DNA of 64,000 nt, from NCBI RefSeq assembly GCF_000003815.2, contig NC_049987.1, positions 13,812,926 through 13,876,925 of the forward strand, read 5' to 3'. Below the pieces are notes generated by a model. It was not told the DNA's origin. It did not search any database and saw only the letters and a list, made by a program, of their open reading frames with translations. The stretch is from Branchiostoma floridae. Taxonomy: Eukaryota; Chordata; Leptocardii; Amphioxiformes; Branchiostomatidae. How positions within the stretch are numbered: position 1 is the first letter of the stretch; every line of letters starts with the position of its first letter. The position numbers and the translations under genes were made by a program. Below are positions 1-64,000 of the stretch, piece by piece.

Positions 1-245
1 GGTAAGCTCTTTTTCGATCGTACAGGGCAAGGTTTTCGTCTGAGACCGTAAAAAAACACCTGTCGCAAATAAAAAAAACACACTTTGCACTGCATTTACA
101 TATTTAAAAACGCGTTTCTTGAATCGGCGTTTGCCGTCGATTTGTACCTATCGATAAGGCTAACACGAAACAAGCGGAGATGTTTATCCAATATGTCCCT
201 ATCTCACGCAAGATCCCATTTTATGTCTGTCGCAAGTTTTTAACT

Positions 246-1713
246 TTGACTTACGTTACCAAGACAGGTGAACAGAAATTAGTCACAAAAGCGTGATTTC
301 CTTGAATTCTTCATATGTTTCCATCGGCCAAAATATGTAGTATACTACCAAAGACCCTATAGGTAAAATGGAGAACTATCTAAGGATTTATTACAGCTAT
401 GTTTCAGCTCGATGCGTTTCGACAGTTTTTGTAACCAAGCTTACGTTACCATTATTACCGCTCCAAATAGAAACAGCAGCCTTGGCGCGTCCGTTATAAG
501 AAAGGGCACAACCAGATAAGTACTTATCACCCGCAATTTCGTTCGGCAACCTGACTGTTCTATTTTTTTTCATCGATTTAGTGCCAAAATTTACTTATGT
601 TACCGCTTGACTTACGTTACCACTACCTTATGCGATATCTACACACAGCGTTTAATAGGGTAATGAGGTAGGATTGAAAGTCAGAGAGCATGCAAAAGGT
701 CAGGTAACACCTCTGAGGTCCAGTTTGACATGATGGCCATAGTTCTAGTACCGTGCCGACCTTATTATGAGCGTTAACAGGCAACATGTTTTTCCACGGA
801 TAGACACCTACTATTTAGGAAGGAAATACGTAACAATTTCCTTGCAAGGATCAAACATAAAGCTTGTTAAATGTCATTGAACCATGATTGAAATCACAAG
901 GGCAAAAAGTCAGTCAAATCTCACTTCTTTCCTCGAAAAATCTGAATATTTGGCATTGGTAACGTAAGTAAACATTGGCGTGACTTTTTGAGATGAGCGG
1001 TATTTATGAAAACTTAGCGATATTTGTGACTCCGAAATGTGTTTTCCTACGGATAATATGATGACATAGTCAAGACAGTAGGCTCTCTGTCGATTTCTGC
1101 ACAGTTTCTTGATCAAGTCTTCATTACATGGTAACGTAAGTCAACGTCAAGGCTATGGAGTTATTAAACTTCGAAGATGCCATAGTACATTGAACCCACT
1201 ACCTAAAACTATATTTCCATAACTGTTGTACACATTTTAGTGGAAATGCATTTTGAATTATATCTTCCATGTAGACAAATGCGGAGATACAGAGGGCATA
1301 TAGGGAGAGTCGGGAGGTCAGGGATGGCGATGGGTATATGAATCAAGAAGTCGCTCGCGTTATAGAATACTATAACACCAGTGACTTCAGGGAGTAAGAA
1401 AGCTTTAGAGACGACAAGGCCAGAGGGGGAGAAGGGAAAATGGAGGGATAAAAAGCCAAAAGTTGCGCTTAAAGATTAAGTTCAAAATTGGGCTTTAAGA
1501 AAAAAAGTGGACATTTCAATAAAATAAAGCACATGTGATATGAGTTAGAATAAAGGCAAATAAGAACTATATTTTACCTTACATGGCACAATACAGACAT
1601 AGGCAGTCTTCCCAGCATCTCTCACACACATAGATTGGTTTGTGCAGTGATTATATCTTTGATATTAGGCAAAGTTTGACTTACGTTACCAAGGTTATTG
1701 ACTTACGTTACCA
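246..1713. repeat. Cluster of a dispersed TGACTTACGTTACC motif
   Basis: A short motif with core TTACGTTACC recurs about eight times in 1.5 kb. It lies on the plus strand near 246-263, 438-450, 594-604 (variant with TTATGTTACC), 607-622, 1676-1693 and 1698-1713. It lies on the minus strand near 958-973 and 1130-1144. Most copies are preceded by TTGAC or TGAC. The spacing is irregular, so it is not a tandem repeat, and the sequence between copies is not similar. The TTACGTAA-like core resembles bZIP (PAR/C-EBP) sites, which is only an inference. No coding potential is seen in this stretch. Confidence 0.55.
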
Positions 1714-3383
1714 TAGTTCACTGACGTCTGTAGGCAAAGTGCATACAGTTTCATGCCGACTGCCTTCAATGTTGTATTCTACAGCCCTTAGTTATTAAAC
1801 CAGGGAAAAATTAAGTGAATGCTGCCGGTTTTGTGTTCTCACCAGAAAAAAAGCTGATGTGTGCTTATTTTTTTCCAAATTAATCCAACTCATTAGGTAC
1901 AAATTCTGGTAATTTCTCCCAAAACGTAAACAGAAATATCAAATGTTACCCATTTTCAGACACCCTGAGGGCTTCCGCTTGGATACAAATAAGAAAAAAA
2001 AGTTTGTATCCCTAGATTATTCATGTAGTAAACGTCTTCCGTGTGTAAACGCACTTTATAAATCACTGAAATAAAGTTAAAATATCAACGTTAAAAAAGC
2101 CAATAGCTCAAAATGGGAACGCTCCAGCACATTCCAAAACTTGTAATTGAAAGTTAACAGTTGTGGGAACAAGTTAAGACTGTTAAGTAACCTTTCTGAA
2201 GAACTTCATTTTTTACCATTTCTAACCCCCAATTGCACACGTTTACGAAGAATGGGTGGATAGTACTTGAGGAACACTTAACCCCAATGGTGAACCAAGA
2301 TCTGCCCTCTATCACACCCGAATTACCTTCTAAATGACACCATTTCCACAAAAAACTACATTTCTGTGGACATAAGGCTGTTCTCCATAATATAGGTCAA
2401 GCTATCAGAAGTGAGATTATGTCAAGGGATACATGTATATGCCATGTTCATGAAAGTGTGACTGGACAGTCCAGTTTTCTAGATTAGTAGGGCAAGCCTA
2501 CAGGGTATGGTCCCATATGCTCCCAGCTTTTCCCTCAAACAATTGAAAAGTGGGTAATTATGGATGTTGTCCATATGATATTCCTGTGGGTCACCCACTC
2601 TGCTATAATATTTTACAGCCTTCTGTTCTATGGTTAGATTATGCCAAATTTGATAGTGCCCTCTGACATCTGGACTGATCTGATAAAAAAACTAGATCAT
2701 TTTGTTATTTTTGCAGATTATGTAAATGGCATCTGTAAATTGTTTAAAAACATGTCCCATACTCAAAAGGATTAAAGTATCAACTGTTTGTCTACTCCCC
2801 AAAGCTTTGATAGGATATGTTTTTAAAGCTGATTTCATCACAAGTCATCATTACTAAAACAGGCTGACACTTAAGAAAATGCTAGCTTGTAAACTGCAGT
2901 TTCAAAGAAAATTGCTAGGGAATCAGGCCAAATCCTGAACATGTAAAACAATAACCTGAAGATCCGCTTCAGTACCTAGGAAAGACACCAGATGGTTCAA
3001 AGACCGTTTCTTGGATTGGCCAGGAGCTATCTGCATACCAAATTTTGTAACAATTTGTCCATGGCTTATTGAACTATGCTGGTAAACCACAAATACTGCC
3101 TTGCTACCAAAAACAAATATCTCATGAAAGTAACAAACAGAGAACTACATTTGTGTGGCCTGTCGTTCATAGCTCCATCTATCAGTTGGAGGGGAAATAT
3201 TCCATGGTGAGATTAGCCTTCAGGGAACAACCAAGTTAATGCTGAATTATGACAGATAGTGTTATCAGCATGGCAGACACATACAGGGAGACATAAAGGA
3301 AACAGTTCATCTGGAGTGATAACGCTGCATAGGGTCATACTGCTGATAGTTGGGCAATAGATCATATATACGTTTATGATAAA
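1714..3383. other. Non-coding AT-rich DNA
   Basis: No exon, RNA gene or clear repeat structure is seen here. The open reading frames are short, lack splice context and resemble nothing recognised. It is probably intergenic or intronic. Confidence 0.5.
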
Positions 3384-3564
3384 TACTGTAAACTCATTTG
3401 TAGATGCAGGAACCTGATAGAAGGGGAGGGGAGGTTTCCTTGGTGTTTGATACTTTTAAAGCAATTTTGTACTACAGTGTCATGATTTCATGGCATGATT
3501 TCAACGCAAAACAATAAAACAACATGGAAATAAAACCGCCACTAACATTTCAAGATTTACAGAA
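3384..3564. mobile_element. MITE, TACTGTAAA family, copy 1
   Basis: The stretch opens with TACTGTAAACTCA and closes with GATTTACAGA, imperfect inverted ends. It has the size and end sequences of similar stretches at 13694, 17284, 30032 and 35128. It is non-coding. The family is defined here only by shared ends and length. Confidence 0.45.
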
Positions 3565-4019
3565 TGCTTTCTATGTGTTAGAATATTTGCTGTGGACGCT
3601 AACATCTATTATCATAATACCGGTACGTTTACGACGATTTCTCTAGCCATACTGATTTGACAAATTGTCAACGCATCATTTTCTCCAGTTACATGTTGCT
3701 GTTATAGGTTACCCTTGCCACTTCTTCTGTGTAACTTTTCTGCCACTCTTGTCCTGCTAAAAGCGTAATATTGTAATTGTAACACGCCACGGAATTACAC
3801 GGCGAACGGGCGCGTGGTTGGCAGGGGGTAAAAATACCGGTAGGAAGAAACACGGCACAATTAACTGTCGTTATGTACCTTTATACATCCCCTGATGTTC
3901 CTTCCTTTTCTGTTCGTAAATGCATAAAACATAAACCTGCATGAGCATACAAAATGTCATGAGAAAACGGACGTATAATACTGTCAAGAATTTTCATTTA
4001 ACTCCTGTCCGTCACAACC

Positions 4020-4140
4020 GCTATGACGTAACACTTCACTGCTAGCGTAGATATAAAAATGGCGGGAAAATGGCTGCGTACGTTCAATTTTGCCCATTCA
4101 GTCGTAGATCCGGGCTATTATGCAACGGTTCTTCACACTT
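4020..4140. promoter_or_regulatory. Possible CpG-containing promoter patch
   Basis: This short stretch stands out from its AT-rich surroundings. It contains a CRE-like TGACGTAA (4024-4031), a TATAAAAA string and overlapping GGCGGGAAAA and AAAATGGC strings, which resemble E2F and YY1 sites. No convincing coding exon follows: the ATG inside the patch opens only about 29 codons of unrecognised sequence. The promoter role is inferred from composition and motif resemblance. Confidence 0.25.
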
Positions 4141-7100
4141 TTACATGAGTTGTAGGTCGCCAACAGAAATTCAAGATTGTTGTTGAATCATGTTCGTCTT
4201 GTGCCGTGAGCATGTGTAATTATGATCTATAAATTTGGCAATGAATGTGACAGTGTGTTCGTCCCACGACGAGCTGCCTACCCCGAAAAAGATACTGATA
4301 ACTTTTGGCCTTGTCGTCTTCGAATGCATTGTTATCGATGCTTTGTAAATGATGTATTGGACACCTAGATGTCTGAAGTGTGCACAGCTCAGAAATAACT
4401 ATTGTTGCATGTGTAGATCTCTTTAAGTTCCAGTATTTTTAATCTACCGGTATAAGTCTTACTACCGGTATTATGCCAATGCATGTTATATTGGTTTTCA
4501 AAATATCTAATGTTAACAATCATCTTTTTTAGTCATTTTGTGAACAAAAATGATCTACAGATAAAATACATACAAAAACAAAATTAATTCTCTGTTCCAT
4601 TATAGATATCATATTTCAATGTTTACTATACCTGATGTACATGTGTTTGAGTCTGGGATACTGAACAGCAGTTATTTATATGAATTTATGATTGCATTTA
4701 TTGAACCATATCTAGCACAGCCACTGATGTGTTACAATCACAAGGATGATTGCGTGATTTACTGATAAGCAATGTAACAATTAGTTAATATCCCACTTGG
4801 CCTACTCCATTCCCAATGGATGTCTGCATTTTATTGCTTTTTTCAGTCCTTTTAAAACATTATTCATACTTACAAATTTTCAAACTCAATTTAATTCTAC
4901 ATAGAGTTTGACCTTCAAATTTATTTCCATTTGAAATGAACTGTCAACACTTTCCACATTTATATTGTAATCAGCAATTTTGTATGCATGAAATCACTCA
5001 CAAAAATTTATTGAATGCCATATGCAGCTTCAATATGGGTTCTCTGATGATTCCCTCATTTTTCATGTATAGAATTATCTTTTCTCATATTCTAATGGTA
5101 CCAAAGACTGTGCAATTAGACCAAGTGGCTGCATATAATCCATTTCCATCAAAAGATATTGCATCCCAAATTTACATATCAATAGCAATAAAGATAGACA
5201 TTATGCTAATATGGCGGAAAGCTAACAAAGGATTGCATCTTGAATTCGGTTTGATGCTGTGCATTTGTAACAATTCTGTTTCGAGGCAACCAATTTTCCT
5301 CTCCAAGATAAAATCAACATGAAGCCAATATTTGCAGTGACCCATATCCACAAACAACTGTGTGCTATGTAATTACGGCTTCTGTCTGATGGACAATTTT
5401 AGAAAAAACATTCATATTAACAAAACATATCAACAAAAGCCGTAGTGTAAGTTATTGTGGATGTATGGAATACAATACGGTCAGTCAGTTGTGGGTTGAA
5501 AGTTTTTTTTTATTCATTGTCTCCTTTCATTCTATGCAGCCTACGATATATCCTGCTTTTTATTAGTAAAAATATCATCAAAATAAGGTACCTATCATGT
5601 CAAAGGTCTGTCATGTTTGCTATGTTGTTGTGTTCTGTTGCAATGTTTTGTTTTGAACAAGAGATTTTCATTCATATTCGTAAGAAGAGAATAGAACTGT
5701 CAAAACATTTCTTCATCGGGATGCCATCTCTTCAAGAAAAGTCAAGTTAGACTGTGGCATGTCTGAAACACTCTACCAGTTAATTAGCCAAAACAGATGT
5801 CATCATTTGTTTCCATGAGAATCAGGGTATTCAGCACCAAGGTCATCACCATGGAAGGCTGGATTATCACAACACGTGCTGGTGCATGTGTGTTAATCTC
5901 CGAGCAGATGTAAGGTAGATGTTAATCTCCAAGTAGATTTGACAGCAATGAAGAAGATTACACTTACATGTACCCCTATATGAGAGGAAAGTGTTGATAG
6001 GTACATGTTAGCAAAGTCGTCTCAGTCTCAGTGTTTTACACCTTGATTTAGTGCTCTTCTAACACAGGAGGTGGCAAACCGACAAGAAAAAAGTACATGT
6101 TGCAAACGCTGGCATAAAACATCCTTACATCTGCTTAGCTATAATTAGAGAGTACTGATTTGCCCTCACCATCACTTTGTGGTGAATTCAAATAAACAAA
6201 TTAAACAAATATATTGGTAGGGAAAAGATAAAAGACTCACGGTCTAACCCCAAACAACTAAAAAAGCTACAAGCTATGGCTGACACATCTAAATACATGT
6301 ACATTTTCTCCCTACCAATTATCTACCCTTACAAGATCTTCATGACCTTTGACATGGTCACATGATTTGTAATCCAGGTATGATGTGTGTGTTACACTAA
6401 AGGGTGGTTATACCAGATATACAGATATACATACAAATAATGACGTTTTTGTGATAAATATCTGGCCAGGTGTTTTCCTGCGGGACAAAGATGTCTGCTG
6501 TTTTCAGTTCCTAATTGTCTGTTCTTAACACCTGTAATTTGTCTGGACATGAATAAGGTTTTGTGACAGAACCATTGCCCAAGGCTATGGAGCAATACAT
6601 CACAAAGTGACCAACACAGAGATAAATCAGGTCCTGTAAACAACTTCCCTGATTTTCACATGTTTTCTGATGAAGATAAAGTAGTGAAAAAGCTAAAAAA
6701 AAAGCAATATCCCTTGACTGTGTCTTTTCAAACAAATATGTTAGAAGGTAAAATGTCTTTGTTCAGTAGCTCTTTTTCTCTTGTGACAGACAAATTCATG
6801 CAAGACTCTCTAGATATGTCACTATCATTTTTCCTTTTTCCTATGTTATACACTGAATTGCAAACAAAATGTACATCTGTAAATGTTTGTTGTGATGGTC
6901 AACAGTGTCACATTTATTTGAAACAGGCTGGGTTAAAAAACTACACGTCAAACACTGCTAAGTTTATCAGCAACAGAATCCAGCTGGGAAGTCTTTGTTT
7001 CAGAAACCTGTCATGAAGAAGACACAATAATTGCAAGAATGTTGAAAGAAGACATTTATACAATTTGCTCTACATTGAAGTTCATTATTACATGTCATCA

Positions 7101-10100
7101 ACACTTCATTGATCGAGCACATTTAACTAGGATTAAGTAGGCCAGTTTTCAAACTAGGGTACCTAAATACAAAATGTATTTACAATGCATTATAGGGGAA
7201 GCGATACATGTTTATGTAACCTTGCTTGTGTTATACAGTACATAAACATCTGCAGATGACTGATTAACTAATGGTATCTTTGGAACTGGCCTGTCAATCA
7301 CTGTCAATCACACAGTACAGATAGAGATAATCCTGTCAACAAGCCAGTCCCATAATGAAGATGAGATGAGAGATGTACAACATCAGAATAGGTACCAGAT
7401 GCAACAACTTATGAGCTGTGTAACTGTATATGCTCTTGGAGACAAAAGACAACATTTAAAAACTAGAAAATTAATAAGTCATGTGAAAAACAGATCACTA
7501 GTTACTGGCCCACTTTACACTAAAAATGCTAAAGCTGTCTTGAGACATGCATTCTCTGAGACACGTTCTCTTTACAGAGGAAAAATTGTGTCTTGGCACT
7601 CCTGCTGAGCATCTTGGCACTCTCAATGAGCGTCTTTAGTGCACCTCTGGAGCTGTCTCAAGACACACAGTAAGAATTGTGTCTTGACACACTTAAATGT
7701 CTCTTTACACTGGGAAATTTAGTGTTCTCTAAGATCCTCAGAAGATTCTATAAAGCGTGCCACTGTAGTGTATTCTAGAAAACGAGAAAAACAAGTCCTA
7801 ACCACAAAACACTCTCCCATGACTTAACTATTACTTTCACTGGACTGAAAAGTTGAAATGAAAGGGTTTGTGACTCATGGAAACACCCTGTGATCGTTTG
7901 GGTTTGCCTGCTGCAGTTCTAATGTTCACCGACCTTACAATCATGTAAGGGTCACGTCACTCAACAGGCATTTTTATGTACTGACTAATATAGGGGATAT
8001 GCCGAATGAAAGGCCAAATGTAGTGGAACTAACTATATGGGATGGATCAGAAAGGTTTGGAATGCACATGTATATAGAAATGGCCGCACAATTCTGATAG
8101 TGAAGGTCAATAGTGTCTTGTTTCAATCAATTTGTCTACCAACTTTCTGGTGCGATTTTGTCATGTTGTACAATTTCAATATTTCTATCTACCTCCCACA
8201 ATACTTCATGGTCTTTCCCCAATGTCAATCGAAAAACATCCACAGAAGGGTCAAATTCAAATCTTTGGTGACAGACATAACATTTGCTCATTTCCCTCCC
8301 AGCTGCTCATTAAAACCACTTTACCAACCTTGTTGTGAAACCCAAGGCTTACCATTGGACGACAAATCCACTATTACCTCTCCCATTTCATCTAAAGACC
8401 TTAGAAATGCCTCAGAAGTAAGAAGATTTACATGACGATAGAACACGTGCTTTAGATCAGATGTGCATAATATATTTTAAAATATTTTATTTCACAGAGT
8501 GCTTCACCAAACATCTCCAAAAGACCACACTGAAACTACTTCATAAGTTTTATTTACTTTTTAACGTTACATCAAATTAAATGGTGGCCCTCAGGTATCC
8601 CATGGGGCAAATTTTTACACACAAACTAATGTCCCATCATTAAGTTCAAACATTTGCAAAGTGTTGGACTCTTTGATGCTTAAAAAAATAAAAGAATAAC
8701 CAATGATTCCCACACTGAAAAAAAAACTTCAACTGCTTCAAACCTGGACACTCTAGCACATGTACTACAGACAATGCAATCTAAAGTTAGACAATGAATA
8801 CAAGAAAGAGTGCATGTACTCCAATTCTTCATTCAATATCTCTTCAGTTCTTTTCCCCCTGACAAACAGTAAATGTCGGCATGTCACAAGACTGTTTTCA
8901 ACAATTTGCACATTCAGTAAGGAGAGACATTTGTAAACTTTCCAACAGTACAAGCAGATCAACATTCTTCATGGTTGCTTTTTCCTGTCTATCTGTCTGA
9001 GCTGTTGATACAGCCATGCGGGTCCTTTTGTCCTCGTGTTTTCAGTGTACCATCAGTAGTTTCAAGAGCAGTTCTGCATGAATTATAAGTACCTTGCGCA
9101 CCATTACTAAGACAAACATATTAGCAAGTTTTCTGAGAAATCAATTTGATGTGAAAATACACTGCAAGTAAACTACACACCGGCAAGCAACTGTTTCAAC
9201 AATAGTTAAGCCTTATAATGTTCATAACAATTGACTATTGTCAGCCATTTCAAAGAGATGCTCTGGCACTTTCTTTTGATCTTGTTAATTGATTTTTCTT
9301 TTCAGATTCTAGACAAACATATTCTATCTTATTAGAATTTCAAGCAAAAAAGAGGTCACAAGACATTACAAGATGTTTAGCCCTTATACTTCAATGGGAT
9401 GGTTATGTTCAAACTGGCTGTGGCAATTGAAGGTTTGAAATGTCGTCATCCCCAGTGTACAGTATCTGTCAAGCTCCATAGTCAAAGACATGCTGCTTAC
9501 CTTTCCCTGCCATTGTATAGCAGTCCACCATCCTGTAATACCCCTTTTGTCAAAGTTTGTAGAGGGATCTACTCACCTATTGAAGTCAGTAGAAAGGTCT
9601 TGTTTTTCCCTACAAATACTGTAATTAGAATGCCCATAATTGTACATCTAATGCCGAAACAACTACCATTTCACATACAGTAACTCAAAATAAGATACAG
9701 ACAACATTTGTCACCTGTGAATTAAAGAACAGACCTCTAAGTTGAAGTTTCTGGGCAAGTCTGCGTGACCATTGTATCTAAACCCCACGTTTTCTGTGTA
9801 AAACCATCATTGTTCTATAACTTTGCATTGGCGCCATGGCACGCACATGCATAGAAACAGTTACAAGTCGGTACCCTTTCTACTCTGTCTAAAAATAACT
9901 GCTTCCTTGGCCTCCCAGACTGTAATGAAAGTCTAGCTTAGGGGGATTTACTTGATACTGTAGTCAGTCATAAGGTGGCTTTGATGTAGAAGATAGTGCC
10001 CTAACATATGAACATCAAAGGACAGTGGGAGGTTTATGTAACTGATTCATTTTTGTGGCTGACTGTTTTTGAAAGAAATGTTCCCTTGTGTAGAGTACGT

Positions 10101-12498
10101 TCTGCAATATTTTCACCTTACCCCTGGCATTTCCCCCCCAAAATACCACCCCCTACGCTTCTGCATTACCTGCAATGTAAATGCAAGGTAAAGGACAAAA
10201 GCTATCTTTCAATGTTTGGTTCACTCTGATCTGACTTACAGCTCCAATACAGAGATGCCTCCTATTGTTTTGCCTCTGAAGTACATCATGTTGGGTGATG
10301 ACACTAAAACTTCATTTCCTTGTACGGCAGAGCCCTCTTCTGGTACAATGTAGCATTGCAGGATAGCTCGCAGAACATTTCACATTTACACTTTTTTACA
10401 GGCCTCAACCAATGTAGCTTTTTTTTGCAAATTTTAAAGTAAAATATATATCCATGTGCTAAGCATAAATATTGTTAAAAATAGCATATCAAAAATATTG
10501 AATTTGCCAGATATAACTAACAATCTATAAGAAGACCCAAACCTTACTTCATGATATGATTCATTTCAAAATGTCAGGAAGATAAGTTGACTAGTCATGC
10601 AAACTGAGTGCCAAACATTTTCTTTGTCATTTTCTTTCACTGACGACACCAAACATTCCCTAAAAGATACCCATCGCTCACAGCAATTTCCTCTGACAAT
10701 GTTTGCTGGAACTCCTGAACAGTTTACCCAGTGCATTCCCCTACCATTGGTAGTTGAGGGTAAATAGATCTGTCTTTAGGCACAAGGCAGGAATACAGAA
10801 CAAGAGCCACACACATGACTTGCACATGAAATGGCCTTTCTCTAGAAGTCAATGCATCCTTTCGAAAGGCTTTCCACCCTATTAGGAAAATCACCAGGGA
10901 GACCTCAAGAAGTGGCTTGGCATACACACCATACTTAGCAATATGTCTAATCTAAGGAAAAACAACAATAGTAAAACATTGACGTTGACAGCATCTGTAT
11001 TTTTTGTGAGTGCATTAAAAGAGGCAAAAATTTTCATACTATGGTTGCACTGCGACCACTTCTACTATGGCCTTAAACAAAGTTTTCCACTAACCTGACT
11101 AATGCACACTTATGGCTGTGTAACACTGGTTACTTTTCCATTTGCCTTTCGGCTTCCTAACTTACTGTTACATCTGGCTCAAGTCCCTGTAAGTAACATT
11201 TCACGTGACCCCATAATTTGTCCTTTTCAAGCCTGGCTTGCTGTGGCTGAAGTCGGTAAACAGTTTTAAATCCTCCACTGGAGCCAGGACTTCTGGAAAG
11301 TGCCACATTATCAGCACTGGTGACAAACGTAATGAATGACAAGGGTCAGGGGTTCGGTCAGTCAAACACTAGTCTAAGAGATTTGCTGCCACATTCTGAA
11401 AGGATGTTTGAATAGATTGGACAACAATTGTAGATGGTGACCATGTCTCCTGTGGGTGGGCGAACGCTACTAAACAGTTGAAAAAAAAAAGACGAATTGT
11501 TCACAACATTAAGTTTTAGAATCTCATGATTATTACTTAATAAGAAGATGCTATGACTTTGCATCATACTTTTATCACGTTGGAGCAAAAATTATGAAAA
11601 TGACAGTGGAGTCTGAAACAGTATTTGAAATGAAATGGCAGTTACTGGCTTTGCCTAATGGTTTACTTGCACAGGCAAGTCATTATCTCTGTATACTACA
11701 GTATAGGTTTGCTGTGAGCAAAGATTCTGTTTGCAAAGGTAGATGATGACAGTATACTACATTTTTTTTCATGATGCAGGAAACTTTTGGCAAAGAAAAC
11801 AACTACCTCAGAAGTGAAAAATCTATCCAATACACCCAGGCCATTCCGTCAGGCATATGCTGTACACACTATAAATTACTGGATCTGAACAGAATTGAAA
11901 TTCTCATCTTAATTCAAGCCTATTTGCTAAACTTAAATATCCAAAAAACACTGCCATATTTATAGGTAAAGACTATTCTGAAAACCTCATTTACAGCAGC
12001 ATTATTGTCCAATTTGTTCCCAATTCTCCCTTTTACCTCCCTCCAGTTGTGTTTGTTTGTAACTCTTGAGTGGCCACCAACACAAAACACAGCAGAGGTG
12101 TGTACACTGTTGATGGTGTACATCAACAGATGCCAAACCTTAATCAGCATCCCGAACACTGTTTCAAGTGGACACATTGTGTCATCATATTTTTCAACAC
12201 CAATTTGTAATCAAAATCTCACAGATAGCATCCATATATCACATACTGTCTATCCATCTATGATTTGAGATTTTAACGTATTGCTTTCAATCTGTTATAT
12301 GTCACATTTTTTGGTTCTTTCTCTTGGATACAAGGATTTGCTACTGCAAACTTGGTATATGGGTCATGTTTAGACTGGACTTAGGGTGGAGTTAAATCCC
12401 ATTTCCTGAGAGTGAGAGGCTTGTGCAGGTTACAATTCAAATTGTGATGTATTGCAAGATTCAACAGTTTTAATTTGAGTCAAGGAAAGTTTCTTATG
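4141..12498. other. Gene-poor region without a recognisable exon
   Basis: Long AT-rich non-coding DNA. Several reading frames of 60-130 codons occur but are what chance allows, show no family resemblance and lack bordering splice signals. At 5893-5942 there are two adjacent copies of a TTAATCTCCRAGYAGAT string that also forms the ends of the short foldback at 35762-35882. Confidence 0.5.
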
Positions 12499-12725
12499 TA
12501 ACGTTAGTTCACCTTTATCCGTAGGGTAACCTATATCCATTGTACATGTGTATAAAAATAGGGTATTTTGGAATCGTTATGTCGATGGAAGGTAGTTTTA
12601 CATTGCAATATTTTGAAAATATTGACATTTGAAACCCACGTCGTTGACCTGAAATCTCTAAATACCCAGTCTTTCTTACAACAACGAATCTAGGTTACCC
12701 CATGGATTAAGATGAACTAGCATTA
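12499..12725. mobile_element. MITE with long TIRs, TAACGYTAGTTC family, copy 1
   Basis: The left end reads TAACGTTAGTTCACCTTTAT and continues GGGTAACCTATAT. The right end carries the complement (TAGGTTACCCCATGGAT, then GATGAACTAGCATTA), giving inverted repeats of about 36 bp. A second copy lies at 43248-43465 with the same ends and a diverged centre. If the outermost TA is a target duplication, a Tc1/mariner-driven non-autonomous element is likely. No transposase is encoded. Confidence 0.7.
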
Positions 12726-13693
12726 GATATAATGTAAAGAATATTACTGTACAGTAATCATTTTCAATTACAGTTCTCTAAAAGTTTGAGGCAGGCTGTC
12801 TGCAAGTTTAAGACACCAGCAGATTTTGCGACCTTCCACCATGTCCCATTTATATAGAATCCAACAATTTTTCTAATCACAGGCTTTTGCCTATCTCCTG
12901 TAGAAGTGTCCACTTCCACAACATTAGCACCAGGGTATCAGTGGAGGCATCGCAGACACAGCAAACAACAAAAGGCCCAGGCAGACTCAGACTGGATCCT
13001 TACCGACCAAGCATGTCAGTCGTCGGGATTACAAGGTTAAAATGTTCCAAACCAAGCTTGAAATTGGCTAAGCAAACTTGCTTTCTACATATTTATGGTA
13101 GATGGAAAAGTCTATCAGCAAAATACTACTTCAGTAAAAAAGGAACAAACTGTAAACCCCAAACAGATCAATTTGAAAGGAAATGCCTATACTTCAGCTA
13201 CATACTGCATAATGTAACAAGTATCATGTACATTTTCTAAACATATCCTGAAGTGAGAGTGACCTTTTGCCCTTCCTTTGATACCAAACAACTCTACTGA
13301 CTTTCTAGAGTACACAAGACATTTAAGCTGTCCTCCCCTTCTCCAGCCAGGCACTTGTAACAGACAGTCTGGGCACCCGGAATAACCAGGTAGCCCTTTG
13401 AAGTATGTGAGAAAATGGATGGAACAGAGAGAGCTGTTGAAAACTCCTCCATCTCTCACAAACAACACCACTTAGGGAAGCTGTCAACAGGGTTGTCCAG
13501 TACGGCATTCTTCGGGAAGTTCACAGACATGCACACTTAGATCAGTGTGACAGTGGGGAAGGGATGGAATTGAACCTCTAACCTAAAGAGGCAATAGCCA
13601 GGAAGTATCATACTTGTGTTAGCATGAAAATGTGACAAGATTCATGATCATTTTTCTTGATCATTAACTCCTCAATTACATTTAAGCTGCTGC

Positions 13694-13868
13694 TACTGTA
13701 AATTCATCTAATTTCAATGTTGTGTAACTGTTGTGTAGAAGAGAAAGGGAGGATTTCGCTGTGTTTTAAATTAAAACCATTCTATAAAACTACATGTATA
13801 ACACATTGGAAGCTCATATCTACAATTTAGAAAATAAAACAATGGCAAAAGTTTTGATATTTACAGTA
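13694..13868. mobile_element. MITE, TACTGTAAA family, copy 2
   Basis: It starts TACTGTAAATTCATCT and ends ATTTACAGTA, so the termini are inverted copies of each other. It is about 175 bp, AT-rich and non-coding. Confidence 0.5.
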
Positions 13869-14333
13869 TTTTTTGTCTGAACTTCTCATTTTTGCAGTTA
13901 ATGTTATTTTTGGACAACTTCTTGAAGCTGTTACCAGGAAGAAATTAAGAGGCGATTACATTCAGGATAAACATGTTAGCCTGACTTATCCTTGTTACAA
14001 ATTTACTCTGGCAACTCAAGAGTACAAATGTATTAGCTTCTCAAACTCTGCCAAAGCAGACAGATAAATCCAGGTCAGTGTGTCAGTGAGATTAGTGGCC
14101 AAGGTTGGCAAAAGCTGGTGAGGATTATGTAGTAGACAATACAAGAGAAAGGAGAAAGTGAATAACAGAAGACAGTAATACCTTACAGATCAACTTTCAA
14201 GAGCACTTCATCTTGAAGATTAGAGGAAGATAATGTCAAACTATGTAATTCTTTTTTTTTCTGTCATACTCTTAGATAGCTAACATTGCCTGAGTCAAAA
14301 GAGAGTTCAATGCTAGAGAATGTCTCTTCTTCC

Positions 14334-14367
14334 AAGGAGGTTAAAAATCACCTTTTTTAACCTCCTT
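14334..14367. repeat. Short perfect hairpin
   Basis: AAGGAGGTTAAAAA is followed after a loop of about six bases by its exact complement TTTTTAACCTCCTT. The stem is 14 bp. The loop is too short and the stem too small for a typical microRNA precursor, so it is recorded only as a palindrome. Confidence 0.5.
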
Positions 14368-17283
14368 GCTTCTTCTGATCTAAATCTAAAAGTACATTTT
14401 GGGGACTTCATGACCAAACTTGTCTTGACTTCACCTAAACAGTTTAATTCATATAATAGAAATGAAAAAAAAAGACATTTGATTTAAGTTCAAGGCCTTA
14501 TACACAATGTACTTGCAGCAGTCAGAATGCCCCCCCCCCCAGTACTTTCAGAGGGCATTAACTGACAGGTAACACCTTTCCTCACCTTTACCTCCAAGGT
14601 AACACAGCCCTTTTGTCCTAGCTGCCATTCAAACACTTCAACTCAGAATAGGCTGAAAAAATACACCTTACCAGAGATGCATGATCGTCATGGCAACTGT
14701 CAATCAACCTACCACAGAGTTCATTTGGAGACAAAAGGCATTTTACGTGCAGGCCTGGTCGGCTTGTAAGTTGCACAATTAGTGCACACAGCTAAGCATT
14801 AGGGAAACAACACCTCACAAGAACAGTATAGAGTTCATCACATGAAAACTATCTTTACTTGTCATGGGATCCTACGATGAAAAGAATTTTACCATGGAGT
14901 GAATATAGAGTCTACCTGACCCAAGAAAAGAGTCCCACATAGTTCAACAGCACAGAATAAACCCGACCTGGTCCAGGTAATGGCAAATATTTACAGGTAC
15001 AACTTGTTGAGAAAAAAACATGGCCGAACAACATCAAATAACAAGTGAGCCATCAGTCTGTGCTTGGACAAAGCAGTTACGTAATCGCAACGGTATTTTG
15101 GCAAAGGTAACTGACCTTTGTTCTTGCAAACGTAGGTAGGGTTTCATCTACCCAGTACGCATACATGAAATTACTAATAAATTCATTGCAAGATGTCCAA
15201 CTGTCAAGGATACTGCAACGAGCTACAAAAATCTTGACTTTTTAATGAATTTATACGACAATGAATTTCTTAAAGGTTTAAGAATGGGTGAACATTCAAT
15301 AAATGTTAGAACTTATAGTACTTCTGTTAGAACTGCTGTTTGCCTCCAGTCTTTGTACGTTAAGCGTATCTTAGTACTTAGAGAAATACAAAACTTATTG
15401 GCAATGTCAATACAATTCTTTATCAAATGTTACATGTTCTGAAGATAATTCCAAATAAAAAGAAAGAGTGTTTGAATGCAGATACAAATGAGGAACAAAA
15501 ATATATGATTTTGAAGAGCATGGATGCTCAGTCCAATTGATATTTACGGGAGTAGGCTATTTCAAAATTTCTATATTAAACGCATTTAGAACCAAAAACA
15601 AGTGATAAATTTCAGCACAGATAATTTTCTTGCAATGGTGCCAGACAAAACAGTCCAAAGGAATATTAATTGTTCTTGAATTGGAATTTTATAGTTGCTA
15701 ATTGGCCAGAGATTCTCCTCTACTCCAGGGAGACACCTGCTGTTGCTCATCCCACCCTAATCCCCCTAACCCTCCCTGGGGTTTACCAGCCACACTTCCT
15801 TATCTCCTGTATCTGTCACACACACTAGAGGACAGAGGGGGCTTGATGCTGTCCAAACAAACAGTCACCTGGTTCCTATTCCTGTCCTGGTTTGGTTAGA
15901 AGTCTCCAATAACAAAGGGTTTGTGTCTTCCCTCACTTTCACCCACACAGTAAGGGATTGTGAGCCATACAATCAGGCTAGGTGAGAGGGAAACTGGAGC
16001 TATTCACTTTTAGGGAAGACAAAGTCAAGGAACACAGTCAATTCCTGTCCAATGCCAATATATAGTCGCGAAAGTATACAACATGCACACACTAGGCAAT
16101 TGATATTTAAATTTTTGGAGTGGATTCTGACTTTGTTCGGTACATCAAGCATCTGACCAACACTTGCAAAATGCTATTGTCGTATGCAAAGTAAAGGCAT
16201 ATTTCAGAAATAAATTAATGTTCTGTGCTTATTTGGCTATTTTAAGGCAAAAAGCACTGATGTAAATATATTTGAATCAAATGTTTTTTTTTTGTCAGCA
16301 GCTCTTGGTTTGGACTTCAAAGAAAAATTGGAAAGATTTTGGCCCCCTAGCTGCTTTCCTATCGTTCAAACAGCCACTTTCCAACTGCAGACTACAACAA
16401 TGTTAGACTATATAAGGAGATCCCAATTCCACTCTCCAAGTGCCATAATCCACTTTCCTATGCTGACCTTCTTTGTTCGTTAATGACCTCATGGCCTTGG
16501 CCTTCTGTTGGCCAAATAACCCCAGGGGTAAGAAAACACTTGTTCAACACCAGTGACCACAGCTTGTTATTTACCCTGCACCCCCCTCTGTTGTCAGTAA
16601 GCAGTGGGCATCACGGTCAGTTGAACTCCTCCATTCACCTCCAATTGTTTCTGCATAAAGGTGATGTTCACCAAAACAACCTGCTTCATTTTCCGCCATT
16701 TTAGAGAGCTGAAGTTTCTCATATGGAATTAGATCAAATGTTACCTTCTGATAAAGGTAAAATGCTAATATTCAACTCATATTTCACTTAAGTACAGAAT
16801 CCTTAAGAACACCATTACATCAGTAATAAAATTGATATGTGTCAATGTCAACATAGCAAAAATAGATTATTTTTAGTCCTACATGTATTTCTTTGATCAA
16901 CTGTTACACAAGAGTGATTGAAGAACCAGTACAACTTTGTCATCTGAAAGTATGCAAGAATTAATTCAACAAGGAACTTAAGAGACTTTCTTTCAGAATT
17001 CATGGTTGAAGGTGCTTGTTAAGACTTGTCACATCATTCACAAAGGTCACCAGTAGCATCTGAAAGTTTATCTATATAATCTGTAAGAGGCTATTATAAG
17101 TCACAGTAAGTTGGTCACAATCTGTCTGACTAACAGACTGGACAACTCAAAACAAACTTTCAGTCCAAAAACATCACTCTAGAGCTCTAGCCCAATGTAC
17201 TGACTTCAAAATCCTACAGCTTCCATGCTCCATGGTCTGAAAATAAACCATTACTTCGAAGCACTGCCATTGGACAAACCTGA
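14368..17283. other. Non-coding region
   Basis: No supported gene. A run of C residues occurs near 14530. Positions 15700-15900 are a pyrimidine-rich patch without coding character. Confidence 0.45.
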
Positions 17284-17468
17284 TACTGCGAATTCATCTA
17301 TTTTTGTAGGTACCATGTACTCTTGTAGTAGGAGTAGAAAGAAAGCTCTTCTGTATTTTAAGTTCACAGGCGAAACAACTTTATACATGGCGTGGTAATT
17401 TGGTAGTAGAGAGGTATAGGAGAAAAACAGAAATAAAAATCATCATAAATATTTTATGATTTACAGTA
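17284..17468. mobile_element. MITE, TACTGTAAA family, copy 3
   Basis: It begins TACTGCGAATTCATCT and ends GATTTACAGTA. Length and ends agree with the copy at 13694-13868, while the interior has diverged. Confidence 0.45.
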
Positions 17469-19215
17469 TGCCCCTCTAGGTGTGATCTCTCATCTATGTA
17501 ATCAAATGTCCCTGGGTGTTTCCGGTTGTGAAGTGGGCTTGAGGAGAATCAAAGCATTCCTCACTCATGGGAAAGGTGTCACTGCATCCTACTTTACGCT
17601 TCAAATATGCACTTGTAAAAGTTGTATTGTGCTGGTTCAGGGCTGGACATACTTTTCAACAGCTTTTTTGAACTGGAACGATCCTTGCCTGGGAATACTT
17701 TTCACCACCACCCAAAATATGCTACCATCTGAAAAATTATAACATACTCACTAGGCTCTATTTCCAAGAAATGATTCATTTGGAATTTCCTATCATATAT
17801 AATTAAAGTTGAATAGGGCTAACAAGATAACATTCTACGACAGCAACCCTTTCCAATAGCGTGCAAGAAAGGTATGCAACAGAAGACCAGGATTCAAAAT
17901 GTTGACCTTCTCCTCTGAAAGCAAGCTTTTCAACCATGCACGAGCATTTAGGGTGCAATTTTCTTACCACTACAACTACAAGAATGACTCTCTATGAACA
18001 GTAGTACTCAACAATCAACAGGTTATAAATATCAATCCTATTCCAGTTGTCATATCTAGATGTAGTTAAGATAAAGCAATTTCGGGTCTTTAACCTCTAA
18101 CTGTCACCATGAGGTTTCAACCAGACACAGGAGTCGGCCTAACTCTAATTGGTCCTCGGACTGGAAGGGTTTAGAGGTTATCGGAAAAGAGTAGGAAACT
18201 GGGTAGACATAGCTGTGCTGGATTATTTTTCTTGTGAAGGGTTCTGTCTGGCTTATTGGCAACGTCCCTAGTAAAAACTTTCAGACTTGTTGACAGCTCC
18301 TTGCATATACACCAGACAGGGGAACTGGCTGGCCCTGCCAGCTACCACATGTATGTACTTATTACAAAGTGCAAAATACTCTTTTTACTGTTATAGTAAT
18401 TCTTATAGATGATCAAATAAGATGATTGACACATTTTCTGAAATGGTTCCAATCCAATCTGAAACCTACTGTGAGAGATTAGTTTGTTTGTCCTGCTAGA
18501 TAAGAATCACGTTCATAGATCACCCCCAAATAACCCCTGCTAGTTGCTAAGATACTGGCTGAAGATCCTTTTTTGTACCAAGAAGAAGTAGCAAGATAAT
18601 ATTATGCATGTATGACTCTTGTCTGTATACAAAATGGGAAGCCATGTGATGACACTAAAGAAGAGCCAAGTTGCCTACCAATGACTGAGTTCAATAATGA
18701 GCTGTCTAACCTTGGGTGATAAGAACAAAAATGACTTTCTTCTCTCTGAGGTACAAGAGCAGGCCCAAGCAAACTTGTGAGCTAAAATTCTCACAACTCT
18801 TGCCAAAATTAGCTCTCACCGAAAATAAAAGGACTGATGATTACCGACTGACAAACACAATGCTTCTATTTTTGTCAGACCTACTAGGCATCCGCAACGT
18901 TATCAGTCCTTTTGTGCTCTTAATGAGTTCTGTTCTGTTGTTATCAGCTTGTTAGCTGAGAGAGTTTACTTCTCATAGCAAATAACGCCAGTACCAACCC
19001 CAATCAACTGTAATAGGTTACCTGTAACCAATGTCTATTAACCAACTCCCTGTTGCATAACTACATATCCAAATCCAATTTGGTGCAAAATGGTTACCAT
19101 AGGACAGTGAAGGTTATCATGACTGAAACCACGGACACACAGAGACCTTTTTCTTAACACTCTTACAAGGACAACTTTATCTCTTTCTTAACCTGTCCCA
19201 GAGACAAAGCCTTAA

Positions 19216-19861
19216 GGTATCTCGGTCGGCTAAATTGGCATTTGGGCCTTCCACTGTTTTCTTATTAATGAATTAAGACAGAATGGAGCCGTAACGAATG
19301 TTGATAGATGGGCATTAAAGAATTCTAAATCTGATTTTTGGGGGGCCAAATTGATGACGTCATCATTTTATTGGCTCTGATATTATTTTTTTCTATGACA
19401 AAATACAGCACTTTGGTACATACCACTGTAATGAAACTTCGTTGTTCGTTGCATAATGATACAAGCTACAAACGTAGTGTTGCGCAAAATGATATCTACT
19501 AAAAATCTGTAGTTATTAAGAATTAATTTTTTTTAATTAGATGAAAACAAACATTTTCTAATTACTACAGATCATTAGTAGATATCATTTTGCGCAACAC
19601 TACCTTTGTAGCTTTCATCATTATGCAACGAAAGACGAAGTTTCATTACAGTGGTATGTACCAAAATGCTGTATTTTGTCATAGAAAAAAATAATATCAG
19701 AGCCAATAAAATGATGACGTCATCAATTTGGCCCCCCAAAAATCAGATTTAGAATTCTTAAATGCCCATCTATCAACTTTCGTTACGGCTCCATTCTTTC
19801 TTAATTCATTAATAAGAAAACAGTTGAAGGTCAAAATGCCAATTTAGCCAACCGAGATACC
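19216..19861. mobile_element. Foldback transposable element with TTAA target duplication
   Basis: The two halves of this 646 bp stretch are near-complete inverted copies. The left arm runs from GGTATCTCGGT to about 19530. The right arm runs from about 19560 to ACCGAGATACC. Only a short AT-rich spacer separates them. TTAA stands immediately outside both ends (19212-19215 and 19862-19865). A TTAA duplication is typical of piggyBac-type transposases, so a piggyBac-driven foldback MITE is the best reading. No transposase is encoded. Arm-to-arm mismatches and small indels show it is not brand new. Alternative: a full palindrome formed by another TTAA-targeting family. Confidence 0.85.
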
Positions 19862-19865
19862 TTAA

Positions 19866-20321
19866 ACTGAGGTTCAACCTATTCTATTGGATTGTTTGTA
19901 TTGCAAATATCAAATGGTTCCAGGAATCTGTTGTTGCTGTAACTGATGATTCTAATGATTTTTTATAGCTTCGTTTCCTTAAGAATAAGATATACACACA
20001 GAATCAATAAGTCAAAGGAACGGGTTTATAACAAAAGAATGCACACAACATGCATACACAAGACAAACAACACCTGTACCCTATAACCAGCATATCTCCA
20101 CATTTTACAGCATAGTGAAAAAACCTTGGTAACTGATTTCAAATCCTTCCTGTTATCAATCTTCCTCTCAGTGTTGTTTGCCTACAAAGTGATTACGCTA
20201 CAACTGTAAATGAAAAGTCTAGTGCAGTGGCCTTCAGCGACAACCACATAGCGACATACAAGGCCAACTAGATAATGCCAACCAACAAGAATTGTGCTTT
20301 CTCCACACACAGGAATTGTTA
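19866..20321. other. Non-coding spacer between two mobile elements
   Basis: It carries no supported gene and separates the TTAA foldback from the split-direct-repeat element. Confidence 0.5.
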
Positions 20322-20420
20322 TTCTCTTCTCCACAAGTTCCGAAGAGAACTCCATTTCCTGTCTACTCACAGATAACACAGACACAATATGTGGGGTAGG
20401 GTAGCGGCGTCACCATCACG
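20322..20420 (+). repeat. Split direct repeat A1
   Basis: It begins TTCTCTTCTCCACAAG and ends CACCATCACG. It is identical by eye to A2 at 21169-21267. Sequence to the left of A1 and to the right of its end differs from that around A2, which fixes both repeat boundaries. Confidence 0.85.
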
Positions 20421-21052
20421 GCGGCCGGGGTTTAATGGCTCCTCGTCAGTCAGTGATATAACGTCCTTGGTCATAACAAGTGTAATAGCCATGAACTAAG
20501 CAAGTCATGCTGCGAGCGGGCGACACGTTTTACCCTGGTTGCCAATGTATAAGAAGCCAATGTGAAGCCAATGTCGGGCTGGTCGGTTAAACCAATGCTC
20601 TGTCCAGCGGATGTTTAACGCATCCTGACTTGCAACTTAACTCAAAGTCACAGTAAGTCACAGTAAGTTTACGTCACATGGGGGCCACCATGTCAGAAGA
20701 GTGGCGTAATAATGACCTTAATTAGTAAGGAACGAGTAGCACAATTACGGTCTGAGTAACAAGGTCAAGTAAAAAACTAAATCCAAGGTTGAACGGCAAG
20801 TACGCTAATACAATACAAGCAATACAATACAAGGTAGCGAAGAAGAGGTCAACTAAGGAAGGAATCAAAGAAGTTGTTGTTCCACAAGGCATGAACCACG
20901 CGGGGTGTCTCATTCTAAGTGCTGAATAGTCATAACAATTTTACTCCGTTGAAGGTTGAGCATCAACTTCAATTACCAGTTCGTAAGTCTAACTAGGTTA
21001 TCAATCAGCCTGTACGTCGGGGGAGGGTGTGTTCTGGGGTGGGTGGGCGGGG

Positions 21053-21267
21053 AACACACCCCGACCGCAATGAGGTACAACCACGAATGGTTAGGGGAGA
21101 GGGGAGAACATCTGGGGTAGGTTGGGGGAGGTTCACTTATGCTTCTGTGATCCGACAGGAAATGGTACTTCTCTTCTCCACAAGTTCCGAAGAGAACTCC
21201 ATTTCCTGTCTACTCACAGATAACACAGACACAATATGTGGGGTAGGGTAGCGGCGTCACCATCACG
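21053..21267 (+). repeat. Internal B1-A2 junction of the split direct repeats
   Basis: B1 (21053-21170) is followed directly by A2 (21169-21267), overlapping by TT. GACAGGAAATGG near the end of B1 and CCATTTCCTGTC near the start of A2 are exact complements, and the inverted match extends imperfectly to about 22 bp. The junction is therefore centred on a potential hairpin. That is a plausible recombination site, by inference. Confidence 0.85.
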
Positions 21268-21374
21268 AACAAAAAAAGGATAGAACAGACGGATTAAGTA
21301 ACGTACAGGTGGTACCGAGCACACAACCAACACCACCGGAAAGGTTCGTCGGCTGGCTGGATGTCATGTTCGGC

Positions 21375-21600
21375 ATCGTCAAGTCAACACACACTTCCTA
21401 CGGAGTACAGGTGACCATCGCAGCCGAAGGGTCATAGCTGGAGGGAGCACTACCGAGGTATCGTCCAGTCAACACCCAACCTACGGAGTACAGGTGACCA
21501 TCGCAGCCGAAGGGTCGTGGCTGGAGGGAGTACTACCGAGGCATCCGGTCAACACACACTTCCTTCGCAGTACAGGTGACCATCACAGCCTACCCTCATG
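21375..21600 (+). repeat. Three imperfect tandem repeats inside the element
   Basis: A unit of about 85 bp containing TACAGGTGACCATCGCAGCC is present three times, the third diverged. Units one and two also share GGCTGGAGGGAG-like and TACCGAGG segments. No reading frame runs through them. Confidence 0.7.
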
Positions 21601-21772
21601 GTAGCTGGCGTCACTAACAAGGCATCGTCCTGTCTGGCACACTTGGCCGTACGAGACAACTCAATACGGTCAACAGGGACAAGTACATGTAGATGGCAAG
21701 GTAGAACCGTCTCAGTCAACAGGAGGTTGTTAAGGTCATGTCAGTCGACAGGTTAGAGGCAAGGGAGATGGA

Positions 21773-21836
21773 TGGGGTAGGGTAAGGGAAAGGGGTAGGG
21801 TAAGGAAAAGGGGTGGGGTGGGGTGGGGTGGGAGTG
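21773..21836 (+). repeat. G-rich tract
   Basis: Repeated GGGTAGGGTAAGGG-like units are followed by several GGGGT units in a row. Four or more runs of three to four G lie close together, so intramolecular G-quadruplex formation is possible on the plus strand. Confidence 0.7.
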
Positions 21837-22306
21837 GCTGTACAAGCAATAGTGTAGGAAGTAATTTAACAAGAATTAAGTAATCCAACGAGTAGTTACA
21901 AGCTAGGAAGCAAGTTCCTTGAGATACGGTACATGAGGTACTGTAAGTTCAAGTGTCCAGTATATAAGGCAGCCAAGGTGTCCTCGTGTCGGCTGTCAGA
22001 CTCTGAGTCTCTGAGGGATGAGTCTGATAGACGCGGTGTCGACCAAATAGGTGCAAGACCATACTTCCAGTGTCAGTAAGGTGTCACATAAGTGTGGCTG
22101 TGGAAAGTCCTGGCAGTACAGCAACAAGGTTCTCGATCTGATCCGTGTTACAGTCAGAGACCGGACAGAATTCCCAAGTCTATAATGGCGCGTTCCGGTC
22201 AAGCTTGTTACACCTGGGGTCAACACTCGATCCTGCCAGGGTTGATGTCGGGGGTCGCCTGTGGGACTACTCGGTGCAGATAGCATGTACTGTACTGTCT
22301 GTACAT

Positions 22307-22365
22307 AGATACATACATACATACATACATATATACATACATATATACGTACACATATGCATATA
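22307..22365 (+). repeat. (ATAC)n-like simple repeat
   Basis: Alternating ACAT/ACATAT units form a degenerate microsatellite inside the split-direct-repeat element. Confidence 0.8.
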
Positions 22366-23595
22366 ATGACGTTTAACTTCTTCGCTGTCTGTGATGATCT
22401 GTAATCGGGACTAAGAACCAGTGATCAGCAGGTGTTAATTCGGAAGGCTGCGCCTGTAGGAGTTAAGTCTGTAAAGTCTGAACAGATGACGATTCAATGG
22501 TTGAGGAAAGCATGTGCTTCTCAATGACGTGACTGGAGCCAAGTGGTGCTTTGCATGAAGGCACAGGTAGCATGGAAGAAGCATGGGTAATTAACGAAAA
22601 GCGTAATACAATAGTATAGGTGTGTGACAGCCGTTAACTCGATGTGGTACTCGAACCTGTAGTGAGAGGACACAGCCTGGATGTCAGCCTGAATCTACAC
22701 CAGGCCTAACTGATAACAGGATAGGAGAAAACACTGCAAGAATTTGTGCCTGTCAAAAACAAATAAACAACCCTGGGTCAGTCCTCTGAGGGGGGTATAC
22801 TCTGTATGGCTGGGAACACAGCATCACCTTGTGATAATTAGAATTCCTAGATGTAGGACTAGGAGAAAAGAAAAACACAAACTTGAGCACTGTTCAATCT
22901 TAGAGGGAATCATCTGTTACTTATATCTAGAACCTTCTGGAGGCAGGCTGAACTACCCTATAAACAATTTTACAGAAGTGGAGAGAGAGACTGGTATCAA
23001 TAATTCCCTTGCACATGGGTGTCAAGGCAGGAATGTACCAGGCGGAAAACCCTCAGCATGGTGCCATGTGTGCCTAATTTAACCTTCCAACAAAAGAGGA
23101 GAAAAGACACAAGAATTAGATCTAGATGTGTGGAAAAAACCTGTTTGGGAAACGGTGATTGTTATTCAACGATTAAATTGAGCATCACAGTACAAAATGA
23201 AGAAAAGTTGTCGTTGTTCCTGAGGAAGTTTGAAAAAGGGTGGGTGTGTGGTGTTCAGATCGGCCACTCGGGTGGAAGTTCATCCGTCGGTGGTACGGTA
23301 GGACAAGATGGTCACCGATGAAGACATCAAGGTCACATGTCACAGTGCGGAAGGCAGTTGAATGCAGAACTCACAGGCGAATTGGGATGTCCAGGAGACG
23401 AAGAGTTGACTGGGTCAGTCCAGTAGGAACGGGGCAGCTTGGTAACCAGGGCTCAAGCAGCAACGGAGTTTATCCAGAAGTGTTCAGCACAGAGTCAGGT
23501 GATTGTAGGATCCTTGTAGGTAATCCGTCCAAGTAAAAAGGTGGCAGACCAAGGAAAAAACCCTTCAAAAACAAGGCAAACTGAAGAGCACAACA

Positions 23596-23713
23596 AACAC
23601 ACCCCGACCGCAATGAGGTACAACCACGAATGGTTAGGGGAGAGGGGAGAACATCTGGGGTAGGTTGGGGGAGGTTCACTTATGCTTCTGTGATCCGACA
23701 GGAAATGGTACTT
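23596..23713 (+). repeat. Split direct repeat B2 (right terminus)
   Basis: It is identical by eye to B1 at 21053-21170, beginning AACACACCCCGACCG and ending GAAATGGTACTT. The sequence to the right (TTAAGCC) is unrelated to A2, so this marks the right end of the element. Confidence 0.85.
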
Positions 23714-25484
23714 TTAAGCCTCAAATTTTCCTTTTTTGTCGGTCATTTCCATATTTGGACAGGAAAACTGTTATACAAATCATCACATAATGTATCAGAC
23801 CTGTATGATCTTGGTACATTACCAGGTCAGCAGTCATTTATGTGGAGGTTATTCAACTTTTTCAGTTATTGACAGACGGGAAGGTAATCTTTAACAGAAG
23901 CAGCCCAGTTAACAACATGACCTTGAACAAAGGTCGGTGTAGTTTTCTGTCCCTCAAGTAAGCTTGCAAAAACATTATGGTTAACAAATCCTGGTGGAAT
24001 TCTCATACATGGTCTACATAACACAGACATTGGCAACCTTTTAAAATGACATAACCTTGACATATGGCAGAGTGGTATTACATTATTCTTCATCTACTTT
24101 AACAGGGTCAAAGTAAGGTCATTCTAAGATTTTAAAGAAAATAACAAACTTAAGATATTAGTATATTTTCTTGTTTTAAGTCACAATCAAATGTCCTGTT
24201 AACAGTAGGCCCCATATGCAGTGATCTTCGAGTTCAAAGTTTGCCAAAATAGATTTGCTTAATATGCTCCCTTTCTATTCATCATCATGTTCTTGTTCTT
24301 GTTATACCTTTCCAATAAATACTGATCAGTGAGCAGTGACTGTTGAACAGTCAAAATTAAACTAGATTCATAACTATGACATGATGGAGGAAGTAAAATT
24401 ATGACTTAAAAGAAAAGAAATGATATGTCAGCTATTTCTGTAACCCCATAACCATGTTATATTGGAGTGAAGGCAACTAAATGAACAATTGAACCACCTG
24501 AGTTAGACAATGATAAAGAGGGATTAAGTTATTATGTCACAGGTCATAAAGTCACACTACCTCAGCAGTGAAATAATCACTTAAGACAATATATAGCCAT
24601 ACTTAATAGTTTTTATGGTTCCTTGTAATAGGGTTTTTCATTGCCATGCACATCACACACATTTCACATCATTTGTATAGATTGACTGTATATGGTTTAT
24701 AGTGCAACTGGCGAATCCACGAGAGCAGCATACACAAGTAGGATTAACTCATTAGGGACATACTTACTTTGACAAGAGTGTGTGTTTTATAGCTGCACTT
24801 TTCTTGGAAATGGGGAGTTAGTTTTGATAGAGGGCATAAAATCCAGCTGGGAAAAGCTTTCCCGGTATGGTGAATGATACTGTTAGCATGATTCTGAACA
24901 GCACTGATGCTCACTCTCTATTTCTCTCTTGGACTTTAACATTTGTCAGCTTTAAATTGCTTTTCATCTGATGCAATTTTGAAGAGTTGAATAGTTCAAG
25001 GTAGACTAAAGATATCTTGTGATGTCCAAACCCTATCTGTCTCCAGTCCACGATAAAGACAAATATGCACTTACCTTTAAAAGCTAAGAACTACATGTTT
25101 GATACACATAATGATGATGATGATGATAATGATGATGATGATACTGATTAACTTGCATCCACATCTCATCTAACAATCTAGGGCTATCTGGGACTCTACA
25201 CTAGAATGCTGCCTTTCTTACCTGAGAAGTTTTTGCACTACACTGTAGATTGTTACCTAACTATCCCCTCTGGTGTCGCAATAACACTTCAGCCCCAAAT
25301 GAACTCAGCACTAGTGGCGTGTCCTTGCATATGAAGCAGCCATTAGGCTACCTATCCAGTTTATCGATCAGAAGTCCCTATGACGATTGGGAAAAGGAAA
25401 TGTCCCATTTGCTATAACACCAGACTCTAGCATCCCATTTAAGATTGGGCCATCTATTCAATTCACACTATGAGCACTGACATT
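23714..25484. other. Non-coding region up to an assembly gap
   Basis: No exon is supported. A clean ATG/GAT trinucleotide microsatellite occupies 25111-25143. Confidence 0.5.
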
Positions 25485-25816
25485 NNNNNNNNNNNNNNNN
25501 NNNNNNNNNNNNNNNNNNNNNNNNNNNNNNNNNNNNNNNNNNNNNNNNNNNNNNNNNNNNNNNNNNNNNNNNNNNNNNNNNNNNNNNNNNNNNNNNNNNN
25601 NNNNNNNNNNNNNNNNNNNNNNNNNNNNNNNNNNNNNNNNNNNNNNNNNNNNNNNNNNNNNNNNNNNNNNNNNNNNNNNNNNNNNNNNNNNNNNNNNNNN
25701 NNNNNNNNNNNNNNNNNNNNNNNNNNNNNNNNNNNNNNNNNNNNNNNNNNNNNNNNNNNNNNNNNNNNNNNNNNNNNNNNNNNNNNNNNNNNNNNNNNNN
25801 NNNNNNNNNNNNNNNN
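25485..25816. other. Assembly gap (332 N)
   Basis: A run of N. Translations crossing it are meaningless. Confidence 1.
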
Positions 25817-26136
25817 CTGCAGTGATTGACTGTACACTTCAGTGGGTTACACAGCTGAGTGAAGTGGCAAGAGGAACTAGGTGCGCATACCAGTGAGATG
25901 TTTTAACCCTAGAGGTTCTAGATCAGTTATAATGACAAAGATCCTTGTAAGACAAATAATCCAAATATTTCTCAAAATGTGATGATTTGATTGTTTTGTG
26001 ATTCTAATCTACAAGAAATTATGAAAAATCTTAAAAAGTCTTGTTTGATGTTGTTTACTTGTCTTATCTTGTCAAAAATGTCAATAGCAAAATGAAAAGA
26101 GAAACCTTTCATCCCTATTTTCTATTTATTTTGCAG

Positions 26137-26228
26137 TACCTCACCTGTGTATAATCCTAGGAAGTGGTTCACTGGCTATGAAGATCTGTGGAAGAAAAAT
26201 GCTTTGAAGATTTCTGTGGAGGACTTCG
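26137..26228 (+). CDS. Orphan internal coding exon, gene not recognised
   Basis: A 92 bp segment has a strong acceptor (pyrimidine-rich run ending TTTTGCAG) and a donor CTTCG/GTAAAT. Only one frame is open across it, in phase 1 (one base, thirty codons, one base). That frame reads TSPVYNPRKWFTGYEDLW and then KKNALKISVEDF. The other two frames contain stops. The peptide is amino-acid-diverse, aromatic-rich and protein-like, unlike the surrounding repeats. I do not recognise the family. No companion exon was identified on this strand in the neighbourhood, so its gene must have long introns, extend into the N gap at 25485-25816, or be a decayed remnant. Exon status is inferred from splice signals plus the single open frame. 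Confidence 0.5.
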
Positions 26229-29200
26229 GTAAATACGGGTTGAGCATTTAACATAAACTCTGATTGTTTTGGTTGGTTTCAGGATTGTATCAGGGAAGCC
26301 CCCCCCCCTTTTTCAGACCCAGTTCCCTCTATGAACAAGGGGTCCATAAACATCTCAAAGATAAAAAATCTCAACTTCCTTCACTCATAAGTATAGGCAA
26401 AGTCGCCATAGTCGAACCTTATATCTGTAATTGAATCAGTGCAATTACTTTGGGTCTTGCATACTGACTTTCTCCCAGGAAATGCATTGTAGTTCTTGTT
26501 TTTATTGTGAAGAATTTCAAACAAATATTTCAGGGTGTATTTCTATACCACTGGACATCGGTACACATGTAGAGTCCCGTCAAATTCCAGAGATTGTAAC
26601 TGTATAAAGCCTTCTCTTACAAAGTTTTCCGACCTCAACTAAGCAACCAAAGAAAGTAAAACGCCGAATGTTGATAACACACCTGACTGCCTCTGTGCAA
26701 ACTGTCTGACCATTTACTTTGGTCCGACGTGTTTTGTAACAAACTATGTGAACACAAAGTAACACCTTTTGCCATTCAACTGCCGCAGTGTTTTCAAACG
26801 TCTGTGCCTTGTTATACCCAGTCTTGGGGAGGCCATCTCGACCTGTTTATTTTGTGTCACCTTTGTATCAACATTATAAAGCCACTATCTGCCCTACATC
26901 TCAAACTCCTTTCTTGCTGTGTGACATATCAACATGTTGTGTAGTGACTCTTTTGTCTTGTGCCTTTCAAGAGATGACTTTGTACAGAAAAGGAAGAGAC
27001 TCTTTAGAGAGACACTTTTGTCTGTTAGACTTGCAGCAAAGTTGATTTGTATTGATGTCACATGATACAGTACACTAATGTTGCAGGTGTGACAACATGG
27101 CTGCTGCATATCACCTTACACCCCCACCCCCACACAAGGTATCCATACAACAGTGACTACCATTCAAACTGCCCACCTCAAACTTCTGTTTGAGTAATTT
27201 CCGCTTCCTTTCGAACCACGCACGACTACGGAAGCATACTTGCATGATTACGTAATTGTTGATGTCATCAAAGAGGAACCCTGTTGTGAAAAAGTCAGAT
27301 CACTACTACAAAAACTCTCTGTGCTAGCTGGAGTCAAAACAACCTGTTACACATTACAAGTCAATAGCAAAGCTTCACTAAGCAGAATGTTGAAAAAGTA
27401 TACCTGTGTGCTATGAAGAAACTGGGTATGAACTATGATATAACACATTGAAGAGAAAGATTGTTTATACACAACTGATTGTTATACAACCAATGTTTCG
27501 GTTATTGCCAATCTGGTGAAGTCATTACAAACGTCCTGCAATGTTTGAACGAGGGAGAAATGAATAATCATTTATTACATTCTTCGAACACACATTCATT
27601 TCTTGAGGACAGATTTTAATGCCTACTCCTATGCCGAAGCAGACATAACCTTTCTGGCATATGAACCTGGCCAAGGCCAAGGATCATTTGGTTCTCTATG
27701 TTTATCACAACAAAGGGGAGAGGAAAGCACAGTAATCTGGGATAATCCCATAAGGATTAGCACTTTAATTCTTTCTTTTTATCCATGGGAAAAGCCAATA
27801 ATGGTGGGGAGTTTCACATCTCCCTGTGAGATGCCATAATGAAGTGGAGACGCATCATAAAACACTTAACACTGCCGTGTTTATTTTAGTTAATGAATCA
27901 AAAAGGAAGATACTAAGTATCAAAATTCACAGTTCATCAGTAAATATAGCTTTGAGAAATATAAAGTAGAGAAATATACAACATGTTCTTTACAGAATTT
28001 CTTTTTGAATTAATCTTGAGATTTTGTCAAACTTAGCAAACAGTAACCTGGAGAAATCTCTCCTAGCTCAGAGAAATTTTGCAACTTTTTATCAGTATTT
28101 TGCCCATGATGCTTGAGAATGTTGTGTGTTTCTTGTACAATGTATTGGCCAAACATACATATCTAACACTTTAGTCAAATAACTTTCTGTCATAGAAAAG
28201 CATACAACACATACCACGAAGACGTGCTTTATACAATAATGCACATTGAAATAAATCAAGACAAAGTTTGACCAAACATGAAATACAATGTGCTACAAAG
28301 GCCACTGCCCTATATCCACACCATCACATGACATGAGTGGCATGGCAGCCTACATGTGGGGTTTTCACACTGGTTCTGTTCTGTTTGTCCAGAGCTTTAA
28401 GGTCTAGTCTGCCAGAACCACACACTGCAAACAAGTGATTTGGTAAACCGTAAATCAGACAAATTAAACACTGGTCACTTTCCACTGGCAAAGAGACCAG
28501 ATGCTTAAGATTTCTAGCATGTCTTAAGATGAAAAAAAATTCTTTAGTTATTGTGTAATACTTTATTTGAAAGAAATTTAAAAAACCTGCTTTTACAAGA
28601 AATTGAAGTGTGCATACAATGATACAAAATACAGAGCTTTGTCATAACACTATTGAAATTTGTCCAATGGTATCCAGTAATTATAAGTAGCACCAATCAA
28701 CTTGATTTCTGGACATACTGTCATAGTGTCCACACTAAGAATACAAGTACATTTGATTACGAATGGTATTTTTGCACCTAAAGTAATCTTCAATAACTTT
28801 CCTGTAAAATCTAAAATAACTCATCAAGTTTCACTAAAACACTTATACAACAGGTGGTTTCACAAAAGAATGAGGTCATTCCTAAAAAGTCGGACAACGT
28901 ATCATCAGGACACTTTGCAGTTATACTATAGGCTTTATACTGTTGCATACAGAAACTGTGGAACCAACCCAAGACACCAACCCAAACCAGGTGTTGTGAA
29001 TTTGCAGGGTTACTGATCTTGTTACACACATTTGTATGGACTTACTTGTCAATGAGCCCTGACAGAGTTTCTCTTTCTGTTGAACTTTACTACATTGAAA
29101 CCATCTGGCCATTAGTTTTGGTTGAATGGCAGAGAAAAAGGCAGAGACATTATTCAGCTTTTGTTATATTTCTGACTAGTTTGACATGTATGTACATGTA

Positions 29201-30031
29201 TGTACATGTACCTATGGTATATAGCAAAACTGCTCAATTACAACTACATTGATTATAAAATACCCCATACACACAGAAAATAAACTCCAGATGTATGTCT
29301 TTCAACAGGTATCAAAGTCTTAATCTTTCAAAGCCATTTCCTAAAGGTTGTGATTATATTATGGTAGATTTTGGACATAAACATCACAATATGATTGGTG
29401 GGATATATGCATTTTGTTGCAAATGGTGGCTGAAAGCCAAATTCAGGGCAAGAGTGTTGAATTTAGATACACATGATATCTATTAGACAATTCATACTGT
29501 ACATATCTCATATATCCATGTATATTTATGCAAACCCATACCACTGTATTACTTGTGCTCCCTGACTTCAGTATCGAGTAGCAGTGCTACATCAATCATA
29601 ACAATCTGTTTCAGACTCAACCAATATGTTTGTCCCTATCCGCTTGGTACTTTCTTCTACCACCACTAATAATTACAACCATGACCCAATACCGGGCAAT
29701 AGAAAGGAATACCTTTTGACATGACAACTTTGATGTAGAGTTTCACAATAGGTTCCAGTGTAGGTATGGTTATATGATACCGAATAATCCATAGCCTTAG
29801 GGGAAGAGACACACCTTTCAACAAAGGTCAGTCTTAATAACAGACTAGGTCAGAACACCAGTCAGACAGCTGTTCCTATAGGCATAACTGCACCTGACTA
29901 CAACAAAAACAATACACCTACTGCATTAGGTCATGTCTGTTATCTTCCTTCATCTATGTAAGCCTAGGGGTATAAGTATAACTGCCTTTGGAGTAGCATA
30001 CCAGATAGGCAGACACATGTCAACACCTAGG
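26229..30031. other. Non-coding region
   Basis: No further exon is recognised downstream of the orphan exon. A C-rich run lies near 26300 and a (TACATGTATG)-type simple repeat at 29184-29210. Confidence 0.45.
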
Positions 30032-30237
30032 TACTGTAATTCTTAAAACTTTCTTGGTGATTTTATTCTCTTGGACTTTGCAGTGATACTTTCAGTGCAA
30101 GCTCATGTCTCCTTTTTACATCGATTTTGTACTACCGAATTGTTCAAACCGCAAATATGAAACACTACAAAAACCTTCTTTTTCCTACTACTGTACTATG
30201 AAATATAACCACCTTAAAAGTAAGCAAATTTACAGTA
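30032..30237. mobile_element. MITE, TACTGTAAA family, copy 4
   Basis: It begins TACTGTAATTC and ends AAGCAAATTTACAGTA. Its right half shares AAGCAAATTTACAGTA, and a preceding run of the type ACACTACAAAAACCTTCTTT, with the element at 35128-35238. The two are therefore copies of one repeat. Confidence 0.55.
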
Positions 30238-33200
30238 CATTGTGTTGAATGACATGTCACACCTATGTTCAGCATAGGCAACTCCAAGCCTTTTTTGATA
30301 CTATCTGACTTAACAATAGTGAATTTGACTTAAAAAATTTGCATATAATGATAAGAATCAGACAGGCACGACAATTCTTCCACAAGCAGTACGATTTGAC
30401 TATAGAAATGTGCATTCTTTTACAGAAAGTTGAAGAAACAACAATCCTTCAGACACAGCCATGGCAAGCAGACAGACCACGAAATCTGGCTAATCCGCCC
30501 ACCCCCTGAGTAGGTGTGGTGGGTGATCTGTCACTGAAAGGAATACCCTGAGTCACCAGGTGATCATGGGCATCAAAGAAACTTTACTGACCTAAACTTT
30601 GACAATTTTCATGCACCATCTGGCATTTTACTTTAGCACTGAGTTGGGATATTCTTGAAATATAAAATAGTCAAACTTATGAAAGAGACATTGTTTTTAA
30701 ACCTTTTTATTCAAATGATATTTAAAAATTACAAATTAGCAGCATACAAATTTGTATCTTCCGAAATCCTTATCACTTTTTATATGTAATATACCCTGGG
30801 CAATTGCGCAGTTTCATACCATACCAATTGATTCCAGGCTACTGAAATCAGGAAGCTCTTCAGGGACTATAGATTCCCTTTATAGCCTGGCAGAGTTATA
30901 ATGTTAGGATAACCTCCCTGTTCACACCTTTATCATTATAGGTCTTACGGCAAATTATTCCCTGTATTGTTTCTTCATGCATGTTAAGAATTTTCAAGAT
31001 GTGCTTGTCAGCTTTTTGTATTCAATTTACAATGCAGTTGAAAATGAAGACTAACATATTTTAGAAAACAAAAATCAACGGTAAAATGATATAACTCAAG
31101 TATAAAGGTATGAAGAAAAGGAATTCTCAGACAAATGCTTGGCGTTAAATGTCACCAAAGAAATATACAGTAACAGCAAAACACTGGTCCTTCTATCACC
31201 AATGGCAGAGGGTGAAAACTAATTTGTAACACCTAACATGAGTCAGCTACTGGAACAAGACACCAGGCAACCTTACACCTTAATGCATTTGTTCATCTTT
31301 TCCATCTCGCTGCTAATGAATTGAATTTCCTTTAAGTTTCGTATCAAATCTACACCTGCAATTCACAGTTGTGTTTTTTTTTACGACATTTGTGATGAAA
31401 GAGTAGGCTGCTGAAATGTCTTAACAAGTTGATGCTACCAGCATTCCAAGCTGGTAAACATGGCAAAAAGCCAACAACAACAGCTTAGGGCTTTTGTGCT
31501 GAACTTGAACACAATGAATGTCTGTTCTTTGGGGGGCTTCGATTAGAGGAAAAAATCTGAAGCTAGGTGTAGTGTTGAGTCATTACATGATCAAGCTTCA
31601 ACTGCCAACATTTAGAGAAAAAGATCAGTGTATAACCCAGTTTAAAAATTCTTACGAGTAGAAGAAACACTTTGTAAAAATTGCTACAACAAAACACACT
31701 ACAGAACAAGGCTCAATACAAACAAATGAATGTACAACGAAGGAGTCTAATTACTATTGCTGCCACCTTTTCATTCATGCAATGAAAATTGGAGCAAACA
31801 TTCCTTAAATGCCCTAAAGGTGTCTGACGACATATCTTATCTACTCTGTTGTTGTTTCTTCCAAATGTTTCCTAAAGTTTTTGACAATTGTCTACCCAGG
31901 TGGTCTAAACAATGCCTCCTAGGCAGGTGTCACATGCTTTGAGACATTCAAGACAAGATGACCTTTTCTCAGAAGAACAAAGCATTATATGACCTGGATC
32001 AAATGCAATAAATAAACGCTCATAGGCAAATTATTCTTGATTCTTAAAGCACAAATTGCTTATTGATAACATGCACATTTAACGTTTATTTGCCAATCCA
32101 AATATTGCAAACTACTATGCTATTCTGTATACAATGTACCTCAATACCTGAAGAACTCTTTGTTTTAAATGTGGAAGTTTTAGGGTGCCCAATGGATATA
32201 TCAGAGTTTACGCTACTTCCAATACCCTCCTTGATGCATGTAACAGCGTTCTAGATGTTAATACCGCTGACCATAAAAAACCTAAACTTAGCTTTCATCT
32301 CCAGCCAACCAGACAAGTCAATTTGAACCAAGACCCTTTGTAGGGAACACCTTTACTTCATTTCTCATCAGTGTCTACTCTCCCATGACTTTGGCAAATT
32401 GATTTGGTGAGAAAGAAGTGCTGCTTGTTCCCACTCTGTGGTCTAGTGGTTAGGGAGCGAGGGGTCGGGGAAAGGCTCTGACAACAGTGACCTCATCAGT
32501 ATAGGGATGGGGAGTAAAAGAAGACCCTATAAGAGCTACAACAAAAGCTAACAGATAAAATTTCCTTTTGTGTTGTTCACCGTCATATTCTGCACAGGTG
32601 TCTCTTAAACCTTATTCTTGCTAAGGCCTCATTAGTAATACCTACATTGCAAAAGTAAAAGGCAAACTCTGCAGCTAGGGGTTAAGAGATGGATGGATGT
32701 CAGGTTACGTAATCATTAGAAGATAAGCAAAATTATAGATATACTTTTAAATATATACTCAAACAATGTTTCTCATATGTTCCCAGGGCTCGATAAGGTG
32801 TACCTTTAATATCTACACATATTATATCATAGCTCCCCAAATGAAAAAAGCCATAAGGCATGCAGTATTGCACACTCTTTATCAACCTGTTCCGCAGGTC
32901 TATTTTATGAAGCAAACATAACCAAAAGTAATTTCGTGAGCAGTTATATACGGGGTATTGGAGAAGTATGGTACAGTGACTTTTATACGGGGGGCCTGGT
33001 GCATACAGGGCAATTCTTTGGGATGTCTCAAAACTGAAAAGTATGATATTGAAAATACATTAATTTTATTTCTGTGTGGACTTAATTTGGAGGCGGCAGT
33101 GAAGGGGAGGCTTTTGAGGTTTAAAACCATCACAACTATTTCAAGATTTACAGGAATAGTGAAGAGGATATAAGTGTTAGATATGCAGGTTTTGCTATGC

Positions 33201-33680
33201 TACATAAGTCAATACAGTATAATGTACTGTCATACCTACATGTATCACATGCCTGCCAAGCTGGTATGTTACCTTGACTGGCAGTTGTACTATTTGACCA
33301 ATAGAGATACAGCTACACAAACAGGGAAACCTGTAACTGTTTCCTCACATTCCTGTCCAGTTTGATTGACAGCTCTGTAGGACATGACATCCCCCATCTG
33401 TTTGTCTGACCTACATCTATTCCAATGTTTTGTCCCTTACTGTGGCTTACAAATCAATGAAGCACCAGACCAATACATGCAAATCTATGCACATTTCTGC
33501 TAAGTGAAAACAACAGATATACATAATGGAAATACCCTAGAGTATAGTCTTTAGACTTTATTATAGTTGGGCTTCAGGAAGTACATACATTGTTCTACGT
33601 ACATCGATACTACAGAAACTTTTTTTCATGACAAATTTTAAAAGCAAGAATTACATGTATATTACAGCTATTGCTATAAT
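30238..33680. other. Non-coding region
   Basis: No supported exon. Near 32441-32460 a GTCTAGTGGTTAGGGAGCG string resembles a tRNA A box but no matching B box follows at the right distance, so no tRNA or SINE is called. Confidence 0.4.
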
Positions 33681-34509
33681 CCCCCTCTACCTCCTGTGTT
33701 ATTACTGAATGGCAAAGCCTTGGAGTACACTGAAGATGCCTGTATACTAGGTATCTGGATGTCTGCGGACTTGAAATGGGGAAAACATACTGACGCTATT
33801 ATAAAAAAAGCAAGCTGTCGTCTTTTTCTGCTTAAAAAACTAAAACGCTCTGGTGTCTGCACTGAAGATCTCTGTGAGATATACCTATTATACGTCCGAC
33901 CTATTATGGAATATGCTGCCCCGGTATGGCATCCAGGTTTAACATGCCAACAATCAGCTGCATTAGAACGCATACAAAAGCGTGCGCTAAGAATAATTCT
34001 GGGCAGCGATTATACTTGTTATGCCGAAGCTCTATGTAGGCTAAATATTTGTACCTTAAAATCAAGAAGACAATTGCTATGTCTTAAGTTTGCGAAATCC
34101 ATGTTTAATTCTCCCACTTTTCGAAGCTGGTTGCCTGCTAAACGTAATGAAGTTCACAACAGAGATTTAAAACGAGGGCTCGAGCTTAGCATACCTTTTG
34201 CCAGATATGATAGGTACAAAAACAGTGCCATTCCATACTTGTCCGCACTCTTAAATACTGATTTATAGCCTGTTATCAATGTCTTATTACCACTACATGG
34301 AAATGTTGATTGCTGGTAATTTTTGCCTTGGCGCGGACCGACTATTGTTAGTATGTTATGCTGTATATATCAGGATTTTTTTTAAAGACTGAGACTAACT
34401 TAATTCAGCTATGTTTACAGCAATGTATAACAGGCTGCAACGTTGTTTCAGTATGTCTTTGTATGTATATGTATATATGTATGAATAAACCATTGATAAT
34501 AATTGATAG
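33681..34509 (+). pseudogene. 5'-truncated non-LTR retrotransposon, C-terminal end of reverse transcriptase ORF
   Basis: One open frame (33696-34268, starting without an ATG) encodes about 190 residues typical of the C-terminal end of CR1/jockey-like reverse transcriptases. Visible landmarks are LGIWMSADLKWGKH, then a KKASCRLFLLKKLKRSG helix, YVRPIMEYAAPVWHPGLT, LERIQKRALRIILG, and a trailing basic domain ending in TAG. The catalytic palm with its YxDD motif and the endonuclease are absent, so the copy is dead on arrival, as usual for 5'-truncated LINE insertions. A 3' UTR follows, ending in AATAAACCATTGATAATAAT near 34509. The frame has no internal stop, so the insertion may be fairly young. 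Clade assignment beyond CR1/jockey-like is uncertain. Confidence 0.85.
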
Positions 34510-35127
34510 TACAAAACTACATTTTGAAGATTTGAGTTATAGATTTAGGTTCCAATATTAATAACTAAGAGAGATTATTTCATGCAGGCCTGAAATGTTA
34601 TAAATTCTGAAACTACACACACAAAAGGTATTTTTTGTAATCATACAATGATAGTCCAAATCAAATGTTTCCCAGGCAATGTAACAACCCAATGTCTTGT
34701 GGCTGCTATGACAGTATAAGTCCATAGGTGTTGAATTCGAATGTGAAAATTCCTTCAGTTATCATCGCTCACTCTTACGTGCTTGAGGCTGGAATTCTGT
34801 AAGTGCTTTTTATAGATCCCACTTATTCCATGGCTGGAGGAACATAGCTCTTACAACAGGAAGAATGACTGGTATTATCTGCTGACTCGAGAGTCATAAA
34901 TTCACCAACACCCATGCAGTGTCGAGAACTATGTTTTAGTGACAGGGAGTAAGATACCGCGGTAGAACAGTTTGAACCAAAGCTGAGATTAATGAAAAAG
35001 ATTGACGAATAATATTGAAACGGGAGAGTGTTACATAACATCAAGAAATATCAGTGGTGGGTTTGATGTTTGCGGTTTTCAAGGTGACCTCTCCACTTCA
35101 CATTGCAAAGTGCAAACAGTACAAATG

Positions 35128-35238
35128 TACTGTCAGTGATACTTTATGTGCCCACTACAAACTTTAAACACTGCAAAAAGCTCCTTTTATCCTCCACCAC
35201 ACAATCAAATCCCTTCAAATATAAGCAAATTTACAGTA
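35128..35238. mobile_element. MITE, TACTGTAAA family, short copy 5
   Basis: It begins TACTGTCAGTGATAC and ends AAGCAAATTTACAGTA. It is about 111 bp, a shortened relative of the copy at 30032-30237. Confidence 0.5.
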
Positions 35239-35761
35239 AGTGGAGACATCAACACATGATATTTCGCCATTCCTGTAAAAAAGCGTCTGCAATATGCAAA
35301 TCTTCTATTTTGCTAAAAATAGATGCAGGTGGTGTTCAAACAAGGTACTGAAATTGTTTGGCCCTATGGGACTGGAAACCAACCCTACAATGCAACCCTC
35401 TACACAGGTGCCTGCTCACCATACAAGAGGGTACAGAATCTGGGTTAAGTGTGGCCATAATGGACCAAAATGAACCCTCAAACCTCCAGGCCATTTCCTA
35501 TAGGAAATATCAAATGGCCGATAAAAGAAACGCCCCAGGACACCAAAGGAATATTTTCAGAAGGTACGATGAAAATAACACCAAACTGAGAAAATAAGGA
35601 ATCAAACTATTCAAAGAGAAAACTGAATGCAGAATCACAACGTCTGCACTCAGGCACCTTTAGTTAAAATGTTTGATAGTAAAAAGTACAGCAATGTCCA
35701 TGCATCTTTCCAAACCATACATCACCATGCCATGTAGTAGAAAGGTTTATCTAGCCATAAT

Positions 35762-35882
35762 CTCCAAGCAGATGTTGGGGGTGTTTCTGATTGTCTGGTT
35801 TCTCTGATGGTCCCTAATCCAGGATTTATGGTGAAGTCAGATAAGGAAATATCATACTTGCCCACCCAACATCTTCTTGGAG
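35762..35882. mobile_element. Short foldback with CTCCAAGCAGATGTTGGG ends
   Basis: The left end CTCCAAGCAGATGTTGGG is mirrored at the right end by CCCAACATCTTCTTGGAG, an inverted repeat of about 18 bp with one mismatch enclosing about 85 bp. CTCCAAGCAGA strings also occur near 5893-5942, 62234 and 62301. This is a dispersed amphioxus-type repeat of unknown transposase affiliation. Confidence 0.6.
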
Positions 35883-37461
35883 TTTAATCAACTCCTGCCC
35901 ATTTCTGTAATGCACAAGGCTGTAAGAGATATATCACTGGTTAATGACATTACCTATAACCACCAACCACAGCCAATGTCCCATGGGGGACCTGTTAACT
36001 ATGCCAAAGACTTGTCTGAATAAATCTGATAGTCTGACAAAAAGGAATCATAAAAGATAACATTATTTCATCAAAAACACTACCAAAACATTTCCTGGCC
36101 CTCAAGCAAATATGCAGTTATGATATGCTGAGTTATATCATTGTCTTAATGGCAAATGAGAACAGACAGTGATGGAGCATTTGGATATTGGATTATTACA
36201 TAATAAATCATAAATCTGGATGGAATACAAAAAAGGTCATCATACAAAGATTTGCATGCTTTTAGCTGCCTTTGGTGGTTTGTAAAGCACATGCTTAATA
36301 GATGCAAGCCGTTATCTTGTCAGAATTAATTGGATGACATCATGGCATAGCAATTTGTGATCCTTCTCGTAAAGTATCTTTACAGATTATTGTATGAGGA
36401 GAGATATATGTTTAGTGACCTTAAGATATGAAATATGTTTTCATAATAATGTTACACATTTCCAGAGCTGCCTGTACACAATATCTGAGGTAGAAATAAA
36501 ATCACTATTTACCGCTTTGCCAAAAAATACGTTTTGACCAAGAAAAACAACTCTACAATACTACTGTGCAAGGAACAGCAGAAAAGGTGTTAAGTATCTA
36601 TGACCAATATGGTTAATCATGGCTTATTTTATTATGCTAATTAACATGATTGTGTCAAGATTATCTAAATTGCATCTTTTACACAAACAAGGTACAAACA
36701 TGGCCATTAATTACAAATGAATATGCAAAATCATCAATTGTTGTTATTTCTGTGGTTTCCACTAAACCTGTTGGGAAACTAGAACAACAAAGGAAAGATA
36801 GCTGAAAATCCTCTGAAGGATAATTGGTTACAATTAGATTTAAGGGGCTCAGAAACTGGGCATTTCTTCATATGGTTGGCGTTGAATATTCCACATTTGT
36901 ATACCGATGAAAAATCTGGTCGTATTGTGTCTGAAATTGCAGCGCAATGGCTCAAGTTAACTCAAGTCTGACCTTAAATTTTACCCTTAAGGAGTTCCTG
37001 ATTACCTTAGATGGTTGCCGGTCAGGAAAACACAAAAATTAAAGCTACAAACGAGTGTCCAAAACTAACCGATATATTCATAACAACAACCAAAAGAACC
37101 CAACTGAAGTTTGCCACGTTTTTAGATCCTGTTAAGTTGGCGGGAAGCCACAAGGACGCGTGGAAAGATCTGTTTCTAGCTCGCCAAGCGACAACAAAAG
37201 AGGGGAAACCTGTGAACAAAAAAATCTGCAACACCTGGCAGGTGTCAACGTGTCGCGGTAACGTTACATGGGCCGACTTCTCTCCCCACTAAACTCCAAC
37301 TAAATCCCGACAATATAGAGGATATATAGTGTACATAAAAGGCTAAGGGAACAGTAAAAGTCATAGGCCGCCAAAGTCATGTGTGCCAGTTTGCACTTGA
37401 TGTGAAGTGAACAATGTAGATGGCGTGCAGAGCGAACAAGTGTTGTTATTTGTGTACTCAC
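35883..37461. other. Non-coding, probably intron 1 of the NHS-like gene
   Basis: This sequence lies downstream (minus strand) of the splice donor of the NHS-like first exon. A plus-strand frame at 37011-37292 encodes 93 lysine- and threonine-rich residues with no recognisable homology and is not called. Confidence 0.4.
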
Positions 37462-37756
37462 GGATTGGAACGGATCGGGCGTCTAACCCCTTCACTTTGT
37501 CTTCCACGTTTTCAATCCTCGTCAGAAGCTTCTCCGAGCGGCAGGCGACTCCGTGTAGCTCCGAGTCGAGCTCATCGAAGATGTCGGTAGCGTTCTTGAG
37601 GAGATCGGCGAGCTGGCGGAGGGTACCGGCCAGCATGGAGTTGGTGACGGCGTCCAGGTCGTCCCACACCGCCGCCGGACCGACCTGCGCTCCCGGGCCT
37701 GTACCGGGCCTCTCCCCGAGCGCTTCGGGCTTTACACTCCTCTTTGGAAAAGGCAT
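37462..37756 (-). CDS. NHS family protein, first coding exon (WAVE homology domain), partial
   Basis: The exon encodes 98 residues starting MPFPKRSVKPEAL, followed by a proline/glycine-rich insert and a helical stretch containing LDAVTNSMLAGTLRQLADLL and DIFDELDSEL. This is the N-terminal WAVE homology domain shared by Nance-Horan syndrome proteins (NHS, NHSL1-3) and WAVE proteins, which binds the Abi/HSPC300 helices of the actin-regulating WAVE complex. The MPF start, the RQLADL segment and the ELDSEL helix resemble NHS/NHSL more than WAVE. The exon ends CCAATCC/GTGAGT in phase 1, comparable to the large first exon of vertebrate NHS genes. It is more GC- and CpG-rich than its surroundings. 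No later exon is recognised in the window; vertebrate NHS has a very long first intron, so the rest may lie beyond the left edge. A WAVE-family gene is the alternative. Confidence 0.75.
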
Positions 37757-38520
37757 AGCTCGACGTATTATATATCCTCTCTGTATACGTCAATTTTACA
37801 AAAATTCCAATCAGAAATGTTATCGATCAGGTGGTGATCCAACTTGCACTTGCATGATGTTCAAAGGCGAAATCAACACACGACCGCGCGGGGTCACCAC
37901 TATAGTACGGTGTAGGTTGCACAAACTTGTTTGGGTTCCCTTCCTTGCAAGTCACGCGCCCGAACGACGACAACCATGCGCCCCCCAGGAAGCGACACCT
38001 TTCCCTTGTTCCTCCTGGAATACGCAGAAAATGTGGTGAGGAATATCCTGAAAGGAAATCCAGAAGCCACCGACTTTTCACGCCCCTCCACACGTACACC
38101 CCATGTTCGGGACAGGACAGAGCGGTGTAGTTACTGAGGTGTAGCAATTCAAACCTTGGGCAATCGGCTGTTACCGTTACCTCACCTACTCCCTCTCTCT
38201 CATTAATCATTAACCTAAATATCGAGACTTTCTCTATACATAGGATACAGGCGACTGAAAATATTATCAAACATGACTGTTATGATATTGGCAAAGGTAA
38301 AAGTGAGATACTGAGGAATTGTTACAAAATACTTGCAAAAATATATATTTACCTTTTCTGGAGGGAGAATGTTTGTGGTGAAAGCAGCTTATTCTATGGG
38401 TACCATTGAATCACAGTTGGGAGCGCTGATTGGACGACAGATACGTCAGGATTAAGTTTCAACCAATCAAACATGGGGTTTGGATTATGTTTCGCGTTTT
38501 TGCAGAGGATGGAAAGTAGA
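37757..38520 (-). promoter_or_regulatory. Probable 5' UTR/promoter region of the NHS-like gene
   Basis: The sequence upstream of the ATG is CpG-containing up to about 38140. Further upstream it contains CCAAT-type boxes on either strand near 38430 and 38463. No TATA box is obvious. The long minus-strand frame at 37827-38270 has no recognisable homology and is treated as non-coding. Confidence 0.3.
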
Positions 38521-40811
38521 AGCTCAAACTTGTTCTTAGTTTGGAGATGATGCCAAAACTGAAAAAGACGGTGATGCTATTCTTTTAAATAGTGGTGTTT
38601 CTAATTTCAATGCACAGTAGTAACAGCAGGTGCAAGTTTTCAGGGGAAGGGCATGAAGTTAAACAAGATCTTTCAGTCAAAGGATGGATGGATGAAAATC
38701 AAATTTTATTGCATAAAAGCTCACATATTTCACTTTTCAATTTGTTACAAGTAAATGTTTCTTTATGAAAATTTTATCTATAAAGATGTGTTTTTTGTCA
38801 AAGATTGTTTTACATGTCTCTATAACGAACTTCATAATATATCAAGACCAAGTGCCTTTACTTTAAAGTCACACTGTCTAATATTGTATTACACCATTCT
38901 TTGCATTTGAGATTTCACTCAGACATTTTAATGTTTTTGTTTATTCCGTTGCGGTGTATGACTGGACACAAAAGTAATACTGCTAATGTTCCTCCAACAC
39001 TGACACAGATATACCCAGCTACCCAAACATCCCCCAAGGCTGTAACATTAGTACCAAAACAGGATCTCCGCAAGGTGCACAATGTTTGTATGCAGGAGGG
39101 GAAACTAGAGCAGAAAATAACGTCATCCTTCCATTGTACCATTGGTAATTTGCACATATCATGATAAATGGGAAGTTCAACAGGAAATGACAAAGCAAAA
39201 TTTAGGTCACAATCGTTTGAAATGATGAAGAGAAAGTTTATCTTCAACCTTTCTTTTCTTTAGCAGTGTAGAATAACGAGGATAACAAGTCACTGATCTA
39301 TGCTTTCAATTTTAATGGCTGGTGACATATCCAGTAAGAAGAAGGGGGGTGTCAATGGATATTTGAATATGACCATGATGACAAAGTACTAGTATTGCAC
39401 AATATGGTTGAGAGAAATCGGTTATGTTTCTACGAGGTTTCATCAATATTTACTTACACCAGCCTTGTAAAGAACGAAAAACAAAGGAAAGCTCTGCCCA
39501 GGCCCAGATGTCTCATTTTCAGAGGTGCTAAGAACGTTATGTTTTCAGTTATTTGGAATGGCTCAAATAAGACTGAAATTGTTCTAGTTTATATTCCTTT
39601 ACTTTTCAATGTCCATCGTGAATGGATACAGTTCTTGGAGTCTCCTCACATGTTTTAAACATTACTCCAGAAAATTCCATCAGCAAAGAACATTTTTATT
39701 ATAGCCAAATTATCAAGACCTGTTTACACTGGTTAGAATGGTTGATCCTCTGGGAAAAATTAAGTTGGCTCCATGAGTATGGCCCCAGACATGATAAGGG
39801 GAAAAAGCCTTGGCCCCATTCTTTTCAAATTGACAAAACAATTCCCAGCAACCGTCTACAGACCCAAACAAGCAAGCACTTGTCGGACACAGATACTGGC
39901 TGTATTGAAGGATGTACATGCCATTGTCATTCCCAGAATTGTTGACATGTTTCCATGGTGATAGATGTACTTTCGCTATTTACCCTTCATCAGTTACTTT
40001 CACCAGGGTACCATTAAGACGCCTACTTGTGTTACAATAAGTGCACATCTCCAGGAGTCACCACAAGCAGGGGCAGTTCAGAGAGAAGGGAAAGAATTTT
40101 CAGAAATTTGTCCGAACTAATTCTCCTAAAATTTAACATAGAATCATCAAGAAATTGGCGAGTTTCCTTCTGAAGCATAAAATTCTTTGCCAATAAAAAT
40201 GCCAGTGATGAGAAGTACAAAGGATTGTCTAAAATGTTGAGCACAGAAGTAGCTGTGTGTGTTTCTGTCTTGGCTGTGTGTGTTTCTCCCATGGCTAAAC
40301 AATAGACAATACATGTAATTGCTGTTGAGAAATTCAAATGGAGAAAATTTCAATGGGCCCAGGACCAACTGGTGATTTGGCCCAAAAGCATTCATTTTCA
40401 ATAGGACATTTACTACATGTATTATAAAATGGCAGGAGATTATCATAAAATTGCATGGGGCGAAATACGAATAGCAAAAAATAATACAGGTTTGCTATCC
40501 CAAACAGGTAAGATGCCCAAATTCAAGTGGATCATGTGAGTGAACTGAAATGGTGTTGACCTCCATTGACCCTTTCCTCCTCCCAAAGTGTGTGTTATTA
40601 AAACAAAAGGGGAGGGAAAGTTGTTTTTGTTGATGTGGCATGGAAAACCACAGGCAGACAGAAACAACAGATAAAACCCAAATGTTTATTTTGGCTGGTC
40701 TATCTGTTTGACAGGCACACAGATGATCCAGATGGTCTGTTGACTCACCTGAAACAAACTTCTTCTCAAGTTACAGAAGAGTTTAACATGGTTATATCAG
40801 CAACATAATGG
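38521..40811. other. Non-coding region
   Basis: AT-rich sequence with short random frames only. No splice-bounded coding segment was recognised. Confidence 0.45.
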
Positions 40812-40819
40812 ACTGGCAC

Positions 40820-41184
40820 CAGGGTTGTAGCCACCCTGAAATCATTTTCAGTCCCCTTGATTTTGAATGGGAATCCTATTGAGCACCGAAAGCTTGGCGT
40901 GACATGGCGCGTCATTTCTAGGGGGTCTGGGTCCCAGAAAATTTTTAAATCAAGACCCTCTGAAACACTATTTCCTGCATTTTGAGGTGCAAATTTTGCT
41001 TGTAGACTAAGCTGTTCAATGGCATCTGTTTTGGTATAGAAGAACACACGGGTTTCAGTTTTTTTAATATCTTTACATATCAATTTTTGTCTGTCCCAGG
41101 GGACGGAATGGGGAAAATTTTTTTCAGTCCCCAGCTGCAAAATTCCTTCAAAGGACTGAAGGACAGGTGCTGGCTATAACCCTG
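40820..41184. mobile_element. hAT-type MITE with perfect 8 bp target-site duplication
   Basis: The 365 bp element starts CAGGGTTGTAGCCACC and ends GTGCTGGCTATAACCCTG, imperfect terminal inverted repeats with the CAGGG/CCCTG tips common in hAT elements. The 8 bp ACTGGCAC stands directly outside both ends (40812-40819 and 41185-41192), the duplication length made by hAT transposases. The minus-strand frame across it has no transposase similarity, so the element is non-autonomous. Confidence 0.9.
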
Positions 41185-41192
41185 ACTGGCAC

Positions 41193-43247
41193 TATGGAAT
41201 ATTAAGTTTTATATTCATTGCTCATACACAAAATTTTGAAAGTCGTACTGTATGTTCATACAGTAGATTCTTAGGAGAAAGGATGTTCTTGCAATGTTCT
41301 AAATCATATTTCATATTCGTGGTGTCACATATTCGTAGTCAAATGATCACCACAAAATAAAGCTACTGCAAACAGGTCAAAATTTATTGTATTCCAGTTG
41401 TAAAGAGCTCTCCACCCCTCCAAAACTTTTAAGTGGAATATCCTGCAAAACACCAGACTGCATGTGACTCCGCTTAGTGTCTACCAAACATAGCATCAGT
41501 TTTGAAAACCAAGTACAAAGAGAAACTAATGTATAATTTATCACACGGTGCTCCCAGACTAGTCACAAGACTATCATTACAGGATATACCCAGCTGGTGC
41601 CAGCACAAGAGTTTTCCTGGCCCAGAAAAATCTATAAAATCAATTTGAGTGTTTGGTGCTATTGTGAACCCAGTCAGTCTTTTATAAACAGAAGTTGGCT
41701 GGTGTGCCAGATCATATTGCACCTGGGGGGAGGGGTAGTCCTCTTCTCCATATTATAATACATTTATTCAAGCCTTTTAGATCTAGGTTGACTGTTTGGG
41801 TGCGGCTTCCTTCTCAATGTGTTGAGTGTCGTGAGGATACCATTACAAGAGAAGTCAGCAGGTTCAGAAAGCGGAAATTTGTCGACAGCTTTGATTACCA
41901 AACCAAACACCCAAAAGATATGGTTTCAGTATCATTTCTCTGAAAAGTAAAACAGACATGCATCTCAGTCCAATTTACATGTAGCTACCACTACTGAGGT
42001 ATTCTTACATCAGTCGTGACAGGAAGGGTTGACAATGTGTATTGTATGCATATCATGTTCAATGTAGCACCAAAATTGCATGAGTGTTTTTCGTACAAAG
42101 TAAGATAGGATGATTGATGGACAGTCCTATCCTGCAAGTTTTTCCGCAGAGTTTTTGTCGGGTTACTGTTGACATCAGCTGGTATTTAACTTCTCTTCAA
42201 GCAAGATGCTAGTGCGCTATTTAACTGTCTTTGCCCTCAGCAAATTGTATGCATGTACAAGTACTTACATAATGTTAGCACTAGAGACATTTTTCACCTT
42301 TACAGCAGAAAGAACTCTCCACAATGTACTAGTATTGCTTTAGACATCTCTGCTATTCTATTTTGAGCAGAACTAAGAACTGTACATTTAAAAGAGACCT
42401 CTAGCATTGCAAAATATATTGCAGGACAGGTGGCCATTTTCACATTTGCTGGTCTGGTGCCTTTAGTTGCTTCAACATTTCTTTAAGAATAAGCCCACTT
42501 GTTTTAGCCAGTTCCATGCATGTAACACAGGGGTTTTGGTATGAGGAAGGTTGTAAAAGCTGCTGCTAAGTGCACATCAGTAAAGCATCACTCTTCCATT
42601 GACTACACGGCTATTGTTGGGATTAACTCATTTGGGTGCAAATTTTACGACTTCCATGGGGCCAGTTACAAAAGAGTCATTTTGCCACATTCATAGGTCT
42701 CTTTCACAAATGTCACATTTCCATGATGGGAATTTGATGGGAAAAGCAGTTCCAGGTGGAATTGAAAGCAAATATTTGGGATTAAGTCATTTGTGTGGAG
42801 TGAGGAATTATCAATCAGTGATTGTAAGTAATGGTCTGACTGACACAGATCTGACGCTACATGGACAACCAGGGCACAGGCAGCCATTACAGTATGTGAT
42901 ATATGCCTTTGATACTGTATTGTCTTCTAAACATCCAGCGCCCTGAAGCCACCATGTCTTTGAGATTTTTTTTATTATCAATACAATACATACAAAATCC
43001 TCTAAAAAAATCTAAATCAATCCCACATTCATCCAAGCAAGTTTTCATAAAATGCGATTGCTTTTAATCCAGAGTAAAACAGGAGGTGCCGTGGGTAAAA
43101 ATGCAAGAATCAAACATTGGACTTGGAGTTAAGTTCATAGATTTATTTCATAATAATGATAATACTCATAGAGGAAACACTCTTGTAAGGATTTCCTGAC
43201 AATCAGTGTTTCAAGCACAATAAATCACATATATGACATGAAGAATG
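41193..43247. other. Non-coding region
   Basis: No supported exon or structured repeat was recognised. Confidence 0.45.
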
Positions 43248-43465
43248 TAACGCTAGTTCACCTTTATTTGCAGGGTAACCTATATCTGTTGTATAAAACA
43301 CAACAGGGCATTAGGATATCAAGTGGATGGACGGTAGTTTAAAACTGGCATATTTTGAAAACATTACAATTTGTAACCACCTTCCATTGACTTGATATCC
43401 CTAAATACACATTTTTAGAAACATCGGATATAGGTTACCCCATGGATAAAGATGAACTAGTGTTA
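43248..43465. mobile_element. MITE with long TIRs, TAACGYTAGTTC family, copy 2
   Basis: The left end TAACGCTAGTTCACCTTTAT continues GGGTAACCTATAT. The right end is ATAGGTTACCCCATGGAT, then GATGAACTAGTGTTA. Inner segments GATATCAAGT and ACTTGATATC are also inverted. Both ends match the copy at 12499-12725. Confidence 0.7.
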
Positions 43466-44797
43466 CAGTTTGTGTTTCTGCTTAGACATCACACTTCGTG
43501 ACAGGACAGTCAATAATGCAGGCCCTGTACCCATCGGTATCAGTGCCCTTGTAAGCCATCATGTAGACTGAGTAGCTGTCATTATCTCCCACCATCCCCC
43601 ATTAACAACTCAATGTGTCTCCTTTACTGCCAGGCAAGCGAGTCTAAGTGAATTTGGGGGATTAATCTATTAGCAGCACTCAGGAGTGACATCATGGCCA
43701 CATTTCCTGCTCTGCTGTGCTTTACACCCTAATCTGTCCTGGCATGAGCTGTAACAGCAGGAAGCCGTGCATTACTGTAGTTTCAGGCATTTTCTGTTTG
43801 TAAAGGTCATGAGACAATCAGTGGCTCACCAGTCAATGGCAAACCCCAGAATTGACAAAGAAGACAGCTTCGAAAATCTTTTCATTTTGACTGTTGTTTA
43901 GCTGACAAAAACTTATTGTTAGCTATGGAAAGTTGAAAGCAGAATCACGGACAACAACAGGCATTGTTGCCTTAAGAGAGTGATGCATTGAAACTTTTTA
44001 TTCCCATGACACTTCATGATGACTTATTCAGCACCAAGGGCAGTACCATTAGTAAATTAGACAATGTGCAATGAGGTTAATATGTGCACTTGTCCCTCAA
44101 CCTTCCCTTCATAGATACTTTTCAGTTGTAATTATATCCATGCTCTATTAGATGTTAACATGAAATTAGAAAAAAATCTGAAGTGACATTATCTAAATGT
44201 TACATATTTAGTCATGGACAAGAAGCTTAACATTGCTTACCTCAAAGTGGGCTAGACGGCAATATACTGCTTTTATTAAAAAAGTATAATGAGGTAGCTC
44301 CTCCCGGGGTACGCGGCCAGGGGCTCGAATTTCAACCTATAAGTCTAACTTTCGAAGCTTGTTACCTGCCATCCATACACGGTACCACCAACACACGCAG
44401 TAAATCTACGTATCAAAAGCGCCGACTAGTGGTGAGTTATCATAGTGCAAAATGCTATGAATACGATTTATCCTTATGTTAATAATATCAGTTGAATTTA
44501 TTCATAACATTTGAAATCATCCCGTTATCGATGTGGCAAACAGCGCCGAGGGGATTCAATAGTGAAACCAAACACCATTTGCAGTAACAAGAGGTTGAGT
44601 GTCGTCTGGTGCTATGTGAATTTTTATTGCATAATGACGCTCGTGCACTGCTCGTTTCCACTGAGTTGGGTGTGTTACTTACCTTTATCGCATAGGGGCG
44701 CTTCTGTACTGCTAACTTTTCCTCACCCATCTGTGGAAAATCACGAACACGTGAACCTTTGTGTGATCGACTGACGTGAGGAGAGTAAGACTGCAAG
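43466..44797. other. Intergenic region upstream of the SABATH gene
   Basis: No exon. CpG density rises from about 44290 to 44790, consistent with a promoter for the plus-strand gene starting at 44798. A TGACGTGAGG string lies at 44772-44781, shortly before the proposed ATG. Confidence 0.4.
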
Positions 44798-47700
44798 ATG
44801 CCGGTTGAACAAGAGGTTTGAGCAGTTTTAGCGTTGTGTATTCTACAGTACGAGTCTGGAGATCAGTACGAGTCTTGAGTGTATTTTTGATTTGTGGCAG
44901 ACCTGAGAACTCAAAAGGGGGCCCAGGGGGGTTCGGACAAGCGTGAAGCTACGTAGATTTGCCTGATATATGACACTGTAAAGTGTTGCCATCAAAATTA
45001 TATGCCCGAGTGTGACCGTGAGCTATGTGAAAATGGAGACATACTATCTTATCCAACCTTTGTACAATTGTGGAGAGTAGCAAGCGTTTACTGGCAATGT
45101 CTTAATTTACAACGGTGCGGTGTCACGCGCGACGCCCCCCTCCCCAGGTAATGTTACACTCTCATACCAAATACGGACAGTAGTGGGCGGGGCTTACGTT
45201 CAAGGTCCAATTATCCAAGCAGACGTGTGGTTTTAACAAGTTTTGCACTTGTAATGTTTATGTGACATCCCCTGCAGTTACCTTCTCGTTTTCTGTATTT
45301 ACAGTCCACAACCCCCCACAGCCACATCCCCTATGGCGCCGAGGGTTCAGGATTTTATTCCGACAACACCATCGGCTGTTACAACGTTATCCAGGCCTCC
45401 ATGCCCGTGGTGATGGACGCCGTCAACTCCATGAACTTGGACACGGGGAAGACGTTTACTATCGCAGACTACGGCACAGCAGACGGAGGCACTTCCATGC
45501 CCATGTTGTATCAGGTGAGGGAATGGTGATGGTCTGCCTGACTTTTCCATCAGAGGTGTAGCTAATAGCTATCATAACCAAGGATAAAAAAGAGCTTTGT
45601 CATAACTTACCATATTAAGTCATAGCCAGCCTGATCTGAGTTGAAATTGTAAATTGCCTGTAAATTATTCATGAAGTGTAATCAGTAGCACTTTATTTGT
45701 TATGGAAAATTCATTGATAAAGTGTTATTGACATTTTTCGTATGTTGTAGATAACCACCAGATTGAACCAAAGCACAACGAAGCATCTGGCTGTGTCAAT
45801 GTTCACAGCCTAAAAATACAGCCTAAGTGCTGCCATGATATCAGTCAATATTTTTCATTCAGCCTCATTCACTTTGCTGTCTCCTTCCTCATCATATCAT
45901 CATTGAAGCAATACCACAGCTAGAATGAACAATAATAAAACCACCAATCAATGCACAGCTTATCAAGACACTGCGAGCAAAGTACGGAGACACCCTCCCC
46001 ATCCATGTGGCGTATGAGGACCAGCCTGTGAACGACTTCAAGTCGCTGTTCCTGCGTCTTCAAGGCCTGCTGCCCATGCCTGAGAACAACAGCTACTTCA
46101 AGGACTTTGCCAACATCTATGTGACGGCCTGTGGAACTTCTTTCTACTCTCAGGTATGGACTTGTTACCTGAATGATTGTGTGATGTGTTTGGTGTGTGT
46201 TATAGTGGTAGCTTCATTTGTCCACAAAATCTGAAACCTAATCAGAAAGAAAAGTTGCATAATACAGAGCTGTTTATCTTACAGTTTCACTTTGTTACCA
46301 TGTAGTACCCTGTTCATACCAGGATTAGCGATTCTGGATTCTGCCAGGCACGGGAATTATCCCAATTCGACTCATCAAATTACCTCCTCCCCCCTCAGAG
46401 TCGGATTGGACCGTTCATACCAGGATTTGCAAAAAAGGATCAACCCCATTTGGGTGGATCCCCATATCAATTTGCAAAGTCTGGTATGAAGGGGGACAAT
46501 GACTCTGAATAGAACGTAGTAGAGAAGTGAAACTACTGGAAAGCAAACATACCATAAGCAGTCAGCAGTGTTCCAAGGCCTTGCATAGGATGTCTGTTAC
46601 AATGCTTGCAAACTTGACATGTCTGTTTTTCCTGCCAGTCGTACCCACCAAACTTCGTGGACCTTGGTTTCTCGGCCACGGCAATGCACTGGCTGCAGAA
46701 GAAGCCGTGTAACCTGAGCGATGCGCTGCACCACACGTCCGCGGGAAAACCCCAGGAGAAACAGCTGTTCATCGAGCAGGCAGCGCTGGACTGGGAACAG
46801 AACCTGCTACACAGGGCCAAGGAACTAGCCCCTGGTGGGGACTGTTGCTTAAATTATTGTCCTACATATTGTAGACCAGTCTTGATGAGAATATACCAGT
46901 ATTAGTAGTACTATTACATTGTATCTACAGATATCACCCGTACAATGACCTAGGGATTAGAGGGTTCACCTTTCATTCGGAAGGTCAGGGTTCAAACTCT
47001 GGGAAGGCTTGAAAAATGGTGCACACTACTTCTTAGTATTCAGCACTTGTGAGAAAGAGTATGGTAGTTGAACACACACCACTACCAGTGGAATAGCTCC
47101 ATACTATAGGGGTCTGTGTGGCAGGGCTATAGATACTGAGATGGGCACTACCCATATACACAGCGAGGTGTGGAAAGAAGGAGGAGATACATTCAGATAA
47201 AAGCAACACAAATGTCAGAAACAGCTGATCTATGTTCTCTTAAACCTTCTGGGAAATGTTGGTACATGTATTTCCCAAGCAGGCCACTGGTTACATAATA
47301 CATACCAGTTCAGTGCAAGTTGCAACACGATCTTGCTCTGCATTAAAATGTCCATCCTGTTTCCAGGTGGTCACTTGGTCATTGTGAACTTCTGTGTGGA
47401 CGAGAAGGGCCATTACCTTGGCAACACGGACAAGAAGCAGTCCATGTTCGAGCGCATGACGTCGCTGTGGAGGAAGCTGGTGGAAGAAGGGACCATAACT
47501 CAGGTACACCCCCTTGTGATGTAATTTGGAATAGCACCAATCCAATTTTGTCACTGTCTATGTTTGGGTTATGAACCCAGATATGTAAGCTTTAAATAGA
47601 TGAAGTCCTTAATTACTTACCTCAACAAAATCCTTGTACAAATCTATTGTGTTATTATATATAATTGGGCAGTGTACCATATAATGCTGTAGAAAATACA

Positions 47701-48641
47701 GGAACATTTACATTTTTTTCCTCAGGAAGAATTTGTGAACACGACCTTCATCAACTACTACCGCTCTGTGGAGGAGGTGAGCGCACCATTCAAGGACGAG
47801 TCATCGCCTGTCAGGAAGGCGGGGCTGTCACTGGTCTCCGTGGAAACAAAGGTGCTTGGTGACAAATTATCATTTTCTGGTGTTGGTTAAAAAAGTACAA
47901 CATGGCCATTACAAAATAACATATAAGGACTGTAGAAAGGCTTGTTTTGTTGACTGTCCCTTTCCTTGTGACATCAGGTAACAGAGTGTCCGTACTGGGC
48001 ACGCTGGATGCGGGAGGGGGGTGATGCCAAGGCTCACGCCAAGCGGTTCATCCCAACAACACGTACCTGGAGCAACAGCACCTTCCTGTCAGGTGAGGCA
48101 ATGTTCTTTTCAGATTCAGATTCAGATTATCATTTCAGCCCAGGAGGAAATCTTATTTGCTCATTGGTCGGTTCTAAACCACATAGCTCAAAATGTTTTG
48201 AATGGGGGCATGACGAGTATCTAACGCAGGACCTCTAGGTTCCAAGCCTAACACTCTACCAGTTACGCCACTGATTGGATTTGTATCAAATGCATGTATG
48301 TTGTGTAGGCAGGCATCATCCTAAGGAAAGATTCAAACTAAATTCTGGGAAAGATCTGGATCTAAAAGTCTTTTAAAGGACTCTACATGACTACAAAATA
48401 GGGTAACCCCCTTGGGAACTTTCTTCAAAAGTGAACATTTAAGAAATGTAAATTTCAAAAATTCTGCATTATCTCCAATTGTCATTTTGTTCCAGGTCTG
48501 TCCGACAGTCGCTCTGCTGAGGAGAAAGCGGTGATCGTGGACAAGTTCTTTGGGATGTACGAGGCTGAGGTGGCCGCTGCGCCCGCCGACCACGGCATGG
48601 GCTATGTGCACACCTTCATCCACATTAAGAAGGACAACTAA
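44798..48641 (+). CDS. SABATH-family SAM-dependent carboxyl methyltransferase, eight exons
   Basis: Exons are 44798-44815 (tentative, MPVEQE), 45305-45514, 45959-46153, 46639-46834, 47367-47503, 47726-47851, 47978-48092 and 48496-48641. All junctions are GT/AG with matching phases and give 380 residues, the usual SABATH length. The family (Methyltransf_7) transfers methyl from S-adenosylmethionine to carboxylates of small molecules such as salicylate, jasmonate or farnesoate in plants. Visible landmarks are GFYSDNTIGCYNVI (substrate/SAM loop), FTIADYGTADGGTS (SAM motif I), YEDQPVNDFKSLF (plant NDFN-LF counterpart), GFSATAMHWLQKKP (SS-S-HWLS counterpart, Trp kept), LHRAKELAPGGHLVIVNF and a C-terminal MGYVHTFIHIKK. 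The Gln that contacts the carboxylate in plant enzymes appears to be Cys in the first loop. No signal peptide is seen, so it is probably cytosolic. The substrate is unknown. Exon 1 rests only on phase, ATG and a weak donor (GAG/GTTTGA). Confidence 0.85.
46312..46492. mobile_element. Inverted-repeat element in SABATH intron 3
   Basis: It begins with GTTCATACCAGGATTAG and closes with GTCTGGTATGAA, the complement of the start. A second internal copy of GTTCATACCAGGATTTG lies near 46412. A fragment with GGTATGAAC lies near 53770. It is a short non-coding dispersed repeat. Confidence 0.5.
46935..47230 (+). mobile_element. tRNA-derived SINE in SABATH intron 4
   Basis: The head has a degenerate A box (TGACCTAGGGATTAGAGGG) and, about 35 bp further, a B box (GGGTTCAAACTC), the layout of a tRNA-type RNA polymerase III promoter. 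A non-tRNA body follows. The insert sits between splice sites and does not touch the exons. Ends are approximate. Confidence 0.55.
48100..48288 (-). mobile_element. tRNA-derived SINE in SABATH intron 7
   Basis: On the minus strand the head reads GTGGCGTAACTGGTAGAGTG (A box) then AGGTCCTGCGTTAGATACTC (B box, with one A where functional tRNAs have C). The body ends in a short CTGAAT tandem tail at 48108-48127, as many tRNA SINEs do. It lies just after the SABATH exon ending at 48092. Confidence 0.7.
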
Positions 48642-51147
48642 GTTCACAAACAACTGTCATTCCATAAGTACCAGAGGATGTGTGTAAAATCTTCTGTGCT
48701 TACATAGAAGACCTTTGGTTCTTGATAAAACTTGCCAGTAGCCTTGACAACAAAACACTGTGTGTTAGTTGCTTGAATTAAGATTTGTCCTCACAATTTG
48801 TTTTGTATTGTATTAGATAGTGTTTGCCAAATTACAAATAGAGCCATATCTGACCAAAAGATCACATGCTTCAAAAGCACTGGTACTGCTTGTTAAAGCC
48901 AGTCTAGAAAGCAAAAGCTTATTATTGGATGTACCACAACATGCACAGTACCTGTAGTATATAAACCATGTCCCTACCATAGGCTTTGTGTCATTAACAC
49001 ATTACATGGCCTACAGAGTATTTTGACAGTGAGGCAGTACTTCCTTTATAAGGACCCTCTGACCAATGTTACCACTTTTTGGTGGTCCCATAAAGATAAT
49101 TTTTCCTGTTGACACAAGCATTAAGAATCCTGTCTATAGTGACTATCTGTCCTCATAGACCAGATTTTATTGAATCCCCAGGTGGTTGGTTGCCTGTAGT
49201 TCAGGTAGCTTTTATTTCTGACCTCATGCCAGCATAACCCAAGAAAGTATAGATGATTATATCATTGTTGGTAAGTCATGCCGACCTCAGCCACAAGCTG
49301 CAAATATTTTGCGGACGGAAGAAATTTCAAAATCTTTTTGTGTAATGTGATGTAATGGTTTTACCACATTCTGACTTGACTCATTCCCTTTCATTCCAGC
49401 AGTTTATTTTGTTGTACATGTATCATACAGATGGCTTTCTAAACTGGTATGCCTTCACCATTTAGAAAAAAATGGATCAAGGTACAAGGGTTCTGCCATA
49501 AAGCTGTGGTGCATTTTGCTATGCAAAAGGAAGAGAAAATTGTTTCTTTTACTGTGTCTACCTTTATATTCCATAGACACTATGACATAGCCATAAGATT
49601 TACATGTCCTGGAATACATATGTTCCTTCTACTCTGGTTTAAGGTATGTGACAAATTGATGCACAGAAGACATTGAGGATATACACTTGCTTTATTACAC
49701 AACATATAAAAGCAATGCTGTAGCTCTACTTACATACTGACATTGGCTTCTACAGTTCTCTGTATTCTTACATGTCTCTATTGCTTGTTATTACTGACAC
49801 ATTATCAGTATACAAATGATGTAATCATGGACCTTTGATTTTGGAACTGATCACTGATGAAATAAACTGTACATCCTAAAGTACTAACTACATGTATTTT
49901 GTTGTATTCTTATGTCTGTGTGCTTTGTTTTTTTGGTGGGATGGATGGGAGACTATATAAAATTCAGCAGAGCAGGTTTCAAACCTATACCCAGGGCTCA
50001 AAATTCATTATTGGGAATTGGGTAGAAAACATTTAGATACAGTGGAATGCCAGGGAAACCAAATGGCAAACCTTACTGTCTCTCTTTATAGCTTAAATAC
50101 GAAATTCTATATGGTAGGTAATTTTAGAATAAAAATTAATAAAGAACAAAATGTTTTATCATTTTTCTGTTAGAAAAGTCAAGAATATTCTGTATACTAG
50201 TGTACAGTAGCACCTTACCCCAACACAAATACATGACATCCAAGTACATCCAAAGTTGAATATTAGGTAGTTCGTATTTTGTGTTCACAAAAGCACATAT
50301 GTACCCAGCTTCTGAAGCCTACCTTGATCACCTCATGTCCAAGGCAGAATTTTCACTACACAGGCCATTTTGAGTCCTGCTACCTGCTACTATTTTCAAA
50401 TAGCATTTCACAAATTTCAGGTGAATGAGAAGGAGACTTGTATGTAACCCTTTGTGGTCCATCCCTAAAACATTTGTTGCAGGACTGTATGTGCAGCATC
50501 TGAACAACTTCTGTGATTAAATGCTATGTACAAATGTCCTTTTTGTCATTTGGTGGAATGCTCTACAATGTTATGCCTGGCAAGCTTGTGTGCAACATTA
50601 ATTTGTGCTCCTCTGTACAGTTTTATGAACCTGATTTGAAACAATACTTCAGATTGCTAGAGGTTTGTGACCTCACAATTTACAGCTATTGATGCTAGCT
50701 ATCATTATAACTAGTCGTAGTACTAGTACAGCATACAAACTTTGGACTCATATAACTTTTTGTGGTTCCAACACACCTGTCACAATGAGCATCAAAAGTG
50801 ATATACTCCTTATCAATTATACTTTTTTTATAGTAAAAAAATTGTTTAGGAGTTGCATGTTTTCATTGGTGATATTTTTTGGCAATCAAGGGATGATAAT
50901 TTAACGAGTATAATTCTTCATCAAAATAAATTAGTTGCTCAATCTTATGCTCAAATTTCTTAATTTGATCTAATAAAATTGAAGAAAACCACAAGTTTCT
51001 GTCTCTGCCTTAATCTGCAGCAAGACTGTGGCAATAACATCTATCATTAAATGCGATGTTCCTTGGAATACATGACTTTCTTATCAATGCTCGGATTACA
51101 TTATATAAACCTAAAAAGACTAGAGCTTTCAGCCAACATAACTAACA
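48642..51147. other. 3' UTR and intergenic space between convergent genes
   Basis: The SABATH gene (plus) and TGFBRAP1 (minus) converge here. Candidate AATAAA signals for the plus strand exist (for example 49861-49866), which would give a long 3' UTR. No exon is recognised. The remainder is AT-rich non-coding DNA. Confidence 0.45.
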
Positions 51148-54100
51148 TCATTTCTTAGCCGGCTTGGTGCTGAATAACCTACCAGTGACAGGACAGACAT
51201 ACTTGTTCCTCGCACATTGCACGTGTGTCACCAAGCCATTGGGGTACCTCGCAAAGGCGTTATCACCGAACGGTCTACAGCAAACCTGACATATCCTCTC
51301 TTCCGACAGCGTGATTGGTGTTCGCTTCAGCCCCACCGACGTTCCCTTCAGCTGTAGGTTCTCCCCCCGCGCTAACATTCGCTCGACCCGTGTAGTCCTC
51401 TGGTTGTGCATGCTCTGTCTCACAGCGCGGTTCAAGAACTGCTGGATGAGACCGATAGACCAGTGTGCTGGGATGATTTGTAGCACACGAACTGCGTCGA
51501 AGTCCTCCGCATGATTGTTGAGAAGTTGCACCGCGGGAGCTGCCAGCGAATCTTTTGCACCTTCCATCGGATCCAGATACACGGACAGAAGGATTTGGAA
51601 CAGACGGCGGCGGTATGAAAGGTCATGACCTTTGGCATTAGTGTCGCAGTACTGCTCAGCTGCTCGATAGTCTTTCAGCTTGTACACGAGGATACGCAGA
51701 GCTTTGTCGTGCTCCTCTTTCTTCCCGTACAAGATGGCGCACTCTGCGTACATGTCCGTCTCTTTTACTTTGCCTGAGGAAAATGAATACCTTTTTAATC
51801 CTTAGCACTCTTAAGGTGTCTCAGTGTCTAGTGAACATTAAAAAGATCAATATTTAGATAAGTGACACTCGTACAGTCACTTACCCAAGATTAACGCCAC
51901 CCGGTAGAGAGAAGAGAACTGCAGCATCTGCCTCAGCTTCTCTCTGGAACGTTCCATCTCATCTGGAGGGATGGAAGGGTCCTTCCTCATCTACAAAACG
52001 AGGAAAAAAGAAAACCTAATACATACATCAAAGTTACATTCATTTGCCACAATGTTAAGAAGTATCAGATTTGTTAATTTGTTAGAGACTCGACTTTTTT
52101 AAATCATAAGAGACCATTTTTTATGTTTCATCCTCAGGTGTATTATCTCACCTTTAACACCTTGTCCAGGTACAGTACAGCCAGGTGTGTGTTATCTCAC
52201 CTGTAACACCTTGTCCAGGTACAGTACAGCCAGGTGTGTGTTATCTCACCTGTAACACCTTGTCCAGGTACAGTACAGCCAGGTGTGTGTTATCTCACCT
52301 GTAACACCTTGTCCAGGTACAGTACAGCCAGGTGTGTGTTATCTCACCTGTAACACCTTGTCCAGGTACAGTACAGGCAGGTGTGTATTATCTCACCTTT
52401 AACACCTTGTCCAGGTACAGTACGGCCAGGTGTGTGTGTGTTCTCACCTGTAACACCTTATCCAGGTACAGTACAGCCAGGTGTGTGTTATCTCACCTGT
52501 AACACCTTGTCCAGGTACAGTACAGCCAGGTGTGTGTTATCTCACCTGTAACACCTTGTCCAGGTACAGTACAGCCAGGTGTGTGTTATCTCACCTTTAA
52601 CACCTTGTCCAGGTACAGTACAGCCAGGTGTGTGTTATCTCACCTGTAACACCTTGTCCAGGTACAGTACAGCCAGGTGTGTGTCTTATCTCACCTGTAA
52701 CACCTTGTCCAGGTACAGTACAGCCAGGTCCAGGTGTGTGTCTTATCTCACCTGTAACACCTTGTCCAGGTACAGTACAGGCAGGTGTGTGTCTTATCTC
52801 ACCTGTAACACCTTGTCTAGGTACAGTACAGCCAGGTGTGTGTCTTATCTCACCTGTAACACCTTGTCCAGGTACAGTACAGCCAGGTGTGTGTGTGTTA
52901 TCTCACCTGTAACACCTTGTCCAGGTACAGTACAGGCAGGTGTGTGTTATCTCACCTGTAATACCTTGTCCAGGTACAGTACAGCCAGGTGTGTGTTATC
53001 TCACCTGTAACACCTTGTCCAGGTACAGTACAGCCAGGTGTGTGTTATCTCACCTGTAACACCTTGTCCAGGTACAGTACAGCCAGGTGTGTGTTATCTC
53101 ACCTGTAACACCTTGTCCAGGTACAGTACAGCCAGGTGTGTGTTATCTCACCTGTAACACCTTATCCAGGTACAGTACAGCCAGGTGTGTGTTATCTCAC
53201 CTGTAACACCTTGTCCAGGTACAGTACAGCCAGGTGTGTATGGTACTTCTCCTTCTCCAGTCTCCTGGTGAACACCAGGTGCTCCAGGTAGCCGACCACA
53301 GCCTGTGGATACCTATGCAGGTAGTCCACAATTGTCTCCGGTCTCATGCGCTCAGTCTGAGGCTCGTCGGTGGGACGCTGGGTGAAAATCTTCACACCTG
53401 AAAGAAAACACACATCACATCAGAAAGTTAAACTTTATAGAGCGCAACCCATATGCATTTACGAGAAAAAATTGTTAACATGCTTGGTATGCAGTAGCCA
53501 AATCTATAAAAGCTAGCTGACCAATAAAGCACAGGTTGTTACTGTTGATGGTAGTGTTCATCACACAAACAATGTATGAGTGGTGTACCACAGGGGAGCT
53601 GCTTGGGACCATTACTTTTCTGCATTTACACCAATGATCTACCCACAGCTGTATCAATATTGAGATGTATGCTTACTTAAATTTGCTGTAGTAGTAGGAT
53701 TGCTCTGTAGTAGAATTGCACTTCGGGATCAATTCATGTATCTGGATGAATCCCAATTCATGAATCTTGGTATGAACGATGTCTTATACTGGAACTACCC
53801 ATTCAAATCAACTTAGTCTGAAAATATGACAAAACCATATGGCCCTGCTTACCCTGCTCCTGGTCCCTCTCCAGAGCCCAGTCCACGTACCTCCACACCA
53901 GCTCATGGTCAGTCAGCTGGGACAGGAACTCCACCACGAAAGGCAGCCCAGGATGGGAGGGGTCAGTCAGCTCTCCGTTCACTATACTCACCCATACCTT
54001 ATACAGGAATATACAATAACAGGATTAAAAGGTATGATACATCTAGTAGTTTGTAAACGTGTCTAACTACAAGAAACCAATCCACAAGCTACTAAAATAT

Positions 54101-57100
54101 TACTTTATGACTTGATATCACAATCTTGGATCCTTATAAAGCTAATTACTGGTGATATTTTAAAAAACGAGAAGTATGAAATGTACATTTGTACCTGCAA
54201 TGCCTTTTCATTGTCCCCATGGTACTTGTGGAACAGTCCGAGTGCGTGGTGTCGTCCGTATTTCTGGAGGGAATCTACGCTGTCCTGAATGAAACACCCG
54301 TTCTCTGACGACACGAACTCAACCAGCTTTGGCGAATCAATCTCTGCATACAACTTTAACAAGGCCGTGTCAACCTCCTCTTTGTAGCCAACCACAAGAT
54401 TCGTGTCACGGACGTCCTCCAAGAACGACGCCAGGAAATCTTTGCAGGCTTTCACCTTCCCAGCATTCCCCAGGCAGAGCTGCTTGATGTCGGCGATGTC
54501 GTGAAGAAGCGGGACCGAACGCGTGAAGTTGGAATTTGTCGGAAGCATGAAGGGGAACAGGTTGATCAACTCTCTCACGTCCAACTGGCCGCTCTTGAAC
54601 AGCTCGGCCGCCTCGCCGAAGTTCAGCTGCCGCAACTGGATGAAACCGGCTTGCTGCTGGATCCTGCGGTACATCTTGATGAACCGTTCTTTCGGAATCG
54701 TCCGTCGTGCGCTCTTGGCAAGAGCGAGGGCTTCTTCCACTCTCCTACTGTCCAGCAAGTCCTGGATTTGCTTCTCGAACGGGACTGACACGAGGGAGTA
54801 GATTTCTTTGCTGGATGCCACGAAGATACGTCCCTCGAAATCCCCAATGATTTTCCCCCCTTGGAATGGTATGGTCTGTTTCTGTTGCTGATCCAGAATG
54901 CTGTGAACTGTGATGAACTCTTCATCCATGGCGAGCACGTACGGGAACACGAAACACACCGAGCTGAGATTATCGGACCACTGGAGAGGCGGTCGTTGGG
55001 AGATTCCCGCGGATGTCACAAACATTCCCAGAGCACTGGGACCGCTCAGCAAGAACTCTTCATTCCCCACCCTCTTTATGAGAGGCTTGGTTGTTTCATT
55101 CTCATACGGAAACAAGTCCTGTGTCACGCCAGTTTCAAAGTTCACCATGTTGTACTGTGATCCCAGTGCTACACATATAGATGCACCATCTATACACATG
55201 TTAACAGGTGGTTCAGCTACGGCCACCTCCCTCGTAGCTACCATCCTGTCTTCTGTTACTGTGAACAGCTGCAGGGATTTCTTCCTCCCATATGCCACAC
55301 ATATCTCCACACTGAAGGGATTGTTGCCTAGAGGGCTCTCGTTAATGCTAAATGCTGTCACCCCTTTAACCTTGGCGCCGCTCAGGATTGNNNNNNNNNN
55401 NNNNNNNNNNNNNNNNNNNNNNNNNNNNNNNNNNNNNNNNNNNNNNNNNNNNNNNNNNNNNNNNNNNNNNNNNNNNNNNNNNNNNNNNNNTTCAATGACA
55501 GCAGAACAATGTCATGGGTTATATCAAGATGTGTAGGTACATTTGATCGATGTTAAACGTCAGATAATGGAGGAAACAGGTAGAAACAAACCTGTCACCT
55601 GCCACTGTCCTCTGTTTCCGCCATTGTACAGGAAAGGGAGGAGTGACTTCCAAATGTAAAGTTAAAATTTCATCCTTACAAGCTAACTTGCAAATATTTC
55701 TTTTGAAAATACAAGAGCACTATTCAAAATAAATAATTAAAATTTCTGAGTGTAAATACTACCTTTCTGGCCAAATGAATATGGGATTTATTTTGTAAGC
55801 TTCGTGCAGTTTTGATGCTATATCACGGTGACCTTTATTGACCCGTGTGGTTGGCAAAGAATGCTGGGACTGGATTCTTCCACTACCCACAATGAAGGGA
55901 CATTTTTTGTCAGAAATATATAATTTTCTACATTAGAACTAAAACAAGCAAACGTGTGGACCTTTAATCTTACATTATAGATACTCATATTTTATTTTTT
56001 TTGTATTAAATAACGATATTCACTATTTTCTGTAAATAATTCTTTATGACAAAATATTGGCAACCCCATAAAAAACGTGTTAGTGGGTAATTCCGACCAT
56101 CATGGAGGAGCCGAAGCCAGACGAAGAGGAGGGAGTTCGTGCAGTCGACCTCATTCATCCCGAAATCCTCAGTAAAGACACTCTGATTGACATTCTTACA
56201 CGGGTAAGGCTAGGATCTACATTTTGTGAAAATTTTAGCAAGATTGGTGACCTAGAACGGGAACAGGATGTGTTTTTGTAGGACGCGGCGTGCTTGCGTT
56301 ACAACACACGCCGCACCTGTTTCAACACTCAACCGGCTCTTATAAGGATTTTATTATGGAATACTTGGCGTTATTTTCTCGTTATCTGCACTATACGTTA
56401 CTGTCGCCATTCCCTCAATCCTGGCATGGCTGCAGCATTGTTTACTCTCTATATGTGCCCCCGCTTTTATGTTTATAAGAAGAAGAGAAGATGTCAGTCT
56501 ACCAGATATTATATTTGCATCACATAAATTTAAGCAGAATATCATACATACTGCAAGTAACATGTAAGTGGATCACTTTCAATTTTGACCTATTTCATTT
56601 TTGACCATTTTACACTGCAAGCTTGTTGTGTACAAAATTTACAAATATTCACTGTATCTCTAACCAGCTGTGACACCGACAGAAATTGTCACCGTGGTGC
56701 AATGTGCAGGAAAGCATACTGTGTCAACATGGCATGTGGAACTTTATCATGAAAGTTATCATTATACATATCATTATCATTACACATATGTATATATCAT
56801 AAATCAATGTCATTTACTGTACAAGTTCAGCTGTATTGCTGCAATCGCCTGGTTTACAGTTTGGACTGCATTAGTATACAAGTGAAGCCCTTGAACTTGT
56901 AGACAACTCTTGTCTAGACCATTGTCATTGTCAAGACTGTCATTGCAGCTGCAAAGTGTCTATAACCACTGCAGTAGCAGAACACAGTGGACTACTGTTG
57001 TCATTGATGCCAGTGACACATCTCGAGATGTGTTTTGTTTATGTGTCATGGGCCTTCAACATATCATCCACAATGCTTTACATTGCACATGTGCTGTATA

Positions 57101-57794
57101 AACAATGAAAAGGATTTAAATCAATAGTTATAATCAATTAATAACTTCACACCATGATGAAATGTACCATTAAAAACATCTAGAGCACTTAATCTGTTGT
57201 AAATGAAGGTATGGGCTAGGCATTTTGTTGTATGATATATTGACAATAAGCTCATTGTCATTATTTACCTTGATTGTAATTTCAATTTTGTCCACAGAGA
57301 TTAGTGCTGAAGCATCACCATGGTGACGAGAGTCTGGACAAGGCCCACCTGGTGGAGATGTTCTACAAAGCTGTCACTCCAAAGCCTCAGAGGAAGTACA
57401 GGTAACAACAAAAGTTAGATATGTAGGCTGCAAGTTGCCTGCAGCTTCTTTGATAGCTTTAAACTGTTAGCATAAACTATATTCCCCCTTGGTCTCTGTT
57501 ACCCAAGCAGATGTATAAATCTTACTTTTACATACACCATCTGNNNNNNNNNNNNNNNNNNNNNNNNNNNNNNNNNNNNNNNNNNNNNNNNNNNNNNNNN
57601 NNNNNNNNNNNNNNNNNNNNNNNNNNNNNNNNNNNNNNNNNNNCTAGGAGGAAGTGGATGATAAAGCAGTCTGTGGTCCCTATGTACAGGTTCTTGCCGC
57701 AGCTCTCCATGCATTCGATGGCAGTTTTGGCCTTGTCACCAATGAGCTTGGAGCGCTCAATGGCTGGAACGATCTCGTACGCTTTGATGCTCAT
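51148..57794 (-). CDS. TGFBRAP1: TGFBRAP1 (Vps3-like CORVET subunit), interrupted by assembly gaps
   Basis: Coding segments in order are 57794-57644 (into a gap), 55390-54195 (out of a gap), 53997-53853, 53397-53201, 51990-51885 and 51773-51148. Phases match at every visible junction. They total about 807 residues plus roughly 60 lost in the gap, against about 860 in vertebrates. The start [14 protein letters not shown] and [11 protein letters not shown] match the vertebrate N-terminus. The CNH-type beta-propeller includes [21 protein letters not shown] helical clathrin-like region follows with [35 protein letters not shown] and [15 protein letters not shown]. The C-terminus is a Vps39-type zinc-binding domain (ICQVCCRPF, then [13 protein letters not shown]). 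In animals the protein tethers early endosomes as the Rab5-binding subunit of CORVET and also binds TGF-beta receptor and Smad4. The placement of exon 1 inside ashwin is probably an assembly error. Confidence 0.95.
52135..53236. repeat. Minisatellite, 49 bp unit, 22 copies, derived from a TGFBRAP1 exon end
   Basis: The unit (plus strand ACCTTGTCCAGGTACAGTAC plus about 29 further bases) is repeated 22 times with few substitutions and small indels. Read on the minus strand each unit holds the last codons of the TGFBRAP1 exon (YLDKVLQ), the splice donor CAG/GTGAGATAA, and about 20 intronic bases. The rightmost unit is the true exon end (donor at 53201). The other 21 fill almost the whole following intron (53200-51991). 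Because 49 is not a multiple of three and TAA follows the donor, using an inner donor would break the frame. Confidence 0.95.
53536..53668 (+). pseudogene. Decayed non-LTR reverse transcriptase fragment in a TGFBRAP1 intron
   Basis: The plus strand encodes [22 protein letters not shown], the hallmark finger/palm block of non-LTR reverse transcriptases, from 53579. Just upstream a different frame reads [13 protein letters not shown], which fits the residues that normally precede it. At least one frameshift therefore separates the parts, and the fragment stops soon after. Only about 130 bp survives. Confidence 0.8.
55391..55490. other. Assembly gap (100 N)
   Basis: A default-size gap lying inside the coding sequence of TGFBRAP1. 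The codons on its left edge (minus strand ATC CTG AGC GGC GCC AAG) continue the propeller region. About 60 residues between this point and exon 1 are missing. Confidence 1.
55491..56101. promoter_or_regulatory. Ashwin upstream region, probable shared promoter with TGFBRAP1
   Basis: This contig segment precedes the ashwin ATG and, if the scaffold order is corrected, also lies upstream of TGFBRAP1 exon 1, giving a head-to-head pair. It holds no exon. No TATA box is obvious. The shared-promoter role is inferred from gene arrangement. Confidence 0.4.
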
Positions 57795-59729
57795 CTTGAA
57801 TGTTTACTGTTACGACGTCATCACCAAATGAATAAGGCTGGAGGAAGAAAATTGTTTTTATTATTAGAGATTTGGAAAATTGTTACAGTAGCTGTCTTCA
57901 CACCTCATTATCACTTGAAAATGTGTACTGTATCAACAATTCAAACCACGGTACAAGAATTTGTATAAAATATCATCTTTACTGGTAAAATAAAAATCAT
58001 TTATGGTAGGAAGGCTACCATGTTCTGATCTGTGCAATGCATTATAAAAGGAAATATTGCATTNNNNNNNNNNNNNNNNNNNNNNNNNNNNNNNNNNNNN
58101 NNNNNNNNNNNNNNNNNNNNNNNNNNNNNNNNNNNNNNNNNNNNNNNNNNNNNNNNNNNNNNNNNNNNNNNNNNNNNNNNNNNNNNNNNNNNNNNNNNNN
58201 NNNNNNNNNNNNNNNNNNNNNNNNNNNNNNNNNNNNNNNNNNNNNNNNNNNNNNNNNNNNNNNNNNNNNNNNNNNNNNNNNNNNNNNNNNNNNNNNNNNN
58301 NNNNNNNNNNNNNNNNNNNNNNNNNNNNNNNNNNNNNNNNNNNNNNNNNNNNNNNNNNNNNNNNNNNNNNNNNNNNNNNNNNNNNNNNNNNNNNNNNNNN
58401 NNNNNNNNNNNNNNNNNNNNNNNNNNNNNNNNNNNNNNNNNNNNNNNNNNNNNNNNNNNNNNNNNNNNNNNNNNNNNNNNNNNNNNNNNNNNNNNNNNNN
58501 NNNNNNNNNNNNNNNNNNNNNNNNNNNNNNNNNNNNNNNNNNNNNNNNNNNNNNNNNNNNNNNNNNNNNNNNNNNNNNNNNNNNNNNNNNNNNNNNNNNN
58601 NNNNNNNNNNNNNNNNNNNNNNNNNNNNNNNNNNNNNNNNNNNNNNNNNNNNNNNTCCCTACACATGAAAATCTGAATTTTAAGCTGTTTTGATAGAACT
58701 TTATTGCATGACAATTGTACATGATGCAATGTATGGCAACAACTATTAAACAAAGTACAATGAAGCAGGTTATGCTGGCTGTACATATATAGACACAGAA
58801 ATCTTTACTACTTTTCACTGTTAACCAACAGATACATTTTTATCAGAAGTTTGTGTTTTATAGATATTGATATCTACTTTTCCTTGTCCTATTTATCTTA
58901 GGAGTGCATCTCCCACAGAGCCAAGGCTGAAGCCTCCCATCAACTGTGTCAATTTTCAACGTAAAACCATCAAACTCGGTTCCTCACCTAAAAGTGCAGC
59001 GGCTTCCAGTGAAACAAACACTGCAGCAGACAGACTTAAGCCGCCTCCCGCTTCTGTGAAGCTCTCGAAAGTTTTGACGACCACAGACTCATCAAACGGT
59101 TCCTCCAAGTTAAAGGCTGAACCTGTAACATTAACCACAAACCCTGGCAAGAAAAGCACAGCTATCAAGTTAGTTAGGAGTCCACCTACCAGTCCTACTA
59201 GTCCCACTGCTAACACTGGAGTGGTGAAGGTGTCAAGTCCAACGTCTGATAAACTACAAACGTCAGAAACAGAAACTACTGAACAAGTTACAGAGAAGAG
59301 GAAGAGCACAGATGATACGGAGGTTAGTAGAATTTTTTTTATATTTATTGATAAGACAATACAGTATAGTTTCTTGTAAATACCAGATGTATAGTCAATA
59401 TCATGGATACATCCATAGTTTGAGACCCAATTCCATCAGTATGTAGATTTATATTATGAAACAACTAGTTTGTACTGTCAATACCAATTCATAACACTAA
59501 CAGGAAACTTAAAACAGGTACGTTGTATCTCATTCCCTCGGAAATTTTCTTTAATATGAAATATGTACAACAAATGTATGGATGGCACTTAAATATTCTG
59601 AAATATATTTGATGTGTTTTTGAATTCTTGCCAATGACAAAAACTGTTTTTCCCCCTATGTTTCAGGTCTCATCGGAACAGGATCTCAATAAGAAGAAAT
59701 TCAAGCCCAGTAAAATCACATGGCCCTAA
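56102..59729 (+). CDS. C2orf49: Ashwin (C2orf49 homologue)
   Basis: Exons are 56102-56203, 57298-57401, 58902-59322 and 59667-59729, with GT/AG junctions and matching phases, giving 229 residues against about 230 in vertebrates. The ATG has a strong context (ATCATGG). Landmarks are an acidic N-terminus, [17 protein letters not shown] (human counterpart LLLHPELLSQEFLLLTL), [17 protein letters not shown], a low-complexity Ser/Thr/Pro region with DRLKPPPASVKL and KLVRSPPTSPTSP, and the diagnostic C-terminal KPSKITWP (human IQHVTWP). Ashwin is a small nuclear protein linked to the tRNA-ligase complex and to cell survival and axis patterning in Xenopus. The basic stretch that follows PQR in vertebrates is not seen and could be an exon lost in the 58064-58655 gap, although the phases of exons 2 and 3 join directly. 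Confidence 0.9.
57544..57643. other. Assembly gap (100 N)
   Basis: It separates the contig carrying ashwin exons 1-2 from a 420 bp contig (57644-58063) that holds only TGFBRAP1 exon 1. The coding sequence runs into the gap with no splice donor visible (CTC CTA G then N). Confidence 1.
58064..58655. other. Assembly gap (592 N)
   Basis: It lies within the ashwin intron 2 interval as assembled and could hide an ashwin exon. Confidence 1.
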
Positions 59730-60028
59730 ATATTTCACATACCTTTAATCTTACTACTCTTAGTGCAGAATACCTCTGTAATGTACACTGGATACAAGGT
59801 CTTTTTCTAGGAGTCAGATTTTTGTATATAGTAAGTGGGGAATAATGATTTTTACATACTGTGAATTGCAGTACTATAAAGTCAATTATTTTTTCAGGGA
59901 CTTCGCATTAAGATTTGGTTTTTGCTCAGCGAATTTAAGTTCGTGGTTAAAACAATTCTGTATTGCAGCAGTAATACAAAAAACATACTTTAGGTGTCAT
60001 CATTGTGTTTCATCAAGTGTTTAGGCAC

Positions 60029-60034
60029 AATAAA
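60029..60034 (+). terminator. Candidate ashwin polyadenylation signal
   Basis: AATAAA, 300 bases after the ashwin stop codon and in the short space before the convergent oxidase gene. Confidence 0.45.
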
Positions 60035-60427
60035 GGTTAAGGTCACTATTTTCTTCCATTTTTCACTTTGAACATCTGTCATGTTCCTAAGTTCATTGAC
60101 CCCCAGAATGGGATATGGTATTTCATGCAATGAAATGTTCTGCATATGATTATATTCCGTATTCACTGAGCAATTAATTTTCTGCTGAGAAATTTCTTTC
60201 TGGTCATAACTTACTGATTTTACCACTTTGAGGTCAAAATATGTGGATGTATTGTAATATAGATCTTAACAATGGAAAATTCTGCAACCTTTCTTATAGT
60301 CATTTACATTTTTGTCATTTACTAGACTATTGTATATTTCCAATTGCAAGAGGCAAATGCATTTGACCCAAAGAAAACAGCTGGCATTAAACTTAGATAC
60401 ATGGATGTACTATTTTCATTTTACATC

Positions 60428-60433
60428 TTTATT
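60428..60433 (-). terminator. Candidate polyadenylation signal of the hydroxyacid oxidase
   Basis: AATAAA on the minus strand (TTTATT on plus), about 80 bases beyond the oxidase stop codon. Confidence 0.55.
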
Positions 60434-60514
60434 TCTCTTCAATGCAATTCTGTCCCATGTCAGTCAGAAATATTCTGTTAGGTCCATAGCACAAGTCCCT
60501 GTGAGCTATGAATG

Positions 60515-63329
60515 TCACAACTTGCTGTAGTACTCCTCTCCAACCACCAGAGAGCGATTTATCTCTGCAAGGCTCCTACAACCTGTAAAACAAACAAAAA
60601 ATTATACATACAAAATTCATGAAAAACAGCAAATGTGCTCGCAATTGAGATACAGCTAGAATTTTTGCTCTAGCATAGTTGTTACCTGACAATGTCATGG
60701 CTAGGTCCAGCTCACTACGGAGTATTGTCATCACTTCAGCCACACCATCTTCTCCCTGGGTAAGAAAGAAAAGGTTCAATGTATGTGCAGTGCAAAAGTT
60801 ACATCCAGAAAAACAGGAACACTAAATACGTATGCAACTAACAAGTAGAAAAAGGCATTAAAGGATCTTCAAATGAATGAGGAGCGGTTTCAACTGGAGC
60901 GAGACTCATACCTAACCGAAGAACTCTACTCTACTCTTAAGGTTTGCTTGGCGAAAGTGAACCTTCGGGAGGGATTGAAAGCACAACAAGGCTGCACTCC
61001 AGGCCATTGATTATTATGGTTCTGATAAAAAGTTATACATCATCTATAGATGTTATGCTGCACCTACATTATATGCCAGTCCCCAGATAGCAGGCCGTCC
61101 CACAAACACAGCCCGTGCCCCCAGTGCCAGGGCCTTTAGAACATCTGTTCCAGTTCTGACACCTCCGTCCAGGTACACTTCCAACCTCTCTCCTACAGCA
61201 GCAACTATCTCTGGAAGAACCTCGATCTGCCAACAGTAAGATATGAATAATGTACATTCAATAAGTGCGATAAACGTATTAACCCAACACAGTAATATGT
61301 GAGAGTTAATAATAGTGTGGAATGGCATTGTGGCTATGCAAGCAAATAAACGTTTGATTCCTGGCTAAACATTGGGTCCTTGGTAAAGACACTTGACAGG
61401 ACTTTCCTTACTCCACCCAGATGTAAAATGTGTACCTGACTTGTCTTTGGTTGGGAAGGTATCATAAAAGTAGTGGAAGGAGAGGGATGGGCTCCACCTT
61501 CCAATACCCACCTTCCAGTACCATGCCTTAGACACAATTAACACCCCACTGCCCTACGGCTATGTGACCTTTAGATAACACAAGAGTCTCCAGACAATGA
61601 CAATGTAAAGTATATATAATGCGTTTTCCTACCACTTTGCAGAAAAGTTTGGGTGACTCACAGTAGCCGGAACTCCATCCAGTTGTCTCCCTCCGTGATT
61701 GGACACAAGAATCCCCTTCACACCTGGGTGGTCTAGGGCTATCCCAGCATCCTCTGCTGTCAGGATGCCCTTCAGTATGATTGGCAGGTTGGTGATGGAG
61801 CTCAGCCAATCAATGTCCTTCCAGGAGAGGGCGGGGTCCTCAGGACTAGCACCACCGCCATAGTCCCTCTCATCTTTGGACTGGAATGTTTTGTTTGACT
61901 GATATTGTAAATAGGTCATTTGGAATTTCAGATACCATAGAAAGTGGCCAATTATTTTTGAATGAAGGGCTCATGAAAGCTACAAGTGGACTAATATCCA
62001 AGCAGATCCTATGGTAGCATGAGATAGTATCAAAATCACTCCTCTGCTAGCTTTTGATATTTAATTTTTATTTCAATTTATTCATCTCCAGACATGTGGG
62101 TAGCCCCTTCAACTTTTTTGAAGTTGATTTCCAAGGGGGCCCACTGATACTATCTTATGCTACTGTAGGATCTGCTTGGAGATAACTAGTGGACCACTTT
62201 TTCTCTAAAGATTTTCTCTAAATAGAGATAAGTTACTCTCCAAGCAGAGGTTCAGCTCCAGCTATTTTGTTATGTGTTTTTAGGCTTTCTATTTTGTCCC
62301 ACTCTCCAAGCAGACGTTCGACAGCCACAGGACATGAGAAAATGAGACAAGATAATAAAAAAGCAAAAGAAAGCCGTAGCAAAACCTCTGCATGGAAATT
62401 ATTACAAGATGGAAAGGCTGCTCATGACATACTTACCTGAGATGCTGATGACTCTAGTCCCTGTAGATTGGGCACACTGAGATGTGGAGGAAGCTGGAAT
62501 CTGTTCGTCAGGTCAGGATATCTCTTCCCTACAACCGGCAGGTCTACGGTGACCACTAGAGCCTTGTATCCGGCCGTCTCTGCCCTCTGCACCAGTCTCT
62601 GTGTGAACTGTCTATCAGGCATGATGTACAGCTGAAACCACTTCAGACCCCCAGGCGAGGCAGTAGATATGTCTTCAATGGAGGTTGTGCCGTAGGTACT
62701 GACAATCATACAGGTGTGGGAGTTCCCAACGGGATCTGTGAAGAAAAAGCTAGAATTAGAAATAGAAATAAGTATTTGTGTAAAAATTGTTGTGTAATTT
62801 ATGTCCTGGGAACATTTCAGTTATAAAGTACCAATAGGTGATATAAATTGTAGGCATGAACAATATTGGTTGTTATTGAGTTCTAGCAGGGCTCAAAACA
62901 CTTTTGTGCAAGTGGACCAAAAATCAGAGCTGTGCACCCAATTCCGAAAAATGGATTTCAAGTTATGTTTTTGAATTTTCGACCTATTTACAGTATTGGT
63001 GTTGAAGTTGTCACAGTGACTTTTTTCAGTTTTTTGGTATCAATCTGACAGAATTCCAAGTGCAAGCAGAATTTAGTGACTTGGCAATACTGAAGCGCTA
63101 ACTAGTGATCCATGATGGTACTCCAGCCTTGGAACTGTATGACCTATATGTAAACTGGAAACAAATCCAGATCCTACCTTTAGCTGTGCAGATATCCCCA
63201 TCTGGCCAGGCTAACCCCTGTAGCGCTGTGGAGCTCACACCGACAGGAAAGTCAACCCTCTCCCCGAGCAGAGTCGTGGACAAGTCTCGACATGAAACGT
63301 CACGCAGGAATCTCGGCCGAATTCTCAAT
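60515..63329 (-). CDS. 2-hydroxyacid oxidase, HAO2-like (first exon outside window)
   Basis: Exons in order are 63329-63178, 62735-62437, 61880-61662, 61226-61068, 60755-60686 and 60582-60515 (stop TGA), all GT/AG with consistent phases. They give about 322 residues; the first 45 or so of the usual 350-370 must come from an exon beyond the right edge. This is an FMN-dependent peroxisomal enzyme oxidising 2-hydroxyacids to 2-oxoacids with release of H2O2. Visible features are [15 protein letters not shown], the FMN-site Tyr in [15 protein letters not shown], the flavin Lys in [13 protein letters not shown], catalytic His and Arg in [14 protein letters not shown], and the phosphate-binding [20 protein letters not shown] then [26 protein letters not shown] and the C-terminal [13 protein letters not shown] resemble vertebrate HAO2 more than HAO1. 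The C-terminal SKL is a canonical peroxisomal targeting signal. All catalytic residues expected in this part are present. Confidence 0.93.
61345..61565 (+). mobile_element. SINE-like repeat in an oxidase intron
   Basis: The stretch begins with a B-box-like GTTTGATTCCTGGC and continues with a body containing GACTTTCCTTACTCCACCCAG, typical of amphioxus tRNA-derived SINE bodies as I remember them. The A box is missing, so it is 5'-truncated. It lies in the intron between exons 61880-61662 and 61226-61068. Confidence 0.5.
61986..62196. mobile_element. Foldback element in an oxidase intron
   Basis: CCAAGCAGATCCTATGGTAG and following bases (61998-62031) are mirrored by 62146-62179 (ending TAGGATCTGCTTGG), giving an imperfect inverted repeat of about 34 bp that includes GAGATAGTATC/GATACTATCTT. 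The CCAAGCAGA start links it to the 35762-35882 element. Two further CTCCAAGCAGA strings lie at 62234 and 62301. Confidence 0.6.
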
Positions 63330-63654
63330 CTGTAAAACATGATATAAGCTAACATCACAGTAGGTATTTCTGCTAAACAGGGCCGAGGTTTCCACTCTTT
63401 TGGAAATGGCCACTTACCAGCTGTCAGCCAATCAGAGAATGGGTCTTATTACCTCAGGAAAGCTGGGAAAAAAACTTAGCCCGAGTTAACACTAACCGTG
63501 CCTTCTCAAGACTATGCAGAGCATTGCCTGTGCGCAAGAACAACAACCCTGAATTAAAGTATATTATCATATAGCCAGGCGCCGCGGGCCAATCAGAAGG
63601 CCCCGTTCCACGTTGGTTATGACGCCGTAACACTTCGATTCCGGCCAGGCAGGT

Positions 63655-63725
63655 GCAAATTAACACCACTGGTGTTAATTCATTTTGAATTAACACCGGT
63701 GCAGGTGTTAATTCATTTTGACCAA
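63655..63725. repeat. Palindromic TTAACACC cluster
   Basis: GGTGTTAATTCATTTTGA occurs twice (63671-63688 and 63704-63721), and TTAACACC is present in inverted copies before and between them. The result is overlapping palindromes over about 70 bp. It lies upstream of the last visible oxidase exon, probably in its first intron or promoter. Confidence 0.7.
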
Positions 63726-64000
63726 TCAAAAGGAACGAAAGAAAGGTATATGCAGGCATTGGCCAATAAAAAGGAGCAAAACATATGCCGGAGCAGACTG
63801 CAAGGGGGAATGGCTCCTTCTGTTAACATTGATAATGAGTTTTGTTTTTCTAAAAAGCCTGCAATGTTTCGAATATTTTCTGTGGAAATTTTTGTTTCAA
63901 AATGCAATCTGTAATCTCCTTACATATGTATGTACCAAATGTGACTTTCAGAAATTCGACAAAGGAATTCACACGTATAGTACCAAGGGATCTATGCGTC

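Follow-up and report, generated by a model that had tools for sequence, protein, structure and literature searches.

The window analyzed here is a stretch of 64,000 nucleotides of Branchiostoma floridae DNA. At positions 20322-23713 it contains two sequences, A (99 nt) and B (118 nt), each present twice, in the order A1-x1-B1A2-x2-B2, where x1 and x2 are spacers. The features are as follows:

20322..23711, unstranded: whole element, 3390 nt, TTCTC...GGTAC; full-length at 6 loci, with empty sites for L002 and L004
20322..20420, plus strand: A1, left end, 99 nt, identical to A2
20322..20349, unstranded: terminal hairpin TTCTCTTC..GAAGAGAA, 8-bp stem and 12-nt loop (DNA fold)
20352..20373, unstranded: subterminal inverted repeat, A1-side arm, 86% complementary to 23687-23708
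20421..21052, unstranded: x1 spacer, 632 nt, no domain found in five of six frames
21053..21170, plus strand: B1, 116 nt plus TT in common with A2; identical to B2
21144..21165, unstranded: subterminal inverted repeat, B1-side arm
21169..21267, plus strand: A2, abutting B1 directly, identical to A1
21199..21220, unstranded: subterminal inverted repeat, A2-side arm
21268..23595, unstranded: x2 spacer, 2328 nt, no domain found in six frames
21375..21590, unstranded: 83-bp tandem array inside x2, 2.6 copies
22302..22363, unstranded: TACA-type microsatellite inside x2
23596..23711, plus strand: B2, right end; the TT at 23712-23713 is host DNA
23687..23708, unstranded: subterminal inverted repeat, B2-side arm, 3 nt from the end

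As the original prediction had it, the members of each pair are identical, A1 (20322-20420) and A2 (21169-21267) across all 99 nt, and B1 (21053-21170) and B2 (23596-23713) across all 118 nt; B1 is joined directly to A2, the overlap being just two T residues (21169-21170). The spacers x1 (632 nt) and x2 (2328 nt) have nothing notable in common, good matches being confined to the ends, and the direct repeats lie 0.85 kb and 2.5 kb apart in cis. Alignment of several insertions, as had been proposed, defines the ends TTCTC...GGTAC. In particular, the right host flank of the copy at L004 reads CTCTG; hence, the left TT belongs to the element and no TT follows its right end, so that the element proper spans 20322-23711.

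Scoring of 40 out of 250 candidates yielded the window element and five other full-length loci, at 96-98%. The complete layout was examined in eight copies of this family (family 1), namely the six full-length loci, one near-full copy and the older L050. Each of the eight family-1 B-A junctions (seven listed ones and L050) has an A1 upstream, and all of them read x1-BA-x2. Paralogous empty sites exist for both loci tested: for L002, the joined flanks match three places, exactly 300/300 nt, 99%, by coordinates, and for L004 a letter-level alignment with two empty paralogs is available, indicating insertion in one piece, with the target neither duplicated nor deleted. Target duplications of at least 4 nt are absent from 23 of the 24 two-ended copies, a set that includes L030, where only half of A is present and the left border is uncertain (in L049, A is missing its first 8 nt); among the 3000 pairs of the null, one value is 30 and the rest are at most 7. 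The flank, pair and target-duplication comparisons consider matches of the set lengths or longer. In raw counts, the right host flank starts with TT in 15 of these 24 copies and with TTCTT or TTCTC, resembling the start of the element, in 5 of 24; by eye, the left flank bears no such resemblance. The unit at 20322-23711 is a single mobile element that was recently mobile, in keeping with the non-autonomous, recent insertion originally envisaged: it is young, non-coding as far as scanned, and arrived in one piece.

The repeat pairs evolve in concert. With the last 2 nt excluded, B1 and B2 differ within the eight copies at 0, 0, 0, 0, 1, 0, 1 and 0 positions, although B differs between copies at up to 18. 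In L050, B1 and B2 are exactly identical and both are 17 differences away from the window copy; along L050, L006, L007 and L001-L005 the two B's change in step, and 24 of 40320 re-pairings match the observed sum of 2, the mean being 41.9. Between A1 and A2 there are no differences in six copies, one in L006 and two gaps in L050; since A is conserved family-wide, and likewise the end of B, the identity of A1 and A2 alone tells little, and the main evidence for concerted pairs comes from B in L050, L006, L005 and L007, and from a sister family.

This second family has the layout of the first, with its own near-identical A and B pairs. In its copy C17 (4599 nt in total, spacers of 765 and 3360 nt), which is the one locus where both B's were read, A1 equals A2 across 92 nt and B1 equals B2 across 145 nt. 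In C11, A1 and A2 differ at 1 of 92 positions, and B1 differs from the B of C17 at 1 of 145. The A of C17 matches the family-1 A at 79% over 66 nt, and x1 of the window copy matches family-2 x1 at 84% over 96 nt; x2 of a family-2 copy carries a 90-bp array. Nine B-A junctions occur among 44 A ends of family 2, each with A1 upstream; one of the nine is without a B2 within 10 kb, and another has only a variant B, at 7.5 kb. Spans between A and B of 5.8 and 7.5 kb are present in this family. The equality of B1 and B2 in each copy, despite the variation of B across copies, together with the like behavior of the sister family, suggests that the split direct repeats are an intrinsic feature renewed at every round, although frequent gene conversion between direct repeats of ~100 nt could also produce identity within a copy.

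The interior was predicted to lack recognizable RT or recombinase, and it does at the Pfam cut-off: no RT, RNase H or recombinase domain was seen in six of six frames of x2 (single ORFs reach a best E of 0.055, below cut-off) or in five of six frames of x1 (best E 0.39), and the same frames gave no RepHel. Nothing points to the deletion of an ORF block that had been proposed for the short A1-B1 distance; the family-2 copy C17 has both spacers and no domain at cut-off in the part scanned (2.8 kb of x2, six frames, best E 0.036). The suggested genome search for B1-A2 and its relatives did recover the eight family-1 junctions, but no coding relative: among family-1 ends with at most 3 mismatches (53 A, 38 B), no coding partner carrying A/B ends was identified, the longest A-B pair at one locus measures 3.4 kb, and one pairing of 11.2 kb joins separate loci. 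Rfam gave 0 matches at the gathering score, exact scanning of a viral contig collection gave 0 for the A end and 0 for the B end, and that of a genome contig collection gave 0 for the A end. The 8.6-kb, 97% similarity of L045 and L046, considered as a coding relative, continues beyond A in either direction, and none of six L045 frames gives a Pfam match, so the pair is a larger duplicated segment enclosing an A. The candidate pair L055 and L056 (3.1 kb in common, with a B-like motif) was also dropped, L056 having no match at cut-off (best E 0.094).

Shorter forms exist as well: A-x1-B, A-x2-B, A-B minis, and A alone. The minis and solos, too, leave the target unduplicated on insertion, which means that integration as such can do without the internal junction. 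Among ten short A-B forms, the joints of L036, L043 and L049 are unlike the rest of those read, a set to which C6:9223828 does not belong. In family 1, A ends outnumber B ends (53 versus 38), and target duplications, between 14 and about 117 nt long, were seen at 6 of the 18 A-only places examined, against a null with a mean of 11.1 and one value of 150 (a self-match or array); the 18 include L063, with a degenerate B downstream, and L045 and L046, duplicates of one segment. As L060-L068 are stretches of 241 nt, long target duplications could be missed in them, except for L062 and L065, which have longer re-reads (L069, L070).

Taken together, these data make it fairly probable that the window holds a mobile, non-autonomous element whose split direct repeats are genuine, and that it is copied by way of a circle with an enzyme provided in trans. 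The circle rationale offered originally gains support from the concerted pairs, such joint evolution being the very purpose of split direct repeats, and from the sister family. In each round, the ends would be remade from one template. By the simplest route, a circle would join B2 to A1, with the internal B1A2 junction serving as template or splint, and would then be opened into the chromosome by a recombinase provided in trans; the short forms, being without the internal B-A junction, would be non-breeding by-products.

To our knowledge, split direct repeats are known only from tyrosine-recombinase (YR) retrotransposons, the class of which the element was originally named a candidate remnant. 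For membership in that class speak the layout, the concerted pairs and the insertion free of target-site duplications (TSDs), features that the window element has in common with the Ngaro/PAT/VIPER group; against it, no RT, RNase H or tyrosine recombinase ORF was found in the frames scanned. Ngaro-type elements (A1-[ORFs]-B1A2B2) share with the window element the repeat order, the identical pairs and the B1-A2 joining, and they have solo AB repeats as by-products (PMC8547959; also in parts of PMC9210276), to which the short A-B forms described here are akin. The family-2 copy C16, in which the distance from A2 to the end of B2 is 208 nt, has by coordinates the Ngaro-type arrangement A1-x1-B1A2B2. 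Unlike the Ngaro type, the window element shows no gag, RT, RNase H or YR in the frames scanned, has spacers on both sides of B1A2 (as does C17), and possesses subterminal inverted repeats, a terminal hairpin and A-only copies with target duplications.

These end structures resemble those of Helitron2/Helentron elements; the subterminal inverted repeats, the terminal hairpin and the one-ended A copies with duplicated targets suit Helitron2-type elements better than YR retroelements. Contrary to the initial view that A and B are unrelated, 22 nt of A (20352-20373) equal the inverted complement of B 23687-23708 at 86%, a score that none of 2000 dinucleotide shuffles and one of 1897 random window pairs attained; within the window the motif has four matches (0.05 expected), which are exactly the four arms. 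The distance from arm to end is 30 nt for A and 3 nt for B in family 1, and 32 and 5 nt in family 2, where the letters are altered but the pairing is kept and 10 of 2000 shuffles equal the score. The hairpin, repeated in A2 at 21169-21196 and with its stem preserved in family 2, lies between the inner (3') inverted repeat and the terminus; its fold is equaled by 8 of 200 shuffles for the 28-nt piece, by 2-3 of 200 for the 59-nt piece, and by 83 of 200 for the whole 99-nt A. A hairpin at the B end is unsupported, 100 of 200 shuffles of this piece folding equally well. A degenerate B end to the left of A1 was also considered and dropped, being equaled by 87 of 5000 shuffles and 118 of 5596 TT-ending window stretches.

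The main rival, which was our initial reading and which we deem possible but rather unlikely, is a pair of head-to-tail non-autonomous Helitron2/Helentron-type elements (HINEs), E1 (A1-x1-B1) and E2 (A2-x2-B2), traveling as a composite by rolling-circle transposition that reads through the inner end. Seen on the minus strand, such an element would start (5') with B and finish (3') with A and its hairpin. The asymmetric inverted repeats with conserved pairing, the hairpin, the TSD-free insertion, the TT and TTCTT/TTCTC starts of the right flank but not the left, the single units, the excess of A over B ends and the target duplications of A-only places all agree with this scheme. One-ended copies with target duplications of about 7-19 bp are described for Chlamydomonas Helitron2 in a section of PMC3627910. 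Central tandem repeats like those of x2 are attributed to HINEs in passages of PMC4067079 and PMC7492417, and tandem Helitrons are reported in portions of PMC4067079 and PMC5148889. However, the composite leaves unexplained the identity of B1 and B2 inside each copy, the occurrence of one layout in two families, and the uniform x1-BA-x2 at all eight junctions; it is the concerted pairs and the sister family that weaken it. Moreover, on the top strand defined by the inverted repeats, the host dinucleotide is AA (the flank TT of 15/24 copies), not the TT (or TTTT|T) target reported for Helentrons, the element starts GTACC, so that its first base is G rather than T, no clear 5' hairpin of the Helitron2 kind is seen, and no RepHel was seen in the interior. 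Canonical Helitrons (Helitron1) are also TSD-free with a hairpin near one end, but the window element has neither 5'-TC nor 3' CTRR and its insertion is not between A and T. From LTR and TIR DNA transposons it differs by repeats that are subterminal rather than terminal and by the lack of a fixed-length target duplication; the B-A stretch was not recognized as part of a known element, Repbase aside.

Under the split-direct-repeat reading, the chances that the machine would be a Ngaro/PAT-type tyrosine-recombinase retroelement are about even, a rolling-circle (Helitron2-like) enzyme would be a less likely but substantial candidate, and something else would have a minor share. The YR type is thus slightly favored over the rolling-circle type, even though the inverted-repeat/hairpin geometry and the A-only target duplications are not expected of a YR retroelement. 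Tentatively, and with considerable doubt, split direct repeats might have had a second origin, among elements whose ends are of rolling-circle type: a non-coding group of at least two families in this genome, with an asymmetric inverted-repeat/hairpin system at the ends and duplicated A and B remade from the internal junction each round. Such a group would fall outside both the YR retroelements and the ordinary Helitrons.

A further alternative, that two old units form a composite whose repeats ordinary gene conversion keeps similar, with no special replication step, draws on the spacing of the repeats in cis, but it is improbable: conversion would have to recur across several lineages and in both families, with borders coinciding with those of most minis and A-only copies. 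Finally, an assembly artefact, chance repeats or a segmental duplication, for which nothing speaks besides the repeat itself, can be practically dismissed given the eight copies at separate loci, the empty sites, and the flanks, which differ at each locus, no larger duplication extending A or B there.

Whatever the enzyme, elements that have ends of a different style, and in whose examined parts no enzyme was found, preserve the layout together with the concerted pairs. Should the partner turn out to be a YR retroelement, this would be a clear parasite family whose cis signals are narrowed down to about 100 and 118 nt; if it is a rolling-circle system, such systems can use the split-direct-repeat trick too. 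The by-products, that is, the solos, the minis with differing joints and the A units with 14 to about 117 nt of duplicated target, may correspond to stages of the replication route and so render that route testable.

The two repeats that underlie the original prediction of a tyrosine-recombinase (YR) retroelement remnant are, indeed, each present twice, with identical copies in the order A..B-A..B:

20322-20420, left-end repeat A1, 99 nt, identical to A2
21053-21170, right-end repeat B1, 118 nt, identical to B2
21169-21267, left-end repeat A2, 99 nt, identical to A1
23596-23713, right-end repeat B2, 118 nt, identical to B1

At their meeting point, the end of B1 and the start of A2 have TT in common. 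The spacers x1 (A1 to B1) and x2 (A2 to B2) show no relation to each other, and the GC content is 48% in the element vs 39% in the window. The interior has no recognizable reverse transcriptase or recombinase, as predicted: there is no Pfam match at the cut-off in six frames of x2 (best E 0.055) or in five of the six frames of x1, all but plus frame 3 (best E 0.39). No Rfam family reaches the gathering score in the window. About 450 nt to the left of the element lies a foldback or MITE-like 322-nt inverted repeat (19212-19533 / 19544-19865, arms 93% complementary, 10 nt between them).

In the 513-Mb genome, where the window sits on contig C9, the 3392-nt query matches itself and at least five other full-length places at 96-98%, with one further copy recovered in two pieces (40 of 250 candidates scored). 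The layout is also that of L050, an older copy whose parts are changed by about 1-18%. Since full-length copies exist elsewhere and the flanking host sequence is different at every locus compared, the whole A1-x1-B1A2-x2-B2 layout is one element, and at these loci its repeats do not continue into a larger segmental duplication. Empty sites were sought with joined flanks at two loci, L002 and L004, of six prepared. With the L002 flanks, three places align at 99% over the full 300/300 nt (the others of 24 matches are weaker), as judged by coordinates, with the host TAC/TTCTC leaving the exact cut ambiguous. For L004, three paralogs were fetched; two of them can be aligned letter by letter over the joined flanks and have CTCTG to the right of the join; the ends are thereby defined, the element starting with TT, ending with GGTAC and having inserted with neither duplication nor loss. 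Target duplications of at least 4 nt are absent in 23 of 24 two-ended insertions, the 24th (L030) showing a 4-nt duplication with an unsure left border. The right host flank starts with TT in 15 of 24 copies and with TTCTT or TTCTC in 5.

Within eight copies of family 1, the relatives of the window element, B1 and B2 show 0, 0, 0, 0, 1, 0, 1 and 0 differences (B compared without its last 2 nt), and between these copies B shows up to 18. The observed sum of 2 is reached by just 24 of 40320 re-pairings, all being exchanges among the four identical copies. In the alignment, B1 and B2 change in step from L050 via L006 and L007 to L001-L005. A1 and A2 have no differences in six copies, one in L006 and two gaps in L050; because A is nearly invariant across family 1, this identity alone is weak evidence. 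The A and B pairs appear to be remade at each round.

When up to 3 mismatches are allowed, the 28-nt A-end hairpin is present at 100 places, its reversed pattern at none; 44 of the 100 show a sister sequence (TTCGCAAGCTCC at 43, TTCTCAAGCTCC at one). This family 2 has the same layout on contig C17 (A1 = A2 over 92 nt, B1 = B2 over 145 nt, 4599 nt in total). As compared to family 1, C17 A matches at 79% over 66 nt and x1 at 84% over 96 nt; BLAST with family-1 B did not find C17 B, and a pairwise local alignment hints at a weak likeness of the two. C17 x2 has no match at the cut-off in six frames of 2.8 kb. On C11, where A1, A2 and B1 were read, the differences amount to 1/92 between A1 and A2 and to 1/145 between B1 and C17 B. 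Ten pairs of family-2 A ends lie within 2.5 kb, always on the same strand, one pair being 35 nt apart. Two spans with family-2 A and B ends are candidates for longer relatives, namely, C9:14719989-14725760 (-), 5.8 kb, and C1:31462874-31470344 (+), 7.5 kb, the latter with a 3-mismatch variant B that also occurs on C19.

Searched for across the genome, the B-A junction occurs 8 times in family 1, including L050, whose second A falls outside the family-1 A-end pattern and was picked up by the hairpin search, and at 9 of 44 A ends in family 2. A1 lies 852-1986 nt upstream of each family-2 junction and, with B ends censused at 43 places, B2 lies 208-3744 nt downstream of seven; of the remaining two, one is followed at 7471 nt by a variant B only and the other by no B2 within 10 kb. 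Taken together, the concerted pairs in two families, the uniform order of the parts in every copy read and the absence of other tandem arrangements from family 1 make it highly probable that functional split direct repeats are the architecture of the element. This points to a circular or looped intermediate, which would use the internal B-A junction.

The underlying machine is graded apart from this architecture because the enzymes are missing and the ends are Helitron2-like. For a YR machine, the chances appear evenly balanced. The layout and the concerted pairs speak for the predicted YR retroelement, Ngaro elements being A1-[ORFs]-B1A2B2 and leaving behind solo AB repeats (PMC8547959, accessible text); against it, the frames scanned yielded no enzyme and the ends resemble Helitron2. 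Ngaro-like elements are described from amphioxus, where the repeats at one locus are arranged in a distinct way (PMC2632668, accessible text).

A rolling-circle machine seems possible but rather doubtful. In the accessible text of PMC3627910, Helitron2 has a 5' repeat 0-2 bp from its end, a 3' repeat about 20-30 bp from its end and a hairpin between the latter and the terminus; for mite HINEs, the accessible text of PMC4067079 gives repeat distances of 2-4 and 38-60. The geometry here is close to the Helitron2 plan, the distances of the inverted repeat from the A and B ends being 30 and 3 nt in family 1 (shuffles as good, 0/2000) and 32 and 5 nt in family 2 (10/2000), with other letters but the pairing kept. 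In a DNA fold, a hairpin with an 8-bp stem occupies the terminal 28 nt of the A end (shuffles as good: 28-nt piece, 8/200; 59-nt piece, 3 or 2/200 by strand; whole A, 83/200). Applied to these ends, the plan makes the minus strand the top strand; its host dinucleotide, however, is AA and the first base of the element G, as opposed to TT and 5' T in Helitron2/Helentron. A Helitron2 5' hairpin is not supported, 100/200 shuffles of the B-end piece folding as well.

Among the papers found in a literature search (few subscription papers covered, Repbase outside the search), none is by its title on a non-autonomous split-direct-repeat element; that this one is previously undescribed is not established.

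Copies with a single unit also occur in family 1: four have the size of A-x1-B (842-887 nt), one (L022) is a hybrid and one is A-x2-B (2571 nt). A further ten are short A-B forms, 126-305 nt long. No two of the seven compared for their joint (L023, L025, L028, L030, L033, L034, L037) are joined alike, the junctions falling near A nt 93-99 and B nt 1-20 in every case; L036, L043 and L049 are joined elsewhere. In addition, 20 of 53 A ends lack a B partner (up to 3 mismatches, within 12 kb). Among 18 such places examined, six have A units of about 89-99 nt (L069, about 140) between direct duplications of 14, 22, about 60, 67, 83 and 117 nt, of which the longer are imperfect. At L041 the unit lies inside a host tandem array, so that duplication cannot be judged. 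The other places show no duplication; seven of these, among them L063 with its degenerate B, are short stretches. Thus A often acts as a discrete piece, its inner border being that of the homogenized zone, and the by-products may be the outcome of interrupted copying.

At two A-only loci, L040 and L048, ATCAT comes next after the target duplication on the + side, which may reflect a nick preference. At the A/x1 border of L005, L031, L032 and the family-2 C17 A1, the inner end of A has short tandem duplications that look as if copying had slipped there. L045 (C6:25774200-25784150; no Pfam match in six frames) and L046 (C2:17577700-17587600) have in common an 8.6-kb segment (97%) in which an A unit precedes a tandem array of about 97 bp. 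L055 (C9:281800-285000) and L056 (C2:6991400-6994600) share a 3.1-kb repeat (98% over 2.3 kb, 99.7% over 0.75 kb), which contains, away from its own end, a motif resembling the end of B. Elsewhere in the window are open stretches of a Vps39-like gene (CNH, Vps39_1, zf-Vps39_C; 51148-55511, -), a 49-bp minisatellite between stretches with Vps39 domains (52138-53239; 22 copies, 94% matches) and an FMN-dependent dehydrogenase open stretch (62425-62817, -).
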